Shown here: piece after piece, positions 1-52,148 of the stretch | Numbering within the stretch: the first letter of the stretch is position 1 | Layout of the letters: each line of letters begins with the position of its first letter | From: an uncultured beta proteobacterium | Lineage (GTDB): Bacteria > Pseudomonadota > Gammaproteobacteria > Burkholderiales > Rhodocyclaceae | DNA length: 52,148 nucleotides | Direction of reading: 5' to 3' | Assembly: GCA_903959855.1 (NCBI GenBank) | Contig: CAJBYR010000157.1 | Location: forward strand, 1-52,148 | The notes under the pieces: generated by a model | Databases searched by the model: none | What the model was told of the DNA's origin: nothing | What the model saw: the letters and a program-made list of their open reading frames with translations, nothing else | Made by a program: the position numbers and the translations under genes

Positions 1-968
1 CCACCACGACCGATGGCGATCGCCAGGTTGTCTTCGTCGACCACGACATCCATGGCGTGCTTTTCTTCGTCGACCAGGATGCTTTGTACTTCGGCCGGGG
101 CCAGGGCACCGATCACAAACTGGGCCGGATCGGCCGACCAGTGGATGATATCGACCCGCTCGCCGGACAATTCGTTGGTCACTGCCGTCACACGGGATCC
201 ACGCATGCCCACGCAGGTGCCGATGGGATCGACACGCGGGTCGTTGGACTTGACCGCAATCTTGGCGCGCATTCCGGAATCCCGCGCCGCTGCCCTGATC
301 TCAAGCAGTCCGTCCTCGATTTCCGGTACTTCGAGTTCGAAGAGCTTCATGATGAATTCGGGTGCGGTACGCGACAGGATCAGTTGCGGACCGCGCGCCT
401 GGCGGTCGACCTTCATGAGCCAGGCACGCACACGGTCGCCGGGGCGCAGGTTTTCTTTCGGGATCATCTGGTCGCGCGGCAACAGGGCCTCGATGCGCCC
501 CGCCTCGATGATCGCGCTGCCACGTTCCATGCGCTTCACGGTGCCGCTGACGAGGAATTCCTTGCGATCCAGGAAGTCATTGAGCAATTGCTCGCGTTCC
601 GCGTCACGAATTTTTTGCAGGATGACCTGCTTTGCGGCCTGCGCGCCGATGCGCCCGAAATCCACGGGCTCCAGTTCCTCCTCGACGAATTCCTCGAGCG
701 CAATATCAGGAAGCTGCAGCTGCGCGGCAGTCAGGCCAACCTGCTGCTCGGGGTTCTCGACCTGGTCATCGGCCACCACCAGCCAGCGCCGGAAAGACTC
801 GTATTCACCGGTATCGCGGTCGATATCCACGCGGACATCGGCCTCTTCGTTGGTGCGCTTCTTCGTTGCCGACGCCAGGGCCATCTCCAGGGCGCCAAAC
901 ACGATGTCACGCGGGACGTTTTTCTCGCGGGCCAGCGCATCAACCAACAGTAGCAATTCACGGCTCAT
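1..968 (-). CDS. nusA: Transcription termination/antitermination factor NusA, N-terminal part
   Basis: The first 322 codons of NusA lie here; the 3' end is beyond the window edge. NusA binds RNA polymerase and nascent RNA and modulates pausing, termination and antitermination. The visible part has the N-terminal polymerase-binding domain (about residues 1-125, beginning [18 protein letters not shown]), the S1 domain (about 135-200, [16 protein letters not shown]) and the first KH region with [17 protein letters not shown] and GMRGSRV. It lies 19 bases downstream of rimP, the usual rimP-nusA order that continues to infB in proteobacteria. Identification is firm from family knowledge and sequence. 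Confidence 0.96.
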
Positions 969-987
969 TTCAGATCTCCGGCATTTG

Positions 988-1449
988 TCAGAACTTCGGC
1001 ACCAGTCGTGCGCGATCGATGTTGTCGAGCGTAAAACGGTGCTGTGTTTCATTTTCCCGCAGGCAGACGGTCTCCGTCCCACCCGCTTCATCCAGCCCCT
1101 CGAGAACCCCGCTGAAATTGCGCTGATTGCCCAGGGGCACGCGCAGCTTCAACTGGATTTCCTGACCGGCAAAACGGCGATAGTCGGCCGCTTTCACCAG
1201 GGGACGGTCAAGACCCGGCGAGGACACTTCGAGGCGATCGAAATCGACGTTTTCGACGGTGAAAACCCGGGTCAATTGATTGCTGACGATGGCGCAGTCA
1301 TCGACGCCGATCGTGCTCTTTTGCATGACTTCCGATTCCGGCCGATCGATGAAGACACGCAACAGGCGAGCCCTTGGACTGGTTTCAAACTCAACCAGTT
1401 CGTAGCCCAAACCCTTGACAGTGGTCTCAATCAAATCAATCAGTTGCAT
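988..1449 (-). CDS. rimP: Ribosome maturation factor RimP
   Basis: A 153-residue protein of normal length for RimP, which assists 30S subunit assembly. The N-terminal half ([22 protein letters not shown]) is the alpha/beta domain, followed by the typical [14 protein letters not shown] and [23 protein letters not shown] segments and a C-terminal SH3-like barrel. The [12 protein letters not shown] motif is characteristic of the family. It is the first gene of the rimP-nusA unit. I see no convincing sigma-70 promoter in the 38 bases between the upstream terminator hairpin and the start codon. Confidence 0.96.
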
Positions 1450-1480
1450 TCATACTCACAAGCACATCGTACAAATAGAA

Positions 1481-1500
1481 AATGGGCTGAAAAGCCCATT
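1481..1500 (-). terminator. Rho-independent terminator after rluB
   Basis: A perfect 8-base-pair stem, AATGGGCT/AGCCCATT, closes a four-base loop. Read on the minus strand it is followed by a T-rich run (TTCTATTTG). It sits 55 bases beyond the rluB stop codon and 31 bases before the rimP start, so it separates the scp/rluB operon from rimP-nusA. Confidence 0.75.
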
Positions 1501-1555
1501 CCTTATCTCTTTCGAGGACGGCACCTACCGAAGCCCAGCGATTATACCAGAGGCC

Positions 1556-2671
1556 TTATTCCTCAGGCGAATCAAATCGATCGCTCTCTTCTCCGAGAGG
1601 ATCGTCGTCGATGAAATCAGGGTCCAAATCGGCTTCGCCACCGGCCGGCGTTGTCTTGTGACCGGGTGGCAACAGCTTCAGCAGTGCCTGCACTTCCGAA
1701 GGCTCAAGATCGAGGCACTGGCCGCGTTTTAGCCTGGGCGACAAATGCACGGGGCCATAACGCACACGCATCAATCGACTGACCGTCAGGCCGACCGCTT
1801 CGAACATGCGGCGCACCTCGCGATTCCGACCTTCGGCCAGGGTGACCCGGTACCAGTGATTGGCACCTTCGCCACCGCCTTCGAAAAAAGTGATGAAGGT
1901 TGCCAGGCCGTCTTCCAGTTCCACCCCCTGGCGCAGTCGCTCGATCACTTCCGGGCTGGCTTCGCCCAGCACGCGCACGGCGTATTCGCGCTCGATCGCG
2001 TAGCGCGGATGCATCATGCGATTGGCCAGGCTGCCGTCATTGGTGAACAGCAGGAGGCCGCAAGAATTGAAGTCCAGCCGCCCGATGGAGATCCAGCGCC
2101 CGCTCTTCAGGCGCGGCAGCTTGCCAAAGACACTCGGGCGCCCCGCAGGATCATCCCGCGAGACGATCTCGCCCTCGGGCTTGTGATACACCAACACGCG
2201 CGGCAAGCGCTGCTGGAACTTGAGTTGAACCAGCTTGCCATTGACCCGGATCCGGTCGGTCGGGCCGACACGCTGCCCCACGTGCGCCGGCTCGCCATTG
2301 ACGCTGACACGGCCGGCGAGAATCCACTCTTCCAGTTCCCGCCGCGAGCCGAAACCGGCGTCGGCCAGCGCCTTGTGAAGTTTCGGCGGATCGATGAAGA
2401 CCGGGCCGGCTCGCTTGCTCTGCCCCGTCCCTGGCGCGGATGTGGTTGCCTTGCGGCGGCCTTCCTCGGCGGCACGAATCGTCGCCTGCGAGGGACGGAA
2501 CGGGCTAGCCTTGCGGCTGGCCCGGCTCGCTTCCTTGCGCGGCGACGGCGACGAGGTCGAGCTGGCCTTCTGCGGCGGGCTGCGCCGGGTCTCGTGCGGT
2601 TCCGAAGGCGTCCGAGCTGGCGACGACCGGCGGCCGGACCGGGGAGGTTTCGGCGAGTGAGGTTTGTCCAA
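1556..2671 (-). CDS. rluB: 23S rRNA pseudouridine synthase RluB-type, TTG start, basic N-terminal tail
   Basis: A 371-residue S4-domain pseudouridine synthase that by family modifies 23S rRNA. The S4 RNA-binding region ([19 protein letters not shown]) lies at about residues 96-140. The catalytic aspartate is in [17 protein letters not shown], and the C-terminal part contains [16 protein letters not shown]. The first 90 residues are rich in Ser, Arg, Lys and Pro and look disordered, as in many betaproteobacterial RluB proteins. An in-frame TGA lies three codons before the TTG start, and no ATG, GTG or other TTG occurs before the S4 domain, so the TTG start is close to forced. AAGGTGA six bases upstream is a plausible ribosome-binding site. 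The gene overlaps scpB by 167 bases in another frame. Confidence 0.9.
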
Positions 2672-3209
2672 GGTCGATCACCTTTTCAATTTCGGTCAAT
2701 GGCGGCAATTCGGCCAGACTGCGCAGGCCGAGATCGTCGAGGAACCTGCGGGTCGTTGCATACAGCGCCGGGCGCCCGGGGGCATCGCGGTGTCCGACGG
2801 CGTCAATCCAGCCCCGGCCCTCCAGTGTCTTGAGGATGTTCGGCGATACCGCCACGCCACGCACATCCTCGATATCACCGCGCGTGACGGGCTGGCGGTA
2901 GGCAATGATCGCCAGTGTTTCCATGACCGCACGCGAATACTTGGGCGGCTTTTCGTTCTTCAGGCGATCGATGTAGAACTGGTATTCGGGCCGGCTCTGG
3001 AAGCGCCAGCCGGAGGACAACTGCACCAGCTCCACGCCACGATCCGTCCAGTCGCGGCGCAGGTCGTCGAGCAGGCTGCGCCAGGTTTCGTCGTCGAACT
3101 CTTCATCGAACAGCTTTTTCAGTTCGGCTAGGGGCAGTGGTTCGCTGGCGACCAGCAGCGCGGTTTCCAGCACGCGCTTGTAGTCGTCGGGTTTATAGAG
3201 CGGAAGCAT
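2505..3209 (-). CDS. scpB: Segregation and condensation protein ScpB
   Basis: A 234-residue ScpB, the winged-helix subunit (kleisin-interacting element) that joins ScpA and SMC in the bacterial condensin. The core runs to about residue 180 with [21 protein letters not shown] and the typical [23 protein letters not shown] segment. The last 50 residues are low-complexity (rich in Ala, Gln, Pro) and unlike the family core; that tail is where rluB overlaps in another frame. The ATG start overlaps the end of scpA by 17 bases, so the pair is translationally coupled. Confidence 0.95.
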
Positions 3210-4062
3210 CGGGCAACCTTGCGTAAATGGGGGCCATGGCCTCGTTCTGGGTCAGTTCGATCAGCGATTCGCGCGCCAGTTCCAGCAGCGCCAGAAAGCT
3301 AACCACCAGGCCTTGTGCGCCAAGTGATCGATCAAAGAGCTGCTCGAACAGGACATAACCGCCACCCTGCAAGCGGCGCAGGATGATGCTCATGTGTTCG
3401 CGCACCGAGAGCTCTTCACGATGGATTTTGTGGTGTTGATGCACACGCGCCTGTTTCATGAGCGCCAGCCAGGCGATCTGAAGGTCGTTCAGGCTGACTT
3501 CCGGCTGGCGCTCAATGACTTTGTCGGCGATCCAGACGGTGATCCATTCGTAGTCGCGCCCCACGTGCGGCATTTCGTCCAAACGCGCGGCGGAGGCCTT
3601 CATCCGCTCGTACTCGATGAGGCGGCGCACCAGTTCTGCACGCGGGTCCTCGGGCTCGCCGTTCTCGGCTTTTGGTGGTCGCGGCAGCAGCATGCGCGAC
3701 TTGATTTCGATCAGCATCGCCGCCATCAGCAGGTACTCGGCGGCGAGCTCCAGGTTGCCCTTGCGCATTGCCTCGACATAGACGAGATACTGCGCGGTGA
3801 GCGGCGCCATCGGAATGTCGAGGACATTGATGTTGGCGCGGCGGATCAGGTAAAGCAGCAGATCCAGAGGGCCTTCGAAGGAGTCGAGGATGATTTCCAG
3901 GGCGTCCGGCGGGATATAGAGATCGCGCGGCATCTGGGCCATGATTTCGCCATACACCTTGGGCAGGTGTGGCGCATGGGGATCAAGAGTCGGCGCTGGC
4001 AGCACGGCGATGCCGCCGCCCGACGCAACCGCTTGCATCCCGCTGGCCTGGAGTTCGCTCAC
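3193..4062 (-). CDS. scpA: Segregation and condensation protein ScpA (kleisin), GTG start
   Basis: A 289-residue kleisin subunit of the SMC-ScpAB condensin complex that compacts and segregates the chromosome. The diagnostic N-terminal segment [24 protein letters not shown] lies at about residues 64-87, followed by [23 protein letters not shown], and the C-terminal winged helix ends with [18 protein letters not shown]. The GTG start forms a GTGA overlap with the trpS stop codon, which supports this start over the internal ATG nine codons in. The roughly 60 residues before the kleisin motif are a longer N-terminus than many relatives have. Confidence 0.95.
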
Positions 4063-5261
4063 GGGTAGCTGAGTCCGATCGCGTCACGCACGTCGCGCAT
4101 GGTGTCCTGCGCCAGTTTGCGTGCCTTTTCGCAGCCGTCGGCAATGATGTTGCGGACCAACTGGGGATCGTCAACGTACATCTGCGCCCGCTCGCGCATC
4201 GGCTCCTGCTCGCGTAGCACGGCATCGATCACCGGCTGCTTGCATTCGATGCACCCGATGCCGGCACTGCGACAGCCTGCCTGCACCCAGGTCTTCACCT
4301 CCTCGTTGGAATAGATCACGTGAAACTGCCAGACCGGGCATTTCTCGGGATCGCCGGCATCGGTGCGCCGCACGCGTGCCGGATCGGTCTGCATGGTGCG
4401 AATTTTCTTCGTCACCGTGTCGGCGTCTTCGCGCAAGGTGATCGTGTTGCCATAGGACTTGGACATCTTCTGTCCGTCCAGGCCGGGCATGCGCGAGGCC
4501 TCGGTCAACAAGGCATCAGGCTCGACCAGGATCATTTTGCGCGTGCCTTCGAGCCAGCCGAAGAGACGCTCGCGATCGCCGTGCGACAGGCTTTGTGCTT
4601 CGTTGAGCAGTTCATGGGCCTGGTCCAGCGCCTCACTCTCGCCCTTTTCCTGGTAGCGATTGCGCAGTTCGTCATAGAGCTTGGCGCGCTTGCTGCCCAG
4701 CTTCTTCACCGCCTCGCGCGCCTTGTCCTCGAAACCGGGCTCACGGCCGTAGAGGTGATTGAAACGCCGAGCGATTTCGCGCGTGAATTCAACGTGCGGC
4801 ACCTGGTCTTCGCCGACCGGCACCTGATTGGCGCGATAAATCAGGATGTCGGCGGCCTGCAACAGCGGGTAACCGAGGAAACCGTAGGTCGTGAGGTCCT
4901 TGTGGGTCAGCTTTTCCTGCTGATCCTTGTAGGTCGGCACGCGCTCCAGCCAACCCAGCGGGGTCATCATCGACAGCAGCAGATGCAGTTCGGCGTGCTC
5001 CGGAACCTTGGACTGAATGAAGATCGTCGCCTGCGAAGGATCGACGCCGGCGGCGAGCCAGTCGATAACCATTTCCATGGCGTTGTCAGTGATGGTCCCC
5101 GGCTCATCGTAGGCGGTGGTCAGTGCATGCCAGTCGGCAACGAAAAACAGGCAGGGAAACTCGTGCTGCAGCTTGACCCAATTGGCCAGAACGCCATGGT
5201 AGTGACCAAGGTGGAGGCGCCCGGTGGGGCGCATGCCGGAAAGAACTTTTTCAGCGTACAT
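4059..5261 (-). CDS. trpS: Tryptophanyl-tRNA synthetase
   Basis: A 400-residue class I aminoacyl-tRNA synthetase that charges tRNA-Trp. The HIGH-type signature is HLGHYHG near residue 19 (after SGMRPTGRLHLGHYHG) and the KMSKS loop is KMSKSYGNT near residue 275. The tryptophan-pocket region around DWHALTTAYDEP and GEDQVPHVEFTREIARRFN fits TrpRS. It is longer than the roughly 334-residue E. coli enzyme, which is common in this lineage. It starts one base after the site-2 protease stop codon and ends overlapping the scpA start by four bases. Confidence 0.96.
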   Translation of the reverse strand: MYAEKVLSGMRPTGRLHLGHYHGVLANWVKLQHEFPCLFFVADWHALTTAYDEPGTITDNAMEMVIDWLAAGVDPSQATIFIQSKVPEHAELHLLLSMMTPLGWLERVPTYKDQQEKLTHKDLTTYGFLGYPLLQAADILIYRANQVPVGEDQVPHVEFTREIARRFNHLYGREPGFEDKAREAVKKLGSKRAKLYDELRNRYQEKGESEALDQAHELLNEAQSLSHGDRERLFGWLEGTRKMILVEPDALLTEASRMPGLDGQKMSKSYGNTITLREDADTVTKKIRTMQTDPARVRRTDAGDPEKCPVWQFHVIYSNEEVKTWVQAGCRSAGIGCIECKQPVIDAVLREQEPMRERAQMYVDDPQLVRNIIADGCEKARKLAQDTMRDVRDAIGLSYP

Positions 5262-5262
5262 G

Positions 5263-5907
5263 TCAGAAACCGAAGAGGACCCGAATCAGGGAATTGAAGA
5301 GGCGCAGGAAGGGGCGCAGGATGGTATCCAGCAGACCGAGGAACAGCAAGCCCAGCAAAATCGGGAAACCCCAGCGCTCAAGCTGGGCAAATTTCCATGC
5401 GGCGGCTGAAGGCAGCAGGCTCACCATGATGCGACCGCCATCCAGCGGCGGCAAGGGCAACAGGTTCAGCACCATCAGGACACCATTGATGCTGATACCG
5501 ACACGGGCCATCTCCTTCAGCGCCTCCGAATAGTCGTGTTCCGGGCTTCCGACTACGACCTTCAGCAGCAGCGCCCAACCCAACGCCATGACCAGATTCG
5601 CGCCCGGGCCGGCGGCGGCGACCCAGAGCATGTCCTGCTTCGGCCTTCGCAGGTTGGAAAAATTTACCGGCACCGGCTTGGCCCAGCCGAACAGCGCCCC
5701 CCCGGAGGACAGCAACAGGATCAGCCCCGGCACCAGCAAGGTGCCCACCAGATCAACATGGCGCAGGGGATTCAGGCTGATACGCCCCATCTGCCAGGCC
5801 GTCGGATCGCCAAAATGCCGCGCTGCGTAGCCGTGGGCCGCCTCGTGCAGGGTGATCGCGAAAATGATCGGCAAGGCGGATATCGCCAGCGTCTGGATGA
5901 CGTTCAT
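5263..5907 (-). CDS. Site-2 protease family (M50) membrane metalloprotease
   Basis: A 214-residue integral membrane zinc protease. The zinc-binding HExxH motif is HEAAHGYAA at about residues 21-25 in the first membrane segment, and the third zinc ligand is in LLPLPPLDGGRI near residue 150. Hydrophobic segments (GTLLVPGLILLLSSG, VAAAGPGANLVMALGWALLL, FPILLGLLFLGLLDT) support about five membrane spans. The ATG at 5907 places MNVIQTLAISALPIIFAITLHE at the N-terminus as in relatives; an open frame extends further upstream but lacks family similarity. The substrate is not evident. The conserved neighbours (YciO-like gene, trpS) match the usual arrangement. Confidence 0.9.
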   Translation of the reverse strand: MNVIQTLAISALPIIFAITLHEAAHGYAARHFGDPTAWQMGRISLNPLRHVDLVGTLLVPGLILLLSSGGALFGWAKPVPVNFSNLRRPKQDMLWVAAAGPGANLVMALGWALLLKVVVGSPEHDYSEALKEMARVGISINGVLMVLNLLPLPPLDGGRIMVSLLPSAAAWKFAQLERWGFPILLGLLFLGLLDTILRPFLRLFNSLIRVLFGF

Positions 5908-5933
5908 GGAGGGGACCGATTTTACCAGACGGC

Positions 5934-6560
5934 TTACGCCAGCCCGAAGGGTTCCAGCGGCCCCTGGCCGGCCCGCACCAGTTCCGGCTCGACGCTGGTG
6001 AGATTGATGACTGTGGTCATGGCGACACCGCACTGACCGGCGTCAATGATCAGATCGATCTGCTTTTCCAGCCGGGCGCGGATGTCGTCGGCGTCGGTCA
6101 GGGGTACGTCGCCCCCGGGGAGGATAAGCGTCGAGGTCAGCAAGGGCTCGTTGAGTTCCTCAAGCAAGGCCAGCGCAATCGCCGAATTCGGTACGCGCAG
6201 GCCGATCGTCTTGCGCTTGGGGTGCAACAGACGCCGGGGCAACTCGCGCGTTCCCTCGAGGATGAAGGTGTAGGCGCCGGGGGTCACCGCCTTCAGCAGA
6301 CGATATTGGCTGTTATCCACCCGGGCATAGGTCGCGATCTCGGAAAGATCGCGGCACATCAGGGTGAAGTGATGACGCTCATCGACTCCGCGAATCCGTC
6401 GGATCCGGTCGAGCAAGGGCGCATAGCCGGCGACGCCGGCCAGGGAATAGGCAGAATCTGTGGGTAGTGCAATCAGACCGCCACTGCGCGCAATCTCGGC
6501 CGCCTGCTTGATCAGGCGCGGCTGCGGATGGTCGGGATGGATTTGGAAAAGCTGGGCCAT
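5934..6560 (-). CDS. L-threonylcarbamoyladenylate synthase family protein, YciO type
   Basis: A 208-residue protein of the Sua5/YciO/YrdC family, whose TsaC/Sua5 members make threonylcarbamoyl-AMP for the t6A37 tRNA modification. The nucleotide/RNA-binding fold is shown by GGLIALPTDSAYSLAG, RRIRGVDERHHFTLMCRDLSEIATYARV, TPGAYTFILEGT, KRKTIGLRVPNS and STLILPGG. The KRRP-type loop and spacing resemble YciO, whose role is less certain than that of TsaC, so I give no symbol. It heads the operon that continues into the site-2 protease 26 bases later. Confidence 0.88.
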   Translation of the reverse strand: MAQLFQIHPDHPQPRLIKQAAEIARSGGLIALPTDSAYSLAGVAGYAPLLDRIRRIRGVDERHHFTLMCRDLSEIATYARVDNSQYRLLKAVTPGAYTFILEGTRELPRRLLHPKRKTIGLRVPNSAIALALLEELNEPLLTSTLILPGGDVPLTDADDIRARLEKQIDLIIDAGQCGVAMTTVINLTSVEPELVRAGQGPLEPFGLA

Positions 6561-6629
6561 GCGGGTTTCGGACTGCGAACAACCAAAGCGGATATTTTAC
6601 GGCTCTTCACCTAACAATGTGCTTGGGTG

Positions 6630-6869
6630 ACCTGCGGTCACGCTGAGGCCAGAACGCTTGCACAGGAGGTGGATGCAGGTCAGCTTGCCTTGGTGAGCAG
6701 GTCACATCACCCTTTGCGCATGCTGTCCATGGCCAATGAAGTTCTGGCTACCACAGGTGACGCAGGAAGCAGGACGGCCTTCGCAGCCGGCATGGATGGA
6801 AAAGAGGTTGCCGTCTGGGACGGTCTTGGTCACGACGATGCTAAGCACGTCAAGCGGCACCATGACCAT
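6630..6869 (-). pseudogene. Decayed zinc-ribbon transposase N-terminus (possibly ISL3-like)
   Basis: On the minus strand an ATG at 6869 opens 55 codons ending in TGA at 6702. The peptide begins MVMVPLDVLSIVVTKTVPDG and contains CVTCGSQNFIGHGQHAQRV, a zinc-ribbon half followed by a Gly-His-Gly-x-His segment as at the N-terminus of ISL3-type transposases. Reading past the stop in the same frame gives PAHQGKLTCIHLLCKRSGL, which resembles the next part of such proteins. No ribosome-binding site and no catalytic region remain, so this is a relic at best. The family assignment is from memory and tentative. Nothing else gene-like is visible between 6561 and 6888. Confidence 0.38.
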
Positions 6870-6888
6870 TTCAGAAGATGCGAAGCCA

Positions 6889-6915
6889 TAAAAAGAGCCT
6901 CCGAAGAGGCTCTTT
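6889..6915 (-). terminator. Rho-independent terminator of the small two-gene unit
   Basis: A perfect 10-base-pair stem, AAAGAGCCTC/GAGGCTCTTT, closes a TTCG tetraloop on the minus strand and runs into a short T tract (TTTTT including the stem end). It begins five bases after the stop codon of the 74-residue gene. It is the strongest textbook terminator in this part of the window and marks the small bicistron as an independent transcription unit. Confidence 0.88.
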
Positions 6916-6919
6916 GAGC

Positions 6920-7144
6920 TTACGCTGCCAATAGCGCGTGAAGTCGAGTGGCGGTCGGTTCCTGCACTTCTACGGGGTCAAACAGACTGGCCGGATACAG
7001 ATAGCCTTCACCTGAGTCATCTATTACGCGAACCATACCTTGACTATCGGCCGGGGAAAGCTCTTCATAGAGGCGCCCCAACGTCAAATCGTCAGAAGAG
7101 AATTCACCCATTCCCTCGCGGGAGACGCAAACCATGAATTTCAT
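6920..7144 (-). CDS. Small acidic conserved protein of unknown function
   Basis: A 74-residue acidic protein (about 13 acidic against 5 basic residues). The recognisable part is LTLGRLYEELSPAD followed by GMVRVIDDSGEGYLYPASLF, a pattern I recall from short uncharacterised bacterial proteins with an SH3-like look, but I cannot name a function. The chosen ATG at 7144 forms an ATGA overlap with the stop of the upstream small gene and has AAAGGA six bases before it; an ATG two codons upstream is possible. It is the second gene of an acidic/basic pair with its own terminator. A toxin-antitoxin or regulator pair is only a guess. Confidence 0.72.
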   Translation of the reverse strand: MKFMVCVSREGMGEFSSDDLTLGRLYEELSPADSQGMVRVIDDSGEGYLYPASLFDPVEVQEPTATRLHALLAA

Positions 7145-7380
7145 AACCATTCCTTTACCTTGAGATTCACTTTTCCGATGCCATGAGCCTCGTACCAATG
7201 TACCTCAGCTTGCATTGTTACGCCATCATCTCGACGTAGTGTGGCGATCCCCTTTTTCTTTTTCCAGTTTCCCAATCCGTAGCGTTTCCGCAGTATTGCC
7301 AAGTCACGAATTCGAGTGCCTTCAGCAATCGTTTCAACGGCGACAATCGCGCCAACGATTTTGAAGTTGGCCAAGGTCAT
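7141..7380 (-). CDS. Small basic conserved protein of unknown function
   Basis: A 79-residue basic protein (about 15 basic against 8 acidic residues). The first 35 residues (FKIVGAIVAVETIAEGTRIRDL) are followed by RKRYGLGNWKKKKGIATLRR and a C-terminal segment AEVHWYEAHGIGKVNLKVKEWL. The WYEAHGIGK..KVK ending is a pattern I recall from uncharacterised bacterial proteins, without known function. The ATG overlaps the stop of a 12-codon leader ORF (ATGA), with GAAGGT just upstream as ribosome-binding site. It is coupled by another ATGA overlap to the acidic partner. Confidence 0.72.
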   Translation of the reverse strand: MTLANFKIVGAIVAVETIAEGTRIRDLAILRKRYGLGNWKKKKGIATLRRDDGVTMQAEVHWYEAHGIGKVNLKVKEWL

Positions 7381-7415
7381 GGCTGACCTTCAGCGACAGC
7401 CAGCTTTCCGAGCAT
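7377..7415 (-). CDS. 12-codon leader ORF coupled to the small basic gene
   Basis: A minimal ORF, MLGKLAVAEGQP, has a strong ribosome-binding site (GGAGG, seven bases before ATG) and ends in a TGA that overlaps the ATG of the 79-residue gene. It may be a translated leader that couples or regulates expression, or the start of a gene whose body was deleted. The strong Shine-Dalgarno and exact ATGA junction make chance less likely but do not prove translation. Confidence 0.4.
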   Translation of the reverse strand: MLGKLAVAEGQP

Positions 7416-7460
7416 TGCGAACCTCCAAATTCTTGTCCTGGTACTCAGTAAAGGCGACGC

Positions 7461-7480
7461 ATTATCCTGACTTACAAGTC
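7461..7480 (-). promoter_or_regulatory. Candidate promoter -10 with adjacent inverted repeat
   Basis: Read on the minus strand, GATAAT (7461-7466) is a good -10 hexamer 46 bases before the leader ORF start. Immediately upstream, in the expected spacer, lies the 5-2-5 inverted repeat GACTT-N2-AAGTC (7469-7480), a possible operator. The -35 at normal spacing (CCTGAG) is poor, so the promoter is tentative. The rest of 7416-7519 shows nothing else. Confidence 0.35.
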
Positions 7481-7519
7481 TGCCTCAGGGCCGCCGAACA
7501 CACGGAGAAACACGCAACA

Positions 7520-8359
7520 TCAGAACCGCGACCAAACGGGAGTCAAATCCTCTGGCAGGTTCGCAAGCTTGCCGATGTCGATCCAGCTTTCGTCGGGGCC
7601 GTGAAAATCCGACGCGCGCGAGGCCAGAAACCCGAATTGCCGGGCTATCCGCGCAAACTCAGCAACCTCGTCCGCTTTGTGGGCGCCCGAAATCACCTCG
7701 ATTCCCTGCCCGCCCAGATCGCGAAAGGCGCCGAACAATTCCAGGCGTTCAGCTTTCGACAGCCGATATCGCCCAGGGTGGGCAATCACGGCGATGCCAC
7801 CGGCGCCGTGGATCCAGCGCAAACCATCCTCCAGCGTGGCCCAGGAATGATTGACGTAACCCGGCTTGCCCTTCGCCAGCCAGTGATCGAACACGGACTT
7901 GACGTCTTTGGCGTGCCCCAGCTCAACGATATAGCGTGCGAAATGCGCGCGGCTGATGAGCGCCGGATTGCTCACGTGTCGCAGAGCCCCTTCATAGGCG
8001 CCATGAATCCCGACCTTGTCCAATTCGGCCGCCATGCGCGCGGCGCGGGAATCGCGTCCACTGCGAATGTGTTCAAGGCCGGCACCAAGCTCGGCGTTGT
8101 CCGGATCGACCCCGAGACCAACCACATGCACCGTTTGATCATCGCCCCAGGAAATCGATACCTCGACGCCATTCACAAAGTTGAGTTGCAGGTCGGCGGC
8201 GGCGGCACGCGCTTCGGCAAGACCGCTCAGTTCATCGTGATCGGTCAGGGCAAGCAGTTCGGTGCCGTTGTCGTATGCGCGTTTGACGACGTCAGCAGGT
8301 GCAAGAAGTCCGTCGGAGAAGGTGGAGTGGCAATGCAGGTCGGCGTTGAGGGGCGTCAT
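7520..8359 (-). CDS. rnm: PHP-domain phosphatase, RNase AM / nucleoside 3',5'-bisphosphate phosphatase type
   Basis: A 279-residue PHP-domain protein of the YciV/TrpH family. Characterised members remove the 3'-phosphate from 3',5'-bisphosphonucleosides and trim 5' ends of RNA. PHP metal-binding motifs are visible: ADLHCHSTFSDG (residues 6-17), LTDHDELSG (about 37-45), VSNPALISRAHFARYIVE and IAVIAHPGRYRLS, and SDFHGPD near the end. The ATG at 8359 forms an ATGA overlap with the hydrolase gene upstream and puts the first HxH motif at the usual distance; a longer frame upstream is unsupported. Confidence 0.88.
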   Translation of the reverse strand: MTPLNADLHCHSTFSDGLLAPADVVKRAYDNGTELLALTDHDELSGLAEARAAAADLQLNFVNGVEVSISWGDDQTVHVVGLGVDPDNAELGAGLEHIRSGRDSRAARMAAELDKVGIHGAYEGALRHVSNPALISRAHFARYIVELGHAKDVKSVFDHWLAKGKPGYVNHSWATLEDGLRWIHGAGGIAVIAHPGRYRLSKAERLELFGAFRDLGGQGIEVISGAHKADEVAEFARIARQFGFLASRASDFHGPDESWIDIGKLANLPEDLTPVWSRF

Positions 8360-9225
8360 GGTGCAAGAAACTCTTCGATCAGGTGTGCAATTTCGGCCGG
8401 TTGATCGTGGTGCAGGTTGTGGCCCGACTCGGCGATCGACACTTCGCGGATCTGCCTGAAACACGCTATCCGTGCCCGATACTCGTCGGAATCCACCGCA
8501 AACAACTGCTTGAACACGTAAGAATCGGGTGCCGTGACCCAAAGCACCGGTGCGGTCACCCGGCGCCACAGCGCCATGGCTTCCTCGACCCGGTAAATGA
8601 TGGGATTCACCCAGCGGTGGAAGGGATCGGCGGCAAGATGGATGCCTCCGGCTCCGTCGTCCTCGCCCATATGCGCCGCCAGATAGACGGCTTTTTCGTC
8701 GGACAGGCGCGGGTTCTCCTTCTGCAAGCGCGCCGCGAACGCCTTGCGGTCGGGGTAGGAACGAAAACTCGGCGTGTCACGCAACTGGTCAAGCCAGTTG
8801 GCGTAGCGTTCGGCGACTTCTTCGGGTTGATAACGACGCAGGCCCAAGCCCTCAAGATTGACCAGCCTGGCAATGCGGTCGGGCCGGATACCCGCGTAGA
8901 TGCATGCCGCGTTGCCCCCCAGGCTATGGCCGACCAGGCGGACGGGATCCTGAGGCGAATAATGCAGCAGCAGGGCGTCAAGATCGGCGATGTAATCGGG
9001 AAACCAATACACATCCTGGTTCCATTCCGACAGGCCGAACCCGCGCCAATCCGGCGCGATGACGCGCCACTCCTGCTTCAGTTCATCGATCATGAACTGC
9101 CAGGAGGCAGCCACATCGCACCAGCCATGCACCAGGAAGAGTAGCGGCGCATCCTCGGGACCCCACAGGCGCACGTGCAGGCGCCGGTTTCGCACCTGGA
9201 GAAATTCGGAACGGCTGGCTTTCAT
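8356..9225 (-). CDS. Alpha/beta-fold hydrolase
   Basis: A 289-residue alpha/beta hydrolase. The oxyanion region is LFLVHGWCDVAASW (about residues 31-44), the nucleophile elbow is GHSLGG (Ser about 101), and the catalytic His is in SGHNLHHDQP near residue 272, where HHD-type spacing fits the family. The cap region holds many charged residues. The substrate cannot be told from sequence. It lies between the RidA-like gene (59 bases upstream) and the RNase AM-type gene (ATGA overlap), so it may serve the aromatic-degradation unit or simply share a transcript. Confidence 0.88.
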   Translation of the reverse strand: MKASRSEFLQVRNRRLHVRLWGPEDAPLLFLVHGWCDVAASWQFMIDELKQEWRVIAPDWRGFGLSEWNQDVYWFPDYIADLDALLLHYSPQDPVRLVGHSLGGNAACIYAGIRPDRIARLVNLEGLGLRRYQPEEVAERYANWLDQLRDTPSFRSYPDRKAFAARLQKENPRLSDEKAVYLAAHMGEDDGAGGIHLAADPFHRWVNPIIYRVEEAMALWRRVTAPVLWVTAPDSYVFKQLFAVDSDEYRARIACFRQIREVSIAESGHNLHHDQPAEIAHLIEEFLAP

Positions 9226-9284
9226 GTCGGCATTTTAGCGCCCGGGGCGATGCTTCACGCCGCCATGACCAGCACGAAACCGGC

Positions 9285-9743
9285 TCAGTCCGGAATGACG
9301 GCCGTGGCCTCGATTTCGACCCGCGCTGCATCCTCCATCAACCCGGAAACCTGTACCGCCGTCATTGCCGGAAAATTGCGCCCGATCACGTCACGGTAGA
9401 CGCCACCCAACTGGGGATAGGCCGCCAGGTATTCGCGCTTGTCGACCACGTACCAGGTCATGCGGATGATGTGTTCGGGCCGGCCACCGGCCTCGGCCAG
9501 CACCGCGACAATGTTCTCCAGCGCCTGCCGCGCCTGGCCGGCAAAATCGCTGGTATGAAAACGGCAATGACTGTCCCAGCCGATCTGGCCGCCGACAGCC
9601 ACGATCCGCCCGCGCGCCTCGATGCCATTGGAGTAGCCCTTGGGGGCCGCCCAGCCAGCCGGCTGCAACACCCGATTGCCCGATGATTGCTTGAGGTCCG
9701 GGGATCCTGGCGCGGGATACACCTGCTGCAGTTCAGTTTTCAT
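9285..9743 (-). CDS. RidA/YjgF/Rid family protein
   Basis: A 152-residue Rid-family protein. The canonical RidA deaminates reactive enamines and imines. Family features are VAVGGQIGWD, FAGQARQALENIVAVLAEAGGRPEHIIRMTWYV, FPAMTAVQVSGLMEDAARVEIEATAVI. The conserved substrate arginine of RidA is expected in ARVEIEA, which is present. The start at 9743 has AAGGA six bases before ATG; open frame beyond it is not needed. It follows the fused monooxygenase by 36 bases, in the same direction, which suggests that it handles an imine or enamine intermediate of that pathway (inference). Confidence 0.88.
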   Translation of the reverse strand: MKTELQQVYPAPGSPDLKQSSGNRVLQPAGWAAPKGYSNGIEARGRIVAVGGQIGWDSHCRFHTSDFAGQARQALENIVAVLAEAGGRPEHIIRMTWYVVDKREYLAAYPQLGGVYRDVIGRNFPAMTAVQVSGLMEDAARVEIEATAVIPD

Positions 9744-9779
9744 GATCATTCCTTGGACGCCGTTGGTCATGAACACCGA

Positions 9780-12083
9780 TCACGCCACCAACGCGAGTTG
9801 CGCCGCGCGCTCCAGATTGCGCTCCAGTTGTACCTTGCCGCCCTGATAGGGCTTGGGCCAGACAACATCCTTGACGCCCTGCTCGGCCGCCGCATGCAAG
9901 GTCCACGACGGATCCGCGAGGTGCGGACGGGCCAGCGCGCACAGGTCGGCACGACCGGCCGCAATGATGGTGTTGACGTGATCGGCTTCGTGAATGTTGC
10001 CGACGGCAATGGTCGGCACGTGCAGTTCATTGCGGATCTGGTCAGAAAACGGCACCTGGAACATGCGGCCGTATATCGGCGCTTCGTCCTTGCTCACCTG
10101 GCCGGAAGATACATGCACGATGTCCGCGCCCGCGTCCTTGAACAGGCGCGCGACATCAACAGCATCGTCCGGCGTGATGCCGCCGGGCACCCAGTCGTGG
10201 GCGGAAATACGTACCGACATGGGCTTGTCCTGAGGCCAGACCGCGCGCATGGCCTTGAACACATCGAGCGGATAGCGACAACGATTTGCCAGGCTGCCGC
10301 CGTACTCGTCCGTGCGCTGATTGGTGAGCGGCGAAATGAAGGACGACATCAGGTAGCCGTGGGCGGCGTGGAACTCGACCAGGTCAAAGTCGGCGCTGGC
10401 GGCACGCCGGGTCGCCGCCACAAAATCGGCCTTGACCCGCTCCATGTCGGCCGCCGTCATTTCGCGCGGCACTTGCGAGACGCCAGCAACATAGGGCAAA
10501 GGCGAGGGCGAGATCAGCGGCCAGTTACCGGAATCGAGCGGCTGGTCGATGCCATCCCAGGCCAGCTTGGTCGATCCCTTGCGTCCGGCGTGTCCGATCT
10601 GCATGCCCATCCTGGCCTGGCTGTTGGCATGAACGAACTGGACGATGCGTCGCCAGGCCGTGGCCTGCTCGTCGTTCCAGATGCCGGCGCAGCCGGGGGT
10701 TATGCGGGCCTCCGGACTGATGCAGGTCATCTCTGTCATCACCAGCGCCGCGCCACCCAGTCCCCGCGCCGTGTAATGCTGGAAATGGAAGTCACCCGGC
10801 ATGCCGTTGGTCGCCGAATAGGTGCACATCGGCGAGACCACGACGCGGTTGATCAGGTGCATGCCACGCAGCGTGAAGGGCGTAAACATCGGCGGCACAG
10901 CGGTTTCCCCCGGGGGCGTGGTCACGCCGCACCGTGCGGCGAACCAGCGGTCGAAGTCATCGGTGTACTGTTTGTCGCGCAGCTTCTGGTTGGCGTGCCC
11001 GACGCGCTGGCTGCCAGTCAGCACCGCAAACGCGAACTGGTCCGGCTCCATGTGCACATAGCGATCGACATGCTCGAACCAGGTCATGCGGTTGCGCGCA
11101 GCACTTTGCAGTTTGAGCGCCTCGATTTCGCGCTCGGACTGGTAGCGGGCCAGGCGGGTCGGTACGTCGCCATCGGAGCTCATCAGGACATTGACCAGAG
11201 CTCGCGCATCCTCCATCGCCAGTTTGGTGCCAGAACCGATGGTGAAATGCGCGGTGTGTGCCGCATCGCCCAACAGTACGATGTTGTCCTTGAACCAGCG
11301 CTCGCAAAGCACGCGATTGAACTTGATCCAGACCGCCGAACCGCGCAAGTGACGCGCATTCGAGATCAGTTTGGCGCCGTTGAGCATGTCGGCAAACAGT
11401 TTCTCGCAAAAGGCAATCGACTGATCCGGATCCATCTGATCGAGGCCGGCCTTGGCCCAGGTTTCCTCGGGGGTTTCGACAATGAAGGTCGCCCACTCTT
11501 CGTTGAACTGGTAGGCGTGAAGATTGAACCAGCCCCACTCGGTCTCTTTGAAGGCAAAGGTGAAGGCATTCAGTTTCATCTTGGTGCCCAGCCAGATGAA
11601 GCGGCACTTGCGCACATCGATTCGCGGATTGAAGTGCTCAGCGTACTTGGCACGTGTCGTGGAATTGACGCCGTCGGAGCCGATCACCAGGTCGTATTCC
11701 CGGGCGTAGTCATCGGGATCCTTGAACTCGGCCTCGAACTTCAGGGACACGCCCAACTCCAGGGCGCGTGCCTGGAAAATCTGCAACAGCTTCAGACGCC
11801 CGATACCGCAAAAACCGTGACCGCCGGAAGTGATCCGTCGTTCCTTGAAGAATACGTCGACGTTGTCCCAATGATGGAAGTTGCGCTCAATTTCGGCGAC
11901 GACTTTGGGATCGTCCTGGCGGAATCCGTCCATGGTCTTGTCGGAAAAAACGATACCCCAGCCGAACGTGCTATCGGCCTGGTTGCGCTCCAGGACAGTG
12001 ATATCGGCAGCCGGGTTGGCCTGCTTCATCAGGATTGCGAAATAGAGTCCGGCCGGGCCGCCGCCGAGGCAAACGATGCGCAT
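9780..12083 (-). CDS. Fused FAD monooxygenase / Old Yellow Enzyme (salicylyl-CoA 5-hydroxylase or 2-aminobenzoyl-CoA monooxygenase/reductase type)
   Basis: A 767-residue two-domain flavoenzyme. Residues 1 to about 380 are a class A FAD monooxygenase: [10 protein letters not shown] at 8-17, the DG motif in [18 protein letters not shown], and the GD motif in [17 protein letters not shown]. Residues about 395-767 are an Old Yellow Enzyme-like FMN domain: [59 protein letters not shown]. This fusion is known from salicylyl-CoA 5-hydroxylase and 2-aminobenzoyl-CoA monooxygenase/reductase, which hydroxylate or hydroxylate-and-reduce aromatic CoA esters. The sequence does not settle which. AGGAG lies seven bases before ATG. 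It heads the unit with RidA and hydrolase genes; no CoA ligase is nearby. Confidence 0.87.
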
Positions 12084-12097
12084 TGTGTTCTCCTGGT

Positions 12098-12109
12098 TAA
12101 TCCGGATTA
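12098..12109. promoter_or_regulatory. Palindrome TAATCCGGATTA, candidate operator
   Basis: A perfect 12-base palindrome sits 15-26 bases upstream of the monooxygenase start and just downstream of the predicted transcription start. That is a common place for a repressor to bind. No regulator gene is adjacent, so the binding protein is unknown. Confidence 0.45.
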
Positions 12110-12123
12110 CCTGCTTTTGTTTT

Positions 12124-12151
12124 ATTTTATATCTAAACTATATTTCGTCAA
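12124..12151 (-). promoter_or_regulatory. Sigma-70-type promoter of the monooxygenase unit
   Basis: On the minus strand TTGACG (12146-12151) and TAAAAT (12124-12129) are separated by 16 bases. The region is AT-rich, unlike its surroundings. A start of transcription near 12117 would give a leader of about 34 bases. This is among the clearest sigma-70-like promoters in the window. The remaining intergenic bases to 12285 hold a possible TAGAAT -10 for the divergent rfb operon but no clear -35. Confidence 0.65.
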
Positions 12152-12285
12152 GCCCCGGCCGGTATCCGGCGCCGGATCGCCCCACTCTCGATCCGCTGAG
12201 GCACCGGTCGGCCAAAGACCTTCGACTAGAATACCTCTTGATTCCGGCCATGCCCATAATCTTGTCAGGGATATCTGAAACGTCT

Positions 12286-13353
12286 ATGCAAACCCTTCTT
12301 GTTACCGGCGGCGCCGGGTTTATCGGTTCCGCCTTGGTCCGCCTGTTGATCAACGAAACCGAATGGCGGGTCATCAACATCGACAAGCTGACCTACGCCG
12401 GGAATCTTGAATCGCTGGCCGATTTGGCCAATCACCCGCGCCATCTCTTCAGCCGCACCGACATTTGTGACCGCGCGGCGCTGGACGGGTTGTTCGCCGC
12501 CCATGCGCCTTCCGGCGTAATCCATCTCGCGGCCGAATCCCATGTCGATCGGTCGATCCACGGTCCGGGGGACTTCATCCAGACCAATATCAACGGCACT
12601 TACACGCTGCTCGAAGCCGCCCGTGCCTATTGGTCGGGCCTGGAACCGGCCGCCCGCAGCGCCTTCCGCTTCCATCATGTCTCTACCGACGAAGTGTTCG
12701 GTTCCCTAGGCGATACCGGCCTTTTCCTCGAAACCAACGCCTACCAGCCCAACTCGCCCTACTCGGCCTCCAAGGCCGCTTCCGACCATCTGGTGCGCGC
12801 CTGGCATCACACCTACGGTCTGCCGACCGTGATGACCAACTGCTCGAACAACTATGGCCCCTGCCAGTTTCCCGAGAAGCTCATCCCGCTGATGATCCAC
12901 AATGCCGTCTCCGACAAGCATCTGCCGATTTATGGCAAAGGTGACAATGTTCGGGACTGGTTGTACGTCGATGATCACGCCCGCGCCTTGTGGCTAGTAT
13001 TCGAGCACGGCATCCCCGGCGAGACCTACAACATCGGCGGCCACAATGAAAAAACCAACCTCGAGGTGGTCGACACCCTGTGTTCGCTGCTCGATGACAT
13101 GAAGCCTCGCGCGGATGGCAAGCGTTATGCCGAGCAGAAGGTGTCCGTCACCGACCGCCCAGGCCACGACAAGCGCTACGCCATCGACGCCGGCAAGATT
13201 GAACGCGAGCTGGGTTGGAAACCCGTTGAAAGTTTTGAGACGGGAATGCGCAAGACGGTGCGCTGGTATCTGGACAACCCGGAGTGGGTGGCCCATGTCG
13301 TTTCGGGCGAATACCGGCAGTGGATGGATCGCAACTACGGAGATCGCACATGA
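12286..13353 (+). CDS. rfbB: dTDP-glucose 4,6-dehydratase
   Basis: A 355-residue short-chain dehydrogenase, the normal length. It makes dTDP-4-keto-6-deoxyglucose, the second step to dTDP-L-rhamnose. It shows the NAD-binding [12 protein letters not shown] (residues 6-17), [12 protein letters not shown] typical of RmlB, the active-site [11 protein letters not shown] and catalytic [12 protein letters not shown], and [16 protein letters not shown]. The ATG at 12286 gives the expected N-terminus [12 protein letters not shown]; a frame open further upstream adds residues with no family match. It is the first of four coupled genes in the order B-A-C-D. Confidence 0.96.
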
Positions 13354-14240
13354 GTACACGCGGCATCATTCTCGCCGGCGGGTCCGGCACCCGGCTGCAT
13401 CCCGTAACGATCGCAGTATCCAAGCAATTGCTGCCGATCTACGACAAGCCGATGATCTATTACCCGCTGACCACGCTGATGTTGGCTGGAATTCGGGAAA
13501 TCCTGCTGATCTCGACACCCCAGGACACACCCCGCTTCGAGCAACTGCTGGGTGACGGTTCGCAATGGGGCGTTTCCATCCAGTACGCGGTTCAGCCCAG
13601 TCCCGACGGTCTGGCCCAAGCCTTCATCATCGGCCGCGATTTTGTCGGCGACCAACCTTCCGCTCTGGTGCTGGGTGACAACCTGTTCTACGGTCAGAAC
13701 CTCATCGGCCAGCTCCAGCGTGCCGCTCGCCAGGAGAATGCCAAGGGCGCCACGGTATTCGCCTACGCGGTGAGCGATCCCGAACGCTACGGCGTCGTCG
13801 AGTTTGACGAGCAGATGCGCGCCATCAGCATCGAGGAGAAGCCCAGGGCACCGAAATCACGCTACGCCGTCACCGGTCTCTATTTCTACGATCAGCAGGT
13901 TTGCGATCTGGCAGCGAACCTAAAACCATCGGCACGAGGCGAACTCGAAATCACGGATCTCAACCGGATCTACCTCGAGCAAGGTCAATTGCATGTCGAG
14001 ATCATGGGGCGCGGCATGGCCTGGCTTGACACGGGCACCCATGATTCCCTGCTGGAAGCCAGCCAGTTCATCGAAGTGATCGAAAAGCGCCAGAGCCTCA
14101 AGGTAGCCTGCCCGGAAGAAGTGGCCTGGCGCATGAAATGGATCGACGACCAGCAACTCGCGCGACTGGCCGAACCGCTGGTGAAAAGTCAGTACGGGCA
14201 GTATCTGCAAAGCCTGCTGAAGTACGAGACACGCCAATGA
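13350..14240 (+). CDS. rfbA: Glucose-1-phosphate thymidylyltransferase
   Basis: A 296-residue nucleotidyltransferase that makes dTDP-glucose from glucose-1-phosphate and dTTP, the first step to dTDP-L-rhamnose. The signature [16 protein letters not shown] is at residues 5-20, followed by [35 protein letters not shown] and [23 protein letters not shown] at 13350 overlaps the rfbB stop (ATGA) with GGAG upstream. The length and C-terminus match the RmlA long form with allosteric site. Confidence 0.96.
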
Positions 14241-14775
14241 AGGTCATCCCCACGACGATTCCTGACGTCATCCTGATCGAACCCCGGGTGTTCGGTGATG
14301 ATCGCGGTTTCTTTTTCGAGAGCTGGAACCAGCGGACGCTCGCCGACCTGGGAATCCATGCCGAGTTTGTTCAGGACAATCACTCCCGTTCACAAAAGAA
14401 TGTTCTGCGCGGTCTGCACTACCAGATCGACCACGCCCAGGGCAAGCTGGTGCGGGTTACGGCAGGCGAGGTCTTTGATGTCGCCGTCGATATGCGCCGG
14501 TCCTCGCCCACGTTCGGAAAATGGGTGGGATTCACCCTGTCGGCCGACGACAAACGCATGGCCTGGATTCCTCCCGGCTTCGCCCACGGCTTTTGCGTAA
14601 CCTCGGATTGGGCGGAATTTCTTTACAAGACCACCGACTACTGGAGCCCGGCCGACGAGCGCACCTTGCTATGGAACGACCCGCAGCTTGCGATTCCGTG
14701 GCCGCTGGAGGGCGCACCTGTCCTCGCGTCGAAGGACGTCGCCGGAACCCCGTTGGACCGGGCGGAGACCTACGC

Positions 14776-14779
<4 letters not shown>
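14237..14779 (+). CDS. rfbC: dTDP-4-dehydrorhamnose 3,5-epimerase
   Basis: A 180-residue cupin-fold epimerase, standard length, which converts dTDP-4-keto-6-deoxyglucose to dTDP-4-keto-rhamnose. The signature segments are [32 protein letters not shown] with the catalytic His, [53 protein letters not shown] with the catalytic Tyr region. The start forms an ATGA overlap with rfbA. Confidence 0.96.
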
Positions 14780-17633
<2,854 letters not shown>

Positions 17634-17656
17634 TGGATCACCTGCGACGCTAGCCT

Positions 17657-18919
17657 ATGTGGACCCGCCCCGAACACTCTGTTCTGATTCATCCATCCCA
17701 ATTGGTCATCGGACTGTTCGTGGATATCGAACTTCCGTGGAGCGACCATCCATTTTTGTATAGCAAGTTCCGCATCACCAGCAGCGAGCAGATCGCAGAG
17801 ATTCATGCGCTGGGGCTGACAAAGGTCAAGTATTTTCCGAACCGGAGCACAGCCAACCCAGGCCTGATTGCCGATACGCCACCCATTGCGTCCGCTCCCG
17901 CCGTCGCGCCCCGGATTGAACACCGCGATACGTTCCAGGAAGAAAAGAAGGCCCGGCTGCAAGCGCAGAAGGACAGCGCACGGCGGGCTGAACGCGGATG
18001 GGAGAACGCGGCAAAGCAAACCCGCGAAGCGCTTACCGGACTCAACCAGAATCCCAGGATGGCGGGCCAATTGCTCGCCAAGCTGTCGACGGAAACGGCG
18101 GAGAAGATTTCCTCCGGCGGCGAAATCCTGATTCACCTGTTGGGCGACAAGAAGGGTGAAGGCCCGCAATTCCACGCGCTCAACGTCATGACCCTATCGA
18201 TGATCCTCGGCAAAAGCATGAAGCTCAGCGAAGGCGAACTAAGCGATCTGGCACTGGGCGCTCTGGCGCATGATGTCGGCAAGGCTCGAATTCCACCCCA
18301 CCTCCTGAAAGCCAAGACGCGGGCCAAACACGAAGAAGATTTCTACCGCGCCCATGTGCAGTACGGCCTGGAACTGGCTCGTGAGGCGGATGTGTTCTCT
18401 ATCGGTTCGTTGTCGATCATTGCCGACCACCATGAGTTTCTCAACGGTTCAGGCTTCCCGCGCGGCAACCGGAAGCCTTCGCCGCTGGCGCAGATCGTTG
18501 GCCTGGTCAATCGTTATGATCGCCTGTGCGGACCGGAGTCCCCGGACAAGCCGTCCCTGATGCCGGCCGAAGCGCTCTCCGTCCTCTTCGCCCGGGAAGC
18601 CGACAAGTTTGACGAAAAGCTGCTGGGCCTGCTGGTCAAGACCTTGGGGGTCTACCCGCCGGGGACCATCATCATGCTGAACGATGGCTCACTGGGCCTC
18701 GTCGTCTCGCCGGGACGGAACAGCCTGCGCCCGGAGATCCTGATCTACGATCCTGATGTCGATAAGGCCGAGGCCATCGTGATCGATATGAGTGACACTC
18801 CGGATCTGAAGATCGAGGAATCAGTCCGACCATCCAACCTGCCATCTGATGTGCTTTTCTGGCTTAACCCGCGCCAACGGCTTTCTTACTTCTTCTCCAT
18901 GGAGTCGGCCGCCGACTGA
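17657..18919 (+). CDS. HD-GYP-type cyclic-di-GMP phosphodiesterase-like protein with N-terminal DUF3391
   Basis: A 420-residue protein. The N-terminal 60 residues (LIHPSQLVIGLFVDIELPWSDHPF) match the DUF3391 domain usually found ahead of HD-GYP domains. A charged, probably helical linker (QEEKKARLQAQKDSARRAERGW) follows. The HD domain has AHDVGKARIPPHLL at about 209-222 and ADHHEFLNGSGFPRGN at about 255-270. The signature reads GFP instead of GYP, a variant seen in some members. By family, the role is breakdown of cyclic di-GMP; activity is not certain with this variant. It starts 23 bases after parE and may share its transcript. Confidence 0.88.
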   Translation: MWTRPEHSVLIHPSQLVIGLFVDIELPWSDHPFLYSKFRITSSEQIAEIHALGLTKVKYFPNRSTANPGLIADTPPIASAPAVAPRIEHRDTFQEEKKARLQAQKDSARRAERGWENAAKQTREALTGLNQNPRMAGQLLAKLSTETAEKISSGGEILIHLLGDKKGEGPQFHALNVMTLSMILGKSMKLSEGELSDLALGALAHDVGKARIPPHLLKAKTRAKHEEDFYRAHVQYGLELAREADVFSIGSLSIIADHHEFLNGSGFPRGNRKPSPLAQIVGLVNRYDRLCGPESPDKPSLMPAEALSVLFAREADKFDEKLLGLLVKTLGVYPPGTIIMLNDGSLGLVVSPGRNSLRPEILIYDPDVDKAEAIVIDMSDTPDLKIEESVRPSNLPSDVLFWLNPRQRLSYFFSMESAAD

Positions 18920-19357
18920 CCTTTGCATGAAACGGGCCGCGCCTAGGCGTTTAACTCCACATCACCTGCGTTTTGCAGCACATTGCGTGACTGACTCTCG
19001 ACACGCAGTGGTTCCTGCGTGGTGTCGGGATGTTGTCTCATCCCCAAGATATCTCAATCGGCTTTCAACTAAACGTAGCCTGGGCCCAGATCGGCACAAC
19101 CGAACGAGCCAGGAGGCAAGCGAGCGAAGCGGAGCGCGGCAGGTGCGGAGATTTGGTGGCGTGGCTGGAACTTAAATTTTCCGGTGCACTGATAGGCTGA
19201 AAACCAGCATCCCAACAAAATCAGCTTCGGATTCTCTAATGCACTGCCCCTGTTGCGGTGGATTGCGTATGCGGGAAAGATAGTAACGAGACCTCGGGTT
19301 TTTACTTCGAGAACTCAGGCAACGTCCCGACCGCATAAGTTCCAGCCTGGAAAGGCG
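18920..19357. other. Intergenic stretch without a supported gene
   Basis: These 438 bases separate the HD-GYP gene from the toxin-antitoxin promoter. I see a perfect 10-base palindrome (CGCCTAGGCG), a 7-base-pair hairpin (CACGCAG/CTGCGTG, 19002-19021) and a 14-codon ORF at 19239 beginning MHCPCCGG that looks like a zinc-ribbon start cut short. Open frames on both strands here lack plausible protein character. The stretch may be the scar of past insertions around the toxin-antitoxin pair. Confidence 0.5.
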
Positions 19358-19386
19358 GTGACAAAATGACGCCACCGGTCTATACT
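19358..19386 (+). promoter_or_regulatory. Promoter of the toxin-antitoxin pair
   Basis: GTGACA (19358-19363) and TATACT (19381-19386) are separated by 17 bases, close to sigma-70 consensus. Transcription would start near 19393, about 30 bases before the antitoxin ATG. Autoregulation by the antitoxin/toxin complex at this site is usual for the family; I do not see an obvious operator repeat. Confidence 0.65.
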
Positions 19387-19422
19387 CGGCCCATCGAAAG
19401 ATCGCCAAATCAGGAGGCTGCC

Positions 19423-19722
19423 ATGCTGGCTCACACTGGGAAACGACTCACCACACGTATCACCGACCATGTGCAGGAAAAGCTGCAAGTGGCGGCGGAC
19501 ATCGTGGGTGCGACGCTGAACCAGTTTGTCGTGCAAGCGGCCTTGGAGAAGGCTGAACGGGTCATCGAAAGTGAATCGACGATTGTCCTGACACGTCGGG
19601 AGTCGCTGAGACTGCTGGAAGTGATTGAAAATCCGCCTCCGCGCAATGAGAAGTTCCTTCAGGCGCAGGCCCGTTATCTGAGGACGAACCATGCTGGTTC
19701 TACCGCTAAACGACGGGTATGA
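19423..19722 (+). CDS. DUF1778-type ribbon-helix-helix antitoxin
   Basis: A 99-residue protein with an N-terminal ribbon-helix-helix DNA-binding domain (KRLTTRITDHVQEKLQVAA, then LNQFVVQAALEKAERVIE) and a C-terminal tail (LTRRESLRLLEVIENPPP) that in relatives wraps the toxin. This is the DUF1778 antitoxin of GNAT toxin pairs (TacA/AtaR type). AGGAGG lies 6 bases before the ATG. Its 3' end overlaps the toxin gene by 32 bases. The pair lies between the HD-GYP gene and parC, in an otherwise conserved gene run. Confidence 0.9.
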   Translation: MLAHTGKRLTTRITDHVQEKLQVAADIVGATLNQFVVQAALEKAERVIESESTIVLTRRESLRLLEVIENPPPRNEKFLQAQARYLRTNHAGSTAKRRV

Positions 19723-20158
19723 CAGGAATGGCTTCGATTGCGGCGATGTCGAACTGAATGATTGGCTGAGTCGGACAGCCAAGCAACACAAAGAGAAAGG
19801 GGTTTCCTCGACCTTTGTGGCGGTAGCCGATGAGACAAGCGCGGAAGTGCTTGGCTTCTACGCTATCAGCTTGGCTGAGTTGGTGAACGCTGACCTCCCA
19901 ACACAGTATCGGAAACGCTTACCGACCAAGGTTCCCGTGTTCCGGCTGGGGAGACTGGCAACGGCCAAACGGCATCACGGGAAAGGTATAGGGGAGCACA
20001 TTCTCTTCGACGCCATCGACCGGGTGACGCGCATTGCGAAAGAGGTTGGTGGTATCGGCCTCGTGGTCAATGCGAAACAATCCGCAGTCGAGTTCTACAA
20101 ACGCTACGGCTTTGAGCTGATGGCAGACCATCCGCACAATCTGTTCTTGCCGCTTTAA
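19691..20158 (+). CDS. GNAT-family acetyltransferase toxin (TacT/AtaT-like)
   Basis: A 155-residue GNAT acetyltransferase. Characterised members of this group acetylate the amino acid on charged tRNA and halt translation. Visible motifs are [16 protein letters not shown] typical of the toxin group, [22 protein letters not shown] with the acetyl-CoA pyrophosphate loop at about 93-104, and [13 protein letters not shown] with the candidate catalytic Tyr. The gene starts inside the end of the antitoxin gene. Which tRNA it would target cannot be told from sequence. Confidence 0.9.
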
Positions 20159-20193
20159 CTCAACCTCCGCGCAGCACACGTATCAGGCAAACC

Positions 20194-22539
20194 ATGAGCA
20201 CCGACTACCCCGACCTGTTTGACGCCCCGCCGCCGCCGCCTCCAGCGGCACCGCCGGTTACCGAAGACGACGGCTCCACGCTATCGCTGGATGCCTATGC
20301 CGAACGCGCCTATCTCTCCTATGCCATGAGCGTGGTCAGGGCACGCGCCCTGCCCCAGGTCGAGGATGGCCTGAAGCCCGTGCAACGCCGCATCCTCCAC
20401 GCCATGAACGAGATGCGGCTGGCCTCCAGTGCCAAGCACGTCAAGAGCGCGCGGGTGGTCGGCGACGTCATCGGCAAATACCATCCGCATGGTGACACCA
20501 GCGTCTATGACGCCATGGTCCGCGTGGCGCAAGACTTCACGCTGCGCTACCCGCTGGTGGATGGCCAGGGCAACTTCGGCTCACGGGATGGCGATGGCGC
20601 TGCCGCCATGCGCTACACGGAATGCCGCCTGACGCCGTTCGCCGACCTGTTGCTGGGAGAAATTGATCGCGGTACGGTGGACTTCATCGACAACTACGAT
20701 GGGTCGATGACCGAGCCGAAACTGATGCCGGCACGCCTGCCGATCGTTCTGCTGAATGGCGCGTCCGGTATCGCCGTCGGCATGGCCACCGAAATTCCGC
20801 CGCACAACCTGCGCGAGGTGGCGGAGGCGGCCCGCCTGCTGATCAAGAAGCCGGAAGCCATACTCGAAGAAGTGCTGGCGGTCATGCCCGGCCCGGATTT
20901 CCCCGGTGGCGGCCAACTGATCTCGACACCGGCCGACATTCGCGATGCCTACGCCAATGGTCGCGGTTCCCTGCGCATGCGCGCACGCTGGCGTATCGAA
21001 GAGCTGGCTCGCGGGCAATGGCGCGTGATTGTTGACGAACTGCCGCATGGCGTGTCGGTCGCCCAGGTGCTGTCGGAAATCGAAAGCCTCACCAACCCGC
21101 AGCCTCGCGCCGGGAAAAAAGACGTCAGCCAGGAACAGAAGAACCTCAAGGCCCTGGTGCTGGGTGTCCTTGACACGGTGCGCGACGAATCCAGCGACCA
21201 GCAACCCGTGCGCATCATGCTGGAACCCAAGAGTTCGAAGATTCCTCAGGACGAGTTCATGGCGGTGCTGCTGGCGCATACCAGCCTGGAGTCCAGCATC
21301 TCGGTCAACCTCACCATGGTGGGCCGGGACGGCAGGCCGCAACAGAAAAACCTGCTGACCATCCTCCACGAATGGATTGCGTTCCGCTTCGCCACGGTGG
21401 AACGTCGCAGCCGACACCGGCTGACCGAGGTGGAGCGTCGCATCCACATACTCGAAGGCCGCATGACGGTATTCCTGCGCATCGACGAGGTCATCCGGTG
21501 CATCCGTGAGTCCGACGAGCCAAAGCCCGACTTGATGGCGCGATTCGGGCTCTCGGAAATGCAGGCGGAAGACATCCTGGAGATTCGCCTGCGGCAACTG
21601 GCACGGCTGGAAGGAATACGCATCGAAAAAGAGCTTGGTGACCTGAGTGCGGAACATGGCCAGCTCAGCACGCTGCTCAATTCGCGCAGCGAAATGACCA
21701 GGCAGATCCAAAAGGAGATCAGCGAGGACTCGAAACGCTATGGCGACGCCCGGCGCACACTTATGCAAGCCGTGGCCCCGATCACCCAGGGTGAAATTGT
21801 GGTGCCGGATGAACCCGTCACCGTGATCATTTCCAAGAATGGCTGGGTGCGCTCGCGCCAGGGACATGGCGTCGACCCGGCAAGCATTGCCTACAAGACG
21901 GGCGATTTCCCCTGGCTGGTGACCGAGGCCCGCACGATCTGGCCGCTGATCGTGATCGACAGCCACGGTCGCAGCTACAGCGTCAGGGTGTCCGATTTAC
22001 CCGGTGGTCGGGGTGATGGTGCGCCGCTCAACACGATGATCGATTTTCAGGAAGGCGGCAAGTTGGCCCAAGTCCTGACGGCGGCACCGGACAGCAAGTA
22101 TCTGGTCGCGGGTTCTGGGGGCTACGGTTTTATTGCCAGCATCGGCGACATGATGGCACGCAACAAGGCAGGCAAGGCCTTCCTGACCCTCGAGAAGGGC
22201 GAGCATCCGTTGCCACCGGCACCCCTGATTGGCGATACCGCCGCCGTCATTACCCAAGCCGGTCGCTTGCTGCTGTTCCCGCTGGCGGACCTTCGCGAAA
22301 TGGCCAAAGGCAAGGGGCTGATGCTGATCGACCTGATCAAGACCGACCAGGTCGTCGGCGTCGCCGTTATCGGAAGCCAGGCCCTGGAGATCGAGGGCAG
22401 CGGACGCGGCGGGAAACCGGTGCGACAAACGCTGGATGTTCGGGCTCAGGCCGAGTTCCGAGGTGCAAGGGCGCGTCGCGGCCAGGAGATCTCATTCCGG
22501 ATAAAACCCATGGGCCTGAGCGTGACAATCAAACATTGA
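20194..22539 (+). CDS. parC: DNA topoisomerase IV subunit A
   Basis: A 781-residue type IIA topoisomerase cleavage subunit. [32 protein letters not shown] begins at about residue 45; the catalytic Tyr is in [14 protein letters not shown] near residue 140. A beta-pinwheel C-terminal domain follows from about residue 530 with GRGRG-like blades ([17 protein letters not shown]). The N-terminus has a proline run (six Pro, then AAPP) within the first 25 residues, which would be expected to need EF-P during translation. The start ATG is 35 bases after the toxin gene; family members vary at this end. Confidence 0.95.
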
Positions 22540-22605
22540 TGCTAGAATCTTTGGGAACCTGGCCCGCCGGCACTCGGTGACCGAGTACCGCCTACGGAGA
22601 AAAAA

Positions 22606-22743
22606 ATGCTTTTCATTCTTTACTACATCATCGCCATCGTCGTACTGGTGCTCCATTTCACTGGAATGCTGGCCCGCTACAACATGGAATGGCTGATTCT
22701 GGTTCTGGCGGTGACGGTGTTCCCGGCGGTGATTTACCTCTAG
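22606..22743 (+). CDS. Small membrane protein, 45 residues
   Basis: An ORF of 45 codons with GGAGA seven bases before the ATG. The peptide has two hydrophobic stretches (LFILYYIIAIVVLVLHFTGM and EWLILVLAVTVFPAVIYL) joined by LARYNM, so it is likely a two-span inner-membrane peptide. A possible -10 (TAGAAT, 22543-22548) and a small hairpin (ACTCGG/CCGAGT, 22572-22586) lie in the 66 bases after parC. No function is known to me. Good ribosome-binding site and protein character support it. Confidence 0.65.
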   Translation: MLFILYYIIAIVVLVLHFTGMLARYNMEWLILVLAVTVFPAVIYL

Positions 22744-22765
22744 CGCCTGAATCACCGCAGGACCA

Positions 22766-22784
22766 GCGCCGACTCTTGCGGCGC
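22766..22784. terminator. Weak hairpin between convergent genes
   Basis: GCGCCG/CGGCGC with a seven-base loop lies between the small membrane gene (plus) and thrC (minus). Neither side has a convincing T tract, so it is at most a weak or Rho-assisted terminator. Confidence 0.3.
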
Positions 22785-22793
22785 CCAATTTCC

Positions 22794-24221
22794 TCAGCAG
22801 TTGCGGGTGACGATGGCCTTCACCTGATCGACAGACGCATCGACCACTTCGACGCGCTGGTCGAGCTTTTCGATCCCTTCCAGTTCCTTTGGCCGTGCCG
22901 GATCGCATCCCAGCGCTTCATGGATGGTTTCAGAGAACTTAACCGCCTGGGCCGTTTCCAGAACGACCATCGGTATGCCCGCTTCGCGGTGCTCCCGCGC
23001 CACCTTGACGCCATCGGCCGTATGGGTGTCGATCATCAACTGATGGTGATTCCACACGTCGCGAATGGTCGCCAGGCGATCCGCATGCGAACTGCTCCCT
23101 GAGACGACACCGTAGCCTGGAAGGTCCGCAAAATAGCGGGTGCCGCGCAGGTCGAAGGCCCCACCGGCATCGACCTGCTGCCAGAGTTCGCGAACTTTCG
23201 ATGCGTCGCGCCCGACCAGGTCAAAGATGAACCGCTCGAAATTGGATGCCTTGGAGATGTCCATCGACGGGCTCGACGTAACGTGCGTTTCTGCGGTGGC
23301 CCGTGGCCGATAGACGCCGCTGCGGAAGAACTCGTCGAGTACGTCGTTCTCATTGGTCGCCAGCACCAGGCGCGCGATCGGCAGTCCCATCATGCGGGCA
23401 ATGTGTCCGGCGCAAATGTTGCCGAAGTTACCCGAAGGCACACAGAAGGCGACCTGCTGGTCGTTTGCAGTGGTGGCCGCAAAGTACCCCTTGAAGTAAT
23501 AGACCACCTGGGCCATGACGCGCGCCCAGTTGATCGAATTCACCGCGCCGATACGGTACTTCGCCTTGAATTCGGCGTCGTTGGAGACCGCCTTGACGAT
23601 ATCCTGAGCATCGTCGAACATCCCGCGCACGGCGATATTGAAGATGTTCGGGTCCTGTAACGAGTACATCTGCGCGCGCTGGAAGGCACTCATCTTCCCT
23701 TCCGGCGACAGCATGAAGACCTTGACCCTATGCTTGCCGCGCATCGCGTATTCAGCGGCAGAACCTGTGTCGCCTGAGGTCGCGCCCAGTATGTTGATGC
23801 TTTCGCCACGCTTTTCCAGGACGTACTCGAAAAGATGGCCAAGCAACTGCATCGCCATGTCCTTGAAGGCGAGCGTCGGACCGTTGGACAGTTCCAGCAG
23901 GTGGAAGCCGGGCTCCAGTGTCGTAAGAGGCGTAATCTCGCTCGCATCGCCGCCGGGACGGCAATAGCGATAGACGTTGGCGGAATAGGTGCGGTCGGCA
24001 ATCGCCTTCAGATCGCAGGCGGGAATGTCGTCGACATACTTCAGGAGGATCTTCAGCGCCAGGGCGTGATACGGCAATTCGCGCCATTCCGCCAATTCCG
24101 CCGCACTCACTTGCGGGTAGGACTCCGGCAGGTAGAGCCCGCCATCGGGCGCCAGTCCGCCGAGAAGGATGTCGCAGAACTGTTGCGGCTGCGCGCCGCC
24201 GCGCGTGGAGATGTATTTCAT
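22794..24221 (-). CDS. thrC: Threonine synthase
   Basis: A 475-residue PLP enzyme that converts O-phosphohomoserine to threonine. The N-terminus MKYISTRGGAQPQQFCDILLGGLAPDGGLYLPE is typical; the PLP lysine is in GPTLAFKDMAMQLLG at about residue 113; GATSGDTGSAAEYAMRGK and the phosphate-binding VPSGNFGNICAGHIARMMGLP follow. It starts one base after the hom stop codon, the usual hom-thrC pairing. Confidence 0.96.
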   Translation of the reverse strand: MKYISTRGGAQPQQFCDILLGGLAPDGGLYLPESYPQVSAAELAEWRELPYHALALKILLKYVDDIPACDLKAIADRTYSANVYRYCRPGGDASEITPLTTLEPGFHLLELSNGPTLAFKDMAMQLLGHLFEYVLEKRGESINILGATSGDTGSAAEYAMRGKHRVKVFMLSPEGKMSAFQRAQMYSLQDPNIFNIAVRGMFDDAQDIVKAVSNDAEFKAKYRIGAVNSINWARVMAQVVYYFKGYFAATTANDQQVAFCVPSGNFGNICAGHIARMMGLPIARLVLATNENDVLDEFFRSGVYRPRATAETHVTSSPSMDISKASNFERFIFDLVGRDASKVRELWQQVDAGGAFDLRGTRYFADLPGYGVVSGSSSHADRLATIRDVWNHHQLMIDTHTADGVKVAREHREAGIPMVVLETAQAVKFSETIHEALGCDPARPKELEGIEKLDQRVEVVDASVDQVKAIVTRNC

Positions 24222-24222
24222 G

Positions 24223-25533
24223 TCAGCCCAGCTCTTCCATGCGCAGGCGAATCACTTTCTTCTTGACCACAGGCAGCGCCTCGATTTTTGCTATCGCCGC
24301 ATCCACATTCCGCTCGCGGGTGATGTGGGTCAGCATGATGATGTCGGTCTGTGACTCGCCCTCGCCCGGCTCGCGCTGGATCATGGCGTCGATCGAAATC
24401 TGCTGGTCGGCGAGTATGCGCGTGATGTCGGCCAGAACGCCCGGCTTGTCCTCGACGCGCAGGCGCAGGTAATACCCGGACTCCACATCCGCCAGGGGCA
24501 GGATGGGCGTGTCTTCCATCGCGCCCGGCTGGAATGCCAGATGCGGCACACGGTGTTCCGGATCAGCCGTATGCATGCGCGTGACATCCACCAGATCGGC
24601 GATGACTGCGGAGGCGGTCGGCTCGGCACCGGCACCCTTGCCGTAATACAGCGTGGCGCCCACCGCATCGCCTTGCACCAATACCGCGTTCATTGCACCC
24701 TCGACATTGGCAATCAGCCGCTTGCCGGGAATCAGGGTCGGATGGACTCGCAATTCCACGCCGTCCGGGCGCCGGCGCGTGATGCCCAGCAGCTTGATGC
24801 GGTAGCCCAACTGCTCGGCGTACTTGATGTCATCGGCGTCGAGTTTGCTGATGCCCTCGATGTGGGCCTTGTCAAACTGCATCGGAATGCCAAAGGCCAG
24901 CGCCGACAGAATCGTGATCTTGTGCCCGGCATCGACGCCTTCGATATCGAAGGTCGGGTCAGCCTCGGCATAGCCCAGCCGCTGCGCCTCCTTCAGGACG
25001 ACGTCGAAGGGCAGGCCCTTGTCACGCATCTCGGACAGGATGAAGTTGGTGGTGCCGTTGATGATGCCGGCGATCCACTGGATGCGATTGGCGGTGAGGC
25101 CTTCACGCAGTGCCTTGATGATGGGGATGCCTCCCGCCACCGCCGCCTCGAAGGCCACCATGACGCCTTTTTCATGGGCCGCAGCAAAAATCTCGTTGCC
25201 ATGCACGGCAAGGAGTGCCTTGTTGGCCGTCACCACATGCTTGCCGTTGGCGATGGCTTTCAGCACCAGCTCTTTGGCTATGCCATAGCCACCGATCAGT
25301 TCAACCACAATATCGATGTCCGGATCGGTCACTACCGCGAAGGCGTCATCGGTGACCTGAGCGCGACCTGCGGTGACCTGGCGCGCGAGTTCGAGATTCT
25401 TGTCGGCGACCTTGGTAATTCGAATCGGTCGCCCGGCGCGCCGGGTGATCTCGGCCTCGTTGCGTGAAAGTACGTTGAACGTGCCGCCGCCAACGGTACC
25501 GATGCCGAGCAGACCTACATTGATGGGTTTCAT
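24223..25533 (-). CDS. hom: Homoserine dehydrogenase
   Basis: A 436-residue single-function homoserine dehydrogenase with C-terminal ACT domain. It has the nucleotide-binding GLLGIGTVGGGTFNVL at 8-23, VVELIGGYGIAKELVLKAI, the catalytic region EADPTFDIEGVDAGHKITILSALAFG, and an ACT domain (about 355-430, YYLRLRVEDKPGVLADITRIL), which in relatives mediates threonine feedback. The ATG at 25533 overlaps the GNAT gene stop (ATGA) and has AGGAAA upstream. Product feeds threonine and methionine synthesis. Confidence 0.96.
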   Translation of the reverse strand: MKPINVGLLGIGTVGGGTFNVLSRNEAEITRRAGRPIRITKVADKNLELARQVTAGRAQVTDDAFAVVTDPDIDIVVELIGGYGIAKELVLKAIANGKHVVTANKALLAVHGNEIFAAAHEKGVMVAFEAAVAGGIPIIKALREGLTANRIQWIAGIINGTTNFILSEMRDKGLPFDVVLKEAQRLGYAEADPTFDIEGVDAGHKITILSALAFGIPMQFDKAHIEGISKLDADDIKYAEQLGYRIKLLGITRRRPDGVELRVHPTLIPGKRLIANVEGAMNAVLVQGDAVGATLYYGKGAGAEPTASAVIADLVDVTRMHTADPEHRVPHLAFQPGAMEDTPILPLADVESGYYLRLRVEDKPGVLADITRILADQQISIDAMIQREPGEGESQTDIIMLTHITRERNVDAAIAKIEALPVVKKKVIRLRMEELG

Positions 25534-25982
25534 GGGATGGATTTCCTGAAGCAAAAACTGGGAATGACAAAACCTTCGCGAAAGTAAAAGCGATGGGCGG
25601 AGGTACGCTGGGTACCGGAATCAAGCGCGATGACGTCGCAACCCAGATGCCGGGCCCTCGCCTCAAGGCCGGCCAGCAAAAAGCGGCCGACACCCCGGGA
25701 ACGATGCGCGGCATCGGTAACCAGGTCGTCGACATACAGCCGACAACCCTCGTAGGTGTTCTGAATCACCCGCCACACGGCGACACCCCGTACGTCATCG
25801 CCTTCGACGGCAAGCATCATGCGCGCGCCAGTCGCGAATACCTCGGCAAGGCGATGCGCATAGTCGTCCGGCAAGCGGTCGCGCAACTGGCGATGCACCG
25901 TCTCGGCCCGCGCCAGCCACTCGGGAGCCACAACGTCGCCACTGGCACCGGTAACATCCACCAGCGCCAGCTCAGCTCCCAT
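25530..25982 (-). CDS. GNAT family N-acetyltransferase
   Basis: A 150-residue GNAT acetyltransferase. The acetyl-CoA loop is VTDAAHRSRGVGRFLLAGLEARA at about 86-108, followed by VIALDSGTQRTSAHRFYFREGF. The acceptor is not evident. The ATG at 25982 overlaps the end of alaA by 11 bases and its stop overlaps the hom start (ATGA), so it is embedded in an amino-acid operon alaA-GNAT-hom-thrC. An open frame upstream adds residues within alaA and is unlikely to be used. Confidence 0.88.
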   Translation of the reverse strand: MGAELALVDVTGASGDVVAPEWLARAETVHRQLRDRLPDDYAHRLAEVFATGARMMLAVEGDDVRGVAVWRVIQNTYEGCRLYVDDLVTDAAHRSRGVGRFLLAGLEARARHLGCDVIALDSGTQRTSAHRFYFREGFVIPSFCFRKSIP

Positions 25983-27198
25983 AGCGTTTGCGATAGCTTT
26001 CGAGGAAGCGCGCGATGCGGCCGATGGCTTCACGCAAATCGTCTTCGTGCGGCAGGAAAACCAGTCGGAAATGATCCGGGTGCGGCCAATTGAAGCCCGT
26101 GCCCTGCACCAGCAGCACCTTTTCCGCCGTCAGCAGTTCCCCGATGAACTCCTGGTCGTCGCTGATGGGATACAGCTTCGGATCGAGGCGCGGGAACATG
26201 TACAGGGTCGCCTTCGGCTTGACGCAAGTAACACCCGGAATCGAAGTGATCAATTCATGGGCAACATCGCGCTGGCGGCACATGCGGCCCCCGGGTGCCA
26301 CCAGGTCGTCAATACTCTGGTAACCGCCCAGGGCGGTCTGGATGCCCCACTGACCGGGCACATTGGCGCAAAGTCGCATCGATGCCAGCATGTCCAGGCC
26401 ATCGATATAGTCGCGCGCATGCTTCTTCTCGCCGGAAACAATCATCCACCCCGAGCGATAGCCGCAGGAACGGTAGTTCTTCGACAAGCCGTTAAAGGTG
26501 ATGGTCAGCACGTCCTCGGACAAGGCGGCAATCGAGGTGTGCGTCACGCCATCGTAAAGGACTTTGTCATAGACCTCGTCGGCGTAGATGATCAGGTCGT
26601 TGGCACGCGCGATCTCGATGATCTCCTTCAACACTTCGTCCGGATACACGGCGCCGGTCGGATTGTTCGGATTGATGATGACAATGGCTCGCGTCTGTGG
26701 CGTGATCTTGGCGCGAATGTCAGCAAGATCCGGCATCCAGCCGGCACCCTCATCACACAGGTAGTGTCGCGGCGTGCCCCCGGAGAGACTCACCGCCGCC
26801 GTCCACAACGGGTAATCCGGCGCCGGCACCAGAACCTCGTCGCCCGTGTCGAGCAGAGCGTTCATGGCCATCACGATCAGTTCGGACACGCCGTTGCCGA
26901 TGTAGATGTCCTCGATGGTCACTCCCTTGATGCGCTTTTGCTGGGAATAATGCATCACTGCCTTGCGCGCCGAGAAAATCCCCTTGGAGTCAACATAACC
27001 GGCCGCCATGGGCAGGTTGCGGATCATGTCCTGCTGGATTTCCTCGGGTGAATCGAAGCCGAAGGCGGCCAGGTTGCCGATATTCAGCTTGATGATCTTG
27101 TGCCCCTCTTCCTCCATCTGGCGGGCGCGAGCGAGCACCGGGCCACGGATGTCGTAACAGACGTTGGCGAGTTTGGCGGATTTGCTTACGGGCTGCAT
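25972..27198 (-). CDS. alaA: Alanine-synthesising aminotransferase AlaA (pyridoxal phosphate)
   Basis: A 408-residue class I/II aminotransferase closely like E. coli AlaA, the glutamate-pyruvate transaminase. Typical segments: YDIRGPVLARARQMEEEGHKIIKLNIGN, IYIGNGVSELIVMAMNALL, VLVPAPDYPLWTAAV, INPNNPTGAVYP, YADEVYDKVLYDG, the PLP lysine in TFNGLSKNYRSCGYRSGWM. AAGGACG lies eight bases before the ATG at 27198; upstream frame lacks family similarity. It is the first gene of the alaA-GNAT-hom-thrC unit. Confidence 0.92.
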   Translation of the reverse strand: MQPVSKSAKLANVCYDIRGPVLARARQMEEEGHKIIKLNIGNLAAFGFDSPEEIQQDMIRNLPMAAGYVDSKGIFSARKAVMHYSQQKRIKGVTIEDIYIGNGVSELIVMAMNALLDTGDEVLVPAPDYPLWTAAVSLSGGTPRHYLCDEGAGWMPDLADIRAKITPQTRAIVIINPNNPTGAVYPDEVLKEIIEIARANDLIIYADEVYDKVLYDGVTHTSIAALSEDVLTITFNGLSKNYRSCGYRSGWMIVSGEKKHARDYIDGLDMLASMRLCANVPGQWGIQTALGGYQSIDDLVAPGGRMCRQRDVAHELITSIPGVTCVKPKATLYMFPRLDPKLYPISDDQEFIGELLTAEKVLLVQGTGFNWPHPDHFRLVFLPHEDDLREAIGRIARFLESYRKRYGS

Positions 27199-27305
27199 GG
27201 GCAACCGTCCTTTCGGAATCACGTCACGGAGTTCCCGCGACTGGAAAAACAGGCGTTCAGCAACCGCATGGATGCATGCGCAGGCCTTATGCCGAAGCGA
27301 AAAGG

Positions 27306-27311
27306 TATAAT
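27306..27311 (+). promoter_or_regulatory. TATAAT hexamer in the alaA / Mth938-like divergent region
   Basis: A perfect TATAAT preceded by AAAGG lies 94 bases before the Mth938-like gene, which heads the arn block. I see no good -35 at 16-18 bases. The divergent region 27199-27404 shows nothing else clear, including no obvious PmrA-type repeat. Confidence 0.35.
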
Positions 27312-27404
27312 GTTACCGAAGCCGATGCTGCACCGCAAATCCAGACTTGACGCGGCTTTCCGCCATCCTGCCCCCGTCCGACAAATTCCGCTCCCGTCGC
27401 CCGA

Positions 27405-27776
27405 ATGAAGCTGCACGCCTCCGTCACCACCGACCTGATGACGATCACCGCCTACGATTCCGGATACATCGCGGTCAATGGTCGCCACTTGTCAAAAAGC
27501 TTCCTGCTGACCCCGAAACGACTGATCGAAGACTGGTCACCCGCAGGTTTCGAGGCACTGGCCGAAGCCGATTTCGCCGCCATCGCGGGAATCGGCGCGC
27601 CAATCGTGCTGCTGGGCACGGGGTCCCGACAGCGTTTCCCGGCGCCAAAGCTCCTTCGCGCGCTGATCGAGAGGCGCATCGGGGTTGAAGTCATGGATAC
27701 CCATGCCGCATGTCGTACTTACAACATCCTGATGGCGGAAGGTCGCGACGTGGCTGCCGCCCTGATCATCGAATGA
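27405..27776 (+). CDS. Mth938-like (DUF498) domain protein
   Basis: A 123-residue protein of the DUF498/Mth938 family, which also includes mitochondrial NDUFAF3. Features are ITAYDSGYIAVNGRHLSKSFLLTP, PIVLLGTGSRQRFP and IGVEVMDTHAACRTYNILMAEGRDVAAALI. The biochemical role in bacteria is unsettled. It starts the long coupled run, since its stop overlaps the arnT start (ATGA). Confidence 0.9.
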   Translation: MKLHASVTTDLMTITAYDSGYIAVNGRHLSKSFLLTPKRLIEDWSPAGFEALAEADFAAIAGIGAPIVLLGTGSRQRFPAPKLLRALIERRIGVEVMDTHAACRTYNILMAEGRDVAAALIIE

Positions 27777-29419
27777 GCGCTGCCGGCGCGCTGCCGCGCA
27801 ATTTATTGTGGCTGCTGGTCGCGGTCTTTGCGCTGGTCTGGTTCGGCACGCTGGAGTACCGGCGCCTGATCAATCCTGATGAAGGGCGCTATGCAGAGAT
27901 TCCCCGGGAGATGGTAGCCAGCGGCGACTGGACCACGCCGCGTCTCAATGACATCAAGTATTTCTACAAGCCACCGCTACAGTACTGGGCAACCGCCGCT
28001 GCATTTTCCGTGTTTGGTGAGCACCACTGGACGGCACGCCTGTGGCCGGCACTGACCGGCTTCCTCGGCATCCTGCTGACTGCCTTTGCCACCGCGCGCC
28101 TGTTCACCCCACTTGCGGGACTCATTGCCGGTGCCGTGCTCGGCAGCAGCGTTCTATGGAACGTGATCGGACACGCCAACACCCTCGACATGGGGGTGAG
28201 TTCCCTGCTTGCCGCCGCCATCCTGGCCCTGTGTCTGGCGCAGCGTGACGAATCGGCGGCAAGTCGGCGCTGGGGCGACGGCGCCTGGGCACTGCTTGCC
28301 CTGGCCACGCTGTCCAAGGGCCTGATCGGTCTCGTTCTTCCGGCCGCAACGGTGGTGGCCTACATGCTCTGGCAGCGCGACTGGGGCCTGCTGAAACGCC
28401 TTCGGCTCGTTCGCGGCATCGCCATCCTTCTGGCCATCACCGCGCCATGGTTCATTGTGGTGTCGATCGCCAACCCTGAATTTCCGCACTACTTCTTTGT
28501 CCACGAGCATTTCGAACGCTTCCTGACCAAGGCGCACGGCCGCTACCAGCCCGCATGGTATTTCATCCCCATCCTGCTGATCGGCATGATTCCCTGGCTG
28601 GGAAGCCTGCTCCAGGGGCTTTGGCTAGGTCTCGCCCGTGAAAGCACCCGCGAATTTTCCCCGACGCGGTTCCTGCTGACCTGGATCGTGGTGGTGTTCG
28701 GCTTTTTTTCCGTGTCCAGTTCCAAGCTCGCGTCCTACATCCTGCCGATCTTTCCCGCCATTGGCGTGCTGATCGGCCTGTACCTGGCTCGGCAGGAAGG
28801 CAATCCGGCGCTGCGCTGGCAGGCCTTGCCAGCACTACTTGTCGGAATGGCGGGCTTGGTCCTGGCCGGTCGCGCAGCGGATTTCGCCACCCCACAGGTC
28901 GACGTTGAGCGCTACCTTGCCTACCAGCCCTGGCTGTATGGCGCCGCGATCGCGCTCCTGCTCGGCGGCATTCTCGCCTTCGCTTACGGACGCAAAGGGC
29001 GCAGTCTGGCCTTTGCCCTGGCCCTTGCTGCCGGAGGTCACCTGTTCGGCCAGTTGTTCCTGCTGGGGCATGACGAAATCGGCCGGGTCAATTCAGCCCA
29101 CGATGCCGCATTGGCCATCCGTGACAAGCTGCCGCCGGGCGTACCCTTCTTTTCCGCAGACACCTACGACCAGAGCCTGCAGTTTTACTTGAAGCGAACC
29201 ACCACCATGGTGGCGTATCGCGACGAATTGAGCTTCGGCATTGCCCAGGAGCCGCAGAAGTTCATCGTCAGCATGGACGAGTTCGAGACCCGCTGGCGTG
29301 AACTTCCTGCTGCCTGGGCGCTGATGTCCCCGCGAACCTGGAGCGAAATGCAGAAAAAGGGCCTCCCAATGACCGAACAGTTCCGCGACAGTCGCCGCGT
29401 GATCGTGAGCAAACCATGA
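27773..29419 (+). CDS. arnT: ArnT-like lipid A aminoarabinosyl/glycosyl transferase (GT-C, PMT family)
   Basis: A 548-residue polytopic inner-membrane glycosyltransferase, the length of ArnT, which moves 4-amino-4-deoxy-L-arabinose from undecaprenyl phosphate to lipid A on the periplasmic side. The catalytic acidic motif is in INPDEGRYAEIPREMVASGDW at about 30-50, followed by KPPLQYWATAAAF and a dozen hydrophobic segments, then a soluble C-terminal domain (SADTYDQSLQFYLKRTTTMVAYRDEL). The arn genes around it support Ara4N rather than another sugar. ATGA junctions at both ends. Confidence 0.88.
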   Translation: MSAAGALPRNLLWLLVAVFALVWFGTLEYRRLINPDEGRYAEIPREMVASGDWTTPRLNDIKYFYKPPLQYWATAAAFSVFGEHHWTARLWPALTGFLGILLTAFATARLFTPLAGLIAGAVLGSSVLWNVIGHANTLDMGVSSLLAAAILALCLAQRDESAASRRWGDGAWALLALATLSKGLIGLVLPAATVVAYMLWQRDWGLLKRLRLVRGIAILLAITAPWFIVVSIANPEFPHYFFVHEHFERFLTKAHGRYQPAWYFIPILLIGMIPWLGSLLQGLWLGLARESTREFSPTRFLLTWIVVVFGFFSVSSSKLASYILPIFPAIGVLIGLYLARQEGNPALRWQALPALLVGMAGLVLAGRAADFATPQVDVERYLAYQPWLYGAAIALLLGGILAFAYGRKGRSLAFALALAAGGHLFGQLFLLGHDEIGRVNSAHDAALAIRDKLPPGVPFFSADTYDQSLQFYLKRTTTMVAYRDELSFGIAQEPQKFIVSMDEFETRWRELPAAWALMSPRTWSEMQKKGLPMTEQFRDSRRVIVSKP

Positions 29420-29787
29420 GCGGCGTGAGCTTTGCGCTGATTCTCGCCGGCGTGCTGCTCAATGCCGCCGCGCAATTGTTCCTGAAGGCCGGCACCAATG
29501 CCGTGGGCCATTTCGAGTTCCATGCCGACAACATTCTTCCGATCGGCCTCAAGCTGGCGTTTCAGCCCTTCATCATGGGCGGCATGGCCTGCTATGCAAT
29601 CAGCCTGGTGGTCTGGATCATGGCCCTCTCGCGAGTGCCGGTGTCGATCGCCTATCCGATGCTTTCCATCGGCTACGTGATCAATGCCTTCATTGCCTGG
29701 CAATGGTTCGGCGAAGCACTGGCCGCGCAGAAGCTGCTTGGAATCGGCTTCATCGTGGTCGGCGTGTTCCTGGTGGCACGCTCATGA
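29416..29787 (+). CDS. SMR-family flippase subunit, ArnE/ArnF-like
   Basis: A 123-residue protein with four predicted membrane spans (ALILAGVLLNAAAQLFLKAG, FIMGGMACYAISLVVWIMAL, IAYPMLSIGYVINAFIAWQWF, KLLGIGFIVVGVFLVA). It belongs to the EmrE/SMR group that includes ArnE and ArnF, which in E. coli form a pair that flips undecaprenyl-P-Ara4N. Only one such gene is present here, so it may act as a homodimer. Coupled to arnT and arnB by ATGA overlaps. Confidence 0.85.
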   Translation: MSGVSFALILAGVLLNAAAQLFLKAGTNAVGHFEFHADNILPIGLKLAFQPFIMGGMACYAISLVVWIMALSRVPVSIAYPMLSIGYVINAFIAWQWFGEALAAQKLLGIGFIVVGVFLVARS

Positions 29788-30941
29788 GCGAAGCCTTCCT
29801 GCCCTTTACCCGACCGTCGATCGACGAGGAAACCATCGCTGCGGTGGCCGATGTCTTGCGCTCCGGGTGGATCACCAGCGGACCCAAAGTACAGGCGTTC
29901 GAAGCGGCGCTCTCGGAACTCTGCGGTGGCCGGACAGTGCGCGCCTTCAATTCCGGCACCGCGACGCTTGAAGTGGCATTGCGCCTGGCGGGAGTCGGCG
30001 CTGGCGACGCCCCGAAGGAAGTCCCCTTGCGGGACACGGTGATTACCACGCCGCTGACCTGGGTTGCTACGGCGAACGTAATTCTCGAGGTCGGCGCGAC
30101 GCCGATCCTGGTCGATGTCGATCCGGTCACCCGCAATATCGATCTGAACCGCATCGAAGCCGCAATCGCGCCGACCACCAAGGCCATCATTCCTGTCGAC
30201 CTGGCAGGCCTGCCGGTGGATCGCGACCGACTCTACGCTCTGGCCGACCGCAGAGGCCTGCGCGTGATCGAGGATGCCGCACAGTCGCTCGGCGCATCGT
30301 GGAACGGCCAGCCGATCGGAAGCGCCTTTGGCCAGGGGCGTGGATTCGTCTCGTTCAGCTTCCACGCCAACAAGAACCTGACGACCACCGAAGGAGGTGC
30401 GCTCGTACTGCCTGATGATATCGATACAGGACTGTGCGAACGCCTGCGTCTGCAAGGGGTAAAGCGCTTTCCCGACGGTGGCATGGATGTGGATGTGCTG
30501 GGCGGAAAATTCAACCTGACCGACGTCGCGGCGACCATCGGACTGGGGCAGATGCCGTATCTTTCCGCCTTCACCGCGCGCCGCCGCGAATTGGCGCGGG
30601 CCTATTTCGCGGCGATCAATCCCGGGCTGGGTCTGCAATTGCCGCCCGCCGACTTTGCGAACTGCAACTGGCATATGTTTCAGCCGCTGTTGCCGCCCGG
30701 TGTCGACCGTGGTCGCTTCATCGCCGCCATGAAAGCGCGTGGCATCGGAGTCGGCGTGCATTACCCGGCGCTACACCTGTTCTCGCTGTATCAGGCCCTT
30801 GGTTTCAAACAAGGCGATTTTCCGGTAGCCGAGGACATCGGTCGCCGCACCGTCACCTTGCCATTGTTCCCGGCAATGCAGGACAGTGACATCGATCGCG
30901 TCTGCAACGCCATGCTTGCCTCACTGTCGGAGATTGCATGA
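29784..30941 (+). CDS. arnB: UDP-Ara4O aminotransferase ArnB-like (DegT/DnrJ/EryC1 family)
   Basis: A 385-residue PLP sugar aminotransferase. It makes UDP-Ara4N from the ArnA keto-sugar. Features: FLPFTRPSIDEETIAAVADVLRSGWITSGPKV, FNSGTATLEVAL, PLTWVATANVILEVGATPILVDVD, IEDAAQSLGASW, and the PLP lysine in FSFHANKNLTTTEGGAL at about 198. Length matches ArnB (about 380). ATGA overlaps both neighbours. Confidence 0.93.
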   Translation: MSEAFLPFTRPSIDEETIAAVADVLRSGWITSGPKVQAFEAALSELCGGRTVRAFNSGTATLEVALRLAGVGAGDAPKEVPLRDTVITTPLTWVATANVILEVGATPILVDVDPVTRNIDLNRIEAAIAPTTKAIIPVDLAGLPVDRDRLYALADRRGLRVIEDAAQSLGASWNGQPIGSAFGQGRGFVSFSFHANKNLTTTEGGALVLPDDIDTGLCERLRLQGVKRFPDGGMDVDVLGGKFNLTDVAATIGLGQMPYLSAFTARRRELARAYFAAINPGLGLQLPPADFANCNWHMFQPLLPPGVDRGRFIAAMKARGIGVGVHYPALHLFSLYQALGFKQGDFPVAEDIGRRTVTLPLFPAMQDSDIDRVCNAMLASLSEIA

Positions 30942-31888
30942 CCACACCCACGCTCTCCATCGTCATCCCCGTCTACAACGAGGAGTCGGGCCTCGCCACC
31001 CTGTTCTCCCGCCTGTATCCGGCGCTGGATGCCCTGGGCGAAAGTTACGAGATTGTCTTCGTCAATGACGGCAGTCGTGATCGCTCGGCGGCAATCCTGC
31101 GCGAACAGTTCGAGGCGCGGCCTGACGTCACCCGCGTGATTCTGTTTGCCGCCAATGCCGGCCAGCACATGGCCATCATGGCCGGCTTCGAGCATTGCCG
31201 GGGCGAGATCATCCTCACGCTCGATGCCGACCTGCAAAATCCCCCAGAAGAAGTCCACAAGCTGATCGCCAAAATGCGCGAAGGCCACGATTACGTCGGC
31301 AGCATCCGGCGCAAACGGCAAGACAGTCTGTTTCGCACCTGGGCGTCAAAGGCCATGAACCGCCTGCGCGAAAAGATCACCCGCATCAAGATCACCGACC
31401 AGGGCAACATGCTGCGCGCCTACTCGCGCAGCGTGGTCAATGCGATCAACAGTTGCCAGGAAGTCGCCACCTTTATCCCGGCGCTGGCTTACACCTTTGC
31501 CCGCAATCCGGCCGAGGTGATGGTCGAACACGAAGAACGCGCTGCCGGCGAGTCGAAATACTCGCTCTACAGCCTGATCCGCCTGAACTTCGACCTGATG
31601 ACCGGCTTTTCGCTAGTGCCGCTGCAATGGTTTTCCATGCTCGGCATCCTGGTCTCGCTGGGTTCGGGCGCCCTGTTTGTACTCCTGATTGTCCGGCGCC
31701 TGATTATCGGTCCGGAAGCCGAGGGCTTGTTTACCCTGTTCGCACTGATGTTCTTCCTTATCGGACTGGCCTTGTTCGGTATCGGCCTGCTCGGCGAGTA
31801 TGTCGGCCGGGTATACCAGCAGGTACGCCACCGCCCGCGCTATCTGGTGGATGCCATCCTTGAGCGCGAGGCGACGCCGGAAAAATGA
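30938..31888 (+). CDS. arnC: Undecaprenyl-phosphate Ara4FN transferase ArnC
   Basis: A 316-residue GT-A (family 2) glycosyltransferase with two C-terminal membrane spans; it attaches 4-formamido-arabinose to undecaprenyl phosphate. Catalytic and nucleotide-binding motifs: IVIPVYNEESGL, FVNDGSRDRS, LTLDADLQNPPEEV, and DQGNMLRAYSRSVV; the membrane segments are WFSMLGILVSLGSGALFVLLI and LFALMFFLIGLALFGIGLLGEY. Length matches E. coli ArnC (322). ATGA overlaps with arnB and the formyltransferase gene. Confidence 0.93.
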   Translation: MTTPTLSIVIPVYNEESGLATLFSRLYPALDALGESYEIVFVNDGSRDRSAAILREQFEARPDVTRVILFAANAGQHMAIMAGFEHCRGEIILTLDADLQNPPEEVHKLIAKMREGHDYVGSIRRKRQDSLFRTWASKAMNRLREKITRIKITDQGNMLRAYSRSVVNAINSCQEVATFIPALAYTFARNPAEVMVEHEERAAGESKYSLYSLIRLNFDLMTGFSLVPLQWFSMLGILVSLGSGALFVLLIVRRLIIGPEAEGLFTLFALMFFLIGLALFGIGLLGEYVGRVYQQVRHRPRYLVDAILEREATPEK

Positions 31889-32820
31889 GCCGCGCCATCG
31901 TTTTTGCGTACCACAACGTTGGCGTACGCTGCCTGTCGGTGCTGCTGGCCCACGGTATCGACGTGGCGACGGTCATCACCCACACCGACAACCCGAACGA
32001 AAACATCTGGTTCGACAGCGTCGCCGAACTTGCGGCACAGCACGATATTCCGGTAATCACGCCGGACGACCCCAACGATCCCGCCATCGTTGCGATGCTG
32101 GCAGCCTTGCAGCCCGACTTCCTGTTTTCCTTCTATTACCGCCTGATGCTCAAGGCGCCGCTGCTTGCATTACCGACCCAAGGTGCCTGGAACATGCACG
32201 GGTCGCTCTTGCCGAAGTACCGTGGGCGGGTGCCGGTGAATTGGGCCATCATTCATGGCGAACGGGAAACCGGTGCCACCTTGCACGGGATGGTCGAAAA
32301 GCCTGATGCTGGCGATATTCTCGCCCAGCAGGCAGTGCCGATCCTGCCCGACGACACGGCCTTCGACGTCTTCAACAAGGTGACCCTGGCGGCAGAAATC
32401 GCGCTCGATCGCGTACTTCCGCAGATGCTTGCCGGCAGCGCCCGGAGGCAGGCACAGAACCTGGCCTCCGGCAGCTACTTCGGCGGGCGCAAGGCAGAAG
32501 ACGGGCGCATTGACTGGAGTCGCGGCGCGCAGGAGGTGCACAACCTGATACGCGCCGTGGCACCGCCCTACCCCGGCGCCTTTTGCGATACCCAGAACGG
32601 TCGTCTCACCGTCTTGCGCTCCCTGCACCCGACGGGGGAATCCGGTCCGCATGGCGGGCGTCCAACCCTGTTCAGCCGTGACGGCCGACTGTATGCCGAA
32701 TGCGGTGACGGCAGGCTTTTGCGCCTGCTCGCGGTAGAATTGGAGGGTTCACCGTTGTTCCTGGCGCAGGCTGGCGACCAGTCCAATACGATTTTGAGTG
32801 CTCCCCTCCCCCTGTCATGA
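31885..32820 (+). CDS. UDP-Ara4N formyltransferase, separate counterpart of the ArnA N-terminal half
   Basis: A 311-residue formyltransferase equivalent to residues 1-305 of bifunctional E. coli ArnA, which formylates UDP-Ara4N using 10-formyl-THF. Motifs: FAYHNVGVRCLSVLLAHGIDV, HTDNPNENIWFDSV, GAWNMHGSLLPKYRGRVPVNWAIIHGE with the catalytic Asn and His, and DAGDILAQQAVPI with the Asp. In E. coli this domain is fused to the decarboxylase; here the stop codon overlaps the start of the decarboxylase gene (ATGA), so the halves are two proteins. Confidence 0.92.
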   Translation: MSRAIVFAYHNVGVRCLSVLLAHGIDVATVITHTDNPNENIWFDSVAELAAQHDIPVITPDDPNDPAIVAMLAALQPDFLFSFYYRLMLKAPLLALPTQGAWNMHGSLLPKYRGRVPVNWAIIHGERETGATLHGMVEKPDAGDILAQQAVPILPDDTAFDVFNKVTLAAEIALDRVLPQMLAGSARRQAQNLASGSYFGGRKAEDGRIDWSRGAQEVHNLIRAVAPPYPGAFCDTQNGRLTVLRSLHPTGESGPHGGRPTLFSRDGRLYAECGDGRLLRLLAVELEGSPLFLAQAGDQSNTILSAPLPLS

Positions 32821-33860
32821 AAAAAATCCTCATCCTTGGCGTCAATGGTTTCATTGGCCATCACCTCTCCCAGCGCATCATGAACACCACGGACTGGGAA
32901 GTCTATGGCATGGACATGAACTCGGAACGTGTCACTGACCTGATGGACAACCCCCGCTTTCACTTCTTTGAAGGCGACATCACCATCAACAAGGAATGGA
33001 TCGAGTACCACGTCAAGAAGTGCGACGTGATCCTTCCCCTGGTGGCCATCGCCACGCCGGCGACCTACGTCAAGGAACCCCTGCGCGTCTTCGAACTCGA
33101 CTTCGAAGCCAACCTTCCCATCGTCCGCCAGGCGGTCAAGTACAAGAAACGCGTGATTTTCCCGTCGACCTCCGAGGTCTATGGCATGAGCCAGGATCCG
33201 GAGTTCGATCCCGAGAATTCGCCCCTGATCTACGGTCCGATCAACAAGCCGCGCTGGATCTACGCCTGCGCCAAGCAGATGATGGATCGCGTGATCCACG
33301 CGTACGGCCAGCAGGAAGGCCTGCAATACACCCTGTTCCGCCCCTTCAACTGGATCGGGCCGGGCCTGGATTCGATCCACACGCCGAAGGAAGGCAGCTC
33401 GCGCGTGATCACCCAGTTCCTCGGCCACATCGTGCGCGGCGAGCCGATCAAACTGGTCGATGGCGGCGCCCAGAAGCGTTCGTTTACCTATGTGACCGAC
33501 GGCATCGATGCGCTGATGAAGATCATCGCGAACCAGGACGGCATTGCCAACGGCAAGATCTACAACATCGGCAACCCCAGGAACAACTATTCGATCCGTG
33601 AACTGGCTACCCTCATGCTCGATCTGGCCAAACAGTACCCCGAGTATGCGGAGAGTGTCGCCAAAGTCAAAGTGCTCGAAACCACCTCGGCCGAGTATTA
33701 CGGCAAAGGCTATCAGGATACCCAGCACCGCGTTCCCAAGATCGCCAACACCATGGCCGATCTCGACTGGGAACCGAAAGTCACTTTCGAAGATGCGCTG
33801 CGCGGCATCTTCGAGGCCTATCGCACTGACGTGGCCGAAGCCCGCAAGTTGATGGATTGA
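32817..33860 (+). CDS. UDP-glucuronate decarboxylase, separate counterpart of the ArnA C-terminal half
   Basis: A 347-residue NAD-dependent SDR enzyme equivalent to the C-terminal half of ArnA, which oxidatively decarboxylates UDP-glucuronate to the UDP-4-keto-pentose. Motifs: ILGVNGFIGHHLSQRI at 5-20, GDITINKEWIEYHVKKCD, LVAIATPATYVKEPLRVFELDFE, FPSTSEVYGM, RWIYACAKQMMDRVI with the catalytic Tyr, and FRPFNWIGPGLDSI. It has its own ATG joined by ATGA to the formyltransferase. Confidence 0.94.
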   Translation: MKKILILGVNGFIGHHLSQRIMNTTDWEVYGMDMNSERVTDLMDNPRFHFFEGDITINKEWIEYHVKKCDVILPLVAIATPATYVKEPLRVFELDFEANLPIVRQAVKYKKRVIFPSTSEVYGMSQDPEFDPENSPLIYGPINKPRWIYACAKQMMDRVIHAYGQQEGLQYTLFRPFNWIGPGLDSIHTPKEGSSRVITQFLGHIVRGEPIKLVDGGAQKRSFTYVTDGIDALMKIIANQDGIANGKIYNIGNPRNNYSIRELATLMLDLAKQYPEYAESVAKVKVLETTSAEYYGKGYQDTQHRVPKIANTMADLDWEPKVTFEDALRGIFEAYRTDVAEARKLMD

Positions 33861-33865
33861 GCTTC

Positions 33866-34792
33866 ATGCCGAAGCTGGCACTGAAAATTGACGTCGATAC
33901 CTGGCGCGGCACCCTGCAAGGGGTACCGCGTCTGGTCGAGATCCTGCGCCGCCATCACGCCGGTGCCAGCTTTCTGTTCTCGCTGGGCCCGGACCACACC
34001 GGTCGCGCCATCAAGCGCGTGTTTCGTCCCGGATTCATGAAGAAGGTGCAACGCACCTCGGTGGTTTCACATTACGGCCTCAAGACGCTCATGTACGGCA
34101 CCCTGCTGCCCGGCCCGGACATCGGCCGGCGCGGCGCCGATATCCTGCGTGCCACCCGCGACGCCGGATTCGAAACGGCAATCCATTGCTGGGACCACGT
34201 CAAGTGGCAAGATGGCGTAGAGCAGGCCAACGCGGCCTGGACGGAACATGAAATGCGTCATGCTCACCAGCGTTATGCAGACGTGTTCGGCGAGGACTCG
34301 CCCGGCCATGGTGCCGCCGGCTGGCAGATGAATGCCCACGCCTTGCGGATGACTCAGCGCCTGGGCTATCGATGGGCCTCGGATTGCCGAGGCACCCACC
34401 CCTTCATCCCTGTCTGGAACGCAGAAATCGTCACCTGCCCCCAACTGCCGACGACACTGCCGACGCTCGACGAACTCATTGGCATTGACCAACTGACGCC
34501 TGAGAACGTGCATCTCCATTTGGCACGCATCACCGCTGAATCGCCGCGAAACCACGTCTTTACGCTGCACGCCGAACTCGAAGGCCTCAAGTTCGGCGAC
34601 ACCCTGGAGCGCCTGCTCACCACCTGGCGCGAACAGGGCTACGAAATGGTATCGCTGGGCACTTTGTGCGACACACTCGATCCGGCCTCACTGCCTCGCC
34701 ATGAAATCCTGCGCGGAGAAATCCCCGGGCGTTCCGGCCTGCTGATGGTTCAGGGCGAGGAATTTCTATCCACCTGGAAGGAAGCTGCATGA
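33866..34792 (+). CDS. arnD: 4-deoxy-4-formamido-L-arabinose-phosphoundecaprenol deformylase ArnD
   Basis: A 308-residue polysaccharide-deacetylase family enzyme (NodB fold) that removes the formyl group before export. Features: KLALKIDVDTWRGTLQGVPRLVEIL with the catalytic/metal Asp, FLFSLGPDHTGRAIKRVFRPGFM, TAIHCWDHVKWQDGV with the metal-binding His, AAGWQMNAHALRM, and HAELEGLKFGDTLERLL. I chose ATG at 33866 (MPKLALKIDVD) over a TTG at 33857 that would give a TTGA overlap with the upstream stop; either is possible. Confidence 0.93.
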   Translation: MPKLALKIDVDTWRGTLQGVPRLVEILRRHHAGASFLFSLGPDHTGRAIKRVFRPGFMKKVQRTSVVSHYGLKTLMYGTLLPGPDIGRRGADILRATRDAGFETAIHCWDHVKWQDGVEQANAAWTEHEMRHAHQRYADVFGEDSPGHGAAGWQMNAHALRMTQRLGYRWASDCRGTHPFIPVWNAEIVTCPQLPTTLPTLDELIGIDQLTPENVHLHLARITAESPRNHVFTLHAELEGLKFGDTLERLLTTWREQGYEMVSLGTLCDTLDPASLPRHEILRGEIPGRSGLLMVQGEEFLSTWKEAA

Positions 34793-35280
34793 TTGAAACC
34801 TTCAAGTCCACTCCGTCAACGCCGTCGGCCATCGGTCTGCAAGTACCCGATTTCACCGTACCCGCCACCGGAGGCGAATTCACCCTCTCGGCCCATCTCG
34901 GCAAACCGGTGGTGCTTTACTTCTATCCCAAGGACAACACCCCCGGCTGCACCACCCAGGCCCAGCAGTTCCGCGACCTGCACGCCGAGTTCGTCAAGGC
35001 CGGCTGCCTGGTACTGGGGGTCTCGCGCGACTCGCTGAAGTCACACGAGGGCTTCAAGGCCAAGCTCGGACTCCCCTTCGAACTGATTTCCGACATCGAA
35101 GGTGTGCTTTGCCGCATGTTCGACGTGGTCAAGAACAAGATGCTGTACGGCAAAAAGGTGCTCGGCATCGAGCGCAGCACCTTCCTGATCGACGCCAAAG
35201 GGCTCCTGCGCCAGGAATGGCGGGCCACCAAGGCCGACGGCAATGCCCTCGCGGTGCTTGAGGCCGTTCGCAAGCTGTAA
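34789..35280 (+). CDS. bcp: Thioredoxin-dependent peroxiredoxin BCP/PrxQ type
   Basis: A 163-residue peroxiredoxin that reduces peroxides. The active site is YFYPKDNTPGCTTQAQQFRD with the peroxidatic Cys at about residue 54. The second Cys of the CxxxxC arrangement in E. coli Bcp is a Gln here; other Cys residues lie in KAGCLVLG and GVLCRMFD, so any resolving Cys would be elsewhere. ATGA overlap with arnD makes it the last gene of the coupled arn run. Confidence 0.92.
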   Translation: MIETFKSTPSTPSAIGLQVPDFTVPATGGEFTLSAHLGKPVVLYFYPKDNTPGCTTQAQQFRDLHAEFVKAGCLVLGVSRDSLKSHEGFKAKLGLPFELISDIEGVLCRMFDVVKNKMLYGKKVLGIERSTFLIDAKGLLRQEWRATKADGNALAVLEAVRKL

Positions 35281-35290
35281 TCCGGAACAG

Positions 35291-35306
35291 GGGCCGGATT
35301 CGGCCC
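35291..35306 (+). terminator. Hairpin after bcp
   Basis: A perfect 6-base-pair GC stem, GGGCCG/CGGCCC, with loop GATT lies 10 bases after the bcp stop. Only TT follows, so it is a weak terminator candidate at the end of the arn run. The remaining bases up to the PhoH gene show no clear promoter. Confidence 0.4.
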
Positions 35307-35378
35307 TTGCCCATCGTCTTCGCCCACGCCACGGCTGGCTATCTTGATGCGGCCGACTGAACTTCCAGAGGTTTTGCA

Positions 35379-36824
35379 ATGAACGCCAAGCGCGCCAAGG
35401 CCCACAAGAATTCCGTCACCAAGCTGTTCGTGCTCGACACCAATGTGTTGATGCACGATCCGATGAGTCTCTTCCGTTTCGAGGAGCACGACATCTACGT
35501 GCCCATGATGACGCTGGAGGAACTCGACGCCAACAAAAAAGGTATGTCTGAGGTTGCCCGCAACGCGCGCCAGAGCAGCCGCTTGCTGGACGAAATCGTT
35601 TCCGGCGCCGAGCATGACATGGCGCACGGCATTGAGTTGACCGAAGCCTCGCGCGATCTCGCAACCGGCCGCCTCTTCTTCCAGACCGAGGCCATCAACA
35701 GCATCCTGCCGAGTTCCCTGCCCACCGCCAAGGCCGACAACCAGATCATCGGCGTTGTGATGCACCTGGGTCAGAAATTTCCCAAGCGTCCGGTCATCCT
35801 GGTGTCCAAGGACATCAACATGCGTATCAAGGCCCGCGCACTTGGCCTGGAGGCGCAGGATTACTTCAACGACAAGGTTCTGGAGGACACCGACCTCCTG
35901 TACACGGGTACGCGCGAATTGCCCCCGGATTTCTGGGACACCCACGGCAAAGGCCTGGAATCCTGGAAAAAGGACAGCCGCACCTATTACCGGATCCGTG
36001 GCCCGCTCTGCCCGGAAATGCTGGTCAATGAGTTTGTCTGGCAGGATGGTCCGCAACCGTTGCAGGCCTGGGTCAAAGTCGGCGGTGGCAAGTCGGCGGA
36101 ACTGGAAACCCTGATTGACTTCAGCCATGCCAAGAATGCCGTATGGGGCATCACGGCGCGGAATCGCGAGCAGAACTTCGCGCTCAACCTGCTGATGAAC
36201 CCGGACATCGATTTTGTCACCCTGCTCGGCCAGGCCGGCACCGGCAAGACCCTGCTGACGCTGGCGGCCGCCCTGACCCAGACACTGGAGACCAAGCTCT
36301 TCACCGAGATCATCATCACCCGGGTCACCGTGCCGGTGGGCGAGGACATCGGTTTCCTTCCCGGCACCGAAGAAGAGAAGATGACCCCCTGGATGGGCGC
36401 ACTGGAAGACAATCTCGACGTACTCAACAAGCCGGCCGAAACGCCGTCGGGTGCGCACGCTGGCGCCACCTACGGCGGGGACTGGGGCCGTGCCGCCACC
36501 ATGGACCTGATCCGCAGCCGGATCAAGATCAAGTCGCTGAACTTCATGCGCGGCCGCACCTTCATGAACAAGCTGCTCATCATCGATGAGGCACAGAACC
36601 TGACGCCAAAACAGATGAAGACGCTGATCACGCGCGCCGGTCCGGGAACGAAAGTGGTCTGCCTTGGCAACATCGCCCAGATCGATACGCCTTACCTGAC
36701 CGAGGGCAGTTCAGGCCTGACCTACGTGGTAGACCGTTTCAAGGGTTGGCCGCATTCGGGCCATGTCACGCTGCAACGCGGCGAACGCTCCCGTCTGGCC
36801 GAGCACGCGGGCGAGGTGCTTTAA
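35379..36824 (+). CDS. PIN domain-PhoH fusion protein
   Basis: A 481-residue protein with an N-terminal PIN nuclease domain (KLFVLDTNVLMHDPMSLFRFEEHDIYVP at 15-42; acidic residues also in LEELDANKKG and TAKADNQIIG; RPVILVSKDINMRIKA) and a C-terminal PhoH ATPase (Walker A GQAGTGKTLLTLAAALTQ at about 284, Walker B LLIIDEAQNLTPKQMKTLITRAG). Relatives called PhoH2 act on RNA as helicase plus ribonuclease. It is a stand-alone gene, ended by a terminator within the convergent dnaB tail. Confidence 0.92.
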   Translation: MNAKRAKAHKNSVTKLFVLDTNVLMHDPMSLFRFEEHDIYVPMMTLEELDANKKGMSEVARNARQSSRLLDEIVSGAEHDMAHGIELTEASRDLATGRLFFQTEAINSILPSSLPTAKADNQIIGVVMHLGQKFPKRPVILVSKDINMRIKARALGLEAQDYFNDKVLEDTDLLYTGTRELPPDFWDTHGKGLESWKKDSRTYYRIRGPLCPEMLVNEFVWQDGPQPLQAWVKVGGGKSAELETLIDFSHAKNAVWGITARNREQNFALNLLMNPDIDFVTLLGQAGTGKTLLTLAAALTQTLETKLFTEIIITRVTVPVGEDIGFLPGTEEEKMTPWMGALEDNLDVLNKPAETPSGAHAGATYGGDWGRAATMDLIRSRIKIKSLNFMRGRTFMNKLLIIDEAQNLTPKQMKTLITRAGPGTKVVCLGNIAQIDTPYLTEGSSGLTYVVDRFKGWPHSGHVTLQRGERSRLAEHAGEVL

Positions 36825-36836
36825 CCGGCGTTGAAG

Positions 36837-36875
36837 CCACGCGTCGGGATCAGTGCGATCCCGAGGCGTGGTTTT
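36837..36875 (+). terminator. Rho-independent terminator of the PhoH gene, inside the dnaB 3' end
   Basis: Two stacked stems, CCACGC/GCGTGG outside and TCGGGATC/GATCCCGA inside with one mismatch between, close loop AGTGC and run into TTTT on the plus strand. The hairpin spans the last codons and stop of the convergent dnaB gene (stop at 36850-36852), so the DNA serves both as dnaB coding sequence and as terminator for the opposite gene. The minus-strand run after it lacks a T tract. Confidence 0.75.
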
Positions 36876-38244
36876 CAAATCGCGTGTATTCACCAATGAA
36901 GGTGAGTCGAACGGTGCCAACGGGGCCGTTGCGGTGCTTGCCGATAATGGCTTCAGCGGTACCCTTGTCCTGCGTGTCCGGCTTGTAGTATTCCTCCCGA
37001 TACATCATCAAGATGATATCGGCATCCTGCTCGATGGCGCCGGATTCGCGCAAGTCGCTCATCAGTGGCCGCTTGTCATTGCGCTCCTCCACCTTTCGCG
37101 ATAACTGCGAAAGGGCGATGATCGGCACCTGGAGTTCCTTCGCCAGCGCCTTGATGGAGCGCGAAATCTCGGAAATCTCGGTGGCGCGGTTCTCGCCATC
37201 GCGATTGGAGCTCATCAGTTGCAGGTAATCGATGACGATCAGCCCCAGCTTGCCGAATTGCCGATGCAGGCGGCGCGCGCGCGCGCGCAGGTCGGTGGAA
37301 TTGATCGCGCCGGTCTCATCGATATGGATCGGCGCCTCGTGCAGTTTGCCCAGCGCTACCGTCATGCGATCCCATTCGTCATCGGTGAGCCGCCCCGTGC
37401 GCAATTTCGACTGGTCAATGCGCCCGACGGAGGACAAGAAACGCGTGGCCAGTTGCGGACCCGACATTTCCAGGCTGAAGATGGCCACCGGCAAACGCTG
37501 CTCGACGCCGACATACTCGGCAATATTCAATGCAAATGCGGTCTTACCCATCGCAGGCCTGCCCGCCACGACAATCATGTCACCCGGTTGCAGGCCGGAG
37601 GTCATCCTGTCCAGGTCGACGAAGCCCGTGGCAACGCCGGTAATGTCCGACTGGCTATCGCGTGCCAACAACGATTCCATGCGCTCCACCACTTCGCCAA
37701 GTAGTGGCTGGATCGCGACAAATCCGCCATTGTTGCGGTTGCCGGCTTCGGCGATCTGAAAAATCTTCTGCTCGGCCTCGTCGAGCAGGGTTTTAACCTC
37801 GCGGCCGGCAGGATTCAGCGCATTGCCGGCAATCTCGTCGCCCACCGTGACGAGTTGGCGCAGGATGGCTCGCTCGCGCACGATCTCCGCATAGCGTCGA
37901 ATGTTGGCCGCAGACGGCGTCGAATTGGCGATCTCGCCGAGGTAGGCCAGACCACCGGTCTGATCGACTTCGTTGGAGGCCTCGATCGATTCGTAGACCG
38001 TGACCACGTCAGCGGGGCGACCGTTCTGAATCAGTTTGCCGATATGGCGGAAGATGCGACGATGATCATCGCGATAGAAATCCGTCTCGCGGACCACATC
38101 GCCGATTCGGTCCCACGCCGCATTGTCAATCAGCAGACCACCAATCAGCGATTGTTCGGCCTCGATGGAATGCGGGGGAAGCTTTAGCGCGGCAACCTGG
38201 GAATCCATTGGTTGCGGGGGGTTGAAGGCGCGAACCTGTGCCAT
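36850..38244 (-). CDS. dnaB: Replicative DNA helicase DnaB
   Basis: A 464-residue hexameric replicative helicase. The N-terminal domain (LPPHSIEAEQSLIGGLLIDNAAW, residues about 22-120) precedes the RecA-type ATPase: Walker A VVAGRPAMGKTAFALNIAEYV near residue 225, Walker B LGLIVIDYLQLMSSN, and QLSRKVEERNDKRPLMSDLRESGAIEQDAD with the arginine finger region. GGAG lies upstream of the ATG. A promoter and an array of DnaA-box-like sequences lie directly upstream. In many betaproteobacteria dnaB follows rplI; here it is elsewhere, next to polysaccharide genes, and rplI lies 3.2 kb away. Confidence 0.96.
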   Translation of the reverse strand: MAQVRAFNPPQPMDSQVAALKLPPHSIEAEQSLIGGLLIDNAAWDRIGDVVRETDFYRDDHRRIFRHIGKLIQNGRPADVVTVYESIEASNEVDQTGGLAYLGEIANSTPSAANIRRYAEIVRERAILRQLVTVGDEIAGNALNPAGREVKTLLDEAEQKIFQIAEAGNRNNGGFVAIQPLLGEVVERMESLLARDSQSDITGVATGFVDLDRMTSGLQPGDMIVVAGRPAMGKTAFALNIAEYVGVEQRLPVAIFSLEMSGPQLATRFLSSVGRIDQSKLRTGRLTDDEWDRMTVALGKLHEAPIHIDETGAINSTDLRARARRLHRQFGKLGLIVIDYLQLMSSNRDGENRATEISEISRSIKALAKELQVPIIALSQLSRKVEERNDKRPLMSDLRESGAIEQDADIILMMYREEYYKPDTQDKGTAEAIIGKHRNGPVGTVRLTFIGEYTRFENHASGSH

Positions 38245-38268
38245 CGATGTCTCCGAAGTGAAGCCGAG

Positions 38269-38297
38269 AGTCTAGCCCCTGGACAGCGGAGTGTTAA
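38269..38297 (-). promoter_or_regulatory. Promoter of dnaB
   Basis: On the minus strand TTAACA (38292-38297) and TAGACT (38269-38274) are 17 bases apart, a good sigma-70 arrangement 25 bases before the dnaB ATG. The -35 abuts the tandem DnaA-box-like array, placing that array where an activator or repressor would act. Confidence 0.6.
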
Positions 38298-38349
38298 GTG
38301 GACAAGGTGTGGAAATGCTGTGGGTAAGCTGTGCAGAAGTGGTGGAATA
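38295..38349 (-). repeat. Five tandem 11-base repeats resembling DnaA boxes
   Basis: Read on the minus strand, five 9-mers begin exactly 11 bases apart at 38349, 38338, 38327, 38316 and 38305: TATTCCACC, TTCTGCACA, TTACCCACA, ATTTCCACA and TTGTCCACT. Against the DnaA box TTATCCACA they match 6, 7, 8, 7 and 7 of 9 positions, all in the same direction. The array fills the gap between the upstream gene's stop and the dnaB -35. Same-direction boxes with a two-base gap are the arrangement that lets DnaA-ATP bind cooperatively at oriC. Confidence 0.55.
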
Positions 38350-38352
38350 CGT

Positions 38353-40170
38353 TCAGTTCACAGCGGGACGGTATTCGGGAATACGGTACCGGAGTCCGTC
38401 CTTTACTTCCGACTCGTCGCGGACATGCTGCGCCAACCAGATTTCCAGCTCGTGGAGCCAGGCAGCGTCAGGTATCGCCGAAGGTTTAGCGATCCGAAGT
38501 TTGGGATGCGGTGTCGGCAACGTCGCCTCGCCATCTGCCAGCAATTCTTCATAGAGTTTTTCGCCAGGACGAAGCCCAGTGAACTCGATCCGAATATCTT
38601 CGTCGCTGAAACCCGAAAGGCGAATCATGTCGCGCGCAAGATCGACGATCCGAACCGGTTCCCCCATATCGAGCACAAAGACCCGACTCGCTTCGGCATC
38701 GCGCATCGCCATCAGGCCCGCCTGCAGAACCAACTGTGCGGCTTCTGGAATCAGCATGAAATAGCGAATGATCTCGGGGTGGGTCACCGTGACCGGACCT
38801 CCCCGCGCAATCTGTTCGCGAAACAGTGGAATCACGCTACCCGAGGACCCCAATACATTCCCGAAGCGGACCATCACGAAGCGCGTGGACTGCGTTTGGC
38901 TCTGCACTGCCTGGCAAACGATCTCGGCCAAGCGCTTGCTGGCGCCCATGACATTGGTCGGATTGACTGCCTTGTCGGTCGAGATGAGAACGAACTCCCC
39001 CACTCCGGCAGCGATGGCCGCACGCGCGACGGTCAAGGTACCCTGAACATTGTTTTTCACCGCCTCCCACGCATTGGCGGACTCCATCAGCGGAACATGT
39101 TTGTAGGCCGCCGCATGAAAGACCACGTGGGGTTGATAGGCTGAAAAAATCACCTGCATGCGACTGGCATCCTTGACGTCCGCAATGATGCACGTCACCG
39201 GCCGGTCGGCGAACTCCTGCCCGATGGTATAGAGCGCAAACTCAGACTGCTCGACGAAAATCATTCTGCCTGGATGGAAGCGCGCGATCTGACGGCATAG
39301 CTCCGCGCCTATGGAGCCGCCGGCGCCGGTTACCAAGACGGTTTTGCCAAGAAGCAGTTCCGCCAGTCCAGCTTCGTCAAGTTCCACACGATCGCGGCCG
39401 AGCAGATCCTCCAGTTCGACTTTGCGAATGGCGGAAATGGCCACACGACCGGTAAGCAGATCGTCAAGCGTAGGAACCGTCATCGCTGCAAGCCCGGCGT
39501 ACGCGATCGCTTCCGCAACCCGGCGCCGCTCCGCGACCGACGCTGTAGGCATCGCAACGATCGCCGAACGCGCTTCGGATCGCTTTGCGTAGGCGCGAAT
39601 GTCATCTATCCCGCCAAGGATCGCAACGCCGCCCAACTGGCGCCCTGCCTGGCCCGCCCCAGGCTCGACGATACCGACCACGCGCCAAACCTGACTGGCT
39701 TCCAATTCCTTGATCAGGCGCATCGCCATCTCACCACTGCCAACAATCAGCACAGGCGTGCCTACGCCGGTTCGACGCAGGAAGAGATGGCCATCTTTCC
39801 ATGCGCGGTAGGTGAAGCGCCCGCCCCCCATCAGCAGAACCAGAAGCAGCGGGCTGAGAATGAACACCGAACGCGGCACCAGCGAATGCTGGGCCATGAC
39901 CAGAGCAGCAGGCGTTGCCAACCCGGCGACGCCGCTCGCCAACAAGATGCGCTTGAGATCGGGAACGCTGGCGAATCGCCATATCCCTCGATAGAGACCG
40001 AAGGCATAGAACACGACACCCTGAACCGGCGCAACGATCCAAAGCGACGACCACATCGACATACGGAACTCGACAGGTATGTCGAGGTTGAAGCGAAGCC
40101 AGTACGCACCGAGCCAGGCGAGGACAACCATTGCCAGGTCATTGAGGAATATCAGAATAGCGCGATTCAT
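38353..40170 (-). CDS. Membrane nucleoside-diphosphate sugar 4,6-dehydratase, WbpM/CapD/PglF-like
   Basis: A 605-residue protein. The N-terminal part has four predicted membrane spans (LIFLNDLAMVVLAWLGAYWLRF, LWIVAPVQGVVFYAFGLY, ILLASGVAGLATPAALVM, SVFILSPLLLVLLMGG). A CoA-binding-like Rossmann domain (TPVLIVGSGEMAMRLIKEL) follows, then the SDR domain with KTVLVTGAGGSIGAELCRQI at about 285 and catalytic STDKAVNPTNVMGASKR. In this group Met replaces the usual SDR Tyr (NPTNVMGASK), as seen here. The enzyme makes UDP-4-keto-6-deoxy-hexosamine for O-antigen or capsule. ATGA overlap with the WecA-like gene. Confidence 0.92.
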   Translation of the reverse strand: MNRAILIFLNDLAMVVLAWLGAYWLRFNLDIPVEFRMSMWSSLWIVAPVQGVVFYAFGLYRGIWRFASVPDLKRILLASGVAGLATPAALVMAQHSLVPRSVFILSPLLLVLLMGGGRFTYRAWKDGHLFLRRTGVGTPVLIVGSGEMAMRLIKELEASQVWRVVGIVEPGAGQAGRQLGGVAILGGIDDIRAYAKRSEARSAIVAMPTASVAERRRVAEAIAYAGLAAMTVPTLDDLLTGRVAISAIRKVELEDLLGRDRVELDEAGLAELLLGKTVLVTGAGGSIGAELCRQIARFHPGRMIFVEQSEFALYTIGQEFADRPVTCIIADVKDASRMQVIFSAYQPHVVFHAAAYKHVPLMESANAWEAVKNNVQGTLTVARAAIAAGVGEFVLISTDKAVNPTNVMGASKRLAEIVCQAVQSQTQSTRFVMVRFGNVLGSSGSVIPLFREQIARGGPVTVTHPEIIRYFMLIPEAAQLVLQAGLMAMRDAEASRVFVLDMGEPVRIVDLARDMIRLSGFSDEDIRIEFTGLRPGEKLYEELLADGEATLPTPHPKLRIAKPSAIPDAAWLHELEIWLAQHVRDESEVKDGLRYRIPEYRPAVN

Positions 40171-41132
40171 GCCGACATCCCGGAAGCAGCCCAGCACCGA
40201 TCAATCCACACCATCAGCGTCACATGGACTCCAATACAGACCAGTACACCGACCGTCTGCCAAACGGCCGACTCGGTCAAAAGCAGCAAGCCCAGCCCGC
40301 CGCTGGCGCACATCAAACTGTATTCAGCCAATGCCAAGCGCCGGTGCGACCAACCCATTCGTACTAGGCGCTGGTAGTAATGCTGACGATGTGCCGCCCA
40401 CACCATTTCCCGCCGCACCATTCGTTTCAAGAGTGTCACCGTAGCATCAATCACAAAGGGAGCGAAGACCAGCAGTGGAAACCACAAGGGCCATTGCCCA
40501 CGCGCCACACCGGCAAACGAGAGCGCGCCCGCAAGGAACCCGAGAGGAATCGAGCCGGCGTCACCGAGAAAAACGCGGGCCGGATCGAAGTTGTAGCGCA
40601 GAAAACCCAGCGCGGCACCCATCGTCGCACAGACCAATACCGCTTCTCCGGATGCAAGCCCGAGGACGCCAAAGCCAATCACGGTCATGCCGCCCGCCAA
40701 CCCGTTGGTGCCATCCATGAAGTTATAGAGATTGGTCATCCAGGTCATTGCGAAAGCACCGGCCAACGCCAAGGGTGAAACTCCTGCGACCCACACGGCG
40801 AATCCCACGGCAACTGCGAAATGGGTACCAAATCGCAGGCTTGCAGGCAGGCCTTGCCAGTCATCGACGATCGAGAGCATGAACAGAAGGCCCGCCAGCG
40901 CCAATAGCGCCAGGACCAATGGATTCCAGACACCCGAGATCAATACCGCCAGGACGATTCCGGGAAACATCGCCAAGCCGCCAATGCGAGGCGTCGGTCG
41001 CTGATGCAAGGAACGCTGGTTCGGCCGATCCAAGGGCAAGACGTCCGAGCGCCGCAACAGCAGATCAAGAAACAACGACGTTGCCAGCGCGGCTATCAGC
41101 AGGGAAATCGTATTCTGAAAGGTCGGATTCAC
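40167..41132 (-). CDS. WecA/WbpL-like undecaprenyl-phosphate sugar-phosphate transferase, GTG start
   Basis: A 321-residue polytopic glycosyltransferase family 4 member (MraY/WecA superfamily) that would load the first sugar onto undecaprenyl phosphate. Motifs: PNQRSLHQRPTPRIGGLAMFPG near residue 38, SIVDDWQGLP, NLYNFMDGTNGLAGG, RVFLGDAGSIPLGFLAGAL and the cytosolic AHRQHYYQRLVRMGWSHRR. Ten or so hydrophobic segments are visible. The GTG start overlaps the stop of a truncated upstream frame (GTGA). With the WbpM-like gene it would start O-antigen or exopolysaccharide synthesis. Confidence 0.92.
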   Translation of the reverse strand: MNPTFQNTISLLIAALATSLFLDLLLRRSDVLPLDRPNQRSLHQRPTPRIGGLAMFPGIVLAVLISGVWNPLVLALLALAGLLFMLSIVDDWQGLPASLRFGTHFAVAVGFAVWVAGVSPLALAGAFAMTWMTNLYNFMDGTNGLAGGMTVIGFGVLGLASGEAVLVCATMGAALGFLRYNFDPARVFLGDAGSIPLGFLAGALSFAGVARGQWPLWFPLLVFAPFVIDATVTLLKRMVRREMVWAAHRQHYYQRLVRMGWSHRRLALAEYSLMCASGGLGLLLLTESAVWQTVGVLVCIGVHVTLMVWIDRCWAASGMSA

Positions 41133-41287
41133 TGAAAGCGACGTTGCCGCACCGTCAGGGCAATCCGCCCCAGCCGCCGCGCGACGAAATTGTCCTTATC
41201 ATACAGCAGCAAACCGCCACCCCACCAGGCTTCGCCGATGGATGCCCCGGGATTTTGAGGCGGCCTCGGAGCACTTGATTCGCACTG
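41129..41287 (-). pseudogene. 3' remnant of a lost gene upstream of the WecA-like gene
   Basis: A minus-strand frame of 52 sense codons runs from an in-frame TGA (41288-41290) to a TGA whose bases overlap the GTG of the WecA-like gene. It has no ATG or GTG start and no usable ribosome-binding site. The last 34 residues (GEAWWGGGLLLYDKDNFVAR, then RLGRIALTVRQRRFQ) look like a real protein C-terminus. The GTGA junction is what a coupled operon partner would leave. I read it as the tail of a deleted gene, perhaps a glycosyltransferase, but cannot name the family. Confidence 0.5.
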
Positions 41288-41384
41288 TCAGAGCCTGAGG
41301 AGACGCGTCACCTGCTTTTGGAAATCCGTCCTGCGTGGCAGGCGACGCGCCTACGCTGACGATCGTAGCTGCCCGAGGTTCGAC

Positions 41385-41420
41385 AAAAAAAAGGCCACCA
41401 GCTTTCACCGGCGGCCTTTT
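41385..41420 (-). terminator. Rho-independent terminator of the rpsF-rplI operon
   Basis: On the minus strand a GC-rich stem (GGCCGCC...GGTGGCC, loop around GGTGAAAGCT) is followed by eight T residues. It begins 15 bases after the rplI stop. This is a strong terminator. The bases between it and the remnant at 41287 hold no supported gene. Confidence 0.88.
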
Positions 41421-41435
41421 CCATGTTCGTGCCGA

Positions 41436-41885
41436 TTACTGCTCGCCGAGCACGGATACCGTGACGCTGGCAAATACGTCGCTGTGCAGCGCGATCTGCA
41501 CATGCGTATCGCCGATCGTCTTGAGCGGGCCGTCCGGAAGCCGGACGGCGCCCTTGTCGACCTTGAAACCCTGGGCTTCCAGCGCGTCGAGAATGTCGTG
41601 GGCCGACACGGAACCGAACAGGCGGCCATCGACGCCCGTCTTGCGCTTGATCTGGACCATCAGGCCTTCAAGCTTCTCGGCCTGGGCCTGGGCAGCAGCC
41701 ACGGCTTCCGCCTGGACTCGCTCAAGTTCTGCGCGCTTTTCTTCGAAGATCTTGCGGTTGGCGTCCGTCGCACGCTTGGCCTTGCCTTGCGGGATCAGGA
41801 AATTGCGGGCATAGCCATCCTTGACCTTGACCACGTCACCGAGGCCGCCGAGATTCACCACTTTTTCCATCAAAATGATTTGCAT
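41436..41885 (-). CDS. rplI: 50S ribosomal protein L9
   Basis: A 149-residue L9 with the universal N-terminal domain [40 protein letters not shown], a long central helix and the C-terminal domain ([16 protein letters not shown]). Last gene of the rpsF-priB-rpsR-rplI operon, 14 bases after rpsR, followed by a strong terminator. Confidence 0.97.
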
Positions 41886-41899
41886 GGTCTCGTCCTCGC

Positions 41900-42178
41900 T
41901 TACTGGTGCAGGTCGGTGTAGGGCAACAGCGCGAGGAAGCGGGCGCGCTTGATGGCCGTCGACAACTGGCGCTGATAGCCGGTCTTGGTGCCGGTAATGC
42001 GCGCCGGCATGATCTTGGCGTTCTCGGCAACGAAATCCTTGAGGATCTCGACGTCCTTGAAATCAATTTCTTCGATCTTCTCGGCCGTGAAGCGGCAGAA
42101 CTTGCGCCGCTTGAACATGCTGCGGCCCTTGTCGTCCTTGCGCTTAACGCCGGTCTTGCTTTTCGGTTTGAATGCCAT
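41900..42178 (-). CDS. rpsR: 30S ribosomal protein S18
   Basis: A 92-residue S18. The conserved core is [32 protein letters not shown] and [33 protein letters not shown]. It has a longer basic N-terminus ([17 protein letters not shown]) than the 75-residue E. coli protein. ATG at 42178 is preceded by AAGGAAC; the longer open frame runs back into priB and is not needed. The 5' end overlaps priB by 35 bases. Confidence 0.96.
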
Positions 42179-42494
42179 TTTCAGTTCCTTCAACAAATTC
42201 AACTGTATTCACATGCAGTATCGGGCTGCGTCGCTTGAGGCTCCTGGCGGCGAGAAATCCGCTCACCTTGAGATCATCCCCGGTTTTGGCCGCCGTCAGC
42301 ACCTGGGCTGGACGACCTACCGCCACACAAGTCATTTCGCATTCCACTTTTCGCTCAATGTCGGCCTCGACCTGGGTCGACACATGCGAGAGGAGAAATT
42401 CGACGACCGGGAAACCGGCAGGGGTGTGGCGCAAAGCACCACGCTCAAGCAGCCGACCCGACAACTGCGTCAGGTTGCTTTCCCCGGATGCCAT
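42144..42494 (-). CDS. priB: Primosomal replication protein PriB
   Basis: A 116-residue single OB-fold protein of the PriB type, which helps restart stalled forks with PriA and DnaT. Features: [31 protein letters not shown], and [43 protein letters not shown]. It lies in its usual place between rpsF and rpsR. Start and rpsF stop share one base (TGATG), and its 3' end overlaps rpsR. Confidence 0.93.
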
Positions 42495-42868
42495 CAGGCA
42501 GCCGCAGGTGCCTCCGCCTTGACTTCGCCCTGCGTCAGCGAACGCGACTTCTCTTCCTTCATCATCGGGGACGGCGTCGCTACGGCTTTGCGCATCTTCA
42601 CCGTTAGGTGGCGCAAAACAGCGTCATTGAACTTGAAGGCATGCTCGAGTTCACCCAGGGTCTCACCGTCGCACTCGATGTTCATGAGCACATAGTGAGC
42701 CTTGTGGACCTTCTGGATCGGGTAGGCCATCTGGCGGCGACCCCAGTCCTCGAGGCGATGAATGGCGCCGTTGCGTGCGGTGACCAGCGTCTTGTAACGC
42801 TCGATCATCGCCGGAACCTGCTCCGACTGGTCCGGGTGGACGATAAAAACGATTTCGTAATGGCGCAT
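42494..42868 (-). CDS. rpsF: 30S ribosomal protein S6
   Basis: A 124-residue S6: [65 protein letters not shown], and an acidic/basic C-terminal tail ([21 protein letters not shown]). AAGGAGA lies 6 bases before the ATG at 42868; an open frame upstream is not S6. First gene of the operon. Confidence 0.97.
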
Positions 42869-42930
42869 GCAATCTCCTTGTGGTTGAGTTTCAGCCCCCC
42901 CGCATGCGTAACGGGTGGAGCAAGGGAAGC
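42869..42930 (-). promoter_or_regulatory. rpsF leader, candidate S6:S18-binding region
   Basis: The predicted 62-base leader contains CCACCCGTTACGCATGCGGG, able to fold as CCCG/CGGG around a loop, followed by a G run and the strong ribosome-binding site. In many bacteria the rpsF leader holds an RNA structure bound by the S6:S18 pair for feedback control, with a conserved CCG. The match here is suggestive only. Confidence 0.3.
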
Positions 42931-42935
42931 CGACG

Positions 42936-42964
42936 ATTATAGCGCGCTGCCATGGGCAAAGCAA
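42936..42964 (-). promoter_or_regulatory. Promoter of the rpsF operon
   Basis: On the minus strand TTGCTT (42959-42964) and a perfect TATAAT (42936-42941) are 17 bases apart. Transcription would start near 42929, about 60 bases before rpsF. Confidence 0.68.
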
Positions 42965-42979
42965 GCCAAAAACAAGGAC

Positions 42980-43156
42980 CTACCCGCAGTACCGCAAGCC
43001 GGAATAGTTGAGCAGCAGTTCGGGCTGCGTGTAGGCGGCAAAGGCAAGCGCGGCCAGGAGTGCCGCCAGCGCCAGGGCAAGCGATCGCCAGACTCGCAAG
43101 GACGCCGGCGACGATGGCGAGGCGACGGCGGGAACGGCCGATGGCGTGGAATCCAT
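42980..43156 (-). CDS. Small membrane-anchored protein, 58 residues
   Basis: A 58-residue ORF: a Pro/Ser/Ala-rich N-terminus (MDSTPSAVPAVASPSSPASL), one strongly hydrophobic segment (LALALAALLAALAFAAY) and a C-terminal tail TQPELLLNYSGLRYCG. It lies 38 bases after the RluF-like gene and just before the rpsF promoter, both on the same strand. The tail resembles short uncharacterised betaproteobacterial proteins as I remember them. The ribosome-binding site is weak; function unknown. Confidence 0.5.
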   Translation of the reverse strand: MDSTPSAVPAVASPSSPASLRVWRSLALALAALLAALAFAAYTQPELLLNYSGLRYCG

Positions 43157-43194
43157 TGCGCCATGTTCCGCACGCCTGGCAGACGAGTCAAGTC

Positions 43195-43929
43195 TCAAAA
43201 GCGCTCGCCTTCGCGCAGAAAGCGCCACTGCCCCGGGGGCAGGTCGCCCAGGCGTACGTTGCCGATGCGCAACCGTTTCAGGCCGGTGACACGCAACCCT
43301 ACCTGTTCACACATGCGACGGATCTGCCGCTTGCGGCCTTCCTTGAGCACAAAGCGTAACTGCTCGGAATTGGCCCAGGCCACCTGCGCCGGCCGAAGCT
43401 GCTTGCCGTCGAGTTCGAGCCCATGGTTCAGCAGCGCCAGTCCGCGCACGTCCAGGGCACCTTCGACGCGCACCAGATATTCTTTTTCCACTTGCGAATC
43501 GTCGCCGATCAACTGACGGGCCACGCGCCCATCCTGGGTCAGAACCAGAAGTCCCGTCGAATCGATGTCGAGGCGCCCTGCCGGTGCAAGCCCCTTGAGG
43601 TGACCCGGCTGGAAACGTTGCGGGTCCGAGGGCACCTGTGTCTTGGAGGAAATCAAGGATGCGGCAGGCTGATGACCGTCCTCGGCCTGACCGGAAACAT
43701 AGCCCATCGGCTTGTGCAGCAGTATCGTCGCCTGTCGCGCCTGGGTCGCCCGGGCTTCCGGCGCAAGGGTAATCACCGCATCAGGGGCGGCGCGAGTACC
43801 CAGTTGGTTCACCCGCTGACCATCAACGAAAACCAGCCCGCGCTCAATGTATGCGTCCGCCTCGCGCCGCGAGCACAACCCTCGTTCGGCCAGCAGTTTG
43901 GAAACCCGGATACCCTGCGTATCATCCAT
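43195..43929 (-). CDS. rluF: RluF-like rRNA/tRNA pseudouridine synthase
   Basis: A 244-residue S4-domain pseudouridine synthase. S4 domain: [38 protein letters not shown] at about 7-44; catalytic Asp in [48 protein letters not shown] near the C-terminus. The [16 protein letters not shown] ending and order match RluF, which modifies 23S rRNA U2604, better than RluB. A second such enzyme (rluB) is at 1556-2671. ATG at 43929 is 24 bases from the divergent rlmJ start. Confidence 0.87.
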
Positions 43930-43953
43930 GGCTACAGATTCTATCCTCCGACC

Positions 43954-44820
43954 ATGCTCAGCTACCGCCACGCCTTCCACGCCGGGAACCACGCCGACAT
44001 CCTCAAGCATCTGGTGCTGACACTCTGTCTGAAGCACATGAATGCCAAGGACAAGCCCTGGCTGCTGCTGGACACCCATGCTGGGGCCGGCTTGTACGCC
44101 ATCGACTCCGAGCCGGCGAAGAAAACCGGGGAATACATCGAGGGCATCGCCCGGCTGTGGAATCGCAGCGATTTTCCGTCATCGATGGCCCCCTACATGG
44201 CCGCGCTACAAGCCTGCAACGGGGGCAGCAAGTTGCGCTACTACCCGGGTTCCCCCTGGCTGGCGGCACACCTGGCGCGTGGAATCGACAGTCTGCGTTT
44301 CTGCGAACTGCATTCCACTGACTTCGCCCTGCTGCGCCGCGAGTTCAAGGACGAGGGGCGCCGGGTCAAGGTCGAGCAGGCGGACGGCTTCGAGGCAATG
44401 AAGGCGGCCCTGCCGCCGCCCTCTCGACGCGGGATCGTGTTGATCGACCCCTCCTACGAAATCAAAAGTGATTACCCAAAAGTGGTGTCCGCGATCAAGG
44501 ATGGTCTCAAGCGCTTTGCCACCGGAACCTATGTGGTCTGGCTCCCTTTCCTGCCCAGCATTGAAGCGCGCAGCCTTCCCGAAAAGCTCAAGAAGCTACA
44601 GGCCGACTGGATCTACGCCGGGCTCAGCGTGCGCGGACCGGCAACCAAAGGGCATGGCATGAGCGGCAGCGCGATATTCGTGATCAATCCGCCTTGGACT
44701 CTGAAATCGGATCTGGAAGCCAGCCTGCCCTGGCTGGCTCACGTTCTGGCGCTGGACGACAAGGCGGGATGGAGTGTGCAGGTGTCCGCAGGTGAATCTG
44801 CACAGGCTGTCGACCGCTGA
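43954..44820 (+). CDS. rlmJ: 23S rRNA (adenine2030-N6)-methyltransferase RlmJ
   Basis: A 288-residue methyltransferase. The N-terminus [22 protein letters not shown] is diagnostic of Rlm[13 protein letters not shown] is the SAM-binding motif and [17 protein letters not shown] is the catalytic DPPY-type motif, here DPSY. Length matches the family (280). A frame open far upstream is only the antisense of rluF. The start lies 24 bases from the divergent rluF start, so their promoters must overlap each other's 5' coding ends. Confidence 0.94.
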
Positions 44821-44936
44821 CGTAGCGTATCCGGGCACTGAACGGCAGGACCAAGCGATGGCGCCAGCGTATCCGGTTGCGGACGGAAGCGAATCCCGCA
44901 TTCCATTTTGGGGAGCGTCGTAGTATCTTCACGACA

Positions 44937-44952
44937 GGTACCTTGAGGTACC
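44937..44952 (+). promoter_or_regulatory. Hairpin in the leader of the partner-switch genes
   Basis: GGTACC-TTGA-GGTACC forms a 6-base-pair stem with a four-base loop, 40 bases before the STAS gene. It could be an operator (two copies of GGTACC) or an RNA hairpin. The 171-base gap 44821-44991 also holds a direct repeat AGCGTATCCGG (44824-44834 and 44866-44876); I see no clear promoter. Confidence 0.3.
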
Positions 44953-44991
44953 GCACAACAAAATCAATTTCGCCTAGCGAGGGGAACATTC

Positions 44992-45336
44992 ATGGCAAGT
45001 ATCGGCAGCAAGGACCTTTCCGAAAGACTCCGCGTCATCACCTTGGTTGATCGCATGGATGTTCCGGGCACAGAACGAATCGAAGGCAAGCTCGCCGAAC
45101 TGACCCAGGGCAACCGCAATGTCATCGTCGACCTTCGGGAAGTGACTTTTCTTTCCTCGGTCGGCATCCGGGCACTGGTTGCCAATGGCAAAGCGCTCAA
45201 GGGTGCCGGTGGCAAGATGGTGCTCGTTGTCGGGGAAAATGCCGCCGTAACCAAGACGCTGAAAACCACGGTCACCGACGCCCTGCTGCCGGTTTTCACC
45301 AGCCACGATCTGGCAATGGCGTCCTTGCCATCCTGA
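44992..45336 (+). CDS. STAS-domain anti-sigma factor antagonist
   Basis: A 114-residue stand-alone STAS protein of the SpoIIAA/RsbV type. The conserved phospho-acceptor loop is VTFLSSVGIRALVANGKALK at about 50-70 with adjacent serines, within RNVIVDLREVTFLSS. In partner switching the unphosphorylated form captures the kinase. The next two genes encode a matching HATPase kinase and a PP2C phosphatase, so a three-part switch is complete; no sigma factor is nearby. GAGGGG lies about 9 bases before ATG. Confidence 0.92.
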   Translation: MASIGSKDLSERLRVITLVDRMDVPGTERIEGKLAELTQGNRNVIVDLREVTFLSSVGIRALVANGKALKGAGGKMVLVVGENAAVTKTLKTTVTDALLPVFTSHDLAMASLPS

Positions 45337-45343
45337 ACAGGCA

Positions 45344-45793
45344 ATGCAACCGCAGTCGGGCGAGGTCGAGGAAGCGCTCTCGATCAGCGCTGAAGCCTGC
45401 GAGTTCGCGCGGGCCTCAGCCTGGCTTGAATCCATTTGCAACGCGCGTGACGTGCCGGTCGACGAGCGCTACAAGCTCGATATTTGCATGAACGAGGCCC
45501 TGGCCAACGTGATTTCTCACGGCGGCCCGGCCGCCATTGAAAATCCGATACTCCTGACGCTGACCATGACAGGAAGCCGGGCCTCGGGTGTCGCCAGCCT
45601 GGCGCTCCATGCGACCGGCGTACCCTTCGACCCCACCCTTCACCAGACACGCCCCGCGCCGCAGACACTCGAAGAGGCCGAACCCGGGGGCTTGGGGGTA
45701 CTGATGATGCGCGCCAATGCCGATCACATTGCTTACGAACGGCGGGGTGATTTCAACTGTACGAGCTTCCTGGTACGCTGGGGCGTTGCATAG
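45344..45793 (+). CDS. Anti-sigma-factor-like HATPase (RsbW/SpoIIAB type)
   Basis: A 149-residue GHKL ATPase. The N box is YKLDICMNEALANVISHGGP at about 46-65; the G-box region is AEPGGLGVLMMRANADHIAY. Such proteins phosphorylate the STAS partner and hold a sigma factor or other output protein. It begins 7 bases after the STAS gene. No sigma factor gene is in the window, so the output may be a distant gene or another protein, as in betaproteobacterial and other non-Firmicute partner switches. Confidence 0.9.
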   Translation: MQPQSGEVEEALSISAEACEFARASAWLESICNARDVPVDERYKLDICMNEALANVISHGGPAAIENPILLTLTMTGSRASGVASLALHATGVPFDPTLHQTRPAPQTLEEAEPGGLGVLMMRANADHIAYERRGDFNCTSFLVRWGVA

Positions 45794-45797
45794 GGTG

Positions 45798-47198
45798 ATG
45801 GCAGAGCTTAGCCCAGGTTGTTCGGCGCATCCGTTGCAGGAACCGGCGAACGGCCCGACAGACGGCGTGCGTCAAAAGCTGGGCCAATTCCTGCGTCGTG
45901 GAGACCGGCGGAATGGCAGCACGGAGAGCGTTCCGACAGTCTCTGCCGCGTCCGCTGCGCCGGTTCCCGGTGAACGCCGACAGGGAGAGCGGCGCCAACT
46001 CGGCTTGAACCGTATCGTCAGGCTGTTTCAGGACGTACCGGAGCAGACGCTGATGGACGCTCTGGACCAATGTGATGTCGTCGAGTATGCCCACGTCACC
46101 GTGCTGCTCGAACGCGGTGCCGTCAATCGCCATGTTTATATCCTGCTGTCCGGACAAATGACGCTCGACCTCGGCACCGAGGATTCGCCGCACCGGATCA
46201 CGCTGACGCGCGGACAATCGGTCGGCGAAATGTCGATTGCCGACGGCAGCTCGGTGTCGGCCCACGTCACGGCCGAAGTCGGCAGCCGGGTGCTGATCAT
46301 CGACGAGGACGCGGTCTGGCAGCGATTGATGGTTTTGCCGGGGGTGGCGCGCAATCTGCTGGCGATCCAGGCCGAGCGCATTCGCCGCAGCAACGACCTG
46401 TTCATTGAAAAGCTGCGCGGCGAGATGGCCTTCGCCCAGATCAAGCGCGACTTGGCGATGGCCGCCGATATCCAGATCAACATGCTGCCACGCAACTTCC
46501 CGCTCTATCCGGATCGACGCGAATTCGATCTGTACGCCACCATGCTGCCGGCACGGGAAGTCGGAGGCGACTTCTACGATGCGTTCATGGTCGACCGCGA
46601 CCACCTGTTTTTCATCGTCGGCGACGTATCGGGCAAGGGTATCGCGGCCGCACTATTCATGGCGCGGGCAATGACCCTGTTCCGCGTCGAGGCGGCGCAA
46701 AGCCGCGCACCGCACCGGATTCTCAACCGGGTAAACGAAGAACTGTCGGAGAACAACGACCGCTGCATGTTTGTCACCGTGATCTGCGGGCTACTCGACC
46801 TGCGCACCGGCGACATCACGTATTCGAACGCCGGCCACAGTGCGCCATTGCTCGGAAGTACAGAAGGATTCCGCTATGTCGATATTCCGCCGGGAATGGC
46901 AATCGGCCTGATGTCGGACAGCGTGTTTGCTTCCGTAGCATGCCGCCTCGCGCCAGGCCAGGTCTTCCTGCTCTACACCGATGGGGTCACCGAGGCCGCC
47001 GACCCAGCGGAACGGGAGTACTCCGAACCGAGGCTGGAGGAGGAGCTTTGCCGAATCGGTGTCGGCGATCCACGGCAGACGGTCACGCAGTTGTGCGAAT
47101 CAGTGGCACGCTTCGCGGACGGCGCACCGCAGTCGGACGACATCACGGTACTCGCCGTACGTTATCTTTCACCGCAAGCCCACGCCGCATCCGCCTGA
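45798..47198 (+). CDS. Cyclic nucleotide-binding-like domain plus PP2C (SpoIIE-type) phosphatase
   Basis: A 466-residue protein. Residues 1-70 are a low-complexity, Arg-rich lead. A cNMP-binding fold follows (about 73-195: LFQDVPEQTLMDALDQCDV, VYILLSGQMTLDLG, RGQSVGEMSIADGSSVSAHV). The position of the phosphate-binding Arg of cAMP pockets is not Arg here, so cAMP binding is doubtful. A short helix joins the PP2C domain (about 240-460) with LPAREVGGDFYDAFM, FIVGDVSGKGIAAALFMA, NAGHSAPLL, LYTDGVTEA and SDDITVLAV metal sites. It would dephosphorylate the STAS protein. A GTG directly precedes the chosen ATG. Confidence 0.9.
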   Translation: MAELSPGCSAHPLQEPANGPTDGVRQKLGQFLRRGDRRNGSTESVPTVSAASAAPVPGERRQGERRQLGLNRIVRLFQDVPEQTLMDALDQCDVVEYAHVTVLLERGAVNRHVYILLSGQMTLDLGTEDSPHRITLTRGQSVGEMSIADGSSVSAHVTAEVGSRVLIIDEDAVWQRLMVLPGVARNLLAIQAERIRRSNDLFIEKLRGEMAFAQIKRDLAMAADIQINMLPRNFPLYPDRREFDLYATMLPAREVGGDFYDAFMVDRDHLFFIVGDVSGKGIAAALFMARAMTLFRVEAAQSRAPHRILNRVNEELSENNDRCMFVTVICGLLDLRTGDITYSNAGHSAPLLGSTEGFRYVDIPPGMAIGLMSDSVFASVACRLAPGQVFLLYTDGVTEAADPAEREYSEPRLEEELCRIGVGDPRQTVTQLCESVARFADGAPQSDDITVLAVRYLSPQAHAASA

Positions 47199-47281
47199 CC
47201 ACCGCCGACGCTTTCAGTGCGGCGCACGGCACGGCACCGCAGAGCTGCAACCAGAAATCGCCGTAACGCCAGCGCCGACTC

Positions 47282-49270
<1,989 letters not shown>

Positions 49271-49289
49271 GGCGGCGACTCCGAAAGGA

Positions 49290-49697
49290 TTACAGGCAAC
49301 TGGCGCGCATGGCGTCAGGCAATGGAATGGATTTGCCGGTGCCCGGATTGATCCACACCAGTTTGGCGGCACCATCGGCATACACGCGGTCTTCACCGAC
49401 CACTCGCATTTCGTAATAGGTGGGAATACTGCTGCGCCCCGGATGGCCGCAGAACATGCGACATTCGATCGTACCGGGATAGGTCACCGGAATCAGAAAT
49501 GTACAACTCGCATTGACGATGACCGGGCCCTCGCTCATCGTCCACGACGTCCCGAATCCAAAGCTCTCCAGCCATTCGATGCGTGTCTGTTCCATATAGC
49601 GGAAATAGACCGTGTTGTTCACGTGGCCCATGGCATCCTGATCGCCCCAGCGGATGGGCATCTGATTGCTGTATACGAGCTTTCGGTGGTGTTCCAT
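49290..49697 (-). CDS. 4-hydroxybenzoyl-CoA-type (YbgC-like) acyl-CoA thioesterase
   Basis: A 135-residue hotdog-fold thioesterase. The catalytic region is [34 protein letters not shown] (Asp at about 21). [23 protein letters not shown] follows. The natural acyl-CoA is unknown. It shares a transcript with acetoacetyl-CoA synthetase and lies back to back with ETF-QO, 74 bases away, over a shared palindromic promoter. Confidence 0.9.
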
Positions 49698-49728
49698 CAG
49701 GCGGTTACCGGCGAGTTGAAGGATGGTT

Positions 49729-49744
49729 CAAGATTATAATCTTG
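49729..49744. promoter_or_regulatory. 16-base palindrome with -10 hexamers on both strands
   Basis: CAAGATTATAATCTTG is a perfect palindrome midway between the divergent thioesterase and ETF-QO genes. It contains TATAAT on the plus strand (49735-49740) and on the minus strand (49738-49733). Starts would lie about 25-29 bases before each gene. Good -35 hexamers are lacking on both sides, so an activator or a repressor bound at this palindrome may control both. Confidence 0.6.
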
Positions 49745-49771
49745 GGATCCATCCTATCGGTCGAGGTCAGC

Positions 49772-51403
49772 ATGCAGCGCGAGTCCATGGAGTTCGATGT
49801 CGTCATCGTCGGCGGCGGTCCTGCCGGCCTTTCCGCAGCCATCCGCCTCAAGCAGATCAATCCTGAAATCAATGTCTGCCTGATCGAAAAGGGCTCCGAA
49901 ATCGGTGCCCATATTCTTTCTGGCGCGGTCATGGATCCGCGCGCAATGACCGAACTCTATCCGGACTGGAAGGCGCTCGGCGCGCCGCTGGATACCGCAG
50001 TGACGCGCGACCGCTTTACCTTCCTGACCCGCTACGGCTTCGTCGATCTGCCGGTTTTCGCATTGCCCGGCTGCTTCAAGAACCACGGCAACTACGTCAT
50101 CAGCCTGGGACAGGTCTGTCGCTGGCTGGGCACTCAGGCCGAAGCCTTGGGCGTGGAGGTCTATCCGGGCTTTGCCGGCGCCGAGGTGCTGTATGACGAT
50201 ACAGGTGCCGTCCGTGGCGTCGCCACGGGTGACATGGGCGTCGGCCACGATGGACAGCCGGGACCCAATCACCAGCCGGGCATGGAACTGCTCGCGAAGT
50301 ACACGCTGTTCGCCGAAGGCTGCCGTGGACATCTGGGCAAGCAGGTTGAGGAGAAGTTCAAGCTGCGGGAAAATTCCGACCCGCAGACCTACGCGCTTGG
50401 CATCAAGGAACTCTGGGAGATCGACCCCGAGCTGCATGAGAAGGGCCTGGTGATGCACACCTTCGGCTGGCCGATGGCCTCCGATACCTACGGCGGCGGC
50501 TTCATCTACCACTTCGGTGACAACCTGGTTTCGATCGGTCAGGTCGTTGGCCTGGGTTACAAGAATCCCTTCCTGTCACCCTTTGAGGAAATGCAGCGGC
50601 TGAAGACACACCCGCAGATCGCGCCCTTGTTCAAGGGTGGCAAGCGCCTCGCCTATGGTGCCCGCGCGCTGGCCGCCGGTGGCCTGCAATCGCTGCCGAG
50701 GCTGGATTTCCCTGGCGGCGTCCTGGTGGGCGATGATGCGGGCATGCTGGTGGCTTCCCGCATCAAGGGCAGCCACGCCGCAATCAAGAGCGGCATGCTG
50801 GCCGCCGAAGCGACCGCTGCGGCACTTGCGGCCGGGCGTGCCCACGATACCCTGACCGAATACCCCGAGGCCTTCCGCGCCTCGTGGCTGCATGAGGAAC
50901 TGCACACCGCGCGCAACTTCAAGCCATGGATGGCCAAAGGACTGTGGACCGGTTCAATCGGTTTCGGCATCGACCAGGTGCTCCTGCGCGGCAAGGCCCC
51001 CTGGACCATGAACAATACGGCCGATCACCTGAAACTCAAACCCGCTGCCGACTGCACCCCGATCGCGTATGAAAAACCGGATGGCGTACTGACCTTCGAC
51101 CGCCTGTCCTCGGTGTTCCTGTCCAATACCAATCACGAAGAAGACCAACCCTGCCACCTCCGGCTCACGGATGAGCAGGTGCCGATCGCCACCAATCTCG
51201 CGCTCTACGATGCCCCCGAGCAGCGTTATTGCCCGGCCGGCGTATATGAGATCGTGCGTGGCGAGGATGGCAGCAACCCGCGCCTGCAAATCAATGCCCA
51301 GAACTGCGTGCATTGCAAGACCTGCGACATCAAGGATCCGACCCAGAACATTACCTGGGTCGTGCCGCAAGGTGGCGAAGGTCCGATCTACGCCCAGATG
51401 TAG
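49772..51403 (+). CDS. Electron transfer flavoprotein-ubiquinone oxidoreductase
   Basis: A 543-residue membrane-associated flavo-iron-sulfur enzyme that passes electrons from reduced ETF to ubiquinone. FAD site: FDVVIVGGGPAGLSAAIRLKQ at 8-28. Quinone-binding and ETF regions: GWPMASDTYGGGFIYHFGDNLVSIGQVVGLGYKNPF, GVLVGDDAGMLVASRIKGSHAAIKSGMLAAEA. The 4Fe-4S cluster Cys lie in RYCPAGVYEI and QINAQNCVHCKTCDIKDPTQNI near the C-terminus. Family symbols differ, so none is given. Start at 49772 has a weak ribosome-binding site. Confidence 0.95.
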   Translation: MQRESMEFDVVIVGGGPAGLSAAIRLKQINPEINVCLIEKGSEIGAHILSGAVMDPRAMTELYPDWKALGAPLDTAVTRDRFTFLTRYGFVDLPVFALPGCFKNHGNYVISLGQVCRWLGTQAEALGVEVYPGFAGAEVLYDDTGAVRGVATGDMGVGHDGQPGPNHQPGMELLAKYTLFAEGCRGHLGKQVEEKFKLRENSDPQTYALGIKELWEIDPELHEKGLVMHTFGWPMASDTYGGGFIYHFGDNLVSIGQVVGLGYKNPFLSPFEEMQRLKTHPQIAPLFKGGKRLAYGARALAAGGLQSLPRLDFPGGVLVGDDAGMLVASRIKGSHAAIKSGMLAAEATAAALAAGRAHDTLTEYPEAFRASWLHEELHTARNFKPWMAKGLWTGSIGFGIDQVLLRGKAPWTMNNTADHLKLKPAADCTPIAYEKPDGVLTFDRLSSVFLSNTNHEEDQPCHLRLTDEQVPIATNLALYDAPEQRYCPAGVYEIVRGEDGSNPRLQINAQNCVHCKTCDIKDPTQNITWVVPQGGEGPIYAQM

Positions 51404-51517
51404 GCGCGGAGCACACCGGTCAAGGGGATTTTCCCGCCCCTACGTAGATCCCGCAGTTTCTCGCGCGATTCACGGATAAACAACCCCGGTCACTGCAGGA
51501 ATAATTGCGAGACTGTC

Positions 51518-51551
51518 CCGCCTGCGTAATCGACGTCGACTACGCAGGCGG
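51518..51551. repeat. 34-base near-perfect inverted repeat upstream of the FIST gene
   Basis: An 11-base arm CCGCCTGCGTA at 51518-51528 is matched by its reverse complement at 51541-51551. Its 12-base centre is TCGACGTCGA, itself a perfect palindrome, flanked by one mismatch on each side. The repeat ends 27 bases before the FIST gene start. It could be an operator, a terminator of ETF-QO (no T tract) or a mobile repeat. The rest of 51404-51578 shows nothing clear. Confidence 0.5.
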
Positions 51552-51578
51552 TGCGGCCCCCTGCACCATGGACACCCT

Positions 51579-52148
51579 ATGAGAATCGAACAGATCACGG
51601 TTACAGAGCCCCGATCTATCGGGCCGATGCTGGAGCCTCTCGCTGCCATTTCGCCAAACCTGGTGCTGGTTTTTGGCGCCCCTGCGTTTTTCTCGGGCAC
51701 CGCGCTTGAAACGGAGTTGCGTCAGCACTTTCCCGAGGCAGTAGCCATTGGCTGCTCAACAGCAGGGGAGGTTTCGATGCGTGGCGTCGAGGACGGCAGC
51801 GCCGTTATCACCGCCGTCAGCATAAAGAATGTGCAACTGCGTGCCGGTTCGACGGATCTCGCCAGCATGGCGGATTCACGCGATGCCGGCAGGCGCCTTG
51901 CGGAGTCCGTGCGCCTGCCCGGGCTGAGCGCTGTAATGGTGTTCGGGCAGGGAATCAACATCAACGGCAGTGCGCTGGTTGAAGGCATGACCGAGATACT
52001 TGGCGCCGGAATCCCTATCACTGGCGGGCTTGCGGGAGACAACGGCGCTTTTGTCAAAACCTGGACACTCGGCGCGGACGGCGTGTCGGATCGCGCCATC
52101 GTCGCCGTGGGCATTGCCGGCGAGGGCATCAAGGTAGGCCATGGCTCC
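51579..52148 (+). CDS. FIST-domain sensor protein, N-terminal part
   Basis: An open frame of 190 codons starting at ATG 51579 and running off the window edge with no stop. The sequence shows FIST N-terminal features: LVLVFGAPAFFSGTALETEL, AIGCSTAGEVSMRGVEDGSAVI, AVMVFGQGINING, LGAGIPITGGLAGDNGAF and ADGVSDRAIVAVGIAG. FIST domains are putative sensors of small ligands. The C-terminal FIST_C and any output domain lie outside the window. An ATG at 51568 is in another frame and ends after four codons (MDTL), overlapping this start. Confidence 0.82.
   Translation, partial: MRIEQITVTEPRSIGPMLEPLAAISPNLVLVFGAPAFFSGTALETELRQHFPEAVAIGCSTAGEVSMRGVEDGSAVITAVSIKNVQLRAGSTDLASMADSRDAGRRLAESVRLPGLSAVMVFGQGININGSALVEGMTEILGAGIPITGGLAGDNGAFVKTWTLGADGVSDRAIVAVGIAGEGIKVGHGS

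Follow-up and report, generated by a model that had tools for sequence, protein, structure and literature searches.

A phased array of weak DnaA-box-like sequences at the dnaB promoter of a betaproteobacterium: a candidate DnaA-responsive promoter

Does the replication initiator DnaA also govern the supply of the replicative helicase? The question is raised by a 52,148-nucleotide stretch of DNA from an uncultured betaproteobacterium of the Rhodocyclaceae, analysed here as a whole and referred to as the window, in which five DnaA-box-like 9-mers had been predicted on the minus strand just upstream of dnaB. All five (boxes A1 to A5) were verified at their positions with 6, 7, 8, 7 and 7 matches to TTATCCACA (Table 1). 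They share a single orientation and an exact 11 bp period that leaves 2 bp between neighbours; the units flanking the array on each side have 4 and 2 matches to TTATCCACA, and none of the five is a perfect consensus box. The original prediction also set the array ahead of a TTAACA-17-TAGACT promoter. This promoter is present and is the sole promoter consensus match in 38200-38450 (0.1 expected from shuffles), but a clear separation of the two elements did not hold up, as A5 and the -35 hexamer share base 38297. With 9 of 12 consensus positions, the strength of the promoter without a helper looks fair.

Table 1. Features of the array and promoter upstream of dnaB in the window.
Feature	Coordinates	Strand	Sequence or basis
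Box A1	38341..38349	-	TATTCCACC, 6/9 vs TTATCCACA
Box A2	38330..38338	-	TTCTGCACA, 7/9 vs TTATCCACA; consensus across the genus ATTTACACA
Box A3	38319..38327	-	TTACCCACA, 8/9 vs TTATCCACA; highest-matching of the five
Box A4	38308..38316	-	ATTTCCACA, 7/9 vs TTATCCACA
Box A5	38297..38305	-	TTGTCCACT, 7/9 vs TTATCCACA; final base common with -35
-35 hexamer TTAACA	38292..38297	-	Promoter scan
-10 hexamer TAGACT	38269..38274	-	Promoter scan; 30-31 bp 5′ of the dnaB ATG across the genus
GGAG, likely ribosome-binding site of dnaB	38251..38254	-	Read by eye from the sequence
dnaB, replicative DNA helicase	36850..38244	-	TIGR00665 DnaB, 580 bits, cut-off 385

The start codon of dnaB is the ATG at 38244 on the minus strand, and its product matches one Sulfuritalea sp. 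record at 98% over residues 179-464, another such record at 94% over the full protein and a Rhodocyclaceae bacterium record at 93%. Upstream of dnaB, and separated from it by a gap of 108 bp, is a capD-like polysaccharide gene (38353-40197, minus strand), whose product has a PseB/FnlA-type domain with scores under the cut-off. This capD-like gene is one of two genes that lie between rplI and dnaB in the window (38353-41132, minus strand); the second has no NCBIfam match at 1e-20.

The five-box array is far above chance expectation. Its five-box score of 35/45 is the top of the window on both strands, as is its three-box score, and its four-box score of 29 compares with 20 for the top unrelated site. 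None of 20,000 intergenic shuffles attained the observed five- or four-box score, and 1 Mb of first-order Markov sequence reached a maximum of 27 for five boxes and 24 for four, both below the array. When any spacing from 9 to 21 was allowed, the four-box value of the array was never attained in 3,000 shuffles. The expectation that random intergenic DNA would score lower was thus borne out by both shuffled and Markov sequence.

The 11-base phase had also been expected to persist in relatives, and it does. We sampled 31 genomes of the genus, 27 of which had a readable dnaB upstream region (G002, G021, G026 and G029 gave none), and compared these regions by ungapped anchoring with rows aligned at the -10. 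Counting boxes with at least 5/9 matches, A2-A5 are kept in 27/27 regions and A1 in 25/27, being absent in L011 and L033. A1 is the weakest box across the genus (mean 5.7/9, range 2-7). The start of A5 lies 31 bp from the start of the -10 in every one of the 27 regions, and the CAC core is found in 25, 26, 27, 26 and 23 of them for A1 to A5, respectively. Outside the -10 itself (1.92 bits), information per position is concentrated in the boxes, with 1.10, 1.63, 1.67, 1.84 and 1.75 bits from A1 to A5 vs 0.63 bits in the 11 bp preceding A1 and 0.95 bits between the end of A5 and the -10. The best four-box score per region is 25-29/36 at spacing 11 and is lower at all other spacings from 9 to 22 in 27/27 regions; of the 135 CAC trinucleotides that precede the -35, 127 keep to a single 11-bp phase. 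The gene upstream of dnaB is rplI alone in 23/27 regions, a capD-like gene in 3/27 (the window, L010 and L033) and rplI plus a C-terminal piece of capD in one (L011). Because the upstream gene varies while the array stays, the neighbouring gene does not explain its conservation. The two regions that have lost A1 are among the four with capD sequence.

Within these genomes the array is close to unique. A three-box pattern, defined as three CACA units at 11 bp, has one match per genome in 24 of the 31 genomes, all at dnaB by coordinates, and its reversed control has 1 match in total. In L011, L032 and L033 the strict pattern is broken, with four-box scores still at 25-26. Exact TTATNCACA words are barely enriched in G001 (17 vs 13 for the reversed control), thus it is the phased weak boxes, rather than single words, that distinguish dnaB. 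In the dnaA-dnaN region of the window's own genome, one box pair reaches 15 and one triple 20, compared with 22 for the dnaB triple, and the strict three-box pattern is lacking. A strict two-box pattern, TTNTNCACA-2-TTNTNCAC, gave 2 matches in the 31 genomes and none on a dnaB contig, mainly because A is the first base of A2 and A4 in most genus members.

Beyond the genus, we compared 80 named dnaB loci, which became 79 on removal of L059 (N-terminus missing) and 77 on removal of the genus members L039 and L040. A perfect TTATCCACA lies upstream of dnaB in 15/79 loci, frequently paired with another box at a spacing of 12 bp. A box pair at 11 or 12 bp scoring at least 14 is present on the dnaB strand in 27 of the 77 loci, compared with 0 antisense, 0 reversed and 1 complemented; at a threshold of at least 13 the counts are 32 sense, 1 antisense, 0 reversed and 1 complemented. 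Across 460 kb of the named loci, pairs scoring at least 14 number 39 upstream of dnaB (overlapping matches counted) vs 7 elsewhere. Partner boxes peak at -11 and +12 bp relative to the strongest box. Box periods outside the genus are 11 or 12 bp, which leaves 2 or 3 bp from one box to the next. In 28 of the 32 loci scoring at least 13, a TANNNT is placed 29-31 bp (or one unit further, 40-43) from the second box, whereas random anchors averaged 1.7 such loci and never exceeded 8. The end of rplI is 116-364 bp from dnaB in 29/32 box-positive loci and 0-989 bp in 36/45 box-negative ones, with very short gaps lacking boxes. Since the two ranges overlap widely, operon position explains little.

The box-pair trait is common to members of some lineages and missing in most lineages sampled. 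On a DnaB tree that included the window, the trait (score of at least 13) requires 9 changes, a number inflated by the placement of L075, whose long branch is meaningless (out-of-frame translation), vs a mean of 25.4 with shuffled labels (0/500 as low). It occurs in 16/18 rows placed in Comamonadaceae, in the Sterolibacteriaceae row adjoining the window, in 1/2 Sphaerotilaceae rows and in two pairs of sisters, L058 (titled Hydrogenophilales) with L054 and L109 (titled Lysobacterales) with L113. Conservation across the order was sought and not found: among 100 dnaB upstream regions, hand-picked among the matches listed as the best by DnaB match quality (215/220 genomes matched), a sense pair scoring at least 14 is absent in 92. 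The 8 sense pairs (antisense 4, reversed 0) come from 5/43 families, thus the box feature is lineage-specific; families of low DnaB identity are under-represented in this sample because regions were drawn from the best-quality matches.

A gene-blind scan of 399 Burkholderiales genomes with the three-box pattern returned 34 places in 27 genomes, compared with 1 for the reversed control. These comprise 11 places beside nrdA, 4 at dnaA-dnaN, 1 at dnaB of the window's own genome and 18 without an assigned gene, several of which are plain tandem repeats that are not DnaA-box-like. The 11 loci at which nrdA adjoins the array belong to five families (tblastn, with L261 as the query), and nine also carry the NCBIfam name ribonucleoside-diphosphate reductase subunit alpha, their scores falling under the whole-protein cut-offs because locus ends cut the genes. 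For the nine nrdA loci with an assigned start, the array is sense and within 170 bp upstream in 7, antisense in 1 and not within 170 bp in 1. Judged from this comparison, phased DnaA-box arrays seem to be a mark that dnaB and nrdA, both genes of replication supply, carry in different lineages of betaproteobacteria. The genus itself gave no match to class I NrdA in 16 genomes, and with one betaproteobacterial NrdA fragment as the query this absence alone shows nothing.

Some details of these arrays can be recorded here. In L252, L253, L254, L260, L261, L262 and L273, three sense boxes repeat every 11 bp exactly, no more than 170 bp 5′ of nrdA; these seven come from two Burkholderiales families (f5 and f13), and just 5′ of their arrays are repeats that resemble NrdR boxes. 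In L248, L249, L256 and L268 the array is near nrdA with a differing layout. The four dnaA-dnaN places are overlapping matches within one intergenic region (L263, G310:C1:29313-29419) that carries perfect TTATCCACA boxes in runs at 11-bp steps.

Taken together, the array and its promoter very likely constitute a DnaA-responsive promoter of dnaB, as a candidate read from sequence comparison, and several other roles for the boxes have to be weighed against this. They could form a sink or reservoir that titrates DnaA or exchanges its nucleotide, in the manner of datA or DARS, and lies before dnaB by chance. The boxes are clustered, as a sink would have them, and close box pairs also occur in datA and DARS (Table 1 of PMC11317965), but the 31 bp to the -10 in 27/27 genus regions, and about 30 bp in other families, is a fixed distance needed by a promoter element and not by a sink, and the array lacks a consensus box. 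DnaA titration, which the original prediction offered beside control of dnaB, is thus disfavoured, and we consider the sink improbable. The 11-bp repeats might belong to another regulator altogether. Direct repeats of 11 bp adjoining the -35 are the pho-box geometry of OmpR/PhoB-type response regulators, and the array suits that family as well. Against such a regulator stand the perfect TTATCCACA upstream of dnaB in the named loci, whose frequent 12-bp partner fits DnaA, and the recurrence of the array pattern at nrdA and at one dnaA-dnaN region, which together leave it very unlikely.

The layout also invites comparison with an origin of replication. Low-affinity DnaA-ATP arrays at E. coli oriC consist of weak same-direction boxes 2 bp apart, and the window array is like them in being weak, in one direction and spaced by 2 bp. 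A secondary origin or a displaced oriC would account for this filament layout. Unlike the oriC arrays, the window array is a promoter element without a perfect box and far from dnaA: in the complete genus genome G001, dnaA is at 101 and dnaB at 1,536,007 of 3,802,648, i.e. ~1.5 Mb apart, where an oriC is expected at or near dnaA. The dnaA-dnaN region also has boxes of its own, perfect ones included. The secondary origin was rejected on the distance from dnaA, and we give it hardly any weight.

Control of dnaB by DnaA, as originally proposed, is well supported by the comparison across genomes. Since relatives conserve the boxes, whose position with respect to the dnaB promoter is fixed, helicase production is probably coupled to the replication initiator. 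The genome's own DnaA has a GGRDHTTVLHA stretch in its C-terminal part, which we take to be the DNA-recognition signature of DnaA. As the five boxes end at the -35, several neighbouring DnaA molecules would be placed beside RNA polymerase. DnaA would bind the boxes cooperatively, as adjacent protomers, and since all boxes of the array are sub-consensus, DnaA-ATP is probably preferred over the other form; the weak boxes suggest cooperative, perhaps ATP-dependent, binding. The protomer on A5 would occupy DNA contacted by sigma region 4, so that box occupancy would set dnaB transcription and helicase supply would track how much initiator there is or which nucleotide it carries, whichever the sign. 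A stronger form of this reading is that the phased weak boxes make an all-low-affinity DnaA filament promoter with no strong anchor, in which an oriC-type array has been reused as a cell-cycle promoter and acts as a steep DnaA-ATP sensor that switches dnaB. We hold this version tentatively, as one that has somewhat less than an even chance.

Regulation of dnaB by DnaA is already known or proposed in other bacteria. M. tuberculosis DnaA binds the region upstream of dnaB, as measured both in vitro and by ChIP, and dnaB is under-expressed in a mutant whose DnaA binds this region less (PMC7738170). Caulobacter crescentus has predicted DnaA boxes upstream of dnaB, which lies within its DnaA regulon (PMC8203912). 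These species share with the window the DnaA link to dnaB and belong to different bacterial classes; in the portions of the two papers on which the comparison rests, a five-box 11-bp array fixed to the -35 is not described. The in vivo binding of E. coli DnaA is chiefly at box pairs 2 or 3 bp apart, one added base pair in a 3-bp pair greatly lowers binding, and dnaB is not among the 16 regions bound in ChIP-seq; the same paper mentions low-affinity sites at oriC (PMC11317965). The double-box promoters described there, above all nrdA, resemble the window array in placing boxes of one direction, 2 or 3 bp from each other, at a replication-related gene; a weak box is frequent in such pairs (PMC11317965). 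The window array has the features of such promoters, namely near-TTATCCACA 9-mers in the same orientation, 2 bp apart and at a fixed promoter position, and differs in having five boxes rather than two, in lacking a perfect consensus and in its gene, dnaB. A literature search that covered titles and the openings of abstracts, with few subscription journals, did not find DnaA boxes at dnaB in betaproteobacteria. What appears to be new is the five-box, 11-bp, promoter-fixed array, its genus-wide conservation and a double-box layout related to it in Comamonadaceae and other groups.

The sign of the DnaA effect on dnaB is a separate matter. Activation has about an even chance, and under-expression of dnaB with the weaker-binding DnaA variant of M. 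tuberculosis argues for it. Repression of dnaB at high DnaA-ATP is somewhat unlikely, and the fair strength of the unaided promoter means that a repressor role also fits. By analogy, a concentration-dependent switch could be an alternative, as at nrdAB, an established DnaA target in E. coli (PMC8203912; PMC11317965, section 5) that is repressed by high DnaA-ATP and activated by DnaA-ADP or low DnaA-ATP (PMC8203912). What decides between the activator and repressor roles of DnaA is a question raised in a 2021 review (PMC8203912), and the fixed geometry of the array, which can be mutated, would allow the action of DnaA multimers on RNA polymerase to be tested cleanly. Should DnaA indeed use an oriC-like array to set the transcription of dnaB, helicase supply would come under the control of the initiator in addition to helicase loading.

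Another arrangement of boxes was seen away from dnaB. Upstream of an ORF that by eye resembles xseA, L005 1499-1535 (G000:C88:50706-50742) has an inverted repeat made of two perfect DnaA boxes that converge, and a third box lies 12 bp further; this may be either a DnaA site or a hairpin. Another convergent pair of perfect boxes, with spacing identical to that of the L005 pair, is present at G001:C1:1122484-1122506.
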